Of a stretch of DNA of 43,965 bases, positions 1 to 43,965 are shown one piece after another. A program made the translations under genes and the position numbers. Location: positions 1 to 43,965 of the IMG/VR virus record IMGVR_UViG_3300027573_000010; one strand, 5' to 3'. Each line of letters opens with the position of its first letter. Positions within the stretch are counted from its first letter, which is position 1. This stretch comes from a virus. Under the pieces are notes generated by a model that was given only the letters and a program-made list of their open reading frames with translations, had not been told where the DNA came from and made no database searches.

Positions 1-127
1 AGGAACACAACAAGGCCTTGTCGATCGCGCGCGAGCTGCAGGATCGCGGCCTCGACGTCAGGGTGCAGCAGGACGTCCACCACTCCACCCTGCAGGCGTT
101 CGTGCGCGAGAAGCTCAAGCGCGGCGA
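1..127. repeat. Terminal direct repeat, left copy
   Basis: Bases 1-127 are identical to 43839-43965. The length is exactly 127 bases and the repeat lies inside a coding frame that continues smoothly from the right end into the left end. This fits an assembler overlap on a circular or circularly permuted molecule, because 127 is a common largest k-mer. A genuine short terminal repeat is the alternative. Confidence 0.95.
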
Positions 128-221
128 AGAGCTGGCTTGGGAAAAGCTCGGCATCTTCGTCGGGCGCAGGGCAACCGTGAAACCGGCGGGTGATGACCAT
201 GAACAAACGGGCTCAAATTGA
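1..221 (+). CDS. 3' part of the 195-aa conserved phage protein that spans the join
   Basis: This is the C-terminal part of the gene that begins at 43472; the codon frame starts at base 3 here. Joined across the circle the gene is 588 nt (195 aa). This part is basic and helical, with a stretch around residues 115-165 that resembles a small winged-helix fold (helix, turn, then a beta-like VRVQQDV segment). The TGA stop at 219-221 overlaps the next gene. The product was not recognised. Its place directly after a putative ssDNA-binding protein and before a DnaQ-like exonuclease suggests a replication or recombination role. Confidence 0.85.
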   Translation, partial: EHNKALSIARELQDRGLDVRVQQDVHHSTLQAFVREKLKRGEELAWEKLGIFVGRRATVKPAGDDHEQTGSN

Positions 222-429
222 TTTTCTGAACCGGACAGTCGCCCTCCTGGAGAAAATGAACCTGAAAGAGCGTCACCTCGTGCTCATCGCCCTGTTGGGC
301 TGGCACGTCAGGACGGCTCCTGAAGACATGAAGCAAAGAACGCTCACTCATATGAGTGAGCAGGCTTTCAAGCTGCTCAAGCAGGCTGAGAAGAGGGTCT
401 TGGATGAAGCATCTGATCTTCGACACTGA
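193..429 (+). CDS. Small hypothetical protein, 78 aa
   Basis: A small charged, helical protein with no recognised domain. The start is ambiguous: GTG 190, ATG 193 and ATG 199 are all in frame. A GGCGGG element just upstream suits 193 or, better spaced, 199. The gene overlaps the preceding stop (219-221) and runs 26 nt into the exonuclease gene, so it is translationally embedded between replication genes. It is probably real because it fills the only gap between two tightly packed genes. Confidence 0.6.
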   Translation: MTMNKRAQIDFLNRTVALLEKMNLKERHLVLIALLGWHVRTAPEDMKQRTLTHMSEQAFKLLKQAEKRVLDEASDLRH

Positions 430-937
430 AACCACCGGGCTCCCGAAGAGCTCGCTGCAGCCGCTCGAAAAGCAGCCGCGCGTGATCGAGTTCGCCGGCA
501 TCCTCTGGAACGACGAGACCGGCGACGAGCAGGAACACTGCTGGCTGTTCAATCCGGGCGTTCCGATTTCGGCAGAGGCGACCAAGAAGAACAACATCAC
601 CGACGACATGGTGAAGGACGCGCCGCCGTTTGCCACAAACGCACCGGCCATCCGCTCGCTGCTGATCGTTGCCGACGTGATGGTGGCGCACAACCTGTTC
701 TTCGACATGCACATGCTGGCGAACGAATTCCGTCGCGCCAGCTCCGCCGCCGTGACGTGGCCGAAGGGGATCTGCACCGTGGAGGCGACCGAGCACTTGC
801 TCGGCCACCGGCTCAAGCTCGCCGGCCTGCACCGCCACCTGTTCGGTGAAGACTTCGAAGGCGCCCACCGCGCCATCACGGACGTGCGCGCATTGCTGCG
901 CTGCTACAAAGAGCTGCGCAAAAGGAACCTGGCATGA
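404..937 (+). CDS. DnaQ-like DEDD 3'-5' exonuclease
   Basis: At 177 aa this has all three exonuclease motifs of the DEDDh family (DNA polymerase III epsilon type). ExoI is DTETTG at residues 7-12, ExoII is AHNLFFD at 95-101, and ExoIII is HRAITD at 155-160. These place the four acidic metal ligands and the catalytic histidine. It probably proofreads for the DnaE-type polymerase encoded about 1 kb downstream, as epsilon does for alpha; that pairing is inferred. ATG 404 is chosen because the DTET motif must lie close to the N-terminus; an in-frame start at 356 adds unrelated sequence. The stop overlaps the next start (ATGA). Confidence 0.92.
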   Translation: MKHLIFDTETTGLPKSSLQPLEKQPRVIEFAGILWNDETGDEQEHCWLFNPGVPISAEATKKNNITDDMVKDAPPFATNAPAIRSLLIVADVMVAHNLFFDMHMLANEFRRASSAAVTWPKGICTVEATEHLLGHRLKLAGLHRHLFGEDFEGAHRAITDVRALLRCYKELRKRNLA

Positions 938-1155
938 GCGAGACGTGGACCTTCACCGGGCAGCCATACCTGCTGTGGCCGAAGTGGGTGCAGGAGGCGC
1001 GCATGGTCGGTCGCGTAAGGATGTGGGTGCAACAGGAGGACGGCACGCATGTCCTCAAGGATAGGGTGGTGCCGAAAATTCGAGGTCAGGTCGTGTATCC
1101 CGGCGAGCGGCTGGTGCTCACTGAGTGCGGCATCGAGCACGAGATGAACCAATGA
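934..1155 (+). CDS. Hypothetical protein, 73 aa
   Basis: A small protein rich in tryptophan and beta-type residues (WTFTGQPYLLWPKW near the start), ending in an acidic tail. It shows no recognised domain. Its start overlaps the exonuclease stop by four bases (ATGA) and its stop overlaps the next start in the same way. It is therefore part of one translationally coupled string of genes leading to the polymerase. Confidence 0.75.
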   Translation: MSETWTFTGQPYLLWPKWVQEARMVGRVRMWVQQEDGTHVLKDRVVPKIRGQVVYPGERLVLTECGIEHEMNQ

Positions 1156-1508
1156 CTGAGAGCGCGGTGGAAGCGGCAGCGAATGCAATGCTCGCGCTTG
1201 AGCGTGAGAACGACCGGCCGTCTCATCTCGACTATGCCCGCGCTGCCATCGACGCAGCCTCGCCTTTGCTCGCGGCCGAGATAGAGCGGCTAAATACGTA
1301 TCTGGATGGGCAAGTTCGCTATTATAACGAGCGGCGCCAAAAAGACCTATCCGAGATCGAGCGGCTAACGGCGGCGCATGACGATTACATGGTGCGCGCA
1401 AACGCCAACGTGTGTGAACTCAACCGCGAGATCGAGCGGATGCGCGCGGAGATCGAGGGCATGAAGCTGCAAGCCAAGGACGACGCTGAGCGAGGTCGCC
1501 ATGACTGA
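1152..1508 (+). CDS. Coiled-coil phage protein, Ea22-like style, 118 aa
   Basis: The N-terminus has a 35-residue helical segment followed by a long coiled coil built on repeated EIERL units (about residues 40-118). Small phage proteins of the Ead/Ea22 type use the same EIERL/DEIERLR wording, but their function is not established. ATG 1152 overlaps the preceding stop (ATGA) and is preferred over the in-frame ATG at 1125. It is the first of three consecutive small genes of this style (1152, 1501, 1721). Confidence 0.75.
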   Translation: MTESAVEAAANAMLALERENDRPSHLDYARAAIDAASPLLAAEIERLNTYLDGQVRYYNERRQKDLSEIERLTAAHDDYMVRANANVCELNREIERMRAEIEGMKLQAKDDAERGRHD

Positions 1509-1728
1509 CATCGTGAAGCGGCTGCGCCTTATCGAGAGCGGTCACTGGACCGGCCTTGGCCGCGCGTGGCTACAGATGTCTGGGCGCGAGGCCGCAGACG
1601 AGATCGAGTTGCTGCGCAAGGCGCTCGTGGAGATCGCTGATATGTGCCCGGCGACGGCCGATATTACGCTCGCGCACGACATGGCCGACCGCGCCGACCG
1701 CGCAATCCGAGGTGACACACATGACTGA
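1501..1728 (+). CDS. Ead/Ea22-like small protein, copy 1, 75 aa
   Basis: It begins MTDIVKRLR and contains a REAADEIELLRKAL segment, the signature layout of Ead/Ea22-like phage accessory proteins. The function is unknown. It overlaps the preceding stop by eight bases. Its first codons are nearly identical in DNA to those of the gene at 1721, which marks the two as tandem paralogues. The two proteins diverge quickly after about nine residues. Confidence 0.75.
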   Translation: MTDIVKRLRLIESGHWTGLGRAWLQMSGREAADEIELLRKALVEIADMCPATADITLAHDMADRADRAIRGDTHD

Positions 1729-1999
1729 CATCGTGGAGCGGCTGCGCAGTCGCCGGGAGATGGTCGATATGGGGCATGGCAACGTGATTGACGTGCCTGA
1801 CGAGGATTGCGTTGAAGCCGCTAACGAGATCGAACGGCTGAACGCTGCGCGCCGCGTCGACGGCCAGCGTATGGTCAGGATGGCGGACGAGTATGAAGCG
1901 CGGCAAAACGAGGTCGATCAGCTGCGCATCGAGCTGGAGCTATGGAAGGCTCGCGCCTATGCGGAGGGTTTCGTTCTCGCAAAGGAAGGAAAAACATGA
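1721..1999 (+). CDS. Ead/Ea22-like small protein, copy 2, 92 aa
   Basis: It begins MTDIVERLRSRR and contains a VEAANEIERLNAAR segment followed by a coiled coil to the C-terminus. It is a paralogue of the gene at 1501. ATG 1721 overlaps the preceding TGA (1726-1728), and the strong AAGGAAGGA near its own end serves as ribosome site for the downstream polymerase. The function is unknown. Tandem copies of this family are common in phage accessory regions, but here they sit inside the replication operon. Confidence 0.75.
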   Translation: MTDIVERLRSRREMVDMGHGNVIDVPDEDCVEAANEIERLNAARRVDGQRMVRMADEYEARQNEVDQLRIELELWKARAYAEGFVLAKEGKT

Positions 2000-4821
2000 G
2001 CGCACGCATCCGCACCGGATATTCCTTCCGCCACGCAGCAGGCAAGATCGAGGACGTGCTGAAGCTGCTGCAGCATTTCAAGTATTCCCGCGCCCCGATC
2101 ACCGACACGGCGAGCACGTATGGCTGGGTCAAGTGGTCGGCGCAGGCGCGCGCACTCGGCATGGATCCGGTCTTCGGCGTCGAGCTCGCCGTGTCGAGCG
2201 ACATTACGGCAAAAAAGCCGATCGTCGACTATTGGACTTTTCTTTCGCGTGATAGCGTCGTTCCGTTGCACGGTCTCATTGGCGTGGCGACCGGGCAATT
2301 TCGCTATGAACCCCTGCTGACGATCGACCAGGCAGTCAGTGCAGCGTCAGTTGTCAACGTCATCATGGGTCATCGCGCCCCGGTCGGGACCCTCCAAGCC
2401 CGGCCGGGGTTGTGGTTCGGTGCGGGCCCTGGCGTCGTGCGTCCGCAGCTGGCGCTCGCGCTGGAGCAGCGTCACCCACCCGTCGCCGTCTGCAATAATC
2501 GCTTTCCTTTCGAGCGCGACCGCGCCCTCTATGAGCTGGTGTGCGGCCGCCGCGCCATGTCGCAGTCCTACGAGCAGCACATTCTGTCGGACTATGACTT
2601 GGAGCGCTGCCTGCGCGATCACGATCTCGACCTCGACTTGCCCTATGAGGCAATTGACAACCGCAATATCGTCCTGGAGCAGGCGATCGCCGTCCTGCCG
2701 CACGCCACCATGCTGAAGCCGGACAGGTCGCAGGGATCACTGAGGCAAATATGCCTGCTGGGGGCGGAAAAGCTCGGCCTGTCGCTGAACGACACCTACA
2801 CGACACGCCTCAACCGCGAGCTGGAGCTGATCGCGTCCAAGGGGTTCGAAGACTACTTCTACCTGGTGGCCGATCTCGTATCCTGGGCGCGCGAGCGCAT
2901 GTTGGTGGGGCCGGCGCGCGGCTCTTCCTGCGGATCCCTGGTTTGCTACCTGCTCGGCATTACCACGGTCGACCCGATCCCCTACGGGCTGCTGTTCGAA
3001 CGCTTCATCGACGTCAACCGACCCGACCTGCCCGACATCGACATCGACTTTTCCGACCAGCACCGCGAGCTGGTGTTCGACTACCTGCGGCAGAAGTATG
3101 GGGCGAACAAGGTCGCGCGGCTCGGCACCGTCAACATGTACCAGCCGCGCTCCGCCCTGAAGGAGCTGGCGATCGCGCTCGACATCCCGGTGTGGGCGAC
3201 CGACGCGCTGGCGGACCAGGCCGAGCAGACATCCCTGAAGGAGGCCCTGGAAGGCAGCATGCTGGCCAGGAGCTATCCCGAGCTCAAGCACAACGCCCTG
3301 CGCATGGAGGATCACCCAAGGCATGCTGGCCAGCATGCGGCAGGCATCGTGATCACGGCCGGCGACGTTGCCGACGTCGTGGCGGTCGATCGGCGGACCG
3401 GCGCCACCATGTGCGACTACCGCGACGCCGAGACCTTGAACCTGCTCAAGATCGACGCGCTCGGGCTGACGCAGCTGTCGATCTTCGAGGACGCCCTGGA
3501 GCTCGCCGGCCTGCCGCGCGACGCCCTGTCCAAGGTCTCGTTCTTCGACCAGAAGGCCCTGCACATTCTCAACGCGCGCCGCTTCGCCGGTATCTTCCAG
3601 TTCAACGGGCCCGCGCTGCAGAACCTCTGCACCAAGACCACCATCAACTCGTTCGACGACATGGTGGCAATGACGGCGCTGGCACGCCCGGGACCGCTCG
3701 ACAGCGGCGAAGCGCAGCGCTGGGTCGGCATCAGGACCGGCAAGGCCAAGCCGACCTGGCCGCACCCGCTGTTCGAACCGATCCTGAAACCGACGCTCGG
3801 CATCGTGATCTACCAGGAACAGGTCATGCAAATCTGCCGATCCGTCGGCATGTCGTGGGAGGAAGTGTCTGCTTTGCGCCGGCTGATCTCGAAGTCGGCA
3901 GGGCCTGAGGCCATGGAAAAATATTTCGAGAGCTTTGTCCGAAACGGCATTACCGCCGGCATACCGGAACAAACCTTGAACGACGTCTGGAGCGTCCTGA
4001 AGGCGTCAGGAGCCTACTCGTTCAACAAGTCGCACGCGGTGGCCTACTCGGTCATTTCGTTCTGGTGCTGCTGGCTGAAGGCGCACCATCCGCTGGAATT
4101 CGCCGCAGCCACCCTGACCCATGCGGGCGACGACATGCAGCTCAAGCTGCTGCGCGAGCTTGCCAGGGAAGGCACGCGGTATCTGCCTGCCGACGCCAAG
4201 CTGTCGACCGACAAATGGACGGTGGCGACCATCGACGATCGCAAGGCCCTGATCGGACCCCTGAGCAATATCATTGGTATAGGTCCGCAACACCAAAGGA
4301 CAATCCTGTCCGCGCGTGTCCGCCCCAACGAGCGCCTGCCGGCCAATATCGGCAAGATCCTGCACCGCATGAAAACCAAGGTGGACGACCTCTGGCCGAT
4401 CCAGACCGCTATATCCGGTCTGATGACCGAGCAGCTGAAACAAGATCTTGTGTCGAAGCGCACCGACATCATCGACATACAGCCTAATGGGCAGTCCTTT
4501 ACCGTGCGGGTGGAAGGACTGATCGACTCCTTGAAGCAAATCAGCGAGAATTCCCCCGAGCGGATCCAGCGCAGGCAAGGACGCAAGGCTGGCGGAGACC
4601 ACGCGCTCAATCTCTGGATCAGAGACGACACCGACAAGATCTTCGTCAAGGTGGACTGGTCGCTGTTCGAAGAGATGGGCAAGGAAATCATTGATCGCGG
4701 CAAAGGCTACTATTCCATTCGCGGCACCGTCCCTGCTGATTTTCGCATGATACGGCTGGAGAAATTCCGCTTCATTGGATCAGGGGTGGCAGACGATGCA
4801 AAAGATCTCGCAGCTGACTGA
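1996..4821 (+). CDS. DNA polymerase III alpha subunit (DnaE type)
   Basis: The predicted replicative C-family polymerase is 941 aa, shorter than bacterial DnaE (about 1,160). Visible hallmarks are VGPARGSSCGSL at about 304-315, the catalytic PDIDIDF at 346-352 (Asp347, Asp349), the third catalytic aspartate in LLKIDALGL (Asp487), and FNKSHAVAYS from 676. The N-terminal PHP domain is present in outline, but its first metal motif is replaced by RTGYSFRHAAG, so PHP exonuclease activity is probably lost. The shorter length suggests loss of C-terminal clamp-loader binding parts. ATG 1996 follows AAGGAAGGA and overlaps the previous stop; the ATG at 1942 lies within the upstream gene. Proofreading is probably supplied by the exonuclease at 404. 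Confidence 0.95.
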   Translation: MSARIRTGYSFRHAAGKIEDVLKLLQHFKYSRAPITDTASTYGWVKWSAQARALGMDPVFGVELAVSSDITAKKPIVDYWTFLSRDSVVPLHGLIGVATGQFRYEPLLTIDQAVSAASVVNVIMGHRAPVGTLQARPGLWFGAGPGVVRPQLALALEQRHPPVAVCNNRFPFERDRALYELVCGRRAMSQSYEQHILSDYDLERCLRDHDLDLDLPYEAIDNRNIVLEQAIAVLPHATMLKPDRSQGSLRQICLLGAEKLGLSLNDTYTTRLNRELELIASKGFEDYFYLVADLVSWARERMLVGPARGSSCGSLVCYLLGITTVDPIPYGLLFERFIDVNRPDLPDIDIDFSDQHRELVFDYLRQKYGANKVARLGTVNMYQPRSALKELAIALDIPVWATDALADQAEQTSLKEALEGSMLARSYPELKHNALRMEDHPRHAGQHAAGIVITAGDVADVVAVDRRTGATMCDYRDAETLNLLKIDALGLTQLSIFEDALELAGLPRDALSKVSFFDQKALHILNARRFAGIFQFNGPALQNLCTKTTINSFDDMVAMTALARPGPLDSGEAQRWVGIRTGKAKPTWPHPLFEPILKPTLGIVIYQEQVMQICRSVGMSWEEVSALRRLISKSAGPEAMEKYFESFVRNGITAGIPEQTLNDVWSVLKASGAYSFNKSHAVAYSVISFWCCWLKAHHPLEFAAATLTHAGDDMQLKLLRELAREGTRYLPADAKLSTDKWTVATIDDRKALIGPLSNIIGIGPQHQRTILSARVRPNERLPANIGKILHRMKTKVDDLWPIQTAISGLMTEQLKQDLVSKRTDIIDIQPNGQSFTVRVEGLIDSLKQISENSPERIQRRQGRKAGGDHALNLWIRDDTDKIFVKVDWSLFEEMGKEIIDRGKGYYSIRGTVPADFRMIRLEKFRFIGSGVADDAKDLAAD

Positions 4822-7012
4822 CGTTCCGTCGATCGCGCTCTACCTGGGCAGGATCGGCGCCGTTCCCCGCTCCATCCGCGTCGCCATCATCGAGGACAAG
4901 AAGGGCAAGTATTGGGAGGACCGCGCCTACGTCCGCTTCGATCCCAAGGCGCGCACCGTCGCGGCGTCAGCGGACGACTACGCGCCGAGCGAGGAAGAGC
5001 TCGAAGCGATCATCAAGGACATGGAAGTCTACCAATGGCCGGGATCGAAGCTGCTCGGCAAGATCTACGAGCTCCCGGACGCCCTCAAGGGCGAGCCGCC
5101 TGACAGCCTGTTCGAATTCCGCAACAAGGCCGGACAGCTGATCATGCTGCAGCAGCGCACCGAGAAGACGGATCGCGGCAAGTACCGCCCGTGGACCTGC
5201 TTCGACGACGACGAGTGGCGCATGACGGAGCCGGACGGTCCGTTGCCGTTGTGGGGCATGGAGCACCTGAAGGACCACACGACCGTTTTCATCCATGAAG
5301 GCGCCAAGGCGGCCCGCGCCATGCACCGGCTGGTCAACCCGGTGACGGAGGCCGACAGGGCAGCCCTGAAGGCGCACCCTTGGGGACAGGACATGTCAGG
5401 CGTCGCGCACCTGGGCTGGATTGGAGGCGCCCTCAATCCATCCAGGACTGACTGGTCGCAGCTGGCCAAGTCAGGCGTCAAGATCGCCTACATCGTTGCC
5501 GACAACGACGTCCACGGCACCGTTGCGGTGCCGCGCATTGCCAGGGAGCTGCGCGGCATCATGGCGCTCAGCGTCGAGTTCAACGACACCTTCCCTCCGT
5601 CCTTCGACCTGGCGGACGAATGGCCGGACAACTTCTTTCACCACCGCGCCAACGACACCATCTATCGCGGCCCGAGCTTCGAGGACCACCTGCAGCCTGC
5701 CACCTGGGCAACGGACGAAGTGCAGGTGAAGGGGTCGAAGAAAAAGGCGATCGTGCTGCGCAACGAATTCAAGAGCCTCTGGTCGTGGGTCAGGGAGACA
5801 GACCAATATGTCTGCGTCGAGCGCCCGACCATGCGCTACACCAAGGACATCTTCGACGGATATGCGTCCGCCTTCAGCCACGGAGGCAAGTCGATCTCCG
5901 CCATGCTGCGCGCGGAGTGGCGCTCGCAACTGGCAAAGATCGCCTACCGCCCCGACACCGACGAGCGCGTGATCAGCAACAAGGGCGACGTCCGCGCCAT
6001 CAACGTCTTCTCTCCCACGCGCATCGCCTCCATGGCCGGCGACGCGACGCCCTGGAACGAGTTCATCCGCTACCTGTTCCCGGACCCTGCGGAGCGGCAC
6101 GAGATGATGCGTTGGTGCGCGACCCTGATCGCGCAACCCGCCATCCGCATGGGCTACGCCACCCTGCTGGTGACGGAGACGCAAGGGATCGGCAAGAACA
6201 CGCTGGGTGAAAAGATCCTGGCTCCCCTGGTCGGCATGCACAATTGCAGCTTTCCGAACGAGCGCGAGGTAGTGGAAAGCCAGTTCAATTCCTGGCTGGT
6301 CAACAAGCGCTTTGCCTTCATTGGCGAGATCTATACCGGACGATCGTGGAAGGCGGCAAACCTGCTCAAGTCATACATCACCGATCGCGAGACGGCAGTG
6401 AACGAGAAGTTCATCCGTTCCTACACGACGGAGAACTGGATCCACGTCATGGCGTGCTCGAATTCGCTGCGCGCGCTCAAGCTCGACAACACCGATCGCA
6501 GATGGCTGGTTCCGACCCTGACGGAAACACCGTGGCCGCACCGCCAGTGGGTCGAATTCAACGACTGGCTCGAAGGGACCGGGCTGTCGATCATCAGGCA
6601 CTGGGCCGAGACGTTTGGCGACTATGTCAGGATAGGCGAGCACGCGCCCATGACGGCGCGCAAGCGCGAGATGCAGCGCGAGAGCGAGAGCGAAGCGGCG
6701 CAGCTGCTGCACGACTGGTGCGAGGCGCACGTCGACATGCCGATCTCGGTCGCGGAGGCAGCCATCCTGCGCATGCTGCAGCACAACATCAAGCAGGTCT
6801 ACGAGAGCAAGCTGGAGCTGCGCCGCATCATGGAAAAGGTCGGCTGGGTCGCCTTCAAGGAGCGGCTCAAGATCGACAGCACCATGCAAACCGTCATGAT
6901 GTCGCCCAAGGCAGCGCAGGACCTGGCCAGCTATCCAGGCGAGATAGAGCAGCGCAAATGGGTGCGATCGATCATCAAGCTGCCGATTGACCCGGACGAG
7001 GCGACGCTGTAA
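4796..7012 (+). CDS. Primase/helicase with TOPRIM-like and DUF5906-type ATPase regions
   Basis: At 738 aa this carries, after an uncharacterised N-terminal part, a TOPRIM-like core: the FIHEGAKAAR glutamate at about 168 and VADNDVHG with Asp236 and Asp238. A phage primase-helicase ATPase of the DUF5906/SF3-like kind follows, with Walker A GIGKNT at 464-469, a Walker B-like FAFIGEIYTG near 506-515 and an arginine-finger region NTDRRW near 566. It probably unwinds and primes at the fork for the DnaE-type polymerase it overlaps by 26 nt. ATG 4796 is preferred; the upstream in-frame start at 4775 is TTG. DUF5906 membership is recognised from motif wording and was not searched. Confidence 0.85.
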   Translation: MQKISQLTDVPSIALYLGRIGAVPRSIRVAIIEDKKGKYWEDRAYVRFDPKARTVAASADDYAPSEEELEAIIKDMEVYQWPGSKLLGKIYELPDALKGEPPDSLFEFRNKAGQLIMLQQRTEKTDRGKYRPWTCFDDDEWRMTEPDGPLPLWGMEHLKDHTTVFIHEGAKAARAMHRLVNPVTEADRAALKAHPWGQDMSGVAHLGWIGGALNPSRTDWSQLAKSGVKIAYIVADNDVHGTVAVPRIARELRGIMALSVEFNDTFPPSFDLADEWPDNFFHHRANDTIYRGPSFEDHLQPATWATDEVQVKGSKKKAIVLRNEFKSLWSWVRETDQYVCVERPTMRYTKDIFDGYASAFSHGGKSISAMLRAEWRSQLAKIAYRPDTDERVISNKGDVRAINVFSPTRIASMAGDATPWNEFIRYLFPDPAERHEMMRWCATLIAQPAIRMGYATLLVTETQGIGKNTLGEKILAPLVGMHNCSFPNEREVVESQFNSWLVNKRFAFIGEIYTGRSWKAANLLKSYITDRETAVNEKFIRSYTTENWIHVMACSNSLRALKLDNTDRRWLVPTLTETPWPHRQWVEFNDWLEGTGLSIIRHWAETFGDYVRIGEHAPMTARKREMQRESESEAAQLLHDWCEAHVDMPISVAEAAILRMLQHNIKQVYESKLELRRIMEKVGWVAFKERLKIDSTMQTVMMSPKAAQDLASYPGEIEQRKWVRSIIKLPIDPDEATL

Positions 7013-7041
7013 AGGGCTTTCCAAGGAGTTCTAGCCGCTCC

Positions 7042-7061
7042 GTCCCCCGCAAGGGGTGGGG
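7042..7061 (+). other. Small GC hairpin with GCAA tetraloop in the 155-bp gap
   Basis: The gap between the primase/helicase and SNF2 genes (7013-7167) contains CCCC-GCAA-GGGG, a four-pair stem closed by a GNRA-type tetraloop, followed by more G residues. No U-tract follows, so it is not a standard terminator. It may affect mRNA stability or translation of the downstream genes. Confidence 0.35.
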
Positions 7062-7067
7062 CTATGC

Positions 7068-7160
7068 ATGTCCAAGGCGGAGTGCAAGGACATGCTTCAA
7101 GCGGGATGCGACAGAAACGCGGCAACCGGGAAGCCAGAAGTCCGCGAGGCCCGGCAATGA
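7068..7160 (+). CDS. Possible 30-aa mini-gene
   Basis: An ATG at 7068, preceded by AGGGGTGGGG, opens 30 sense codons ending at TGA 7158-7160. This is eight bases before the SNF2-gene start and fills most of the only sizeable gap in the rightward operon. The peptide is charged with two cysteines and no recognised motif. It could equally be a chance frame; comparison with related phages would decide. Confidence 0.3.
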   Translation: MSKAECKDMLQAGCDRNAATGKPEVREARQ

Positions 7161-7167
7161 GGGGATC

Positions 7168-8826
7168 ATGATCGAGATCGAGATCGGCGCCCAGACTTCC
7201 GTCCTGCGCGGCGACGTGGCGCAGCACGGGCGCACCTTTTCCAACGAGCTGGAAGGGCGCAGGCGCTGGATCGAGCAGGAAAATCGCTTCGTCTTCGAGA
7301 CGACGCCGCACAATCTACGGATCATTAAGCAAGCTTTCCCGGAGCTTGCGTTCAGCCTTCCGCAGTTCGGCGAGCAGGTGCTCGTAACGGTCGGGATCGT
7401 TCCCGCCTTTCGCATGCAGCCGCGTGACTACCAGCTCGAATGCTTCGAGCGCTTCCGTGACGCGGCGGTCTTTGCGCTTTTTTCCGATCCCGGAACCGGC
7501 AAGACCAAGACAGCGCTCGACATCATTTCCTGGCGTTGGCATCGCGGCCTCGTTACTGGCGTCCTGGTGTTCTCGTCCCCGAAGGGCGTCCACGCCCAAT
7601 GGGTCGAAGAGCAGATCCCGTTGCACATGTGGGAGAACGTACCACTGAGGGCCGCCTGGTGGAACGGCAGAAAAGAGCCGCACTGGGTCGGGGAGCCGAC
7701 GCAGGAGCTGCAGATCTTCTCCACCAACATCGACAGCCTGAACAGCGACAAGGCCTACGGCGTGCTGGAGCGCTTTTGCCACGTTCACAAGGACAAGCTC
7801 CTGATCGTCGTCGACGAGAGCGACAGCATCAAGTCCTGGGGAGCGAAGCGCTCGAAGCGGCTGCGCCTGCTCGCCTTCAATGCGCAGTGCAAACAGCGCA
7901 TGATCATGACCGGCACACCGATCGCCAAGGACCTGACGGACGAGTGGGCGCAGTTCTACTTCCTCAACCCCGACATCATCGGCCACAAGTACAAGACGTC
8001 GTTCCTGGCGCAGTTCTGCATCATGGGCGGCTTCGAGAACCGCAAGGTGGTCGGGCACAGGAACCTGGAGCTGTTCAAGAGCCTGACGGCGCCGCACATC
8101 TTCCGCGCAACCAAGGAGCAGCTGCACTTGCCACCGAAAATATACGACACCGTCGCCTTCGACCTGACCGACCAGCAGATCAAGCTGATCCGCGAAATCA
8201 AGGACACCTGCATCGCCGTGCTCGACGAGGAAAAGGACCAGCGCATCCTGGCCAGCACGGCAGCGACTGCCCTGCTGCGCATGCAGCAGATCTCGTGCGG
8301 CTTCGCGCGCTTGTCCGAGACCGACACCACCCCGATTGTCAATCCGCGCATGGACGCCTTGTTCAGCCTGCTCGACCAGATGCCGGACCGCAAGGTCGTG
8401 ATCTGGTGCCGCTTCCAGTACGACGTCGAGCTGGTCACCGCCAAGCTGAACATGGAGCGCGCGCCGGCCATGTGCATCTACGGGCCCATGAGCGACGGAG
8501 CGCGCTCCATGGCCAAGACGCAGTTCATCGAGTACCCGGACATTCGCTACCTGGTGGCGACGCCGGACGCCGCAGGGCGCGGCCTCGACGGCTTGCAAAA
8601 GGGCTGCTCACACGCCATATACTACTCCAACTCGTTCAACGCCATTGCGCGGTGGCAGAGCGAAGACCGCATCCACCGCATTGGACAGAACGCGACGGCG
8701 AGCTACTTCGACCTGATCGCGAGAGGGTCACCTGATCGCGCGATCCTGAAGAACCTGCGCGCCAAGAAAGACCTGTCCAACCTGGTGCTGGATGACATCC
8801 GCAAGATCATCGAAGGAGAAGAATGA
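7168..8826 (+). CDS. SNF2-family (SF2) DEAD/H-type helicase-translocase
   Basis: This 552-aa protein has a roughly 90-residue unique N-terminus and then the two RecA-like lobes of an SNF2-type ATPase. Motif I is DPGTGKTK at 107-114, motif II is DESD at 216-219 (a DEAH variant), and motif VI is QSEDRIHRIGQ at 497-507, which is characteristic of SNF2 rather than of other SF2 groups. Such phage proteins probably remodel or translocate on DNA during replication or recombination. The start ATG 7168 follows GAGGGG. The stop overlaps the next start. Confidence 0.92.
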   Translation: MIEIEIGAQTSVLRGDVAQHGRTFSNELEGRRRWIEQENRFVFETTPHNLRIIKQAFPELAFSLPQFGEQVLVTVGIVPAFRMQPRDYQLECFERFRDAAVFALFSDPGTGKTKTALDIISWRWHRGLVTGVLVFSSPKGVHAQWVEEQIPLHMWENVPLRAAWWNGRKEPHWVGEPTQELQIFSTNIDSLNSDKAYGVLERFCHVHKDKLLIVVDESDSIKSWGAKRSKRLRLLAFNAQCKQRMIMTGTPIAKDLTDEWAQFYFLNPDIIGHKYKTSFLAQFCIMGGFENRKVVGHRNLELFKSLTAPHIFRATKEQLHLPPKIYDTVAFDLTDQQIKLIREIKDTCIAVLDEEKDQRILASTAATALLRMQQISCGFARLSETDTTPIVNPRMDALFSLLDQMPDRKVVIWCRFQYDVELVTAKLNMERAPAMCIYGPMSDGARSMAKTQFIEYPDIRYLVATPDAAGRGLDGLQKGCSHAIYYSNSFNAIARWQSEDRIHRIGQNATASYFDLIARGSPDRAILKNLRAKKDLSNLVLDDIRKIIEGEE

Positions 8827-9113
8827 TGGCAAGGAAGAAGAAGGGCTCCGAGAACCTCATGAGCCTGAGCGAGCGCGAGCAGGTCGTGTTCAAGATGCTG
8901 GCGCGGCGCCGCACGGCGTCCGCAGACGACATCCTGGCAGAGCTGCAGGGCAACGACGTGAAGATCCAGGCCAAGCGCGGCACCCACAGCCTGGGCGTGC
9001 TGATGAAGTACCTGACCGCGAAGGCGTGCCAGGAAGGCTTCATCATCACCATGGTGGGCGGCGGCCGTGGCGCCGGCAACAAGGCATCCTATCGCATGGA
9101 AAAGAGGTTCTGA
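8823..9113 (+). CDS. Putative winged-helix DNA-binding protein, 96 aa
   Basis: After a basic start (MMARKKKG) there is a helical pattern with SLSEREQVVFKMLARRR and ASADDILAEL, resembling the first helices of a winged helix-turn-helix. A basic, glycine-rich hairpin-like C-terminus (GGGRGAGNKASYR) follows. Its start overlaps the helicase stop (ATGATG) and its stop overlaps the next start. The assignment is by pattern only; it may bind DNA alongside the SNF2 protein. Confidence 0.7.
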   Translation: MMARKKKGSENLMSLSEREQVVFKMLARRRTASADDILAELQGNDVKIQAKRGTHSLGVLMKYLTAKACQEGFIITMVGGGRGAGNKASYRMEKRF

Positions 9114-9445
9114 TGAACAGCGAAGACCTGGAGAAGCTGAACCTCGTCAGTCGCGAGCTGCAGCGCAAGGACAATCTGCGAGCGCTGCAGGCGGCACCGC
9201 CCCGCCCGGGCGGCATTGTCGGCGGCCGCCCTGACGGCACCATGGCGCCTTATTCCGGCCTCGTCGAACTGGTGCGCAACTCGATCAACGACGCGCGCAA
9301 CATCATCGACAATTTCGAGAAGAGCACGATCGAGCTGGAAAGCAAGGTCGCGCAGCTCTCCGCCCAGCTCGACAACGAGCGGCACGCGCGCCGCGAGCTG
9401 GAGAAGATGATGGCGCAGATCGTCGAGCTGGTGGAGCGCAAATGA
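9113..9445 (+). CDS. Coiled-coil hypothetical protein, 110 aa
   Basis: The start at 9113 overlaps the preceding stop by one base (TGATG). Residues 1-45 are polar with a glycine/proline-rich linker. Residues 50-110 form a strongly predicted coiled coil (STIELESKVAQLSAQLDN and following heptads). No catalytic motif is visible. It may be an oligomeric partner for one of the neighbouring DNA enzymes, but nothing in the sequence shows which. Confidence 0.75.
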   Translation: MNSEDLEKLNLVSRELQRKDNLRALQAAPPRPGGIVGGRPDGTMAPYSGLVELVRNSINDARNIIDNFEKSTIELESKVAQLSAQLDNERHARRELEKMMAQIVELVERK

Positions 9446-9888
9446 TGGCGCCCCCTGCCTTGCCGGTCCTGTTCGTGATGATCGCGTTCGGGACCGTCAG
9501 CACCTTGTGGCCAGGACCAAAGGCGTCCGGCGACCAATGGACCCAGTCCGACCAGAACAGGGACAAGTTTGGACGGGTCTGGCCGAAGCACACCTTCGAT
9601 GAGCGTTGGTGGCCCGGGGAAGGGCTGCCATTTCAACAGCCGAGCCCGTCCAGCGATTTTTCCCTGGTCCGGGTAGTCAAGACGATCCGGATCACGCCGG
9701 CTCCTCCTGAGCCTCCGCAGGAGGTCCAGCCCGTTCTTCGCCAGGCCGTTTGGCAGGACACCGTCGAGGTGGAGGAAAAGCCGTCTCCGCCGCCGCGCAG
9801 GACGGTGCGCAAGGCCTCGCTCGACATCTGCGCGCGCCACAGGATGCGCAAGGTGCATTACGGGAGAACGTGGCGGTGCCGCAGATAA
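9442..9888 (+). CDS. Membrane-anchored, proline-rich hypothetical protein, 148 aa
   Basis: Residues 4-22 (PPALPVLFVMIAFGTVSTL) form a hydrophobic N-terminal helix, either a signal anchor or an uncleaved signal peptide. A hydrophilic, proline-rich middle follows (residues 60-125), and then a conserved-looking basic end with two cysteines (DICARHRMRKVHYGRTWRCRR region). It has no recognised enzyme domain. A spanin-like or envelope role is conceivable but unproven; it lies in the replication operon, away from late genes. Confidence 0.7.
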   Translation: MMAPPALPVLFVMIAFGTVSTLWPGPKASGDQWTQSDQNRDKFGRVWPKHTFDERWWPGEGLPFQQPSPSSDFSLVRVVKTIRITPAPPEPPQEVQPVLRQAVWQDTVEVEEKPSPPPRRTVRKASLDICARHRMRKVHYGRTWRCRR

Positions 9889-10349
9889 TCACTGACGATT
9901 GCTGCAGGGCCTGGATCGCGCGCGAATTCGTGGCCGGCCGCGCTCAAAAGGACATTGGCGCGGAGACGAACATCACCGACGCGATGATCTGCATCCATAT
10001 CAAGCAATTCTGCGACGACTGGTCCGGCGTCGACGTGTCGGAGCTCAGGGCCTATGGCGACTGCAGGCGCAAATACGCCTATCGAGCCCTGCGACGCTGG
10101 TTCCTGGAGACTGGCGAAGAGCCAAAAAGGCCGATTGCCACCGGCTACGGATACGGCACGGAACGATATGACGACGGCTATTGGTCTGCCCGGAACGAGC
10201 ATGCCTGGTTGCTGAAGGCGGAAGGGCTGACCTTGCGGGAAATCGGCCTTCGTCTCGGGGTGTCTCGCGAGCGGGCCAGGCAGATGATCTGGCATTTCGG
10301 CCGCCGCGTCAGGCGGGCCATGAAGCACACACGGATATGGACCCAATGA
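9876..10349 (+). CDS. Sigma-70 region-4-like regulatory protein
   Basis: This 157-aa protein ends in a clear sigma-70 region 4 type helix-turn-helix (LTLREIGLRLGVSRERARQM at 118-137). An earlier helix pair near 20-46 could be a second HTH. No region 2 motif is visible, so it is not a full sigma factor. It may act with host RNA polymerase at the -35 element of late promoters; that is inferred. I chose GTG 9876, which sits nine bases after GGGAG; GTG 9870 is also in frame. The longer ATG frame from 9750 runs inside the upstream gene. It ends with ATGA overlap. Confidence 0.75.
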   Translation: MPQIITDDCCRAWIAREFVAGRAQKDIGAETNITDAMICIHIKQFCDDWSGVDVSELRAYGDCRRKYAYRALRRWFLETGEEPKRPIATGYGYGTERYDDGYWSARNEHAWLLKAEGLTLREIGLRLGVSRERARQMIWHFGRRVRRAMKHTRIWTQ

Positions 10350-10789
10350 TGAGTAAAGCCCTCAAGAAAGCCACCGGCAAATACGACAAGCGATCCGCGA
10401 AATTTGGGTTCTCCGAATGGAGCCTGATGCAGGAGCCTGAAATCCAGGAAGCCTTCAACAAGATCATCAAGATCGCCTGTGACATCGCCACGGAAGAATA
10501 CAAGTGCGACGCTTGGTTCCCGATCGAGTGGGGCGAAACCGACGGCGTCGGTGGCAAGCCGCCAAAGGACCCGACGACCATTTATGTCGATCTCCCGCTC
10601 GGACCTGACGAGGACGATAATCCGCGCTGGAGTTTCACCTTGTCGGAGCTGGTCGAGAAAATGATCGAGAACCACGAGGAAGGCGGAGGCGGACCAATTA
10701 GCGGGCCCCAGGAGCGCATGTCCCTGGCCGTTGTCCGTGACGACTTGCGCCGGTTGGCCGGCGTGCTCGACGAGGCGCTCGATCGATGA
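10346..10789 (+). CDS. Hypothetical protein, 147 aa
   Basis: A mixed-composition soluble protein with a basic N-terminus and an acidic middle, and no recognised domain. Three in-frame ATG codons occur at 10337, 10346 and 10349. The one at 10346 gives the usual ATGA overlap with the sigma-like gene stop. The stop overlaps the next start, so it is coupled to the following short gene. Confidence 0.75.
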   Translation: MMSKALKKATGKYDKRSAKFGFSEWSLMQEPEIQEAFNKIIKIACDIATEEYKCDAWFPIEWGETDGVGGKPPKDPTTIYVDLPLGPDEDDNPRWSFTLSELVEKMIENHEEGGGGPISGPQERMSLAVVRDDLRRLAGVLDEALDR

Positions 10790-10965
10790 ACGGGGCCCTT
10801 GAGGAAGAATTCATCCTGGCGTCCGCGTCCCTGCAACGGATCTGGAAGATGCGCAGGGCGGAAACCAACCCGCTGAGCGACGTCGGCCTCGTCATTGGTC
10901 AGTGCAAGTTGTTGCAACTGCAAATCGAGAGCCTCGTTTTGATGAACGATCGGGAGGAACAGTGA
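10786..10965 (+). CDS. Small hypothetical protein, 59 aa
   Basis: ATG 10786 overlaps the preceding TGA (10787-10789). The frame gives a 59-aa amphipathic helical protein (MNGALEEEFILASASLQRIW at the start). It ends at TGA 10963-10965, overlapping the next gene's GTG at 10962. Head-to-tail overlap on both sides is strong evidence that it is a real gene despite its size. Confidence 0.75.
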   Translation: MNGALEEEFILASASLQRIWKMRRAETNPLSDVGLVIGQCKLLQLQIESLVLMNDREEQ

Positions 10966-11336
10966 CCGAGCTCACCGATCGCATGCGGACCTGCGCGGCG
11001 TACATCATGAGCCGCCCGCATGACGCCCCAATGCCGACCGAGCACCTGCTGGATGACGCCGCCGAGCTACTGATCGCGGCGAGCGACCTGCTGGAGGCCG
11101 CGCCTGCTCCGCTGGGCGAGCCCATGAAGATCCTGGAGCCAGTCAAGCCGCCTGCAGTTGCAGCACCATCCGGTCCGGCATGGGTCGACGCCGGCAGCGC
11201 ATTGCCGGTCCCCAACCCCTACCGATCGCAGAATACCTGCCCTTATTGCGACAGCCGCGCCAACAAGACAGTGCGCGTCACGGCAGGGATTGCGCTGATC
11301 TCGTGCCCGGCCTGCGACAGGTCCTGGCAGCGCTAG
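10962..11336 (+). CDS. Zinc-ribbon protein, 124 aa
   Basis: The N-terminal half is helical and the middle is proline-rich. The last 32 residues form a four-cysteine zinc ribbon: CPYC at 93-96 and CPAC at 115-118. Start GTG 10962 has GGGAGGA just upstream and overlaps the previous stop. The ribbon suggests nucleic-acid or protein binding. It is the last gene of the rightward operon, and its stop (11334-11336) overlaps the stop of the leftward 52-aa gene. Confidence 0.8.
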
Positions 11337-11343
11337 CAGCGCT
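11329..11343. terminator. Hairpin at the convergent gene ends
   Basis: AGCGCT-AGC-AGCGCT forms a six-pair stem with a three-base loop, straddling the overlapping stop codons of the rightward and leftward domains. On the plus strand it is followed only by TTTCC, so it is at best a weak bidirectional terminator. No stronger signal exists between the converging operons. Confidence 0.4.
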
Positions 11344-11491
11344 TTCCACTGTTGCCCTTGCGCTTCGGCAGCTTGCCGCCCTTGTCAGAACTCATGAACT
11401 CCCTCCCGACCTTTTTCGGGATGCCGAGCGACGACTTGCCTTTCGCTGCTGCCGCCATCGCTTTCCGCTGCTGCTGGCTCACTGGGGGCAT
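11333..11491 (-). CDS. Small basic conserved phage protein, 52 aa
   Basis: The frame reads [20 protein letters not shown], then [11 protein letters not shown], then [13 protein letters not shown], and ends at TAG 11333-11335. The pattern 'SQxQRxAMxAAAxGKSxLGIPxxVGxEF...DKGGKLPxRK' recurs in small proteins of many phages; the function is unknown. ATG 11491 follows AAGGAAG with good spacing. It overlaps the 3' end of the 121-aa gene by about 107 nt in another frame. It is the last gene of the leftward domain. Confidence 0.8.
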
Positions 11492-11750
11492 CGTATGCTT
11501 CCTTCTGCATGAACGGCCAAGGGCTGGCCAGATCCCGCGTGTAGGCCGCGACCAGGACCGACCTGTCCATGTACCAGCGCTGCGCGGCCGCCTTCAGGGT
11601 GCGGTGCCCGACCACGAACGGCTGCGGCCCTGACAGCCTCCCCCGTTCGAAGCAGATCTCGCCGTTCACCCGCATCACGCCGTCCGCCAGGGGCTGCGTG
11701 AACAGCGCGATGCCGGCGTCGTAGGGGATGGAAAAAGCGGCGACGGTCAT
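11385..11750 (-). CDS. Hypothetical protein, 121 aa
   Basis: The first 85 residues have a beta-rich, folded look ([20 protein letters not shown]). The last 35 are low-complexity and overlap the 52-aa gene, so only the N-terminal part is likely under its own selection. It starts one base after the holin-like gene stop (TGACATG). No catalytic motif is seen. Being next to a holin candidate it could take part in lysis or late control, but the sequence does not say. Confidence 0.6.
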
Positions 11751-11751
11751 G

Positions 11752-11934
11752 TCACTTCCTCTCGATGCAGGCCTTGAGCAGGCCTTCGCGCCGCTCCATT
11801 GCTTCCGAGACCGAGTACAGCGTGAACGTGAACATGCCCAGCACGATGGTGTTCAACACGATGATCACCAGCACGAAGGGCGTGCCGCGCAGGCTCGCGA
11901 CGACGTCCTTGGCGATGTCGGTCGGGACGTTCAT
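11752..11934 (-). CDS. Putative class II holin-like membrane protein, 60 aa
   Basis: A single hydrophobic segment (residues 20-41, PFVLVIIVLNTIVLGMFTFT) lies between an amphipathic N-terminus and a charged tail with one cysteine. Size and topology fit the single-span class II holins such as T7 gp17.5, which also lies just downstream of the tail-fibre gene. GGGAG lies ten bases before the start, and the start overlaps the previous stop. A holin role is inferred from context; other small membrane proteins are possible. Confidence 0.55.
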   Translation of the reverse strand: MNVPTDIAKDVVASLRGTPFVLVIIVLNTIVLGMFTFTLYSVSEAMERREGLLKACIERK

Positions 11935-12347
11935 GGCGGCTTGGCTCCCGGCGGAGGGATCGATACCTGGGCCTGCAGCATCGACGCGACGAGCTCGGTC
12001 AGGGCGTCGAGCTGGATCTTCACCGCGATGAAATTTGCCGCCGTGAAGTTGTCCGGGAGCGCCGTCATGGCGCCCTTGACCGCAACCGCCACGTCGAGCG
12101 CCGCCAGCACGCCGGCATCGATGCGCGCGTTGGCGCGCTGCGCTTCGACCAGCGGATCAGGCGGCGGCGGCCCTGGCGGCGGATAAGGCGCGGGCGTTGG
12201 CGGATTGAGGTGGTGCTCGACCAGCGCCGGCACCTCGCTCTCGCCGGTTGCCGTGGACACCAGGAACGGCTCGCCGGTATCCGGCGTGACCATGAACATC
12301 TTGCCGTCGTAGATTTCCGGCTGGTGCGGTGCATAGGTGTAAGCCAT
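11931..12347 (-). CDS. Hypothetical tail-associated protein, 138 aa
   Basis: The N-terminal 50 residues have a folded look and resemble small phage structural repeats (DGKMFMVTPDTGEPFLVSTA). A proline run (residues 52-68) and a C-terminal amphipathic helix follow. It starts immediately after the tail-fibre stop (12350). ATG 12347 is chosen; the longer frame up to 12524 lies within the fibre gene. It may be a fibre accessory or chaperone, by position only. Confidence 0.65.
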   Translation of the reverse strand: MAYTYAPHQPEIYDGKMFMVTPDTGEPFLVSTATGESEVPALVEHHLNPPTPAPYPPPGPPPPDPLVEAQRANARIDAGVLAALDVAVAVKGAMTALPDNFTAANFIAVKIQLDALTELVASMLQAQVSIPPPGAKPP

Positions 12348-12349
12348 GG

Positions 12350-13702
12350 TCAATATCCCGGCCGAGTGCGGAGAGCCATCACGCCAAAATCGGATGTGCT
12401 CCCGGTGTTGTTGTAGAACGCATAGCCATTCTGCGGCGGAGCTGAAGTGGCTCCAATGAGAGTGGTGCCGGATGCGCTGGCAAACCGCGTAACAGGCCCT
12501 CCACCACAAATAAAAGCCTCGCAAATGCCGCTCGCAAACGAATTGACGATGACTATTCCGGAAAAATTACTGATAATGGCGATCAATGCGGTGTTCGCGA
12601 CGGTGATATAATTCATTGATGCATCGAGATTGTAGATGCCACCCAGCGCCCCCCTGGCAACCACACTGCCACCAACGTTGACGGTGCCAACAATACCCAC
12701 ACCGCCGTTAACTCGCAGTGCTCCTGTTGACGTAGAGGTGGAGGCTTCAACCGACCCCAAATGAACATAACCGGATGCTCTGTTGATGCTGAATGGGTTA
12801 ATTCCCTGCATGGCTCCAGCATCGTCAAAACTTCGTATTGAAAAATCGCCAACCGCCGCCGCAGATGTCCGTATCCCCCAAACTTGTTTTGGTCCCTTAA
12901 CAAGCGAAATTTCACACGCTTCGGTGTCGAGCGAAGACTTGATGATTAATTTCGGTGTCGATTTTGCAATAGTTACATCGCCAGCAAATTGGATGATCCC
13001 GCTCGCCCGCGAAATGGCCAAAGGAATGTCGAGAAGAGCACCAGCATCGTTAAATCGATAGAGGTTAAAGTCTCCAAGTGTCGCGTCGCTCAGCCGCCAT
13101 AACCACTGCGGGACAGAATTCAGCATTACATAAATCTGACTGACGTTTGCCGCACCGGCTTTGTTGAGTTGAATTGTCGGGTCTGCATAAACCAGGTTCA
13201 GATTTCCCGTCATCGTGTCGCCGGCCACGTTGACATAGATTGCATCCAGATCGGCAAGAGCGCCGGGCATCACGGCCCACGCTCCCCACACGCCTGCGTT
13301 CTTTCTCCGGTTATATGTTACGGGGCCCGCAGACCCCGGCGGCGTCACATAAATGAATATGTCGTTGGTGCCATCCTCGATGATAATGCATATTCCAACG
13401 AAACGTGCGCCGGGGTTGGGAGCCCCTGTAGCCCCAATCGCAGACCAGAACGATCCCGCCTCGAAAACGTGCGTGTCGTAGTTGGTGACTTGTACGCCAC
13501 GCACCTCGGCGTCGAGATTGGCCCGCGCATCCGTCGTGTTGTCCGCGCCAGTGCCGCCCATGTTGAGCGGCAGCTTCTGGTTCATCGTGTTGGCGAGATC
13601 GTTGAGGAACGTGTTGTAGCGCGTGCTGAAGATGGTCTGCGCCGGATTGCCGGGCGTGCCTTCCGGATAGTGGTAGAGCCCCGTTCCAATGTCGCGCGGC
13701 AT
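12350..13702 (-). CDS. Tail fibre protein
   Basis: This 450-aa protein has a short N-terminal module containing LPLNMGGTGADNTTDARANL, a motif widely seen in phage fibres just after the virion-binding part. A long beta-rich body follows, with repeats such as TKSTPKL/INRASGYVHLGS typical of trimeric fibres. By eye its DNA is less GC-rich and uses different codons from its neighbours, which fits exchange of host-recognition genes. The start ATG 13702 follows the stop of the 522-aa gene. It is expected at the tail tip, where it binds the host surface. Confidence 0.8.
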   Translation of the reverse strand: MPRDIGTGLYHYPEGTPGNPAQTIFSTRYNTFLNDLANTMNQKLPLNMGGTGADNTTDARANLDAEVRGVQVTNYDTHVFEAGSFWSAIGATGAPNPGARFVGICIIIEDGTNDIFIYVTPPGSAGPVTYNRRKNAGVWGAWAVMPGALADLDAIYVNVAGDTMTGNLNLVYADPTIQLNKAGAANVSQIYVMLNSVPQWLWRLSDATLGDFNLYRFNDAGALLDIPLAISRASGIIQFAGDVTIAKSTPKLIIKSSLDTEACEISLVKGPKQVWGIRTSAAAVGDFSIRSFDDAGAMQGINPFSINRASGYVHLGSVEASTSTSTGALRVNGGVGIVGTVNVGGSVVARGALGGIYNLDASMNYITVANTALIAIISNFSGIVIVNSFASGICEAFICGGGPVTRFASASGTTLIGATSAPPQNGYAFYNNTGSTSDFGVMALRTRPGY

Positions 13703-13711
13703 TCTCGCCCC

Positions 13712-15280
13712 CTATGGCATCATCTGGTGCAGCGCGGACCACGCCAGCGCTTCGCGTTCGTCAGTATACGGTGTTCCGAGCACGCCCGTGCCGGCGCCGA
13801 CGGTGCCGGCCGTGCCAGCGCCCATGCCTGGACCCGTCACCGGGACGGCGTTGCGCGTGGCGCGCGCGTAGGCTGGCGAACGGCCGCGCATGGCTGCCGC
13901 CGCGTCTTCCCAGCGGCGCTCGATGCCGCTCGCGGCGCTTCCGCGCAAGCGATCAGAAAGGAATTTGCCGCCGGCCAGCGCCGGGATGTCACGACCGAAA
14001 TAATCGGCCCCAAACTTGGCGACGCGTTCCGGAAGCGTCGGCGTAATCGCAGCGGCGAGGCGGGCGCGTTCCTCTGGGATCCAGCCACGCTGGTTTGGGT
14101 ACTCTCCCCTTTTCCTCTCTCCCAGCTTCAGGCCCTTCGGCACCAGCTGTTCACCAACCGGAGGTCCGCCTGCTTGTGCCTTGGCGGCCGCGTTGGCGGC
14201 TGGATCCGTCAGCTGCTGCGAGCGGAACATGGCGGCGCGATCGCCGCGCGCGCGGGCGACCACCTGGGCGGCCTGGGCCCCCAGCTGCGGGTTCGACGCG
14301 GCGCCGGCCCCTTGCTGGATCATGTCGTCGAGGGTGTCGCGCAGGATGGCGGCTGCGACGCCGGCCTTTTCGCTGCCGACTGTCGGCATGTTCTTCATGT
14401 TGTTCAGGGATTGCCTGAACCCGTCGACCTGTGCCGGCGAAATGCTGCCAGGGTGATTGCGCATGCGCTCCAGGATCTGGAACACGGTTCGCGCCTGCTC
14501 CGGAGCCACGCCCTGGGTGATCATCTGGCTCTCGGCCTGGCTCAGCGTCCCCTGCAGGTGGTTGCCGGGGTAGGTCACCGGGATGCCGCGCAGGACCTGG
14601 TAGCCACGGTCCGACAGGGCGCGCAGTTCCTGTTCGCTCGGTTGCCGGATCGGCTGCCCCGTCGCCGGGTTGCCGGCGCGCATCCGCACGGCTGACGCCG
14701 GCACCAGGGCTGCGCCGGCCGCGCCTCCGATCAAACCGCCGACGGCAGCGCCCTTGCCGGCGTTCTTGGCGTAGTCGGCCGGATCACCGCTGTAGGTGTT
14801 GCCGGCGCCTTGCAGGCCCCCGACGGTGGCGGCCTCGGTGCCGAAGCCGGCAAACCGGGCCAGCGGCCCGGCTCCCAGGCGGCCGGCAATGTTGGCGCCG
14901 AGCTTGGTGGCGCCGCCGGCAATGCCAGTGCCGACGCCACCGGCAATGCCGCCGACCGTCGACGCGACGGGGCTGCGCTCGGAAATGGCCTCGCGCCGCT
15001 TCAGCCGCGCCGCCAAGGCCTCGTCATAGCTCGGCTTGCGCCCGGTGATGACGTCGCCAACGGCGTCCATGCGCGGCAGCATGCCGAAGCTGCCGTAGTG
15101 CCCGACGCCCTCGAAGAAGTCGCCCGTGCCCTGTGCGAGGTACTCGCCCCAGCCCTGCTCCTTGCGCGGCTCGGGAAGACCCCTGTCGTATTTGCTCCTG
15201 GCGGGAGCCGCGTCAGGCGGAAGCGGCCCGACGAATTCATCGGAAGCTTCCGGCGCGGCGATCCTGTCGTATTTGCCCAT
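13712..15280 (-). CDS. Internal/ejected virion protein, 522 aa
   Basis: An alanine/glycine-rich protein with a hydrophobic glycine-zipper-like middle (about residues 105-200, with GGIAGGVGTGIAGG and GGLIGGAAGAAL). Such segments occur in phage ejection proteins that insert into or cross membranes. Its first residues (MGKYDRI) recur as SKYDRG near residue 29. It has no enzyme motif. It lies with the 497- and 664-aa genes where T7-type phages keep internal core proteins gp14-gp16, and shares a four-base overlap with the upstream gene. Assignment by context and composition. Confidence 0.6.
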   Translation of the reverse strand: MGKYDRIAAPEASDEFVGPLPPDAAPARSKYDRGLPEPRKEQGWGEYLAQGTGDFFEGVGHYGSFGMLPRMDAVGDVITGRKPSYDEALAARLKRREAISERSPVASTVGGIAGGVGTGIAGGATKLGANIAGRLGAGPLARFAGFGTEAATVGGLQGAGNTYSGDPADYAKNAGKGAAVGGLIGGAAGAALVPASAVRMRAGNPATGQPIRQPSEQELRALSDRGYQVLRGIPVTYPGNHLQGTLSQAESQMITQGVAPEQARTVFQILERMRNHPGSISPAQVDGFRQSLNNMKNMPTVGSEKAGVAAAILRDTLDDMIQQGAGAASNPQLGAQAAQVVARARGDRAAMFRSQQLTDPAANAAAKAQAGGPPVGEQLVPKGLKLGERKRGEYPNQRGWIPEERARLAAAITPTLPERVAKFGADYFGRDIPALAGGKFLSDRLRGSAASGIERRWEDAAAAMRGRSPAYARATRNAVPVTGPGMGAGTAGTVGAGTGVLGTPYTDEREALAWSALHQMMP

Positions 15281-17274
15281 CAGCGGCTCCCGGCAGCTCG
15301 CAGCTTGGCCCTGTTGAGAGCGAATTCAGCGGACCCAGGGCCGTATTCCCGATTGAAGTCGGCAATCTCTTTCGCCCTGGATGCCGGGTTTGCGGCAATG
15401 TCCCGCACCAGCGTTTCCACATGCTGCGGCATGATCCACGTCGCGTTGGGGGACTTGTAGGTCTCCGCGATCTCTCCTTCTCCGTTGAAGAAGCGATGAG
15501 CCCTGTCGTCATAGCTCGACAAGGTCCGGTTATTGCGCGCGATGCTCTGCTCGACGATCGCCTTGAGGGTCGACGGCTGCTGGCTGATGTCGCCCACCAT
15601 CTTCTGGCCGAGCTGGACTTCGACGTTGCTGATCGGCTTCAAGTCCTTGATGGCGCTCGACACGCCATTGAGCAGCTTGGCGCGCAGCATCTCCGTGCTG
15701 CCGGCACGCGCGGCCAGCTGCGGATTGTTCAAGGCCCAGGCGCCAAACCTCGCAGCGTCCAGCCGGGGCTCGGCCCACTGTCCGGTGATCGGCAGGCCCG
15801 ACCGCAACGCGTCCAGGATGATCTGGTTGTCTTCCTGGCGCGACGCCGTGATCTTCGCGGCGTCCAGCTCCTCGTCCATCTTCTTGTAGAGCCGCTCGGC
15901 CGGCATGCCGGACTTGGTGGCGAGCCGCTCTTCGCGCGCCGCCGTCCTGCGCTTACCTTGCTCGATCGGGTCATTCTCCTTCAGCTGCTCTTCCCACATG
16001 CGCTTGTTGACGTCGTCGACCTGGCTTTGGCGCCGGGTTTCCTGGGCTTTGTGGCGCTCCTGGCCCTGGTTGTAGCGCGCGGCGTTGGCCTTCTCGATCA
16101 GGTCGGCCGTATCGGCGGCCTTCTTGCGGAATTCCGTGCTGCGATTGGGGTCCTGGCTCATTTCGACGGCCCTGCGATAGCGGCCGTGCAGGTCGGGATC
16201 CCATTGCTGCGGGGGCGTTCCAGGCGCACCGAACCGGCGCGTTGCTTCGCCTTCCGACATCGGCAGGAAGTTTGGGGAGGCGCCGGGGCGCACGCCACCA
16301 GGCCCGGGAGGCGGTGCCGTCATTGATGGCGGGAAAGCCGGCAAGCCAGTGCCTGCTCCTGGAGGCGCAGCCCCGCCGGGGCCAGGAGGCGGGCCGGCAG
16401 TTGCCGGATCCGCCGCGCCACCAAAGCCGCCGACCTGCGCCAGCATTTGCGGCGGCATGCCGCCACCGGGTGGAACCGGACCAGGAGCGTCCGGGTTTGC
16501 GCCCTGGTTTGCCGTGGCAATCTGCGCCAGCATTTCGCGCGGCACGGGAGGTTGTGGGCCGGCGGCGCCAGCCATTGGGGGCGGCACCCCTCCGCCTATG
16601 GCAGGCGGCGGGGGCGGTGTATCAGTCGCGCCGGGGCCTGCGGTCGGGACTGGCGGAGCCGAAGGGGTCGGCGGGCTTGCGTCCGGCCGCTCCGCCATGG
16701 AGGCACCGGGGCCGGCGGGGGAAGGCCCGCCGTACGTCATGCCGGGCTGGCCAGCGTCCGACATCGTTTCCGCAGGATTGAGCGATGCCATCCTGGTTTG
16801 CATCGGCCCTGCGGCAGGCTGCGAGCCTGCTGCGCCTCCCATCAAGGCCTCGGCAATCTGCGCGCGGGAGATGTCTGGTTCTGGCGGCAGCTCGGCAACG
16901 GCTGCCGTGCCGGCGTCCGAGCTGGATCCGGGAGGCGGTGCGGCGGCGGGACCGGGAGGCGCAACGGGAGGGACCGGGACCGGGGTGTAGCTCGGGTTCA
17001 GCTTGCGCAGCTCTTTTGCGGCTTCCTCATCGCCGGCACGAATGCGCTTCTCTTCCTTGTCCAGGCGCGTGTCGCGGATGGTTTCCCCGATACTTTCCCC
17101 GACCGAGAAGATCCCCTTGCCGATCGTGTTGGGATAGTCGCGCGACTTGGCGGCGAGCGCGGCAGCCATGGCGCGTCGGGCCTTCAGCTGCTCGTAGGTC
17201 ATGCCTGCCCCGGTCGGGTCGGCATAGAAGAACGAGCTGACGAGTGGGTTGCTGGTGAGGTCTTCGGTCGCCAT
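15280..17274 (-). CDS. Internal virion protein with Pro/Gly-rich linker, 664 aa
   Basis: Residues 1-95 form a helical N-terminal module, residues about 96-350 are a proline/glycine/alanine-rich low-complexity linker, and residues 350-664 are helical and charged. The layout (structured ends joined by a flexible linker) suits a protein packed inside the virion and ejected with the DNA. It lies between two other candidate core proteins, corresponding by position to the T7 gp14-gp16 set. No catalytic site was recognised. Confidence 0.6.
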   Translation of the reverse strand: MATEDLTSNPLVSSFFYADPTGAGMTYEQLKARRAMAAALAAKSRDYPNTIGKGIFSVGESIGETIRDTRLDKEEKRIRAGDEEAAKELRKLNPSYTPVPVPPVAPPGPAAAPPPGSSSDAGTAAVAELPPEPDISRAQIAEALMGGAAGSQPAAGPMQTRMASLNPAETMSDAGQPGMTYGGPSPAGPGASMAERPDASPPTPSAPPVPTAGPGATDTPPPPPAIGGGVPPPMAGAAGPQPPVPREMLAQIATANQGANPDAPGPVPPGGGMPPQMLAQVGGFGGAADPATAGPPPGPGGAAPPGAGTGLPAFPPSMTAPPPGPGGVRPGASPNFLPMSEGEATRRFGAPGTPPQQWDPDLHGRYRRAVEMSQDPNRSTEFRKKAADTADLIEKANAARYNQGQERHKAQETRRQSQVDDVNKRMWEEQLKENDPIEQGKRRTAAREERLATKSGMPAERLYKKMDEELDAAKITASRQEDNQIILDALRSGLPITGQWAEPRLDAARFGAWALNNPQLAARAGSTEMLRAKLLNGVSSAIKDLKPISNVEVQLGQKMVGDISQQPSTLKAIVEQSIARNNRTLSSYDDRAHRFFNGEGEIAETYKSPNATWIMPQHVETLVRDIAANPASRAKEIADFNREYGPGSAEFALNRAKLRAAGSR

Positions 17275-17277
17275 GGC

Positions 17278-18771
17278 TCAGCCCCTGCTGCCGAAAATAG
17301 ACCCAAGCTTGTCGCGCTTGATATGCTTCACGCCGTCGATCGTCTTGACGGCGTCAGGCGCGATCTTCTCGACGTCCTGCGCCATCGGTCCGACGTGGCG
17401 CTTGCCGTCGTCGAAGTCGTCCTTGTAGTCGTAGGCGTAGATCGGCAGCTCGCCCTTGGGCGACATGATCGATCCCATCGGTGCGATGTTTTCCTTCACC
17501 CGCACGTCTGAGGCGTAGGCGGCTCCGACCTTGCCGGCCGCTCCGAGCCCGCCGCCAATGATGTCGCCCCAGAAAGCCTGGTCGGTCTTGTAGATGTCGT
17601 TCTGCTGCGCAAAATTCTGGTTGATCAGGCCGGCGACGTCGGTGGTCGGGATTTGTGTCTTGTTCGCGTTGATGAAGTTGGGCTGACTGACCTGCGAACC
17701 GGACAAAAGCGCAGTGATTTCGTTGATCGGCTGCGTGCGCTGCTGGTAGGCCTCCTGCAGGTACTGGTTGCGCGACTGGTTCTGCGCATTGAAGACCGAC
17801 TGGTTGCGGCCCAGGTTCTGCGCCTGCGCCTGGTTATACAATCCGGTGCGCCCCATGGCCTGGTTGAACTGGCTTTCCGCAGCCTGGTTCCAGAAGGCGC
17901 CGCGCGCCGCGTTCTGCCCTTCAGCCTGTTGCTGCGCCTGGTTCTGAAAGGCGGCCCTTCCTTGGTTCTGCGCATATCCCTGCTGCTGGGCGGCATTGCG
18001 AAAGGCGGCCTGCTGCGCAGCCATCTGATCCATGCGCTGCTGCTCCTGGCCGCCCGCAGCCACGATGCCGAGCCGCGTGTCCGTCACCTGCCTGTTGTAG
18101 GGATCGTAGGCGCCCTGGTAGGCCTGCGATCCGTAGCGGATGCCCTGGTCCGCGAGCTGCTGGCGCAGCCGCTGCTCGTCCTGCTGCAGCTGCGGATTGA
18201 CCCGTTCGAACATGCTCTGCTCGATCCGCTGCCGATCGGCCGAGTAGTTGTCCTGTGGACCGTAGCTGCGCGTGATGTCGCCGCCAGCGCTGAAGTCGCG
18301 CGTGATGTCGCCGCCAGATGCATAGCCGGTCTGGTACGCGTTCGTTGGATCGGTATAGCCACTCGCGAAGCCGACGCTATGCAGCCAGTCCATCGGTGCT
18401 GCGCCTGGAGCTCCAGCGTCCGCATCGAACGGCGTCCCGAGCAGGTTCTTGAGCTGGCCGGATTGCTGGTTGGCCATTCCGGCCATATTGAGCTGCGCTT
18501 GCTGGTTCTGGTCGAAGGTCGCCTGCCCTGTCGGGTTCAGCGTCTGCGTCGACGTCCAACGCGGGATTTGATAGGTCGCGCCCGACGTCGGATCGGTAAA
18601 GGAATAGTTGCCCGTGACCTCATTGGTCAGACTGCCTTGCGGCGTTTGCTGGTTGACGTTGTTCAGGTACGAGTTGGCGAGCGCGGTCGAGACGTTGGTG
18701 CCAGTCTGCGCGGACGCCGTCTGGTACGGATTGGGCGGCGTCGGGGCGTCGGCCGTGCAACATGAACCCAT
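17278..18771 (-). CDS. Virion protein with N/Q-rich helices and an S74-like chaperone C-terminus
   Basis: This 497-aa protein starts MGSCC. Residues about 165-370 are Asn/Gln-rich and helical, with many NQAQ-type units. The last 77 residues (421-497) resemble an intramolecular chaperone (Peptidase_S74): SDVRVKENIAP, then YAYDYKDD, HVGPMAQDVEKIAPDAV. In that family the Ser of SD is the self-cleavage nucleophile (here Ser421). Usual S74 domains are somewhat longer. GGGAGG precedes the start. It may trimerise and mature by loss of the tail; whether it cleaves itself is untested. Confidence 0.7.
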   Translation of the reverse strand: MGSCCTADAPTPPNPYQTASAQTGTNVSTALANSYLNNVNQQTPQGSLTNEVTGNYSFTDPTSGATYQIPRWTSTQTLNPTGQATFDQNQQAQLNMAGMANQQSGQLKNLLGTPFDADAGAPGAAPMDWLHSVGFASGYTDPTNAYQTGYASGGDITRDFSAGGDITRSYGPQDNYSADRQRIEQSMFERVNPQLQQDEQRLRQQLADQGIRYGSQAYQGAYDPYNRQVTDTRLGIVAAGGQEQQRMDQMAAQQAAFRNAAQQQGYAQNQGRAAFQNQAQQQAEGQNAARGAFWNQAAESQFNQAMGRTGLYNQAQAQNLGRNQSVFNAQNQSRNQYLQEAYQQRTQPINEITALLSGSQVSQPNFINANKTQIPTTDVAGLINQNFAQQNDIYKTDQAFWGDIIGGGLGAAGKVGAAYASDVRVKENIAPMGSIMSPKGELPIYAYDYKDDFDDGKRHVGPMAQDVEKIAPDAVKTIDGVKHIKRDKLGSIFGSRG

Positions 18772-18783
18772 AACAGGCCTCCC

Positions 18784-19278
18784 TTATGCGGCTTCGTCGG
18801 CCTTGACCGTAATGTGGTGATTGAACCTCTGGCAGAATTTGTTCTTCAGCCAGTCCTCGACAGTCAGCAGCGCGATCACGCCATCCTCGTTCCGGCCGCC
18901 AGCGCGCGGAATGATGATGATCCGAAACCCCATCGCCTTCAGCATCCGCCGCACATGCAGGCTGCGCGCCATCGTCTTGGTGATCAGCATCTGGCAATTG
19001 CAGTGGATGAACGGATACTGAAACATCACGGCCAGCGTCGTGCGCGTCAGCCAGTTCTGCTTCGGCAGGGCCTCAGCGCTCATCTCGATCGTGCCGGCCT
19101 CCGGATTGTAGTTGAAATAAACGATACCTGCGATCAGCTCGTTGTCCTCGTTGATGATGCCGATCGCACGCATATTGCCGCTGGGAAAGCCGGCGCGCTG
19201 GGTGAAGCCGGACGCGATCTTCGATCGCACGACGAAGTCCGCCACCAGCGCGTCCTGATCGTAGACGTAGCGCAGCAT
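18784..19278 (-). CDS. GNAT-fold-like protein, possible T7 gp13 counterpart
   Basis: At 164 aa this follows the GNAT acyltransferase layout: beta strands with RAIGIINEDNELIAGIVYFN, a helix, then the LHVRRMLKAMGFRIIIIPR segment like the C-terminal part of acetyltransferases. No clear acetyl-CoA P-loop (Q/RxxGxG/A) is seen. T7 gp13, a virion protein, is considered GNAT-like and lies at the matching point of the late gene order; that comparison is from memory. ATG 19278 overlaps the upstream stop (TGATG). It may be structural rather than enzymatic. Confidence 0.6.
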   Translation of the reverse strand: MLRYVYDQDALVADFVVRSKIASGFTQRAGFPSGNMRAIGIINEDNELIAGIVYFNYNPEAGTIEMSAEALPKQNWLTRTTLAVMFQYPFIHCNCQMLITKTMARSLHVRRMLKAMGFRIIIIPRAGGRNEDGVIALLTVEDWLKNKFCQRFNHHITVKADEAA

Positions 19279-20504
19279 CACCCGACGCCTCCCGGGCTGC
19301 CGCCGGCATCCATGCCGCCGCCGAAGTCGGATCCGGCTCCGCCGAAGCCGCCGACGGCTCCGCCAGCGCTGTCGCCTCCGCCCTGTCCGCTTGGAGCGCC
19401 ACCCTCGAAGCCTCCGGTCGCACTGAACCCCATGCCGCCGAACGCGCCCGTGGAGTTGAGGCCTTCGCCGCTCGTGCTGTAGCCTTGCGTGGAGCCGGAC
19501 GAGAAGCCTCCACTCGTGAAGCCTTGCGCGCCTTGGGTGTTCCCCATGTCGGAGGAGCCGGAATAACCGGCGCCGAAGCCGCCTGTGTTGTCGTGGCCGC
19601 CGCTGTAGCCGCCGAATTCGCCCTGCCCAAAGCCGGTCCCGCCAGGGGACGGCGAGCCCATGTCCCAGCCGGGGGAATAGCTGGGAGTTGCCGGGCTCGG
19701 AATGCCAGGGGCGCGGCCTGGAGTTGGCGTTGGGGTGGGCGTTGGGGTCGGAAGCGACGGCGGGGGCGCGTTGGGATGAACAGTGATCGCAAGCGGATTT
19801 GGAGTGCTTGGAACGCCCGACCACCGATCGGCAAAGGACATGGGCGGGCCGGAAGGGGTCCAACCGGGAGGGCTTGGAGGAGCCGTGGCGGGCGCTCTGT
19901 CGGCAAAGTCCAGTGGAGCGTCAGGAGGCGTCGCGGCGGGCGCATAAGATCCGGTCTGGGAAAAAGCGCCGGCCTGTTGAAACCCACCAGAATTGGGGCT
20001 CACGAAGCCCATCGAGGGAGAATAGCCAAGCGACATATCAACGCCGCCTCGGCCAGGGACCCCCTGATTGTCTGCGATCGCACTCCTGCCAAGGGCAGCA
20101 TCTGCCAGCGCAGCCCTGTCGGTCGCCTGGCTGGCCTGGGATTTATCGCTCGTGTCGTCTCCGGATCGGCCGTAGCCAGGCACTCCGGTGGCGTACCCTC
20201 CACCCATGGAGTCTTCACCCCCGCCGACCATCGAGGCGTTCGACGTCGTCATGGCTCCCATGGAGCTGCTGGGCGACACGGAGCTGCTGGGCGACACGGA
20301 GCTGTCCGGAGCCGGCGCTCCGGATCCGAAGTCGCCAAATGCGCTCCCGCCAGGACCGTCGTGCCCTGCTGGGGCCGACGAGCTGACTGCGCCGGCACCG
20401 AAATCGCCGGTCACTCCCTGATCCTGCATCGACTGCAACGCAAGCAGCTGCGCGAGGTCCTCGCGCGAGACCGGAGCGGACGGTGACGTCGGCTGGTAAA
20501 GCAT
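19278..20504 (-). CDS. Gly/Pro/Ser-rich structural protein, 408 aa
   Basis: After a helical start (VSREDLAQLLALQSMQDQ) almost the whole protein is low complexity: Gly/Ser/Pro tracts, a TPTPTPTPTP run near residue 255, and a silk-like GGFGAGYSG region at the end. An 18-base tandem repeat encodes SVSPSS twice. Such a protein is probably a disordered virion linker or ejected component. It lies between the nozzle-like gene and the GNAT-like gene. Base composition makes spurious frames common here, but the TGATG coupling supports this one. Confidence 0.65.
   Translation of the reverse strand: MLYQPTSPSAPVSREDLAQLLALQSMQDQGVTGDFGAGAVSSSAPAGHDGPGGSAFGDFGSGAPAPDSSVSPSSSVSPSSSMGAMTTSNASMVGGGEDSMGGGYATGVPGYGRSGDDTSDKSQASQATDRAALADAALGRSAIADNQGVPGRGGVDMSLGYSPSMGFVSPNSGGFQQAGAFSQTGSYAPAATPPDAPLDFADRAPATAPPSPPGWTPSGPPMSFADRWSGVPSTPNPLAITVHPNAPPPSLPTPTPTPTPTPGRAPGIPSPATPSYSPGWDMGSPSPGGTGFGQGEFGGYSGGHDNTGGFGAGYSGSSDMGNTQGAQGFTSGGFSSGSTQGYSTSGEGLNSTGAFGGMGFSATGGFEGGAPSGQGGGDSAGGAVGGFGGAGSDFGGGMDAGGSPGGVG
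20262..20297. repeat. 18-bp tandem repeat, two copies
   Basis: An 18-base unit (GGAGCTGCTGGGCGACAC) occurs twice head to tail inside the low-complexity gene and encodes a repeated SVSPSS. It probably expands and contracts by slippage. Confidence 0.8.
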
Positions 20505-20512
20505 GGTGGCCC

Positions 20513-22279
20513 CTATACTGCGACGCCGGCCTTCTCGGCCAGCATGCTGACCCCGAGCATTTCGACATCCGGCCGCGTCTGCTGAAACACGGACACTTGC
20601 ACGATCGGGGCGTGCGACCAGCCTGTTTCACCGATCGAGAGCCACATGGTGCTGCGCGTGGCGAAGTTGGTCGGGCCTGGCTGGTCCCAGCGCGCCATGC
20701 CGGGCTCGTTCGCTTCCAGCGGCGGCTCGACCGGAGGCGGCACGGCTCCTGCGCCCCACAAGCCTTCGTCCCAGACTTCCGCAGGGCCGAAGTCGGGGCC
20801 GGCGGGCGGGGGCGGCGGCACGTCGATCACGTAGTTCACGCAAGCGTTGACCTGCGGGATGAAGGGCTCGCCCGACCTGGTCTGGAACGAGCAGCGCGCC
20901 TGGCGCAGCGTGAACAGGAAGGGCGGCTGCCCGAACACCTCCCACCCGCCCACGTAGGTGCAGGAATAGGTGCGCAGCGGGAAGGCGGCTCCGCCTTCCA
21001 CCTCCACGCCGATCGGGCGCGCGGAGCTGTAGTCCTTGCCCAGGACGTCGGCCTGCACGACGCGACCGTCCTGGGTGCCGAAGAACATGTTGCCGGACAG
21101 GGTGCAGAACTGCAGCGCGTCCCACCCGGTGAAGCGGCACCAGGCCCCGGTGACCGTGTTAGCGACGAAGCAGCGCCAGTCCCCCACGAAGCCACCCGGT
21201 GAAGTGACGAACAAGCCGCCGAATTCGTCCCACTTGCACATGCTCCAAGGGCGGTCGTTCTTGTCGAGGATCTCTTCCATCCACAGCGGGTGTATGGGTC
21301 GGGTGAGTGCCGAAAACTCCAGGGCGGCGATGTCTTTGGTCAAGGCCTGGCTTATTGGGACGATGCCATCCACCGTGATGATCAGGACGTCGCCGCCAAT
21401 GTTCAGCCATGAATTCTTCCCCATGGGCCTGGAGATCTGGTAGCGGCCCTGCTGCTTCCAGTTCAGGGCGTCGTTCGGGTTGGTGCCGGTGAAGACGGCG
21501 ACTTCGCCTTCCGTCGTGACGAAGACGCACTTGTCGTCGATGCCGTCGCCGGCCGAAACGGACCATGCGCAGCCAAACAAAAGCGATCCGCCCTTGGTGA
21601 AGGCGCCCGACAGCGGGATCTGCTTCAGCTCACCCGCGACGGCGTCGATGTCCAGATACCACGCATCCATGGTGCGGCCCTGGATGAAGAACAGGCGGCG
21701 CCGGTACTTCCAGACCTGGGTCAGCCCGAGCCCGGCCGCGACGCCGGTCCCGGCAGGGCCCGTCACCCGGCCGGGGAGGCCCGGGCCTGGAACGTAGGCT
21801 GCCGTCAGCTGCACCCAGCTGAGGCCGTCGTAGCGCAGCAGGTAGTCGCCCGTGTCGTTGGCGGCGAACAGCCAGTAGCCGGCTGCATTGGCGAATTGGG
21901 CCGTCGAGAAGTGCCCGTCCACAATGGTAATTGCGGGGATAAGTGCCGGCGTTGCCGACGTCACCTCGTAGAGCTTGGTGTCGTTCGAGGCGAACAGCTT
22001 CTTGGCCGTGCCGGTGACGTAGCTGAACAGCGACCGGACCGGCGTCGTCTCGGTGAGCGAGCACCAGGTCTGCGACCCGCCGCGCAGGCGGATGGTGTTC
22101 TCGGTGACGAAATAGTTGTCGAGCACCAGCGCGCCGGCAGGCTGCATGAAGGCAGGGTTCTCGTTCAGCACCAGTCCGCGCGTCGGCGCCGGGATGGTCT
22201 TGGGAACGATCTGCTGCGCAACCTGGGCAGGCGCCGCATAGCGCCGGAAATCGCGGTAGTGGGGCAGGGACCGCGTCAT
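20513..22279 (-). CDS. Tail nozzle-like structural protein (T7 gp12 position)
   Basis: A beta-rich 588-aa protein with several repeated strand blocks (for example SQTWCSLTETTPVRSLFSYV), suggesting a beta-propeller. The opening PAPTRGLVLNENPAFMQPAGA, followed by LDNYFV and a statement of input values, is a common layout in phage tail tubular/nozzle proteins. It directly follows a gp11-like connector (ATGA overlap at 22279) and precedes the core-protein cluster, as gp12 does in T7. Direct homology to gp12 is not shown by the sequence alone. Confidence 0.65.
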   Translation of the reverse strand: MTRSLPHYRDFRRYAAPAQVAQQIVPKTIPAPTRGLVLNENPAFMQPAGALVLDNYFVTENTIRLRGGSQTWCSLTETTPVRSLFSYVTGTAKKLFASNDTKLYEVTSATPALIPAITIVDGHFSTAQFANAAGYWLFAANDTGDYLLRYDGLSWVQLTAAYVPGPGLPGRVTGPAGTGVAAGLGLTQVWKYRRRLFFIQGRTMDAWYLDIDAVAGELKQIPLSGAFTKGGSLLFGCAWSVSAGDGIDDKCVFVTTEGEVAVFTGTNPNDALNWKQQGRYQISRPMGKNSWLNIGGDVLIITVDGIVPISQALTKDIAALEFSALTRPIHPLWMEEILDKNDRPWSMCKWDEFGGLFVTSPGGFVGDWRCFVANTVTGAWCRFTGWDALQFCTLSGNMFFGTQDGRVVQADVLGKDYSSARPIGVEVEGGAAFPLRTYSCTYVGGWEVFGQPPFLFTLRQARCSFQTRSGEPFIPQVNACVNYVIDVPPPPPAGPDFGPAEVWDEGLWGAGAVPPPVEPPLEANEPGMARWDQPGPTNFATRSTMWLSIGETGWSHAPIVQVSVFQQTRPDVEMLGVSMLAEKAGVAV

Positions 22280-23013
22280 CAGGGCGGGCCGACGAAGGTG
22301 CTACCGGGAGGCGTCGGGCCCCAGTAGGCGACGTGGGCGTCGGACGACATGGGCATGCTTCCGACCAGGATCGGGGACGGCTTGTCGGCACCAGCGACCT
22401 TGGTCAGGGCGTCCTCGTAATTGGCCAGGTCCTCGGCGTAGGTGGCGCCCTTGTTGCACTTCCATTGCCAAATCATCGCGAGCTTGAGCAGCCGCTCGGA
22501 CAGCGGAAAGGTGTCCGCGTCGCTCAGGAACTGGTTGCCGTAGCCGCCGCTGGCCAGCTTCACCGGATTGCTGTGCAGGTAGAAGAATTTGACGGTCTCG
22601 CCGGCCGGCAGGATCGGGCGGACGTGCATCTCTCCGCCGAAGATCGTCCACTCCCCGATCGGGTTGATGTAGCCGCCCTGCAGCTCCTTCTGCAGCCACT
22701 CGTCCGGATCCGAAACGAAGCTCAGCGGCGCATTCGTGTTGGACGAGCGCCACACGTTGGTCGTCAGCAGCATGCGCTGGTAGTTGGCCGGCATGGGGAA
22801 GGACGCCAGGATCCCGTCCCCCGTGAAGGTGCCGAGCGCGCGCAGCGCGGTCCAGTCGCGCGTGTCGTAGGCGATGCGCTGTGCGATTTCGTTGGCGAGC
22901 TGGACGAATTCCCAGGCCGTGCGGTCCTGGTACGACGAGACGAACACACTGCCATTCGGTGGTCTGACACCGACGAACGAGCAGACCTCCCGAATGACAG
23001 ACTGTACCGTCAT
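22279..23013 (-). CDS. Head-to-tail adaptor-like protein (T7 gp11 position)
   Basis: This 244-aa protein has an alpha-helical N-terminal half (AWEFVQLANEIAQRIAYDTR), a beta-rich middle, and a helical C-terminal half (LSERLLKLAMIWQWKC). This resembles the tail tubular/adaptor proteins that dock under the portal. In T7-type phages the equivalent gene lies between capsid and nozzle genes, as here. The start overlaps the stop of the upstream gene (ATGA at 23010-23013). Confidence 0.65.
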   Translation of the reverse strand: MTVQSVIREVCSFVGVRPPNGSVFVSSYQDRTAWEFVQLANEIAQRIAYDTRDWTALRALGTFTGDGILASFPMPANYQRMLLTTNVWRSSNTNAPLSFVSDPDEWLQKELQGGYINPIGEWTIFGGEMHVRPILPAGETVKFFYLHSNPVKLASGGYGNQFLSDADTFPLSERLLKLAMIWQWKCNKGATYAEDLANYEDALTKVAGADKPSPILVGSMPMSSDAHVAYWGPTPPGSTFVGPP

Positions 23014-23813
23014 CTACCGAGCTCCTGGGCAATTCGCACCAGGTTGCGCATGGACGGATTGCCGACCGGGCGCTTGCCAGTCCGCTCCATGATGAGGGCG
23101 CGCAGCTCGTCCCTGCTCATGCCGATCAGCTCTGCCGCAACGTCCGTGCTCGGCTGCACCGTGCGCTCGTCTTCGCCTTCACCGTCCTCTGGCTCGTCGT
23201 CCTCGGGGTCTCCTTCCGGCTCCGGAGGCGTCGGGACGGGATCCGGCTTTTCCTTCGGGCCGGCAAGGACCAGTTTCCGGTCCTCCTGCAGCAGCTTGAT
23301 CTGGCTCTGCAGGGCGTCGATCTGGGCCTGCTGGCGCAGGATCGTGCCGTCATGAGAGGAGCTGGCCAGATACTCCATCGCCCTGTTCTTCAGCTCGCGG
23401 CCGCCGATCCCCAGGTTCTTGAGGTGCTGCCCTTCGATCTCGGCCAAAGCCTCGATGGTGTAAATATTCTGTGCGCGCAGCTCGGCCCGCTTGGCGTCCG
23501 TCAAGAAAGGAACGTAATCCAGCGGCGTTCCTGATTTGGTCTGCTGCTGCTTGGCCTTGAACTGCTGGTACTGCTTCGGCCAGCGCTCCGCATAGGTCAG
23601 CTGGGTCTGCAGTCCGGTCTCCTCGTCGACTTCCCAGTGCGAGTAGTCGTTGCTGCGGAACACCGGGCAGTCCTTCGAGCCGGCGAGGCGGACTTCGACG
23701 ATCTCGACGTCCTCGAAGATCGGGCGCCCGGCCTCGATGCTCTTGCGCTCGTTCTTGAACGCCATTGTCTTGAAAAACGGGGTCACGCCTGCGGATCTGA
23801 CACCGAGAGCCAT
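23010..23813 (-). CDS. Structural protein following the capsid gene, 267 aa
   Basis: The N-terminal 175 residues contain a beta-rich segment (IFEDVEIVEVRLAGSKDCPV) and a helical segment with a helix-hairpin-like TIEALAEIEGQHLKNLGIGG. A coiled coil and an acidic proline-rich linker follow. The last 35 residues (MSRDELRALIMERTGKRPVG) form a small helical unit like a SAP or HeH nucleic-acid-binding fold. ATG 23813 follows GGAGGA. It is translated just after the terminator downstream of the capsid gene, so it depends on readthrough. Confidence 0.65.
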   Translation of the reverse strand: MALGVRSAGVTPFFKTMAFKNERKSIEAGRPIFEDVEIVEVRLAGSKDCPVFRSNDYSHWEVDEETGLQTQLTYAERWPKQYQQFKAKQQQTKSGTPLDYVPFLTDAKRAELRAQNIYTIEALAEIEGQHLKNLGIGGRELKNRAMEYLASSSHDGTILRQQAQIDALQSQIKLLQEDRKLVLAGPKEKPDPVPTPPEPEGDPEDDEPEDGEGEDERTVQPSTDVAAELIGMSRDELRALIMERTGKRPVGNPSMRNLVRIAQELGR

Positions 23814-23824
23814 GTCGTTCCTCC

Positions 23825-23861
23825 AAAAAGTGCCGGGAGCCACAGGGACGAAGCCCCCGGC
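23825..23861 (-). terminator. Rho-independent terminator after the major capsid gene
   Basis: On the minus strand GCCGGGGGC (23861-23853) pairs with GCTCCCGGC (23840-23832) as nine pairs with one G-U, a 12-base loop, and then AC-TTTTT. It lies 18 bases past the capsid stop and just before the next gene's GGAGGA. A leaky terminator at this point would make capsid mRNA more abundant than downstream messages, as T7 does after gene 10. Confidence 0.75.
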
Positions 23862-23878
23862 GAGCGGGCCCGGCGGGG

Positions 23879-24928
23879 TTAAGCGGCCGGGTTGCTGTCG
23901 TTGAAGCGCCAGTTGAACATGGGGTTGGTCATGGTGAGCTCGCCCATCCACCCGATGAATTGGGCAATCGCGTCCTTGTCGATCGGCATCATCCCGTCGC
24001 CCTTGAACAGTCTATCGAAGTTTCTGTTCGGGTTGTAGCGGATGCGCAGCGTATCCGTGTTGAGGCCGAACGTAGTATTCGCCGGCATGTTGCTTCCAAT
24101 GCCGCCGTCGAGCACGATCTCGGCCCGCTTTCCGCCTCCGATATACTCGATCGAGGTGAAGCCGAGCTTCCCGAGACTTGTCTCGTTGGTCTGGCGCTGG
24201 ATCGCAACGGTCGCGGCGTCGTAGGCCGCGTAGTGCTCCGGGCTCATGATCAGCAGGTCCGCGTACTGCTTGCCACGGCTCTGCTTGGTCATGATGTAGT
24301 TCAGCATGGGCCGGATCGTGGTCGACGACACCTGGGTGCCAAGGGCGGCAGGAAGCGGCGTCGTGCCGGCGGCAGCGCTGGCGTCGTATGACGTCGTCTG
24401 CCAGATCGGCAGCGCGGCGCGGTCGACGCCGGCATAGACCCCGGTGTTCGGGATGACCGGCACGGCCGCAGCCAGGCCCGTCAGCTGCTTGCCGCCGAAC
24501 AACGTCCCTGCGCTGTAGATGGCGGCGTCCATGGTGTCTTCAAGCGATCGCTCGGCAGCGTCCATGTAGGCTTCCAGGGTGTCGATCAGCTGGGCTTCGC
24601 CCTCGTTGTTGAGGATCTCCTGCATCGACAGGATCACCGGCACGACGACCATCTTGGGCGAATAGAACACGTCGTTGAACAGGTCGAGCGCCGGGTTGAG
24701 CAGCTGGTCATAGCCGCTGTACCACTGGGCATCCTGCTTGTTGATCTGCAGCGTCTGGCGAATGCGCGGCCCGGAATAAGTGCGCCACAGGCCCTTGCGT
24801 CGGAGCACGGCCAGCATCGCGTTGTTGTTGGACACGAGGTCCTCGTAGGAGCTCGATCGGTCTTCGAGCGCCATGGAGAGGATCTGGTGATAGTGAACGT
24901 CCGCCTGAAGGTTGCCGACTACGGCCAT
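23879..24928 (-). CDS. Major capsid protein
   Basis: This 349-aa protein has the composition and layout of podovirus coat proteins: a helical N-terminus (HYHQILSMALEDRS), the long 'spine'-like helix region about residues 100-150 (VVPVILSMQEILNNEGEAQL), and beta-rich domains ending in TMTNPMFNWRFNDSNPAA. It lies directly after a scaffold-like gene and before a terminator, the classical capsid position. AGGGG lies before the start. No DNA-binding or catalytic motif is expected. Confidence 0.85.
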   Translation of the reverse strand: MAVVGNLQADVHYHQILSMALEDRSSSYEDLVSNNNAMLAVLRRKGLWRTYSGPRIRQTLQINKQDAQWYSGYDQLLNPALDLFNDVFYSPKMVVVPVILSMQEILNNEGEAQLIDTLEAYMDAAERSLEDTMDAAIYSAGTLFGGKQLTGLAAAVPVIPNTGVYAGVDRAALPIWQTTSYDASAAAGTTPLPAALGTQVSSTTIRPMLNYIMTKQSRGKQYADLLIMSPEHYAAYDAATVAIQRQTNETSLGKLGFTSIEYIGGGKRAEIVLDGGIGSNMPANTTFGLNTDTLRIRYNPNRNFDRLFKGDGMMPIDKDAIAQFIGWMGELTMTNPMFNWRFNDSNPAA

Positions 24929-24931
24929 GGT

Positions 24932-26167
24932 TTAGACCCCTGATCTGGCCCTGCGAAGGGCGTTGCTGAGCGCCTCGCGGTTGGATCCAGATTTCTTGGG
25001 GGCCCGATGCGAGGCGGCGGCTCCGTTTGCGGGAGCACCGGAAATTGAGCGATCAATTTCGTCTCGGGTCTGAGCCGGTGTGTTGCGGGTCTGAGCCGCG
25101 TGTGTTGACCCGTTTCCGGGTCGCAGCTTCATGGCGCGCTCATACGCAACGTCGAGCGGGTAGCCATGATCGAGCTCCTGCTTGATGAGATCGCTCCTCT
25201 CATCGAAGCCAGGATGAGTATCAGCGAACCTGTTGATGTCCGACAAGGTCGACTGATATCGCTGCTGATATTGCATCTGGTGAAAGCCGGTTGCAAGGCT
25301 CTTCACTTCCTGGTGCAGCTGGGTGATGTAGTGGTGCTGCGCCTGCGAATTGTTGTTCTGCTGGGTCAGCCTGCGCTGCTCGGGCGACTGCTGCAGGTAG
25401 GCAGCGGCCACGTCATAGGCCGAGACCCGGCTGCCGTCCGGGTGCTTCATTCCAAGGTTGTGGATGATCAGCTCCAGGCCGCCGAACAGGTCGCCGCGCA
25501 GCTTCTGCTCCATGCCGACGTAGTTGCGCACGACGGTGGGCAGGTCGGTGCCTTCCTGCTGCGCCATCTGGTGATACTCGGCGAGCGGCTGGAACGCCTC
25601 GGCGGCCTGGCGATACTGCTGGATGCCGCGCTCGTACTGCTGGATGGCCTGGGTAACGGCGCCGCGCACGCTTTCCGGTGCTCCGTGCCAGTCGGCCTTG
25701 GCGGCCTCCGAGAACCTGGGCGGCGCCTCGCGATAGGGCGCAGTCTCAGGCAGCGGCGCGTGCCTTGGGGATTGCTGCGCCGCTGCCTGGCCGGCGTCTT
25801 CCCCCTCTGGGGCAGTGCCCGGCTGTCCGGCAACGAAGCGACCGCCGTCGCCGCGCGTCCGGGGTTGGGTTTGGGGCTTGGCGTCCTTGGCGTCTGGCTT
25901 GGCCTGCTTGGGATCTGGCTTGGCGTCCTTGGCGTCCGCTTCCTTCGCGGCCGCGCGCTTGGTCGCATCGACCTTGGCCTTTTCGTAGGCCTTCTCAAGG
26001 GCTTCGCGCCGCGCGACGGCGTTCTCTTGAGCAACCTGCTCCGGTGACTTGTCTGGTGTCTGCTTGCCGACTTCACCAACGGCGCCTGCTGAACCCTGTT
26101 CAGGTATCGTCACTTCTGCTGGCGGCTGCGGCGCGTCTGCCGGCGGCGTCGTGAATGTATCGCTCAT
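24932..26167 (-). CDS. Scaffolding/capsid assembly protein
   Basis: This 411-aa protein is highly charged and mostly helical or disordered. A Lys/Ala/Asp-rich stretch (about residues 60-110, with repeated DAKPD units) is followed by a coiled-coil core (residues 150-300) and a basic C-terminus (GSNREALSNALRRARSGV). This is the typical layout of phage scaffolds, whose basic end binds the coat. It immediately precedes the capsid gene (three bases apart). Its start lies 68 nt inside the 126-aa gene. Confidence 0.8.
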   Translation of the reverse strand: MSDTFTTPPADAPQPPAEVTIPEQGSAGAVGEVGKQTPDKSPEQVAQENAVARREALEKAYEKAKVDATKRAAAKEADAKDAKPDPKQAKPDAKDAKPQTQPRTRGDGGRFVAGQPGTAPEGEDAGQAAAQQSPRHAPLPETAPYREAPPRFSEAAKADWHGAPESVRGAVTQAIQQYERGIQQYRQAAEAFQPLAEYHQMAQQEGTDLPTVVRNYVGMEQKLRGDLFGGLELIIHNLGMKHPDGSRVSAYDVAAAYLQQSPEQRRLTQQNNNSQAQHHYITQLHQEVKSLATGFHQMQYQQRYQSTLSDINRFADTHPGFDERSDLIKQELDHGYPLDVAYERAMKLRPGNGSTHAAQTRNTPAQTRDEIDRSISGAPANGAAASHRAPKKSGSNREALSNALRRARSGV

Positions 26168-26480
26168 AGTGACCTGCCCGTGTTTTCTCGATTGCGTCCT
26201 TGATCACGCGCTTGCGCTTGCTGCGAAAGGACGGATCCGCGCTTGCGCGCGTCTTCGGCTGAAGCTTCTCGTTTCCGACCTCGATCAAGCCGTGCTCGCG
26301 CCCAACGGCGCGGAAGCGGCGCTTCGAGGTGTAGAACCTGCCATCGACCTGTTCGACCGGATCCATCTCGTCGGAGATGATGGAAGGGAACGGCAGATCC
26401 GATCGTTGCGGGGGCGGGCCGTCGTCCATGAAACGGTAGACGGTCCGCCCGTCTTCTTCGATCTCGACCCAACGCCGCAT
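26100..26480 (-). CDS. Hypothetical head-module protein, 126 aa
   Basis: The first 80 residues look like a small beta domain (VEIEEDGRTVYRFMDDG). A basic stretch (FRSKRKRVIKDAIEKTRAGH) and an alanine/arginine-rich end follow, and that end overlaps the scaffold start in another frame. It was not recognised. The position between decoration-like genes and scaffold suggests a minor head or assembly role. The start lies three bases past the stop of the upstream gene. Confidence 0.65.
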   Translation of the reverse strand: MRRWVEIEEDGRTVYRFMDDGPPPQRSDLPFPSIISDEMDPVEQVDGRFYTSKRRFRAVGREHGLIEVGNEKLQPKTRASADPSFRSKRKRVIKDAIEKTRAGHYERYIHDAAGRRAAAASRSDDT

Positions 26481-26483
26481 GGA

Positions 26484-27053
26484 TCAGGTGCCGTAGCTCG
26501 GGTGATCCGCGTTGGGCTTCTCGGTGTAGACGCCAGGCCCGACGCCGCGCGCGGCGTCCGTGGCGTTGGCTGCCGTCGTCGTGCCGGGGACCGGCCAATA
26601 GGACACCGACTCCGATCCGTCCCCTTCCGCCCTGCCGGCGAGCTCGGCGGCGGGCGTCGTCGCCGGCACCGTTGCCAGCAGCACGGCAGAGCGCGCCACT
26701 GCGCCGTTGAGCGGATCAGCGAACAGGACGATGCCTGCGTCGGTGACCAGCGGAGCCGGCGCCTGCGCGACCGCGAGGCCGGGCTGCGTCGGCGGCGTGC
26801 CCTGGTAGACCACCGGCACGTTGGTCGGCGGCGTCGGGTTCGCCGTCGTCACCGTGGAGGTGCGCACCAGGGCTGCGGGAGGAACGGCCTGGGGAGTGAC
26901 TTCGCCTTCCTCGTCCTCGTCGAACCACTCGCCTTCGTCCTCGTCGTCCTCCGCGCTGTCCGCATAGAGCCGTCCGGCCTTGCGGTCCTCTTCTTCCTGC
27001 TCCTTGGTCCGCGCCTTGGCCTTGGCTTTCGCCTTTTCCTTCTTCGTCGTCAT
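26484..27053 (-). CDS. Head-decoration/fibre candidate, 189 aa
   Basis: A lysine/alanine-rich start (residues 1-25) and an acidic stretch (residues 35-50) precede a module beginning ANPTPPTNVPVVYQGTPP. It runs through FADPLNGAV to KPNADHPSYGT at the C-terminus. The same module makes up the first half of the next upstream protein (27070-27735), so the two are tandem paralogues. The strong AGGAGG site at the start suggests high output. A place on the capsid surface is inferred from neighbours. Confidence 0.65.
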   Translation of the reverse strand: MTTKKEKAKAKAKARTKEQEEEDRKAGRLYADSAEDDEDEGEWFDEDEEGEVTPQAVPPAALVRTSTVTTANPTPPTNVPVVYQGTPPTQPGLAVAQAPAPLVTDAGIVLFADPLNGAVARSAVLLATVPATTPAAELAGRAEGDGSESVSYWPVPGTTTAANATDAARGVGPGVYTEKPNADHPSYGT

Positions 27054-27069
27054 GTCGTCCTCCTCTGGG

Positions 27070-27735
27070 TCAAAGGACCCGCTTCACGCTGAAGTTGTCA
27101 AGAATGTGGGGCGCGGAAAAGGACGAAAGCGACACCGCCTGGTTGGCCGCGTCCGTCGTGATCGTGCCGACGAAGTGCCCCGGCGTGCTGGATCCCGGGA
27201 TCGCTTGCGGCGTGCCGCCGATGGCGACGAAGACCGAGAAGGCCGTGGAGATGATGTCGAGCTCGTACTGGTAAACGCCGGCCGTAATGGCGGCCGCAGC
27301 CGTACGCGTCGCCAGGGCGTTGCCGGATCCGTCGAAGGCCAGGCGGCCGCCGGTAATCGATGCGCCACCCGACAGCGTCCAGCCCGTCGCGGCAGAGAAG
27401 TCGCCCAAGGTCACCAGCTCGGGCCCGAGCGTGTTGACGCCGCTCGGGTGATTGGTGTTCGGCGCCTCGCTGTAGTTCCCGAAGACGCTGTGCCCGGTGA
27501 CGCGGCCGCCGTCGACGGTCTCGGTGACTTCCGTCCCGTCCGCCTCCGCCTTGCCGACCCCTTCCAGCGGATTGGCGAACACGGCCGGATCCTCGGCAGC
27601 AGGGGTGGTCGTGTAGGTAAAAGGCACCGGGGTCGGCGGCGTGCCCTGCCAGTTCACCGGCACGTTGGTCGGCGGCGTCGGGTTGGCCACAGTGACGGTC
27701 TGGGTGCGATCGAGATTGACGGTCGGTGCGGCCAT
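27070..27735 (-). CDS. Head-decoration candidate with carbohydrate-binding-like C-terminus, 221 aa
   Basis: Residues 1-105 share the ANPTPPTNVP...QGTPP, FANPLEG and APNTNHPSG landmarks with the adjacent 189-aa paralogue. Residues 105-221 form an extra beta-sandwich-like domain that begins LGPELVTLGDFSAATGW and ends HILDNFSVKRV, the usual opening and close of CBM4/9-like and phage decoration jelly rolls. It may bind surface glycans. ATG 27735 is chosen because the motif starts close to it. Confidence 0.7.
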   Translation of the reverse strand: MAAPTVNLDRTQTVTVANPTPPTNVPVNWQGTPPTPVPFTYTTTPAAEDPAVFANPLEGVGKAEADGTEVTETVDGGRVTGHSVFGNYSEAPNTNHPSGVNTLGPELVTLGDFSAATGWTLSGGASITGGRLAFDGSGNALATRTAAAAITAGVYQYELDIISTAFSVFVAIGGTPQAIPGSSTPGHFVGTITTDAANQAVSLSSFSAPHILDNFSVKRVL

Positions 27736-27736
27736 G

Positions 27737-27949
27737 TCAGCTCTCCTCGGCGGGCTGGTCAGCGTCCAGCTGGATGGACGTGCTGACATACACCACGGGC
27801 AGGCCCTGGCGCGGCGCGGTGACTTTGGTGACAGCGATGCCGCGACCGTTCACGGCCTCGGTGACCGGCATGCCGAGCTTCGGCAGCGTCGCCGTCACGT
27901 CCACGACTGCGATGCCGCCACTCGCGACCGTCACCACCGGCATGCCCAT
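27737..27949 (-). CDS. Small repeat-containing structural protein, 70 aa
   Basis: ATG 27949 overlaps the upstream stop (TGATG) and has AGGAGG upstream. The protein contains two or three short repeats of the form GMPVxxV and GxIAVxxV, a layout seen in small phage head-fibre or decoration proteins. It lies in the same block as two decoration candidates. The function is inferred from repeats and position. Confidence 0.65.
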   Translation of the reverse strand: MGMPVVTVASGGIAVVDVTATLPKLGMPVTEAVNGRGIAVTKVTAPRQGLPVVYVSTSIQLDADQPAEES

Positions 27950-30900
27950 CAGCGAACATCCTCCTGATAAGACGGCTTGACCAGCGATCCAATACCGGCG
28001 GCTCCGCCTGCAGCAAGCGGCACTCCCAGATAGCCCATTTCGGACGGATTGCGCGGAAACTTCTTGGTTGGGTTCATCCGTCCGGTCGGTCCGTAGTCGT
28101 AGACCGTGTGCCCGGTTTCGGCATGCGCGCCAAACGGCACCTGCAGCTGGCGGGCTGAAGGCGCAGGCAGCTGCGACAGGCCGGGAAACATGTTCTCGTG
28201 CGGCTCGAAGCGCTGCCGGATGCGATCCCATTCGAACCACTGCGACATGAACAGGTTCAAGCCTTGCTCGTTGGCCGCCTTCTGGTTCTCCGCCAGCGCG
28301 CGCTTGTAGGCTTCGCCGGCCTGCAGGCCTTGCTTCGGCTCATAGAACCACTTCTCTTTGCGCAGGTGCTCGGGCAGGCTCGGGTTGATTTCACCCTTCA
28401 CGTTGCGAAATTCTTTCGTGCTGTGCGATCCGACATATTCCAGCAGCTTCTCGCTCATGAAACCTTCGAAGCCGCGCTGCTTGGTCAGCTCTTTCCAGCT
28501 GCCGATCCGTTCCGCTTCAGGCAAATCCTTGTTCCAGAATTTGAGCGTCTTGGCCTGCCATGCTTCCTGTTCGGCCTGGTTCAGGAACAAGCCACCGCGC
28601 CGCTCGAATTCCTTCACCATGTGCCGATCGATGGCGGAGATCGCTGCCATGTAGGGATCCTGCCAGACCGATCCGAAGGATCCGGTCTTCATCGAAAGGC
28701 CTTTTGTTTGCGCGCCGAGCCGCTCGACGAAGTCGATCCATTCTTCTCCATCCTTCTTGCGGAACCATTCCGGGTTCTTGCGGAACATCTGCGCCAGCTC
28801 GGCAATGTAGGTGTAGTTGACGCCGCCGCGCGTGCCGAGCCCAGTGCTGCCTGCGCTCTTGCCTTCGTGCAGATTGAACATCTGTCCGATCTCCAGGTCC
28901 TTCGCGGCACGCACGTCCTTCGGCACGGTCTCGCCGGCTTTCCACGGAATGCTTTCGGCCAAGGCGTCGAGCATCTTGGGATCGCGCAGGCGCAAGCGGC
29001 TGGCTGACAGCTGGTTCGGGAACAGCGGATTGCTCGCACTGGTCATGCCGAACATCAGCCCGTTCCAGATCTGGTCCTGGCCCACTTCGCCGTGCGGCGT
29101 CATGGTGCGCCCGAGCTTTCTCTGCAGCTCGGCGTGAAGCTCGTGCGGCAAGTTGTGCGGATTGATCGGGTTGGCCTTCATGTGCAGCAGGTCGTAGTAG
29201 GTCCATGTCCCCTTGGTGCCACCGGGGATCTCGAAGGGGTATCCGTCCGGCGACACATAGCGCTCGACCTTGGACAACGGGCCCAGGTTCTTGACGCCGT
29301 AGTGGTCACCGAATTCCTTCCAGTCCTGCGGCTTCCACTGCGCCATGGGCCTGCCCTTCCAGGTCACGTCCATTTCGTCGAGCGGATTGAGACTGCCGGT
29401 GGCCTTGCGTTCTCCCTTTGGAGGCAGCAGCGGGCTGGGGCGCTCCGACATCTGCGGCAGCTCCAGCTCGTTCGGGCGCGGCTTGAGGATGCCGCCCATC
29501 TGCGCTTGTCCTGGCTCTGGCAAGCGACGCGGGCGCGGCTGCGTCGGCAATGGACCCCCAGGGAAGGACGGCGCCGTGCCTGCCGGATTGATTAGTCGGT
29601 TGAATTCGACGTTCTGCTGATCCATTGGCATGCGAAACTGGCTCGGCGGATAGATGGCTGCGGCCTGCTCTGGCGTCAGGTCCTTGCGATCGATCGCGAG
29701 GTTGGCCACGTTCTCGCCAGCGCTTTCCGGATAGGCGCGATGCGCCGCGTTGAATTGGGCATTTTCTTCGAAACTCCTTAAATCCTTTTCTGCACTGGCT
29801 CGATATCTCTTATAATCGTTCTTGGTTTTAGCCGCTCCTTGTCCGGAATAATAATCAAAGTATTCTTTTTCATCCCAAATTCTTGGGGATTTTTGCATTT
29901 CCTCCAAATAATACTTGTTCGCGCCAGTGCCTTTCATCAGCGAAAGTAGAGGATCGGTGCCGCTTCCCTTCGCCATGCCCTCGATCTGCTGGATGGCGTG
30001 CTGGATCTCGTGCAGCAGCGTGTCGAGAGTAGCGCCGCGCGCCTCCTTGCCCTGCTCGCGATACTTGATGCGACGCTGCTGGATATCGAGCTGGCCCGCC
30101 GGACCGCGCGACACGCTCTCCGGGGCGTAGGCCCCCTGCGCGTGCATGAAGGCATCGTGCGACACCGGCAGCTGGCGCAGCTCGGGATAGGCTTCATACA
30201 ACTTCGGATGGTTGGGAATGACGTCGGGAAGGAAGAGCTGCTCCCCCTGCATCATCTTGACCTTGGCTGCCGATGTCGGCGCATAGGCCGCGTCGAGGTC
30301 CGGGATCTCGTGCGCCCACTTGCCGTCGGCAAACTTGACCAGCCCGGTGTCCTTCCAGATCTGCTGCGGCGTCTGGCCGTTCTGCGCCATCAGCTCCGCC
30401 AGCTTCTCCTTGTTCGGGTCGAAGCCCTTCGACAGGCGCCCGCCGAACACGCCGGCAGAGGCGCCCTTGCGCAGGGCGGAGAACGGCGCATTGAAGCCCC
30501 ACAGGTTCATGCCAGTCTCGGCAACGCCCTGGCCTTCCTGGGCGCGCGCCTGGTCGACCTGCTGCCAGGTCGATGCGGGGTCATTGATGACGCGGCCGGC
30601 CTCGATCATGTTGTGCGGGATCTGCGCCGTCTCGGTGGCTGCCTGCCCCAGGAACTGGCTGGTGGGAGTGGAGCCGGGAGGCATGGCCGGCGGAGCGTTG
30701 CGCGGCGGCAGGCCGGAAACGGCCGATCGCATGCCAGGCTGTACGCCGGGAGCTTGCGGCTGCCGTTGCGGCATGTCGCGGCCACCGAACCAGTCCGCCG
30801 CACCCTGCACCAGGGATCCGATGCCGCGCGCGGCGTCGGCAAGGTGGCTCTCGGAGCCAAGGAAGAGCGGCTGGCTCCCCATCTTGTTCACGCGGGAGAA

Positions 30901-31134
30901 TTCGTTGAAGGCGGTAGGGTCGGGCATCCGCGTCTGGTCGGGTTCGAACAGGCGACCGCTCGGGCGGCCGGCCTCGTTCGGAGCCCCCCAGGCTTCGCCC
31001 GGATTGACGTCGTTCACTGGAGGTGGGCTGACGCCCAACGGACGCACCGTCAGGCGGAAGGGCTCGTTGGGTGGCGGGACGAGACCGGGCTCATTCCTCA
31101 ACGCTTCTTCGGCCAACTCCTCGTAACTAGCCAT
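27949..31134 (-). CDS. Large virion protein with LPD23-like metallopeptidase motif
   Basis: This 1,061-aa protein is one of the largest here. After a proline-rich N-terminus, residues about 245-470 match the large polyvalent protein-associated domain 23 pattern: RLSKGFDPNKEKLAELM, then LPDVIPNHPKLYEAYPEL, then a zinc motif HEIQH at 375-379, and a downstream ESAGENVA segment that may give the third ligand. The C-terminal half (from about 630) is a second large helical region with no known fold. It is probably packed in the virion and ejected. ATG 31134 is preferred over 31197. An AT-rich patch encodes about residues 400-458. Confidence 0.7.
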   Translation of the reverse strand: MASYEELAEEALRNEPGLVPPPNEPFRLTVRPLGVSPPPVNDVNPGEAWGAPNEAGRPSGRLFEPDQTRMPDPTAFNEFSRVNKMGSQPLFLGSESHLADAARGIGSLVQGAADWFGGRDMPQRQPQAPGVQPGMRSAVSGLPPRNAPPAMPPGSTPTSQFLGQAATETAQIPHNMIEAGRVINDPASTWQQVDQARAQEGQGVAETGMNLWGFNAPFSALRKGASAGVFGGRLSKGFDPNKEKLAELMAQNGQTPQQIWKDTGLVKFADGKWAHEIPDLDAAYAPTSAAKVKMMQGEQLFLPDVIPNHPKLYEAYPELRQLPVSHDAFMHAQGAYAPESVSRGPAGQLDIQQRRIKYREQGKEARGATLDTLLHEIQHAIQQIEGMAKGSGTDPLLSLMKGTGANKYYLEEMQKSPRIWDEKEYFDYYSGQGAAKTKNDYKRYRASAEKDLRSFEENAQFNAAHRAYPESAGENVANLAIDRKDLTPEQAAAIYPPSQFRMPMDQQNVEFNRLINPAGTAPSFPGGPLPTQPRPRRLPEPGQAQMGGILKPRPNELELPQMSERPSPLLPPKGERKATGSLNPLDEMDVTWKGRPMAQWKPQDWKEFGDHYGVKNLGPLSKVERYVSPDGYPFEIPGGTKGTWTYYDLLHMKANPINPHNLPHELHAELQRKLGRTMTPHGEVGQDQIWNGLMFGMTSASNPLFPNQLSASRLRLRDPKMLDALAESIPWKAGETVPKDVRAAKDLEIGQMFNLHEGKSAGSTGLGTRGGVNYTYIAELAQMFRKNPEWFRKKDGEEWIDFVERLGAQTKGLSMKTGSFGSVWQDPYMAAISAIDRHMVKEFERRGGLFLNQAEQEAWQAKTLKFWNKDLPEAERIGSWKELTKQRGFEGFMSEKLLEYVGSHSTKEFRNVKGEINPSLPEHLRKEKWFYEPKQGLQAGEAYKRALAENQKAANEQGLNLFMSQWFEWDRIRQRFEPHENMFPGLSQLPAPSARQLQVPFGAHAETGHTVYDYGPTGRMNPTKKFPRNPSEMGYLGVPLAAGGAAGIGSLVKPSYQEDVR

Positions 31135-32035
31135 AATCGAACCCCGTTCTCGGATCGACCAGGGACCCAAGGCCTGCGACGGTTTCCCTTGGGTCAACGT
31201 AGTCGCCCTGCATCATGCCAGGGCCGGTCATGGGCCTGGGGCGCGGGAGCGGGGCGCCTCCTGGGAATGCCGGCGGCTCGGGTGCTCCAGGAGGTGCCGT
31301 CGCCACCGGCTGTTGCGGTGCCTGCAGGTCGACGGGAGCAGGAGCAGGAGCAGGAGCTGGGGCAAGTGCCGGCTGACCAAGGGCGCCGAGCTTGTCCATG
31401 ATGCTGGGCCTGCCGGCCTTCTGGGCCTCGACCATGGCGCCGGCCATTTCGCCCAGCGAGAGCAGACCACCGCGCAGGCCGCGCTGCTGCGGGGCACGGC
31501 TCATGGTGGCCTGCGCCAGGTCCTGGCGCGGGGTTTCACGTGAAACAGGCTGCGCCGCCTGAGCAGCAGGAGGGGACGGCGCAGCCGCTTGCTTCGGCGC
31601 ACCGGGATCGGGATTGCCGAAGAAGTTGCGGGCGTGCATGGCGCGTTCAGGACCGGACTTGTCGCCATAGCGGATGACAGGCTTGAGGGCGGCGGAGGCC
31701 TCGTCGACCGTGCGCGCCGCCATGAACGGTGCGGCGTTGCCGCGCTCGGTCGTACGCATCTCGTGCGCAATGAAGTCGGCCTGCGTGCCTGGGTCGGTCC
31801 ATGCCTTGCCCTGCTGCTGGGCGAATTGCTGCAGTGCATCAAAGCGCGGGCCGCGCCACTGCATCAGGCCGTAGGCGCCTTCCTGCTTGTTCATGTTGTT
31901 GGAGGCGAGCCCGCTCTCGCGCTGCAAGTTGCCGACGATCGCGGCAGCCTGCACCCGCGAATAGCCCTGCTTCATCAGCCGATCCATCAGGAACGTTGGA
32001 TCGGCCGCCATGGGAGTGCCGCCGTAGTAGGGCAT
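31127..32035 (-). CDS. Virion-associated lysozyme (phage tail lysozyme domain)
   Basis: Residues 10-130 of 302 match the phage tail lysozyme family: GYSRVQAAAIVGNLQRESGL, then GAYGLMQW. Glu40 in LQRESGL is the likely catalytic acid. The rest is proline/alanine-rich with PAPAPAPAP runs and is probably a flexible linker. It should cut host peptidoglycan during DNA entry rather than act as the main endolysin, for which no candidate was seen. The start follows AGGAGGGGG. The gene end overlaps the LPD23-like gene start. Confidence 0.85.
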   Translation of the reverse strand: MPYYGGTPMAADPTFLMDRLMKQGYSRVQAAAIVGNLQRESGLASNNMNKQEGAYGLMQWRGPRFDALQQFAQQQGKAWTDPGTQADFIAHEMRTTERGNAAPFMAARTVDEASAALKPVIRYGDKSGPERAMHARNFFGNPDPGAPKQAAAPSPPAAQAAQPVSRETPRQDLAQATMSRAPQQRGLRGGLLSLGEMAGAMVEAQKAGRPSIMDKLGALGQPALAPAPAPAPAPVDLQAPQQPVATAPPGAPEPPAFPGGAPLPRPRPMTGPGMMQGDYVDPRETVAGLGSLVDPRTGFDYG

Positions 32036-32044
32036 GACCCCCTC

Positions 32045-32137
32045 CTAGGTCCACACGAGCACGATGACGAGCGCGACGACGGCAACGGTGAGCAGCAGGT
32101 AGATCCACCTGTGATCGGTGCGGTCGTACCAGCTCAT
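32045..32137 (-). CDS. Tiny transmembrane protein, 30 aa
   Basis: ATG 32137 overlaps the portal stop (ATGA). The peptide is a short polar head (MSWYDRTDHR), one hydrophobic span (WIYLLLTVAVVALVIVLVW), and a stop. The span and both tight junctions argue that it is real. It may modulate lysis or insert into the membrane at infection, but nothing specific is shown. Confidence 0.6.
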   Translation of the reverse strand: MSWYDRTDHRWIYLLLTVAVVALVIVLVWT

Positions 32138-34518
32138 GGCCTCGGGCCCTTGTTGCGCTGCTGCTGTTCGAACTGGCGAGCCTTCATGTCGCGGTTCAGG
32201 ACGTTGTCCTGCGCCTTCATGTGCATCTGGTCGCGCACCATGGCGTTCTTTTCCTGCATGCCCTGGGCGACGATGCGCTGCTTCTGGGCGTTGAGCGCGA
32301 TGTCGGTGTGCGCCTTTTGCTGGTCGATCGCGCCCTTCTGGGCGTCACGCTGGATCTGGGCGTTGATCTGCATGATCTTGGCCTGGCGCTCCTTCTCGTT
32401 GCCCTCATATTCCAGCTGCGCGATCTGCTGCTCGTTCTGCAGCTTGCGCATCTCGGTCTGGCCCTTGAGCTGGATCTCGGCCATCTTGAGCTGGCGCTCC
32501 TTCTCGTTCTCTTGCGCCTGCCACTGCATCTTTTCGCGCTCGACCTGCGCCTTCATGGCGGCGTCTGCGGCTGACGCCTTGTCCTTCTCGGCGTTCGGTC
32601 CGCCTCCTGGCTGGCCGGTCTGCGACTGCAGCATCGACACCATGTCGTCGATCGCGTTGTCGAGCTGGCGCCCGACGCGGTAGGGCGCGATGCCGAACTT
32701 GAGGATCTCGCCCGCGAATGTCGTCATGGCCGGCTGCGCCGTGATCATGGCGCCGAGCTGCTGCAGCATGGGCGCGAGCACCTGGAGGAACTCGGCGCGC
32801 GACTGCTTTTCCTTCTGCTCGTCGAGCTGGATGGTGCTGTCGGTCTCGATGTCGAGCACGAAGCTCCTGGCGCGGTTGTTGCGCAGGAACAGCATCACGT
32901 CCTCATAGGTCGGCTTTTCGGCAAAGGACTTCAGCTGCGCCTGTGCCATCTGGAGTTGTTGCTGGATCTGCTCGGCGGCCTGGGGGCCGCCGGGCGGGCC
33001 GCCTATTTGTCCGCCTATTTGTCCGCCTATTTGTCCGCCTGGTTGCGGCGCCTGCAGCTGCTGCAATTGCTGCATGGCTTGTTGCTGCTGCATGGCCAAT
33101 TGCTGCTGCTTTTGCGCCACCTCCATCATGTGCTGCGCCTTGCGCGGCAGCTGCGTCTGGCTCATCGCCATGATGGTGTCGTCGCTGAATTTCTCGGTGA
33201 TCACCTCGGTGACGATCTGCACGCACTCGCGCGACAGCCGCGCCATCTCGCCCTGCTTGTCCTTGATGCGGACGGAGCCGGACTGCATCTTGAGCTGCTG
33301 CGCGCCCAGGGTCTCGTTCGGGTCGGTGGCGCCGCGCATGATGTCGGACAGGCCCATCACCTGGTAGATGTCGTCGATGATCTGCTTGCGCAGGGTCACC
33401 AGCACGTTGATGGTGTTGGCGATCATGTCGATCGGCATCCAGATGATGACTTCCTTGGTGCCGCCGAAGGCGGCCCAGTCCTTGATCGGCACCAGCACGC
33501 GGGACGTCGTCTTGGTGCGCAGGGCGGTCTCGATCGCGTCCGCCATCTCGTTGCCACCGGACGGATAGAAGCCCTTCACCTCGATCGTGTCGGCCAGGGC
33601 GTGGATGCGCCCGGTGAGCTTGTTCAGCTCGTCGAGCTGGTCGCGGTAGTAGAGAAGGTCTGGGACGGGGACCAGGGATCCGGGCTGGCAGGTGGCGTAG
33701 GCCGGCCGTGGGCAGGGGAAGTAGCCTTGCAGGTCCAGGTGTGGCGGCGCGTCATCGAGCAACACCTCGACGCCTTCCGAGATCCAGACGACGCGGCCTA
33801 GGCCACGGTGCCAGACCTCCCAGATCTTGGCGCGCTCGCGCTCGTCCGATCCACCGATGTCGCGCGTGTCGCGATCGATCTTGTATTCGGCTTTGTCATA
33901 GGCTTCGCCGCTGTACTTGCCGAAGCGCTTCCTGGCCTCCTCGCGCGTCAGGTAGCTGGCGGCCGCGACCCACTGCACCTCGTACCAGTTGCGGGCGGGG
34001 TCGTGCAGGAAGTCGTGGCGGTCCTTGTGCTCGATGCAGACCTTCTCGGGCCTGTTGCCCTTGGCGCTCTCGTGCCGGACCCAGAGAGCTCCGCGACCGT
34101 GCAGCACCAGGTTGTCGCGCACCAGCAGCAGCGCGTCGTGGATATAGCCCAGGTCGAACGACACGATGGCGCAGCGCTCCGCGATCTCGCTCGCGGTCTG
34201 GAAGATCGGCCTGCGGTCCTTGAATTTAGGTACTACCACCGGCGTCGGCGGCCGCGCGTAGACACTCGGCGCCAGCACCTGCATGTTGGCCCAGAACATC
34301 TGGAATTCCTTGGCGCGCTCCTTGTCCGCGAGCCGGTCCAGGTTGGCGTACTGCTTGTCGATGTTGTCGCAGCGATCGTGCCAGCTTTCGAACGAGCGCT
34401 CGGCCTCGATCAGCATGTCGAGCCAGACGCGGGCGTTCTTCGGCTCGGAGTAGACGTTGACTTCGTCGATCTGCCCGGAAGCGGGTGATGCAACCTTGCC
34501 GGGAGATACCGAAGCCAT
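32134..34518 (-). CDS. Portal protein
   Basis: At 794 aa this has the helical stem/clip layout of podovirus portals: an N-terminal charged region, a WVRHES/LREWHRG-style beta section near 140-260, the long helix zone near 280-400, and a C-terminal coiled coil (residues 560-790) rich in Gln, Lys and Glu. It lies next to terminase, as portals do. Residues about 492-507 contain a repeated QIGG motif encoded by 12-bp tandem repeats. No enzyme motif is seen. The portal assignment is by size, layout and position. Confidence 0.8.
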   Translation of the reverse strand: MASVSPGKVASPASGQIDEVNVYSEPKNARVWLDMLIEAERSFESWHDRCDNIDKQYANLDRLADKERAKEFQMFWANMQVLAPSVYARPPTPVVVPKFKDRRPIFQTASEIAERCAIVSFDLGYIHDALLLVRDNLVLHGRGALWVRHESAKGNRPEKVCIEHKDRHDFLHDPARNWYEVQWVAAASYLTREEARKRFGKYSGEAYDKAEYKIDRDTRDIGGSDERERAKIWEVWHRGLGRVVWISEGVEVLLDDAPPHLDLQGYFPCPRPAYATCQPGSLVPVPDLLYYRDQLDELNKLTGRIHALADTIEVKGFYPSGGNEMADAIETALRTKTTSRVLVPIKDWAAFGGTKEVIIWMPIDMIANTINVLVTLRKQIIDDIYQVMGLSDIMRGATDPNETLGAQQLKMQSGSVRIKDKQGEMARLSRECVQIVTEVITEKFSDDTIMAMSQTQLPRKAQHMMEVAQKQQQLAMQQQQAMQQLQQLQAPQPGGQIGGQIGGQIGGPPGGPQAAEQIQQQLQMAQAQLKSFAEKPTYEDVMLFLRNNRARSFVLDIETDSTIQLDEQKEKQSRAEFLQVLAPMLQQLGAMITAQPAMTTFAGEILKFGIAPYRVGRQLDNAIDDMVSMLQSQTGQPGGGPNAEKDKASAADAAMKAQVEREKMQWQAQENEKERQLKMAEIQLKGQTEMRKLQNEQQIAQLEYEGNEKERQAKIMQINAQIQRDAQKGAIDQQKAHTDIALNAQKQRIVAQGMQEKNAMVRDQMHMKAQDNVLNRDMKARQFEQQQRNKGPRP
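33001..33042. repeat. 12-bp tandem repeat in the portal gene
   Basis: The unit TTTGTCCGCCTA recurs about three times in a row, encoding GGQIGGQIGG on the minus strand. It lies in a linker before the C-terminal coiled coil, so length changes are probably tolerated. Confidence 0.8.
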
Positions 34519-34568
34519 TGTCAGCAGCCTTCACAGATTGCGATGGAAACCATGGAGCCCTCGATCGG

Positions 34569-34835
34569 TTAGGCGTGTCCCTCGACTGTGCTGTCGTCGT
34601 CGACCAGCCGGCCGTATTCTTCGAGTTGCGCGCGCGACATGTCGATCAGGTGCTGCCCGATCTGCGCGACCTGCTGCGGGTCCGTGATGGCGGTGATGGT
34701 GTTGATGGTGACTTCGCCGTCGCCCTTCGGCACGATCACGACCAGCATGAACTGCAGCACGTTGCCGTTGTTCATGCCGGCGATGGCGTTGTGGATGCCG
34801 CTGGCCAGCATGCGCAGGTCGTCGTGCGTGTTCAT
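34569..34835 (-). CDS. Hypothetical protein between terminase and portal, 88 aa
   Basis: A small alpha/beta protein with a hydrophobic strand (NVLQFMLVVIVPKGDGEV) and a C-terminal acidic tail. Its start overlaps the terminase stop (ATGA at 34832-34835). It is not recognised. Its place suggests a packaging or portal accessory role. Confidence 0.7.
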   Translation of the reverse strand: MNTHDDLRMLASGIHNAIAGMNNGNVLQFMLVVIVPKGDGEVTINTITAITDPQQVAQIGQHLIDMSRAQLEEYGRLVDDDSTVEGHA

Positions 34836-36229
34836 AGCTGCATGCCCCCGTAGCGCCGCACGATCGGGCCGTCCTCGGGCGGCGGAATGAACCAGCCGGT
34901 GTGCTTCGGCTCTGGCGGTTTTACTACCGGAAGGGCTTGCCACGCCAGCGACAAATAGCGGAAGGCGTCGGCGTAGTGCGAGGTCCAGTCATGCTCCTCG
35001 TCCTTGCTGAAGGCCTTCAGCTCGGCATCCCACTTGCGGTGATAGAGCTCCAGGGCGGCCAGGCCGACCTCCTCGGTGCGCGGGTGAAAGACGCAGAGCG
35101 GAAGCGTCCTGCGTGCGGCCTCGATGCCGTCCGCCTTGGTGGCGCCGCGCACGACGTTCGGGTTGAGGCCAAACTCCTGCATGCTCTCGACGCGCGTGCG
35201 GCCGCCGCCCCATTCGAACACCTTGGCGTCGTGCGGGACGTAGTCGGTGCCGTCGATCCATCCGTGCTGCTTGCGGCGCTCCGCGATCATGTCGCGGTAG
35301 TGCTCCACGCCCACGTTGCTGGCGCCGTAGACATCGAGAATGAAGATCTGCCCTCCGACCATCTGGAACCACCAGATGGCGGTGTCGTGACGCACGCCGA
35401 TGTCCCAGGCGCGATGCACCGGGCGATCGTAGTCCGGCGCGATCGGCTGCACGCGGCGCTCCTTGCGCACGTCCATCATTTCCAGTGCATAGAACGCGCC
35501 GAGCACTGAGCTGTTAAAATCAACCAGGTATTCCTGCTGATATTGGCTGGTGCCGACGTCGCGACCGTACAGCGCAATATATTCCTTCAGCGAGGCTTCG
35601 AGCTGCTCGCCTGAAAGGGCTTTGGTATCGAACGCCGTCAGCTTCTCGGCAAACCATCCAGGCGACTGCAGCGCCATGTCGTACATGGATTTGGCATGAT
35701 TACGGCCGCGCGGTGTCGTGATGAATGCGGCCCATCCGTTATTTTCTTCCAGGATTGGGCGGTGATAACTCCACGCGCCTGGATGCGAGAGCGCCCATTC
35801 GCTGTACGCGATGCCGACAGGCGAGGAGCCCATCTGTGCATTGTAATTGTCGGAGCCAATCACCTGCCAGGTCGATCCGTTGCGAAAGCGGATGAACATC
35901 TCGTTGTCGTTTGTGTTCGCGCGGATCTCGTGCGGGAAGGCCTCGTCGATGCGACGCCTGCCGGTGTGGCCGTTGATGGCATTCCAGATAGCCTTGCGGC
36001 CCTGCGCATACTCGGGCAGGCAGTGCCAGTAGTTGCCGACGCGCTCCTGGGAGGCGCACGCGGTGTGATGCAGGATGACGTCGTCCTTGCCGGCGCGGCG
36101 GTGCCAGATGGCGATGGCGCGCTTGCCACCGTCCGCCAGATAATTCCAAAGCGGCTTTTGATAATCGCGCGCGCGCCAATTATTCGGCAGCCGGATCTTT
36201 AATCCCGTTGCCGTTGACGTGTTTGCCAT
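34832..36229 (-). CDS. Terminase large subunit
   Basis: At 465 aa this shows an ATPase with a Walker A variant HRRAGKDD (residues 43-50) and a Walker B-like AYSEW with Glu144. A C-terminal RNase H-like nuclease follows, with acidic residues in RAWDIGV (about 272) and HYADAFRYL (about 418-426). This is the layout of phage packaging motors. It packages DNA into the prohead through the portal. The start overlaps the terminase small-subunit gene by 50 nt. Confidence 0.92.
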   Translation of the reverse strand: MANTSTATGLKIRLPNNWRARDYQKPLWNYLADGGKRAIAIWHRRAGKDDVILHHTACASQERVGNYWHCLPEYAQGRKAIWNAINGHTGRRRIDEAFPHEIRANTNDNEMFIRFRNGSTWQVIGSDNYNAQMGSSPVGIAYSEWALSHPGAWSYHRPILEENNGWAAFITTPRGRNHAKSMYDMALQSPGWFAEKLTAFDTKALSGEQLEASLKEYIALYGRDVGTSQYQQEYLVDFNSSVLGAFYALEMMDVRKERRVQPIAPDYDRPVHRAWDIGVRHDTAIWWFQMVGGQIFILDVYGASNVGVEHYRDMIAERRKQHGWIDGTDYVPHDAKVFEWGGGRTRVESMQEFGLNPNVVRGATKADGIEAARRTLPLCVFHPRTEEVGLAALELYHRKWDAELKAFSKDEEHDWTSHYADAFRYLSLAWQALPVVKPPEPKHTGWFIPPPEDGPIVRRYGGMQL

Positions 36230-36548
36230 TTGATTTGTGCTCGATCGTTTTAAGCGGCGGATCGTCGTCGAAGCGCTTCACGATCTCGATCGTAATATGC
36301 CCGTTGCCTTTTGCCTCGATCTCGATCGGGATTATTTTACTGAGCGCCGTCACGAACACGCCAGGGTGACTGATCGCGACGCCTTGCAGATAATTCACCA
36401 GGCCGTCGTCAGTGTCGCCGCCGGCACGCTTGGCGGCGAGCAGGAATGCTTCCTTCAGCAGCAGCGTGGGCGCAGTCGGGCCTGGCGGGCGGCCGGCAGG
36501 ATTTGGGCTCACCCCACCTTTTTTCCACCTCGGATTACCGTTTGCCAT
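36180..36548 (-). CDS. Putative terminase small subunit, DUF5681-like
   Basis: At 122 aa the N-terminus contains WKKGGVSPNPAGRPPG, like the short DNA-binding-like motif of DUF5681 proteins that commonly precede large terminases. The remainder is helical with a polar tail. It would recognise the packaging site. ATG 36548 is chosen; the longer version to 36569 uses TTG and overlaps a palindrome (36557-36569). No good ribosome site is visible, only AAAGTGA. Confidence 0.7.
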   Translation of the reverse strand: MANGNPRWKKGGVSPNPAGRPPGPTAPTLLLKEAFLLAAKRAGGDTDDGLVNYLQGVAISHPGVFVTALSKIIPIEIEAKGNGHITIEIVKRFDDDPPLKTIEHKSNGKHVNGNGIKDPAAE

Positions 36549-36556
36549 GTTCACTT

Positions 36557-36569
36557 TTGTTCTGAACAA
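36557..36569. promoter_or_regulatory. Operator-like palindrome before the terminase genes
   Basis: TTGTTC-T-GAACAA is a perfect 13-base palindrome nine bases upstream of the chosen start of the small-terminase gene. It resembles a repressor or terminase recognition site. It is not a match to the alphaproteobacterial LexA direct repeat, which has a seven-base spacer. Confidence 0.4.
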
Positions 36570-36592
36570 CGCTCACGGCCGCTTCTAAGCCT

Positions 36593-36666
36593 CGCTGGTG
36601 CGTTTTGCAACAAACCCTATGCACCCTACCGGGCAGCCCTTTTTATCGCACCAGCGGGCTCCGCTG
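36593..36666. repeat. Perfect 10-bp inverted repeat, 54-bp spacer
   Basis: CGCTGGTGCG at 36593-36602 is the exact inverse complement of CGCACCAGCG at 36657-36666. It brackets the gap before the small-terminase gene and the end of the nuclease gene. It may be part of a packaging or control site, or a chance pair. Confidence 0.4.
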
Positions 36667-37204
36667 CAGGCTGGTGAGGTTGTCCTAGAGCCGCAGAGGC
36701 TAATTGCTCTTGCCACCACGCGCGCGGACCTTGCCACCACGCATCCAGATCGAGCCGGTTATCCTCCGCCACGAGGTGCAGCTGCTCCAGGGGATAACCG
36801 TCTTTCCAGCCCATGAGCTGTTCACGGCCCGGGCGATCGATTACCCAGGCGCACCAGCCACGGGCGAGCAGGGTCGCAACGACCAGGCGGGAATAGCCAC
36901 CGGCACGAACAAAGCCATCGTGCCAAGCAATCTGGCTGGGGCGCAGGCGGGACGGGCGCACGATGTTCCCTCCCCGGGTGATGGTGTGTTCCCAACCGGC
37001 AGGCGTCTCCCGCTTCAATCGCCTCGGCAGGATAGCCCGGACTTCGGCAAGCTTGAGCTCGATCGGAACATAGAGGGCGGTCCCCGGCACCAGCATACCC
37101 AGGTCAGGATACCCGAAGGTGGATCCAGCCCCTGGGCTAATGGTATCCATCCACCTTCCCTGGAGCTCGTTTGCCAACCATCCCTTGAGTTGTAATTCAC
37201 TCAT
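36626..37204 (-). CDS. PD-(D/E)XK nuclease, Holliday-resolvase/VRR-like style
   Basis: This 192-aa protein has YPDLG at residues 32-36 (Asp34) and PIELKLAE at 47-54 (Glu49, Lys51), giving the PD-x(14)-ExK core of this fold. Upstream KGWLANELQGRW is like the helix with an acidic residue that completes the active site. It is likely a structure-specific or resolvase-type nuclease. It is the first gene of the late block and faces the large inverted repeat at 37291-37457. ATG 37204 follows AAAGGG. The family call is by motif only. Confidence 0.8.
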   Translation of the reverse strand: MSELQLKGWLANELQGRWMDTISPGAGSTFGYPDLGMLVPGTALYVPIELKLAEVRAILPRRLKRETPAGWEHTITRGGNIVRPSRLRPSQIAWHDGFVRAGGYSRLVVATLLARGWCAWVIDRPGREQLMGWKDGYPLEQLHLVAEDNRLDLDAWWQGPRAWWQEQLASAALGQPHQPAAEPAGAIKRAAR

Positions 37205-37240
37205 TATTAGCCCTTTCTGATGTGGGAAGCAGAGTATTAG

Positions 37241-37269
37241 AATAAAGCATTTATTTAAGAGCCTGGCAA
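37241..37269 (-). promoter_or_regulatory. Possible late promoter ahead of the nuclease gene
   Basis: On the minus strand TTGCCA (37269-37264) is followed by 17 bases and then TTTATT (37246-37241) in an AT-rich stretch about 37 bases before the start codon. The -10 match is modest. It is the only promoter-like signal I see between the early leftward genes and the late block, so it is a candidate for late transcription with the sigma-like protein. Confidence 0.35.
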
Positions 37270-37290
37270 ACGGGCAAAAACGGTATCAGA

Positions 37291-37457
37291 GGGTAGGAAC
37301 GAAAAAGCTCAAAGATCGCGTCTTGATCATTCTGGCGCCGCTCTCACTTTTTTTCTCTCACCCTCCTCTTTTTCTTTTTTTTTACTTTTCCGATAAAAAG
37401 GTTGGAGCGGTACCAGAACGATCAAAACGTGATCTTTGAGCTTTTCGATCCTACCCC
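37291..37457. repeat. Large imperfect inverted repeat around a homopurine tract
   Basis: Arms of about 52 bases (37291-37343 and 37405-37457) match at about 46 of 53 aligned positions in inverse orientation, with one single-base gap. The central 60 bases include a nearly pure pyrimidine run on the plus strand (37345-37391), which is homopurine on the other strand. Within each arm are repeated GATC boxes. It fills the only 255-bp gene-free region, between the early leftward genes and the late block. It may be a replication origin, packaging site, regulatory cruciform or attenuator. Confidence 0.9.
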
Positions 37458-37459
37458 CT

Positions 37460-37732
37460 TCAGCAGTCATTCACCTGGACCTCTGCCTCAGGCATCTTCT
37501 CCTGGTGGTGCCGCTCCCAGAGCGGCTGCAGCCCGAAGCCGTTCGCAATGACGGCGCCGCACCCCTGGCACTCCCAGGTATCTGCCTGCCAGGCCTTGTA
37601 GGGTTTCCACAGCTCCGGAGCCTCCAGGCCGGCGGGCACCATGGTGCCGATCGGCATGTTCTCCTGCACGGTGACGCCGTTGCGCAGGGGGCGGAAAAAC
37701 CGCTGGCACGGGACGCAGACGGGCTTCGGCAT
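37460..37732 (-). CDS. Small zinc-finger-like protein, 90 aa
   Basis: CVPC near residue 5 and CQGC near 55 give two CxxC pairs, with His residues (ERHHQE) further on, so it probably binds one or two zinc ions. It starts two bases after the SprT-like gene stop, with AAGGAG upstream, and ends close to the large inverted repeat. The function is not known. Confidence 0.7.
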   Translation of the reverse strand: MPKPVCVPCQRFFRPLRNGVTVQENMPIGTMVPAGLEAPELWKPYKAWQADTWECQGCGAVIANGFGLQPLWERHHQEKMPEAEVQVNDC

Positions 37733-37734
37733 GG

Positions 37735-38361
37735 TCAGCTCCTTTCCTTCGGCATCAGCAGCTGCTCTTCCGGATGCACCGGGCACGTCAGCCGGCCCCA
37801 CGTCAGCTGGTCGACCTTCACCTTCGCCACGAAGCCGCAGTGCGGGCAGGCGACGTTGGTCATCTTCGGGGTCTTCTGTTTGCGGAAGTCGACGGCTGCG
37901 CCGGCGACGAACCTGGCAGCTGGGAGGGGCCCCAACCGAGCAAGGACGTCCGCCCAGAGCATCCTGAACACCGCGCCCTCAGTCGTCGCCCTCAGCGGCC
38001 CTTCGAGCCCCAGGGCGCGCGCCAGCTTGCCGAAGCGCTTCCCGTGCTTCTCGGAGTGCGGCAGGGCCGCGTGCGCGAGCTCATGCACCATGATGCCGGC
38101 GACCTTCACCGGGTCGGTCTCCGCCGCCGTGATCCAGATCTCGCGTCCGTTGTCCTCCGACACGGCGTCCGACCAGCACAGCCCGATGTAGCGCTGCTTC
38201 GCCCGGTGCGGCGGGCAGATGGCCGCCCGCACGATCGGCGGCAGAGGCTGGCCAGCATGCGCGAACAATGGCCGCGCCATTTCGATGAACTGCGTCAGCC
38301 ATGCGTCGCGGGTAAGTGCTTGTGCGGGAGCAACCAAAGCGGATTTCGTGGCGGATTTCAT
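37735..38361 (-). CDS. SprT-like zinc metallopeptidase
   Basis: This 208-aa protein carries the active-site motif HELAH at residues 93-97, followed by HSEKHGKRFGKLA that supplies the third ligand, in the SprT/Spartan style. A C-terminal zinc ribbon (CPHC at 172-175, CPVH at 193-196) completes it. Spartan-type proteases act on DNA-bound proteins, which suits a phage replication arm. ATG 38361 follows AGGAAC; a longer frame to 38673 overlaps the helicase gene. Confidence 0.85.
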   Translation of the reverse strand: MKSATKSALVAPAQALTRDAWLTQFIEMARPLFAHAGQPLPPIVRAAICPPHRAKQRYIGLCWSDAVSEDNGREIWITAAETDPVKVAGIMVHELAHAALPHSEKHGKRFGKLARALGLEGPLRATTEGAVFRMLWADVLARLGPLPAARFVAGAAVDFRKQKTPKMTNVACPHCGFVAKVKVDQLTWGRLTCPVHPEEQLLMPKERS

Positions 38362-38410
38362 GGGATCTGTTCCTGTTTCGTTTTGGGGCGTGAACCCCCG
38401 TTTGCGGGCT

Positions 38411-38484
38411 ATGGAGAAAACCCCTCCTTTTTCGGGAGAGGTTTTCTCCATACGGGCGTCAATTCGGCGGGAATTGACGCCCGT
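38411..38484. repeat. Two adjacent hairpins between the helicase and SprT-like genes
   Basis: A 17-base arm pair (38411-38427 with 38435-38451, one mismatch) surrounds a seven-base loop. Directly next to it a perfect 14-base arm pair (38452-38465 with 38471-38484) has a five-base loop. Neither is followed by a U-tract on the minus strand, so they are not classic terminators. They may stabilise or process mRNA, or bind a protein as DNA palindromes. Confidence 0.85.
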
Positions 38485-38489
38485 GCTGT

Positions 38490-40031
38490 TCACCCCAGGA
38501 AGGTCAGGGTCTTCATGGCGCGGGTGAAGGCGACGTAGGCCAGGTTGCTTTCCTGCCGCTGCTGCCAGGGCTGGCGGGCCGCCTTCGAGGGACAGCGGGT
38601 GTGGTGCTCGATCAGGAACACGTCGGCCCACTCGCGGCCCTTGGCGCGGTGGTAGGTGGCAAGCGTCACGCACGCCTTCGGGTCGACGTCGTCACCGAAC
38701 AGGTCCGCGATGAAGGCCACGACGTCCTCGACCTTGTGCTGCCCCTTGGCCTGCACGGCGGTGCAGATCTCGACCAGGGTGTCGACCTTGTCGGCCACCT
38801 GCTCGGCCTTGGCGTCGGATCCCTTCGCCGTCGCCTTCTGGGTTTCCTGCGCGCGGTAGTTCTCCAGGCGCGGCAGCAGGTCCTCGATCAGGTCGACCTT
38901 CCAGCGCCGCGCCAGCTTGGAGAGCCCGATGCCGATGTCGCGCCCTTCCACCTTCGCGGCGATGCCGCGCCGGATCAGGCCGTATGCGGCCGCGATCAGT
39001 GGGGCGGTGTTGCGGCAGAGGATGGCCTGCCCGGGAACGAACGGGGTGCTGGCCAGCGCCTTGATGTCCACGCGCGCCACCTGCCCCTGGATCGCGTCAG
39101 GGGCGGCCTCCAGGTCCGGCACGATCTGCTGGGCGAGTGCCACCACTGCCTTGGGGCAGCGGAACGTGACGGTGAGGGGCAGGATCACGCTGTCGAGCGC
39201 CTCGATCATGTTCGGCAGCGCGTCTGCGTCCGCGCCCGAGAAGCCGTAGATCGCCTGGCGGTCGTCGCCAATGATATGCAGCTGTCCGCCCGGAGTGAGG
39301 AACTTGCGCACCAGCGCCTGACGGGCGCGCGAGATGTCCTGCGCCTCATCGATGAAGATCACGTCGCGGGTGAACTTCACGCGCAAATTCTTGATCAGCG
39401 GGAACAGCACCATGTCGTCGAAGTCGACGACGTCGGTCTGGTCGAGCGACAGTTTGTAGAGGTGCTGCGCCGCCTTGATCACTTCGTCGAGCGCGTCCGT
39501 CTCGTCCAGGCCGTTGATGTCGTAGTGCTCAGCGATGCGGGCCCAGGTGTCGACCGATCCGATCGGAGCGTCGTCGAAGAAGCCGACGCCGGACTGCTTG
39601 GCCTTGCTGACGAGCTCGACCACCTGGGAGCCGTACTGGCGCAGGGTGCCGGCGAAGGCGGTGTCGGGGCGCGAGCCCGGGACGGCGTCCAGGATCTCGT
39701 AGGCCAGCTCGCGCACCTTGTTCTTCTCGATCTTCGGGTTGCGGAAGGCGAAGCGCACGAGGCCCCACCCCATCGCGTGCGCCGTCTGCGCGCCGGTCAC
39801 CTTCCAGTCGGTGTGGCCGGCCTTCTTCAGCTTGGCGGAGATCTCGACCTCGATCGCCTTGTTGTAGGCGCACACCGTGATGGCGAGATCCGAGCTCGAC
39901 GCGCGCAGCGCGTTCACGGCCGCGAGGATGGTCGAAGTCTTGCCGCTGCCGGCGCGTGCGATCAGCGCGACGTTGCGCTCCTGGCGGACGACGGTGTCGA
40001 CGAAGGCGGACTGTTGCGGGGTCAGGTTCAT
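38490..40031 (-). CDS. UvrD/Rep-like superfamily 1 helicase
   Basis: At 513 aa this shows Walker A GSGKT at 28-32 in ARAGSGKTST, motif II DEAQD at 228-232, the GDDRQAIYGFSGAD motif III, TFRCP motif IV, and the final VAFTRA motif VI near 500-505. It is shorter than E. coli UvrD (720 aa), lacking the larger 1B/2B insertions. It probably unwinds DNA 3'-5' in replication or recombination. The start is ATG 40031, behind a promoter at 40081-40109 and a repeated leader. Confidence 0.92.
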   Translation of the reverse strand: MNLTPQQSAFVDTVVRQERNVALIARAGSGKTSTILAAVNALRASSSDLAITVCAYNKAIEVEISAKLKKAGHTDWKVTGAQTAHAMGWGLVRFAFRNPKIEKNKVRELAYEILDAVPGSRPDTAFAGTLRQYGSQVVELVSKAKQSGVGFFDDAPIGSVDTWARIAEHYDINGLDETDALDEVIKAAQHLYKLSLDQTDVVDFDDMVLFPLIKNLRVKFTRDVIFIDEAQDISRARQALVRKFLTPGGQLHIIGDDRQAIYGFSGADADALPNMIEALDSVILPLTVTFRCPKAVVALAQQIVPDLEAAPDAIQGQVARVDIKALASTPFVPGQAILCRNTAPLIAAAYGLIRRGIAAKVEGRDIGIGLSKLARRWKVDLIEDLLPRLENYRAQETQKATAKGSDAKAEQVADKVDTLVEICTAVQAKGQHKVEDVVAFIADLFGDDVDPKACVTLATYHRAKGREWADVFLIEHHTRCPSKAARQPWQQRQESNLAYVAFTRAMKTLTFLG

Positions 40032-40056
40032 GGCAGGGCTCCAGGGTTGCTCGGGC
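40032..40056 (-). promoter_or_regulatory. Repeated translational leader, copy 1
   Basis: The bases GAGCAACCCTGGAGCCCTGCC directly precede the helicase ATG. Nearly the same string precedes 40676 and related forms precede 40285, 41043 and 42172. GGAG in its centre is the ribosome site. Identical spacing to the ATG in each case suggests a conserved translation or regulatory element. Confidence 0.7.
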
Positions 40057-40080
40057 GCGGCCTCTCGGGCCGCAAGAAGA

Positions 40081-40109
40081 CATATAAAGGGCTGGCTTGA
40101 AAAAGACAA
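40081..40109 (-). promoter_or_regulatory. Early leftward promoter, third copy
   Basis: On the minus strand TTGTCT (40109-40104), 17 bases, and TATATG (40086-40081) fit a host sigma-70 promoter. It shares GAAAAAGGGCTTGTC with the promoter at 42481-42509. It drives the UvrD-like helicase gene from about 50 bases upstream. The -35 region is also a small palindrome (GGCTTG and CAAGCC). Confidence 0.65.
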
Positions 40110-40117
40110 GCCCTTTT

Positions 40118-40285
40118 TCAGTCGTGCTCGGAAAAAGGTCCGTTCATTTCACGGCGCGGATCGAGCGGCTCGAAGTCGACCACATGGTCGGACTGGTCGC
40201 ACCACACGACCCAGCGGCCGCGCAGCTTGCGGGCGCGATAGTCGCGATCGGTGGCTGCGAGGCGGCGGGCTTCGGCTTCGGTCAT
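40118..40285 (-). CDS. Small basic hypothetical protein, 55 aa
   Basis: ATG 40285 is directly preceded by a copy of the repeated leader (CAGGAGCCCTGCC). The frame gives MTEAEARRLAATDRDYRARK, a tryptophan-rich strand (GRWVVWCDQ), and an acidic tail, ending at TGA 40118-40120. The leader and neat fit between two genes support it. No domain was recognised. Confidence 0.7.
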   Translation of the reverse strand: MTEAEARRLAATDRDYRARKLRGRWVVWCDQSDHVVDFEPLDPRREMNGPFSEHD

Positions 40286-40310
40286 GGCAGGGCTCCTGGA
40301 TGTTCTGGTT

Positions 40311-40676
40311 TCAGCGGCCGGCGACCGGGAACAGCTCGGACAACAGCTCTGGGCCGGGCCGGGAGGTGGCGACCACCTCTGCGAAGTCGATCTTGCCGGG
40401 CTTCCATGCCGCGATGCGCTTGCGCATCTCGATCGTGTAGGCGATGCCGCCGACGTGGCGCGGCATGGTCGGCTTGGTGACCAGCCAGCTCATCTCGGCG
40501 TCCATGGCTCTTTGGGCCAGCGCGCGGGTGCGCGAGAAGCCGCCGCGCGAGGTGACGACCGTGCCGTCGGCCGTGGTGCCGGTGGCGTGGTAGGCGAAGC
40601 CGTATTCGCGGTGGCTGTTGCGGGTCTTGACGGTGCCGTCAGAAAAGGTGGCGGTATAGGCGATCTTCTTGGTCAT
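40311..40676 (-). CDS. Hypothetical protein, 121 aa
   Basis: A beta-rich start (KKIAYTATFSDGTVKTRNSH) and a helical C-terminal half. It was not recognised; the opening resembles small phage or plasmid proteins with a double-stranded beta sheet. It is preceded by a copy of the repeated leader (CAACCCTGGAGCCCTGCC). Confidence 0.7.
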   Translation of the reverse strand: MTKKIAYTATFSDGTVKTRNSHREYGFAYHATGTTADGTVVTSRGGFSRTRALAQRAMDAEMSWLVTKPTMPRHVGGIAYTIEMRKRIAAWKPGKIDFAEVVATSRPGPELLSELFPVAGR

Positions 40677-40722
40677 GGCAGGGCTCCAGGGTTGTTCGGG
40701 TGATGGCGGTGTAGACGGCGGC

Positions 40723-41043
40723 TTATGCCGCCACCTCGACGTCCTTGCGGACCGAGACGCGCACGGCGGGCTTCACCTGGGTGAAGATCGTGTGCGCCGT
40801 CACGTACTGCGTGGAGAGGTGCGTCGCGATCAGCTCCTCGATCTTGGCCTTCATCACCTTGTCGTGGCCTTCGCGCTGCGAGGCCTCGGTGACGGTGATG
40901 GCGTAGAAGTCGCCCTGGTACTTGCCGGGGCCGACCTCGACCATCACGGCCTTGAGGGCGTCCTGCTCGACGGTGAGCTTGGCGATCTGCGCGTTCAGGG
41001 CGCCCAGGCGATCGATCGTGGAGGTCAGGTTCGCGGTGGTCAT
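40723..41043 (-). CDS. Hypothetical protein with coiled-coil start, 106 aa
   Basis: An N-terminal coiled-coil helix (LTSTIDRLGALNAQIAKLTV), a beta/turn region with GKYQGDFYAITV and a C-terminal helix with basic residues. It resembles small phage nucleoid or accessory proteins only in outline. It follows the promoter at 41080-41108 and a variant of the repeated leader. Confidence 0.7.
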   Translation of the reverse strand: MTTANLTSTIDRLGALNAQIAKLTVEQDALKAVMVEVGPGKYQGDFYAITVTEASQREGHDKVMKAKIEELIATHLSTQYVTAHTIFTQVKPAVRVSVRKDVEVAA

Positions 41044-41079
41044 GTCAGGGTTCCTTGGTTGCTCGGTTTCGATGATCCT

Positions 41080-41108
41080 GAGATAAGGGCAGCCCTTTCA
41101 TCCGTCAA
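41080..41108 (-). promoter_or_regulatory. Early leftward promoter, second copy
   Basis: On the minus strand TTGACG (41108-41103), 17 bases, and TATCTC (41085-41080) give the -10 shared with the promoter at 42481-42509 and a near-consensus -35. The flanking CTGGCCAGCC also recurs. It lies about 37 bases upstream of the gene at 41043. Confidence 0.7.
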
Positions 41109-41128
41109 GGGCTGGCCAGCTCTTTTTT

Positions 41129-41365
41129 CTACAGCGGGATTTCGTCGTTGAATTCGCTGCCGCCGGCAGCCATGCGCGGGATTTGACTGATGTCTGGCCG
41201 CGCCAGCTTCAGCTTGCCTTTCGGCTGCGCCACCAGCCGCTTGCGTTCCTGCCGCAGCTTCTGCAGCTCGGTCGCCGCGCGCAACAGCTTGCGGGTCCAG
41301 CGCTCGGTCGCGTCCGCGTTTGCCTGCAGCCGGACTTGCCAGCGCTCCATCTTGTCAGTCGTCAT
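41129..41365 (-). CDS. Small basic protein with SSB-tail-like end, 78 aa
   Basis: A basic helical body (residues 8-55) and a short acidic-hydrophobic C-terminus reading EFNDEIPL. It resembles the C-terminal tip of bacterial SSB proteins (DDDIPF), which docks on DNA repair and replication partners. A second small protein in this block ends VDEIPF. It may compete for SSB partners. Its start overlaps the upstream gene's end. Confidence 0.65.
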   Translation of the reverse strand: MTTDKMERWQVRLQANADATERWTRKLLRAATELQKLRQERKRLVAQPKGKLKLARPDISQIPRMAAGGSEFNDEIPL

Positions 41366-41510
41366 AGAAACCCTCTTTGTCGTACTGAACGGTTTTGTCG
41401 TACTGAACGGTTGCCGGCGTGGCCATCCAGAGGATCAGGCGGAGAAACACATAAACGATGAGGAACAACGGCCCCACCGTAAAGATCCCAAAAAATATCC
41501 CCTCGATCAT
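41355..41510 (-). CDS. Small membrane protein with a duplicated tail, 51 aa
   Basis: A hydrophobic segment (IFFGIFTVGPLFLIVYVFLR) spans residues 5-28. The tail contains VQYDKTVQYDK, encoded by two contiguous copies of an 18-bp unit at 41377-41412. Start ATG 41510 has AAGGA upstream. It probably sits in the inner membrane early in infection; the role is unknown. Confidence 0.7.
   Translation of the reverse strand: MIEGIFFGIFTVGPLFLIVYVFLRLILWMATPATVQYDKTVQYDKEGFYDD
41377..41412. repeat. Perfect 18-bp tandem duplication
   Basis: TTGTCGTACTGAACGGTT occurs twice head to tail (41377-41394 and 41395-41412). It adds six in-frame residues to the small membrane protein. An identical copy implies a recent slippage event or an active repeat. 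Confidence 0.9.
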
Positions 41511-41695
41511 GATCGATCCTTGCTCGGTTCGTTCACGGGATCCTCCGTCTCGACGACGCGATATTGCCGCACCGCCGTCCAGCGGCGCGACAGGTCGATC
41601 GCATAAGCCCTCGCCTCCAGCTCGTAGGCAAAGCGCAGCGCATTGCCGGCCCATGTGCCGGTGCTGTCGGCCTGGACTTCGACCTTCCAGCTCAT
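41507..41695 (-). CDS. Hypothetical protein, 62 aa
   Basis: A small alpha/beta protein with WKVEVQADSTGTWAGNALRF followed by a helix with LSRRWTAVRQYRVV and an acidic tail. It resembles small DUF-type phage proteins with a strand-helix-strand fold. It was not further recognised. It ends in overlap with the next start and follows the 68-aa gene without a gap. Confidence 0.65.
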   Translation of the reverse strand: MSWKVEVQADSTGTWAGNALRFAYELEARAYAIDLSRRWTAVRQYRVVETEDPVNEPSKDRS

Positions 41696-41696
41696 C

Positions 41697-41903
41697 TCAG
41701 ACCTCCGTGCAATCGGACAGGACGCAGCGGATCATCTTGCCTGACTTGTCCAGCTTGACGTGGGCGACCTCGTAGTTGTCGACGGGCACGCGCTGCGATG
41801 GCACGCCAACGTAGCGTTCCTTGCGCACGGTGACCTTGATCACTTCGCCGTAGCGATCGCCCATCATCCAGCGATCAGTGTAGGCCGGGATCTGGACCCT
41901 CAT
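41697..41903 (-). CDS. Hypothetical beta-rich protein, 68 aa
   Basis: The protein is nearly all beta (YTDRWMMGDRYGEVIKVTVR) with a C-terminal pair of cysteines (CVLSDC). It looks like an SH3-like or Sm-like small barrel, but that is a shape guess only. Its start overlaps the upstream stop (ATGA). Confidence 0.7.
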   Translation of the reverse strand: MRVQIPAYTDRWMMGDRYGEVIKVTVRKERYVGVPSQRVPVDNYEVAHVKLDKSGKMIRCVLSDCTEV

Positions 41904-42172
41904 GCCGCACCCCCTTCCTCGGCGCCGCGCTCGGCCGTGCGGATTTTCTTGATGTACTGGTAGAACTCGATCCAGCGCGTGCGCGCGATCTCGATCATCA
42001 GTTCCTTGCCGGCCAGCTCGTCGACCGTCGCGATCGTCATGTCGTAGACCCCGACCAGCGGCTTTATCCGCTCGACCTCCTGCTGGTAGTAGACGCTGGC
42101 AACGTTGATGAAGCCGAAGATCTCGTCGGCCTGGCGGGCGGTGAGCTCGATGCTGTAGGTGCGTTCGGTCAT
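41900..42172 (-). CDS. Hypothetical helical protein, 90 aa
   Basis: A helix-rich protein with SIELTARQADEIFGFINVAS and a C-terminal Glu/Gly/Ala tail. No domain was recognised. It is preceded by a related form of the repeated leader (CCGGAGCCACGCCC). Confidence 0.7.
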   Translation of the reverse strand: MTERTYSIELTARQADEIFGFINVASVYYQQEVERIKPLVGVYDMTIATVDELAGKELMIEIARTRWIEFYQYIKKIRTAERGAEEGGAA

Positions 42173-42210
42173 GGGCGTGGCTCCGGTGGATGGCGGTTGA
42201 TGGGTGCGGC

Positions 42211-42438
42211 TCAGAACGGGATTTCGTCAACGAAGCTTTCGCCGACGCAGAAATTGACGGGCAGATCGTTCGTGCCCCACGCGACGACGCGCGCCCAGTC
42301 GCACCACCCGGCGTCGACCATGCGGCGAGCGACTGCGCGGGCGCACGCCAGCGTCTCGTAGGCGTTGGGCAGGCGCGACGAGCTGGTGTGGACCGGGCCT
42401 TCTTCGATGGCGTTCACGAGGACGATCTGGAAAGTCAT
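42211..42438 (-). CDS. First leftward early protein, SSB-tail-like end, 75 aa
   Basis: A small alpha/beta protein (strand FQIVLVN, helix with YETLACARAVARRM, WARVVAWGTND) that ends in FVDEIPF, like an SSB tip. It is the first gene behind the leftward promoter at 42481-42509. ATG 42438 follows TGGAG; an upstream in-frame ATG at 42465 leaves almost no leader after the predicted transcript start near 42474. Confidence 0.65.
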   Translation of the reverse strand: MTFQIVLVNAIEEGPVHTSSSRLPNAYETLACARAVARRMVDAGWCDWARVVAWGTNDLPVNFCVGESFVDEIPF

Positions 42439-42480
42439 GGGGCGGTCTCCATTCGAGAGGGTCATCAGCAGCGAGACCCA

Positions 42481-42509
42481 GAGATAGAGGCTGGCCAGTA
42501 TATTGACAA
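42481..42509 (-). promoter_or_regulatory. Early leftward promoter, first copy
   Basis: On the minus strand TTGTCA (42509-42504), 17 bases, and TATCTC (42486-42481). The 15 bases GAAAAAGGGCTTGTC including and above the -35 recur at the third copy. It lies about 43 bases upstream of the first leftward start codon. Confidence 0.7.
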
Positions 42510-42572
42510 GCCCTTTTTCCGAATTTTGTTCTCAAGGAATTTCAAGCACTTAAAGGCCTGCGATTTATTTTC

Positions 42573-42612
42573 TTGCAATCGGCCGATCCCGGGAGCATAT
42601 TTTCGATCGGCC
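42573..42612 (+). promoter_or_regulatory. Possible rightward promoter with operator-like palindrome
   Basis: TTGCAA at 42573-42578, a 17-base spacer and CATATT at 42596-42601 give a fair sigma-70 match about 50 bases before the ssDNA-binding gene start. An eight-base perfect inverted repeat overlaps the spacer and flanks the -10, so binding there could repress it. The match is suggestive only. Confidence 0.4.
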
Positions 42613-42659
42613 CCGGCGACCGCATTCGCGGCGCGGGCCTGCCTGAGGAGGGCAACACG

Positions 42660-43472
42660 ATGGCCAAGCGTACCGTCGCGACCACGTCGCAACAAATCCC
42701 CGCACAATCAGACCTGATGGACCGCATGCGCGAGCATGCCGGCGCCGGCCTGGACACGATCGGCGCCCAGGACCTGCTGATCCCGCGCCTGACCATCCTG
42801 CAGGGGCTCAGTCCCCAGGTCGCACAGGGGCGTCCCGAATACGACCCCAACGCCCGCGTCGGGCAGATCTACGACGTCGGCTTGAGGGAGGCCTTTCCCA
42901 ATGGCGTTCGCATCGTGATCGCGCACTACACCAAGGTGTGGAACGAGTGGATGCCGCGCGGCTCCAGCAACAAGGGCATCGTGCGCGCGCACACGTCCAA
43001 CGCCATCATGAGCAACACACGGCCGGGAGAGAACGGCCAGCCGACGCTGCCGAACGGCAACGTGATCATGGAGACGGCGGAGTTCTACGCCCTCAACGTC
43101 ACGGCGCGCGGCCGCAAGACCTTCATCCCCATGGCGTCCACCCAGCTGAAGGAAGCCAAGCGGATCAACACCTACATCACGTCTGAGGAAGTGACGTCGC
43201 CAGACGGCAAGGTGTTCCGCCCGCCGATCTTCTATCGCACCTACGACCTCTCGACGGTGCCGACGTCGAACGCCAAGGGCACCTGGATGATCTGGAAGGT
43301 GGAGCGCGGCCCGCTGCTGTCCGAGATCGAAGGCGCCGTGCAGCTGTTCGAAGAGGCCGTGCGCTTCCGCGAGGCGATCGTCGGCGGCAAGGTGCGCGGC
43401 GACATGAGCGACGGCGAGGCCGAAGGCGGCGAAGACGTGCAGCAGGGCCGGCGCAACGAGGGGCCGCTGTAA
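42660..43472 (+). CDS. Putative phage ssDNA-binding protein, 270 aa
   Basis: The N-terminal GAQDLLIPRLTILQGLSPQV and the following beta-rich core (RIVIAHYTKVWNEWMPRG, EFYALNVTARGRK) fit a group of phage proteins often regarded as single-stranded DNA-binding. A negatively charged end (GEAEGGEDVQQGRRNEGPL) resembles an SSB tail. It is the first rightward gene, consistent with early expression, and precedes the replication genes. GAGGAGG precedes ATG 42660. The function is inferred; a decoration or inhibitor protein of similar layout cannot be excluded. Confidence 0.6.
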   Translation: MAKRTVATTSQQIPAQSDLMDRMREHAGAGLDTIGAQDLLIPRLTILQGLSPQVAQGRPEYDPNARVGQIYDVGLREAFPNGVRIVIAHYTKVWNEWMPRGSSNKGIVRAHTSNAIMSNTRPGENGQPTLPNGNVIMETAEFYALNVTARGRKTFIPMASTQLKEAKRINTYITSEEVTSPDGKVFRPPIFYRTYDLSTVPTSNAKGTWMIWKVERGPLLSEIEGAVQLFEEAVRFREAIVGGKVRGDMSDGEAEGGEDVQQGRRNEGPL

Positions 43473-43965
43473 TGGACGACCTGAACGAGCGGATCCTGTC
43501 GGAGCGGCCCCAGGCCGCTCCCGATACCCTGAAAGAGATCTCCAGGCTGGCGACGTCCGCCGTCCACCTGGAACGCATGATCGCGATCGGGGAAGAGGAA
43601 ATGGACAAGCTGCGCAAGCAGCTCAACGAGCTGCGTTTCAACCAGCTCCCGAGCCTGATGCTGGAAGCCGGTCTGGCCAGCTTCAGGCTCACCGACAACT
43701 CGACCGTCACGGTCGACGACTACGTGCAGGGGTCCCTGCCCAAGGAACCCGTGCAGCGCGCCTCAGCCATCAGCGTCCTGGAAGCGGCAGGCGGAGAAGC
43801 ACTGATCAAGAACCAGGTGATCGCGCACTTCGACAAGAAGGAACACAACAAGGCCTTGTCGATCGCGCGCGAGCTGCAGGATCGCGGCCTCGACGTCAGG
43901 GTGCAGCAGGACGTCCACCACTCCACCCTGCAGGCGTTCGTGCGCGAGAAGCTCAAGCGCGGCGA
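43472..43965 (+). CDS. 5' part of the 195-aa conserved phage protein that spans the join
   Basis: It begins at ATG 43472, overlapping the TAA stop of the ssDNA-binding gene by one base, and runs off the window at 43965. In the circle it continues from base 128 and stops at 221. Residues 18-60 form a helical, coiled-coil start. LPSLMLEAGLASFRLTDN and VDDYVQGSLPKE follow. The pattern is shared with unnamed proteins in other phages as far as I recall. Function unknown. Confidence 0.85.
   Translation, partial: MDDLNERILSERPQAAPDTLKEISRLATSAVHLERMIAIGEEEMDKLRKQLNELRFNQLPSLMLEAGLASFRLTDNSTVTVDDYVQGSLPKEPVQRASAISVLEAAGGEALIKNQVIAHFDKKEHNKALSIARELQDRGLDVRVQQDVHHSTLQAFVREKLKRG
43839..43965. repeat. 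Terminal direct repeat, right copy
   Basis: These 127 bases are identical to 1-127. See the left copy; the duplicated bases should be counted once when the genome is closed. Confidence 0.95.

What the first reader, a model, noticed from the sequence alone, without database searches (positions are those of the whole stretch)
37205..37459. Large inverted repeat with a homopurine core beside the packaging genes
The only sizeable gene-free region holds two roughly 52-base inverse arms (37291-37343 and 37405-37457) at about 87% match, with GATC boxes in each arm. Between them is a plus-strand polypyrimidine run (37345-37391). A cruciform with a potential triplex-forming tract is rare in so compact a genome. 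It separates the early leftward genes from the late block and sits 5' of the nuclease and terminase genes. Origin, packaging site, recombination site or transcription switch are all possible.
Basis: partly seen in the sequence, partly recalled or inferred. Interest (0 to 1): 0.85.

Follow-up and report, generated by a model that had tools for sequence, protein, structure and literature searches.

The report
Likely phage replication origin beside resolvase
A large inverted repeat in an uncultured phage is real and most likely the place where its DNA copying starts: two opposed sets of short repeats around an A/G-only stretch, next to a gene for a Holliday-junction-type DNA-cutting enzyme, a layout that recurs with different sequences in several unrelated phages.

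Summary
The inverted repeat is real. It is the strongest in the 44-kb genome (score 32; next best 15; 200 shuffles at most 13). Its core is 90% purine on the minus strand, which is the coding strand here. It lies between two leftward genes, 84 nt upstream of a nuclease with a Holliday-junction-resolvase fold, so it does not separate opposed transcription units. Distant homologues of this nuclease in uncultured phages usually have the same layout upstream: inverted arms built from tandem 6-8 bp motifs around a purine-rich spacer. Arm sequences differ between lineages. The motif follows the primase lineage, not nuclease divergence. In several relatives the element lies directly 3' of the primase gene. 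Streptococcus phage Sfi21 has the same order: primase, annotated replication origin containing an 18-bp inverted repeat of tandem motifs around an A+T/GAGAGAGA spacer, orf143, then a VRR-NUC gene that its record does not annotate. PICI origins are described as two iteron sets flanking an AT-rich region. Best reading: a bipartite inverted-iteron replication origin, moved with its resolvase gene to the terminase end of this genome. Function is inferred, not tested. Main rivals: operator; resolvase/cruciform site. One related phage carries three copies, which is unexplained.

The parts
37291..37353 (.). left arm of the inverted repeat (proximal to the nuclease gene); holds AAAGCTCAAAGATC at 37304-37317 (+)
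37395..37456 (.). right arm of the inverted repeat; holds AAAGCTCAAAGATC at 37431-37444 (-), including TCA-N4-TCA (TCAAAGATCA, 37430-37439 -)
37354..37394 (.). spacer between the arms: 90% purine on the minus strand, 66% A+T; proposed melting region
37345..37391 (+). polypyrimidine tract (44/47); polypurine on the minus (coding) strand
36626..37204 (-). VRR-NUC/Hjc-like PD-(D/E)XK nuclease (192 aa), Holliday-junction-resolvase fold
   Evidence: AlphaFold pLDDT 88; Foldseek top hits Hjc and RecU, E 2e-3 to 3e-3; weak profile hit to 4QBO stNUC, E 0.07; no Pfam hit on its own
37460..37742 (-). small cysteine-rich ORF upstream of the repeat (start codon uncertain; the listed ORF runs to 37801)
4775..7012 (+). 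primase (PF19263 DUF5906); proposed initiator that would bind the arms
   Evidence: binding is inferred
7168..8826 (+). SNF2-type helicase directly after the primase; in Firmicutes phages the origin-like gap and VRR-NUC lie between these two genes
34832..36229 (-). probable large terminase gene downstream of the nuclease (identity inferred from position and homologues)

Best explanation
The element is most likely the phage's replication origin, of the bipartite inverted-iteron kind. Each arm carries tandem short motifs (here GCTCAAAGATCA-like, 7-bp step) that a phage initiator, most likely the DUF5906 primase, would bind. The two opposed iteron sets flank an A/GA-rich tract where the duplex would open. 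The neighbouring Hjc-like nuclease would resolve branched intermediates and is an old genetic companion of this origin. In this phage the origin-nuclease pair has left its usual place between primase and SNF2 helicase and sits in front of the terminase genes. Shown: anatomy, recurrence, motif-primase correlation, synteny, matching layout in Sfi21. Inferred: initiator binding, melting, replication start, relocation.
For: (1) Recurrence: 13 of 22 non-identical nuclease loci have a hairpin upstream above all 60 shuffles, mostly with a purine tract in the spacer. (2) Arms hold tandem 6-8 bp repeats: summed score 106 against 55 in shuffles, 0 of 2000 as high; TCA-N4-TCA in 6 of 7 window-lineage arms against 0.28 expected, 0 of 5000. 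(3) The motif follows the primase, not the nuclease. Window-lineage primases (61-79% identical) share the TCAA-type motif although their nucleases fall to about 30% identity. Lineages with 46-47% primases have GGAAAY repeats and those with 36-38% have GTGTA repeats, at similar nuclease divergence. (4) Primase stop directly before the element in G031, G016 and G017. (5) Sfi21: primase, annotated origin with a perfect 18-bp inverted repeat of tandem TAGTTACT around a 71-nt A+T/GAGAGAGA spacer (score 18, 200 shuffles max 14), orf143, then a VRR-NUC ORF (PF08774, 1.3e-9). (6) PICI origins 'always' have two iteron sets flanking an AT-rich region, 3' of the initiator gene (PMC6092414). (7) Strep P9, Enterococcus AE4_2, Paenibacillus Dante, Staph phiSa2 and Corynebacterium SamW have a 280-380 nt gap full of inverted and tandem short repeats before VRR-NUC. 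(8) One copy per genome in most records read. (9) No strand bias of mismatches, as expected for a DNA-level element.
Against: In the window the element is not beside the primase. The spacer is homopurine rather than plainly A+T-rich, and L067's is neither. G016 has three diverged copies, unexpected for one origin. L005 has the tract but no inverted repeat; L038, L058 and L059 have the nuclease without the element next to it. Two close relatives without the nuclease (L008, L011) lack the element in the DNA held, though their contigs are partial. Third-position skew shows no switch at the site. The GenBank origin note for Sfi21 was taken as given; Foley et al. 1998 was not read. No binding, replication or coverage data exist.
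Confidence: 0.55

Rival explanations
1. Operator or transcription switch: a phage regulator binds the tandem motifs in the two arms and controls the nuclease-terminase operon.
For: The element usually lies directly 5' of the nuclease; opposed binding motifs are typical of operators; G016 carries three diverged copies at different intergenic sites.
Against: No sigma-70-like promoter or intrinsic terminator in the region. One G016 copy (40.7 kb) is oriented against the flanking genes. Arm complementarity extends well beyond the motifs. The matching Sfi21 element is annotated as an origin.
Confidence: 0.2
2. Structure site for the neighbouring resolvase: the arms fold out as a cruciform (or fold in single-stranded DNA) and the Hjc-like nuclease cuts it, giving an end for packaging or recombination, as poxvirus resolvase does at concatemer junctions.
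For: Nuclease has a resolvase fold; standalone VRR-NUC proteins, two of them from phages, bind and cleave four-way junctions (PMC4103454); arms keep pairing while sequence turns over; terminase genes often follow.
Against: Spacers of 32-141 nt make cruciform extrusion unfavourable; conserved tandem motifs are not needed for structure-only recognition; three copies in G016 would fragment that genome; VRR-NUC phages SETP3, Vibrio 1.017.O, Psq-1 and APSE-7 have no such gap directly 5' of the gene.
Confidence: 0.13
3. Packaging (cos/pac) site in front of the terminase genes.
For: Located upstream of TerS/TerL in the window lineage and in L043, L049, L052, L055 and L056. Four of about 22 contig 5' ends fall inside the repeat (hand count), but GA repeats also break assemblies.
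Against: About 100 terminase relatives of two families scored without the nuclease show no comparable repeat with a purine core between co-directional genes; the long repeats found (L198, L080, L092, L236) lie in divergent-promoter-like or other contexts. In Firmicutes phages the same kind of element lies in the replication module.
Confidence: 0.05
4. RNA leader or attenuator hairpin of the nuclease mRNA.
For: Very stable fold on either strand.
Against: G.T and A.C mismatches are equal, 18:18, so no strand is favoured; no Rfam family reaches its gathering score; one G016 copy is oriented against its flanking genes.
Confidence: 0.04

Closest known systems
Streptococcus phage Sfi21 origin (AF115103, 34487-34784; 302-bp non-coding phage-inhibitory element)
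   Same: Inverted repeat whose arms hold a tandem 8-bp motif, around an A-rich spacer containing GAGAGAGA; order primase - element - (orf143) - VRR-NUC gene
   Different: Next to the primase, A+T-rich rather than homopurine spacer, shorter arms (18 against about 52-63 bp), nuclease one gene further on; the window element is at the terminase end
PICI/SaPI replication origins
   Same: Two sets of iterons flanking a presumed melting region (PMC6092414)
   Different: PICI origins lie directly 3' of pri/rep; iteron orientation and arm pairing were not compared here; PICI origin function has been tested, this one not
P4-family primase/initiator systems
   Same: L050-type primase matches the P4-family primase C-terminal model weakly (TIGR01613, 3.1e-9 but below its cut-off); P4 alpha protein binding origin iterons is own knowledge
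   Different: Window primase shows only DUF5906; no iteron-binding domain identified
Poxvirus concatemer junction with Holliday junction resolvase
   Same: Inverted repeat handled by a viral resolvase (PMC6962361)
   Different: Here the repeat is interrupted by a spacer and motif-bearing, the enzyme fold differs (Hjc-like against RuvC-like), and no cleavage is known

Membership tests
Bipartite iteron origin (Sfi21/PICI type) | two sets of short iterons flanking a central region | tested here: met
   tandem 6-8 bp repeats in arms, 0 of 2000 shuffles as high; TCA-N4-TCA 6 of 7 arms
Bipartite iteron origin (Sfi21/PICI type) | central region A+T-rich | tested here: inconclusive
   window spacer 66% A+T against 36% genome average, but 90% purine; across loci 48-76% A+T
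Bipartite iteron origin (Sfi21/PICI type) | immediately 3' of the primase/initiator gene | tested here: not met
   not met in the window (primase at 4775-7012, SNF2 helicase follows, no repeats in the gap); met in G031, G016, G017
Bipartite iteron origin (Sfi21/PICI type) | cognate initiator drives autonomous replication from it | not testable with these tools
   needs plasmid replication assay
VRR-NUC / Hjc-type resolvase (the neighbouring nuclease) | PD-(D/E)XK core with PD, ExK and Q motifs | tested here: met
   invariant D34, E49, K51, Q91 in 23 sequences
VRR-NUC / Hjc-type resolvase (the neighbouring nuclease) | match to the Pfam VRR_NUC model at its cut-off | tested here: not met
   no hit for the window protein; L005 homologue E 0.052, below cut-off
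VRR-NUC / Hjc-type resolvase (the neighbouring nuclease) | resolvase fold | tested here: met
   model pLDDT 88; Foldseek top hits are Hjc/RecU (probability about 1.0, E 2e-3, TM-score by query length 0.28-0.47)
VRR-NUC / Hjc-type resolvase (the neighbouring nuclease) | dimeric four-way-junction cleavage | not testable with these tools
   shown for relatives in PMC4103454 only
cos/pac packaging site | virion DNA ends or packaging series start at the site | not testable with these tools
   no read data; contig assembled as circular (127-bp end repeat)
Structured RNA | pairing favoured on the transcribed strand | tested here: not met
   18 G.T against 18 A.C mismatches

The most novel reading that the evidence does not exclude
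An origin and a Holliday-junction-resolvase gene form a linked cassette in phages: the initiator binds opposed iterons, the purine core opens or forms a triplex, the arms fold into a junction, and the adjacent resolvase cuts it, coupling replication start to recombination or to making an end for packaging. The cassette moves between genome positions and swaps its iteron sequence while keeping its architecture.
Probability: 0.12. Interest if true: 0.8.

Novelty: new variant of a known kind. Interest (0 to 1): 0.55.

Why it matters
Replication origins of most phages known only from metagenomes cannot be placed. A recognisable anatomy (opposed tandem-motif arms around a purine or A-rich core, near VRR-NUC or 3' of a DUF5906/VirE-type primase) would let them be predicted from sequence in a group with no close cultured member in the collection searched. 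It also links a resolvase gene to an origin-like element across Gram-negative-type metagenomic phages and Gram-positive phages.

Tried and rejected
Megablast of the region and tblastn of the window, L006, L052 and L050 nucleases against cultured phages: no matches. Genome-contig scans for the nuclease: none confirmed. Rfam: no gathering-level hit; sub-threshold miRNA hits are long-hairpin artefacts. A 'conserved RNA motif' that I suspected at 36600-36690 proved to be the coding 3' end of the nuclease gene. 'The repeat is strictly tied to the nuclease' was weakened: the nuclease-less terminase relatives tested also lack the window-type primase, so the two cannot be separated there. Long repeats without nuclease in L198, L080 and L092 look like duplicated divergent promoters. 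Third-position skew gave no signal. Contig-end clustering was judged too weak and open to assembly artefact.

Full report
The window is a 43,965-base IMG/VR phage contig with a 127-base end repeat, so it was assembled as a circle. No close cultured relative was found. Rightward genes (0-12 kb) encode a Pol III alpha-type polymerase, a DUF5906 primase and an SNF2 helicase; leftward genes (12-44 kb) encode virion, packaging and further DNA-metabolism proteins. The finding lies in the leftward block, between a small cysteine-rich ORF and a 192-aa nuclease gene.

Observation. No other hairpin in the genome scores above 15 against its 32, and 200 shuffles reach at most 13. The core is 90% purine on the minus strand. 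The GATC boxes are not notable (420 in the window).

The neighbour. The nuclease has invariant PD, ExK and Q motifs across 23 homologues, an AlphaFold model of pLDDT 88, and Foldseek hits led by archaeal Hjc and RecU resolvases (E 2e-3 to 3e-3, modest TM-scores). It falls outside the Pfam VRR_NUC cut-off but a family profile weakly matches stNUC (4QBO, E 0.07). Two standalone VRR-NUC proteins of phages and one of Psychrobacter were shown to be dimeric and to cleave four-way junctions (PMC4103454).

Recurrence. Homologues at about 30% identity were collected from viral contigs. Upstream of most lies an inverted repeat with a purine-rich spacer; 13 of 22 non-identical loci beat all 60 shuffles. 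Arm sequences differ: TCAA-type repeats in the window lineage, GGAAAY in a second, GTGTA in a third. Arms are enriched in tandem 6-8 bp repeats (0 of 2000 shuffles as high), and TCA-N4-TCA occurs in 6 of 7 window-lineage arms against 0.28 expected. In two very close phages (L164, L161) the flanks and outer motifs are near-identical while the inside is replaced. Mismatches show no strand bias (18 G.T, 18 A.C), so selection on an RNA is not indicated.

What it belongs to. At first the element seemed tied to the nuclease: among relatives of two terminase families it was seen only where the nuclease was present. But the nuclease-less relatives tested also lack the window-type primase. Within the window lineage the primases are 61-79% identical and share the motif, while the nucleases drop to about 30%; lineages with 46-47% or 36-38% primases have other motifs at similar nuclease divergence. 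In G031, G016 and G017 the primase stop codon directly precedes the element. This fits an initiator and its iterons.

Known counterpart. Cultured Gram-positive phages with a VRR-NUC gene (P9, AE4_2, Javan159, Javan575, Dante, phiSa2) have primase or VirE-type gene - 280-380 nt gap - VRR-NUC - helicase; in five of the seven gaps analysed, SamW included, the gap is plainly full of inverted and tandem short repeats. In Sfi21 the annotated origin follows the primase, holds a perfect 18-bp inverted repeat of tandem TAGTTACT around a 71-nt A+T/GAGAGAGA spacer, and is followed by orf143 and an unannotated VRR-NUC ORF that I identified (PF08774, 1.3e-9). [quoted passage not shown] The window element matches the first feature, partly the second, and not the position. 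In the window the primase-helicase gap carries no repeats, so the element and the nuclease appear to have moved together to the terminase end; this step is inferred.

Mechanism. Inferred: the primase binds the opposed tandem motifs, the purine core melts (or forms a triplex or R-loop), and forks start; the resolvase handles branched intermediates. Unexplained: three diverged copies in G016, one oriented against its flanking genes; the tract without inverted repeat in L005; nuclease without the element in L038, L058 and L059; absence in the partial contigs L008 and L011; no skew signal. These keep confidence at 0.55, with an operator as the main rival.

Noticed in passing
G016 (L050 contig) about 19.5, 40.6-40.9 and 65.4-65.7 kb: Three diverged copies of the same element (AAAAGTGTAT inverted pairs plus purine tract) at three intergenic sites, one in reverse orientation to the flanking genes. 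Could mean a regulon, several origins or a mobile palindrome.
   Followed up: partly
L158, L160, L161, L163 (between the element and the nuclease): A NUMOD3-containing ORF (homing-endonuclease motif, PF07460 3.3e-7) inserted between element and nuclease; the inside of the inverted repeat also differs from the close relative L164, as if co-converted.
   Followed up: partly
Sfi21 AF115103, locus L275:9183-9503: VRR-NUC ORF (106 aa, PF08774 1.3e-9) downstream of orf143, not annotated in the record.
   Followed up: yes
G018 (L038 contig) about 40.6-40.85 kb: Non-coding region rich in repeated ATTAAAATGC / TTAGTTCAAATTT motifs with a perfect 13-bp inverted repeat, about 5 kb from the nuclease: a candidate origin separated from the nuclease.
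   Followed up: partly
L198 about 205-380; L080 about 2690-2850; L092 about 3010-3140: Long inverted repeats that look like duplicated divergent promoters upstream of other terminase operons.
   Followed up: no
window 14102-14123: A second uninterrupted 22-base polypyrimidine tract, inside the 13712-15280 ORF.
   Followed up: no
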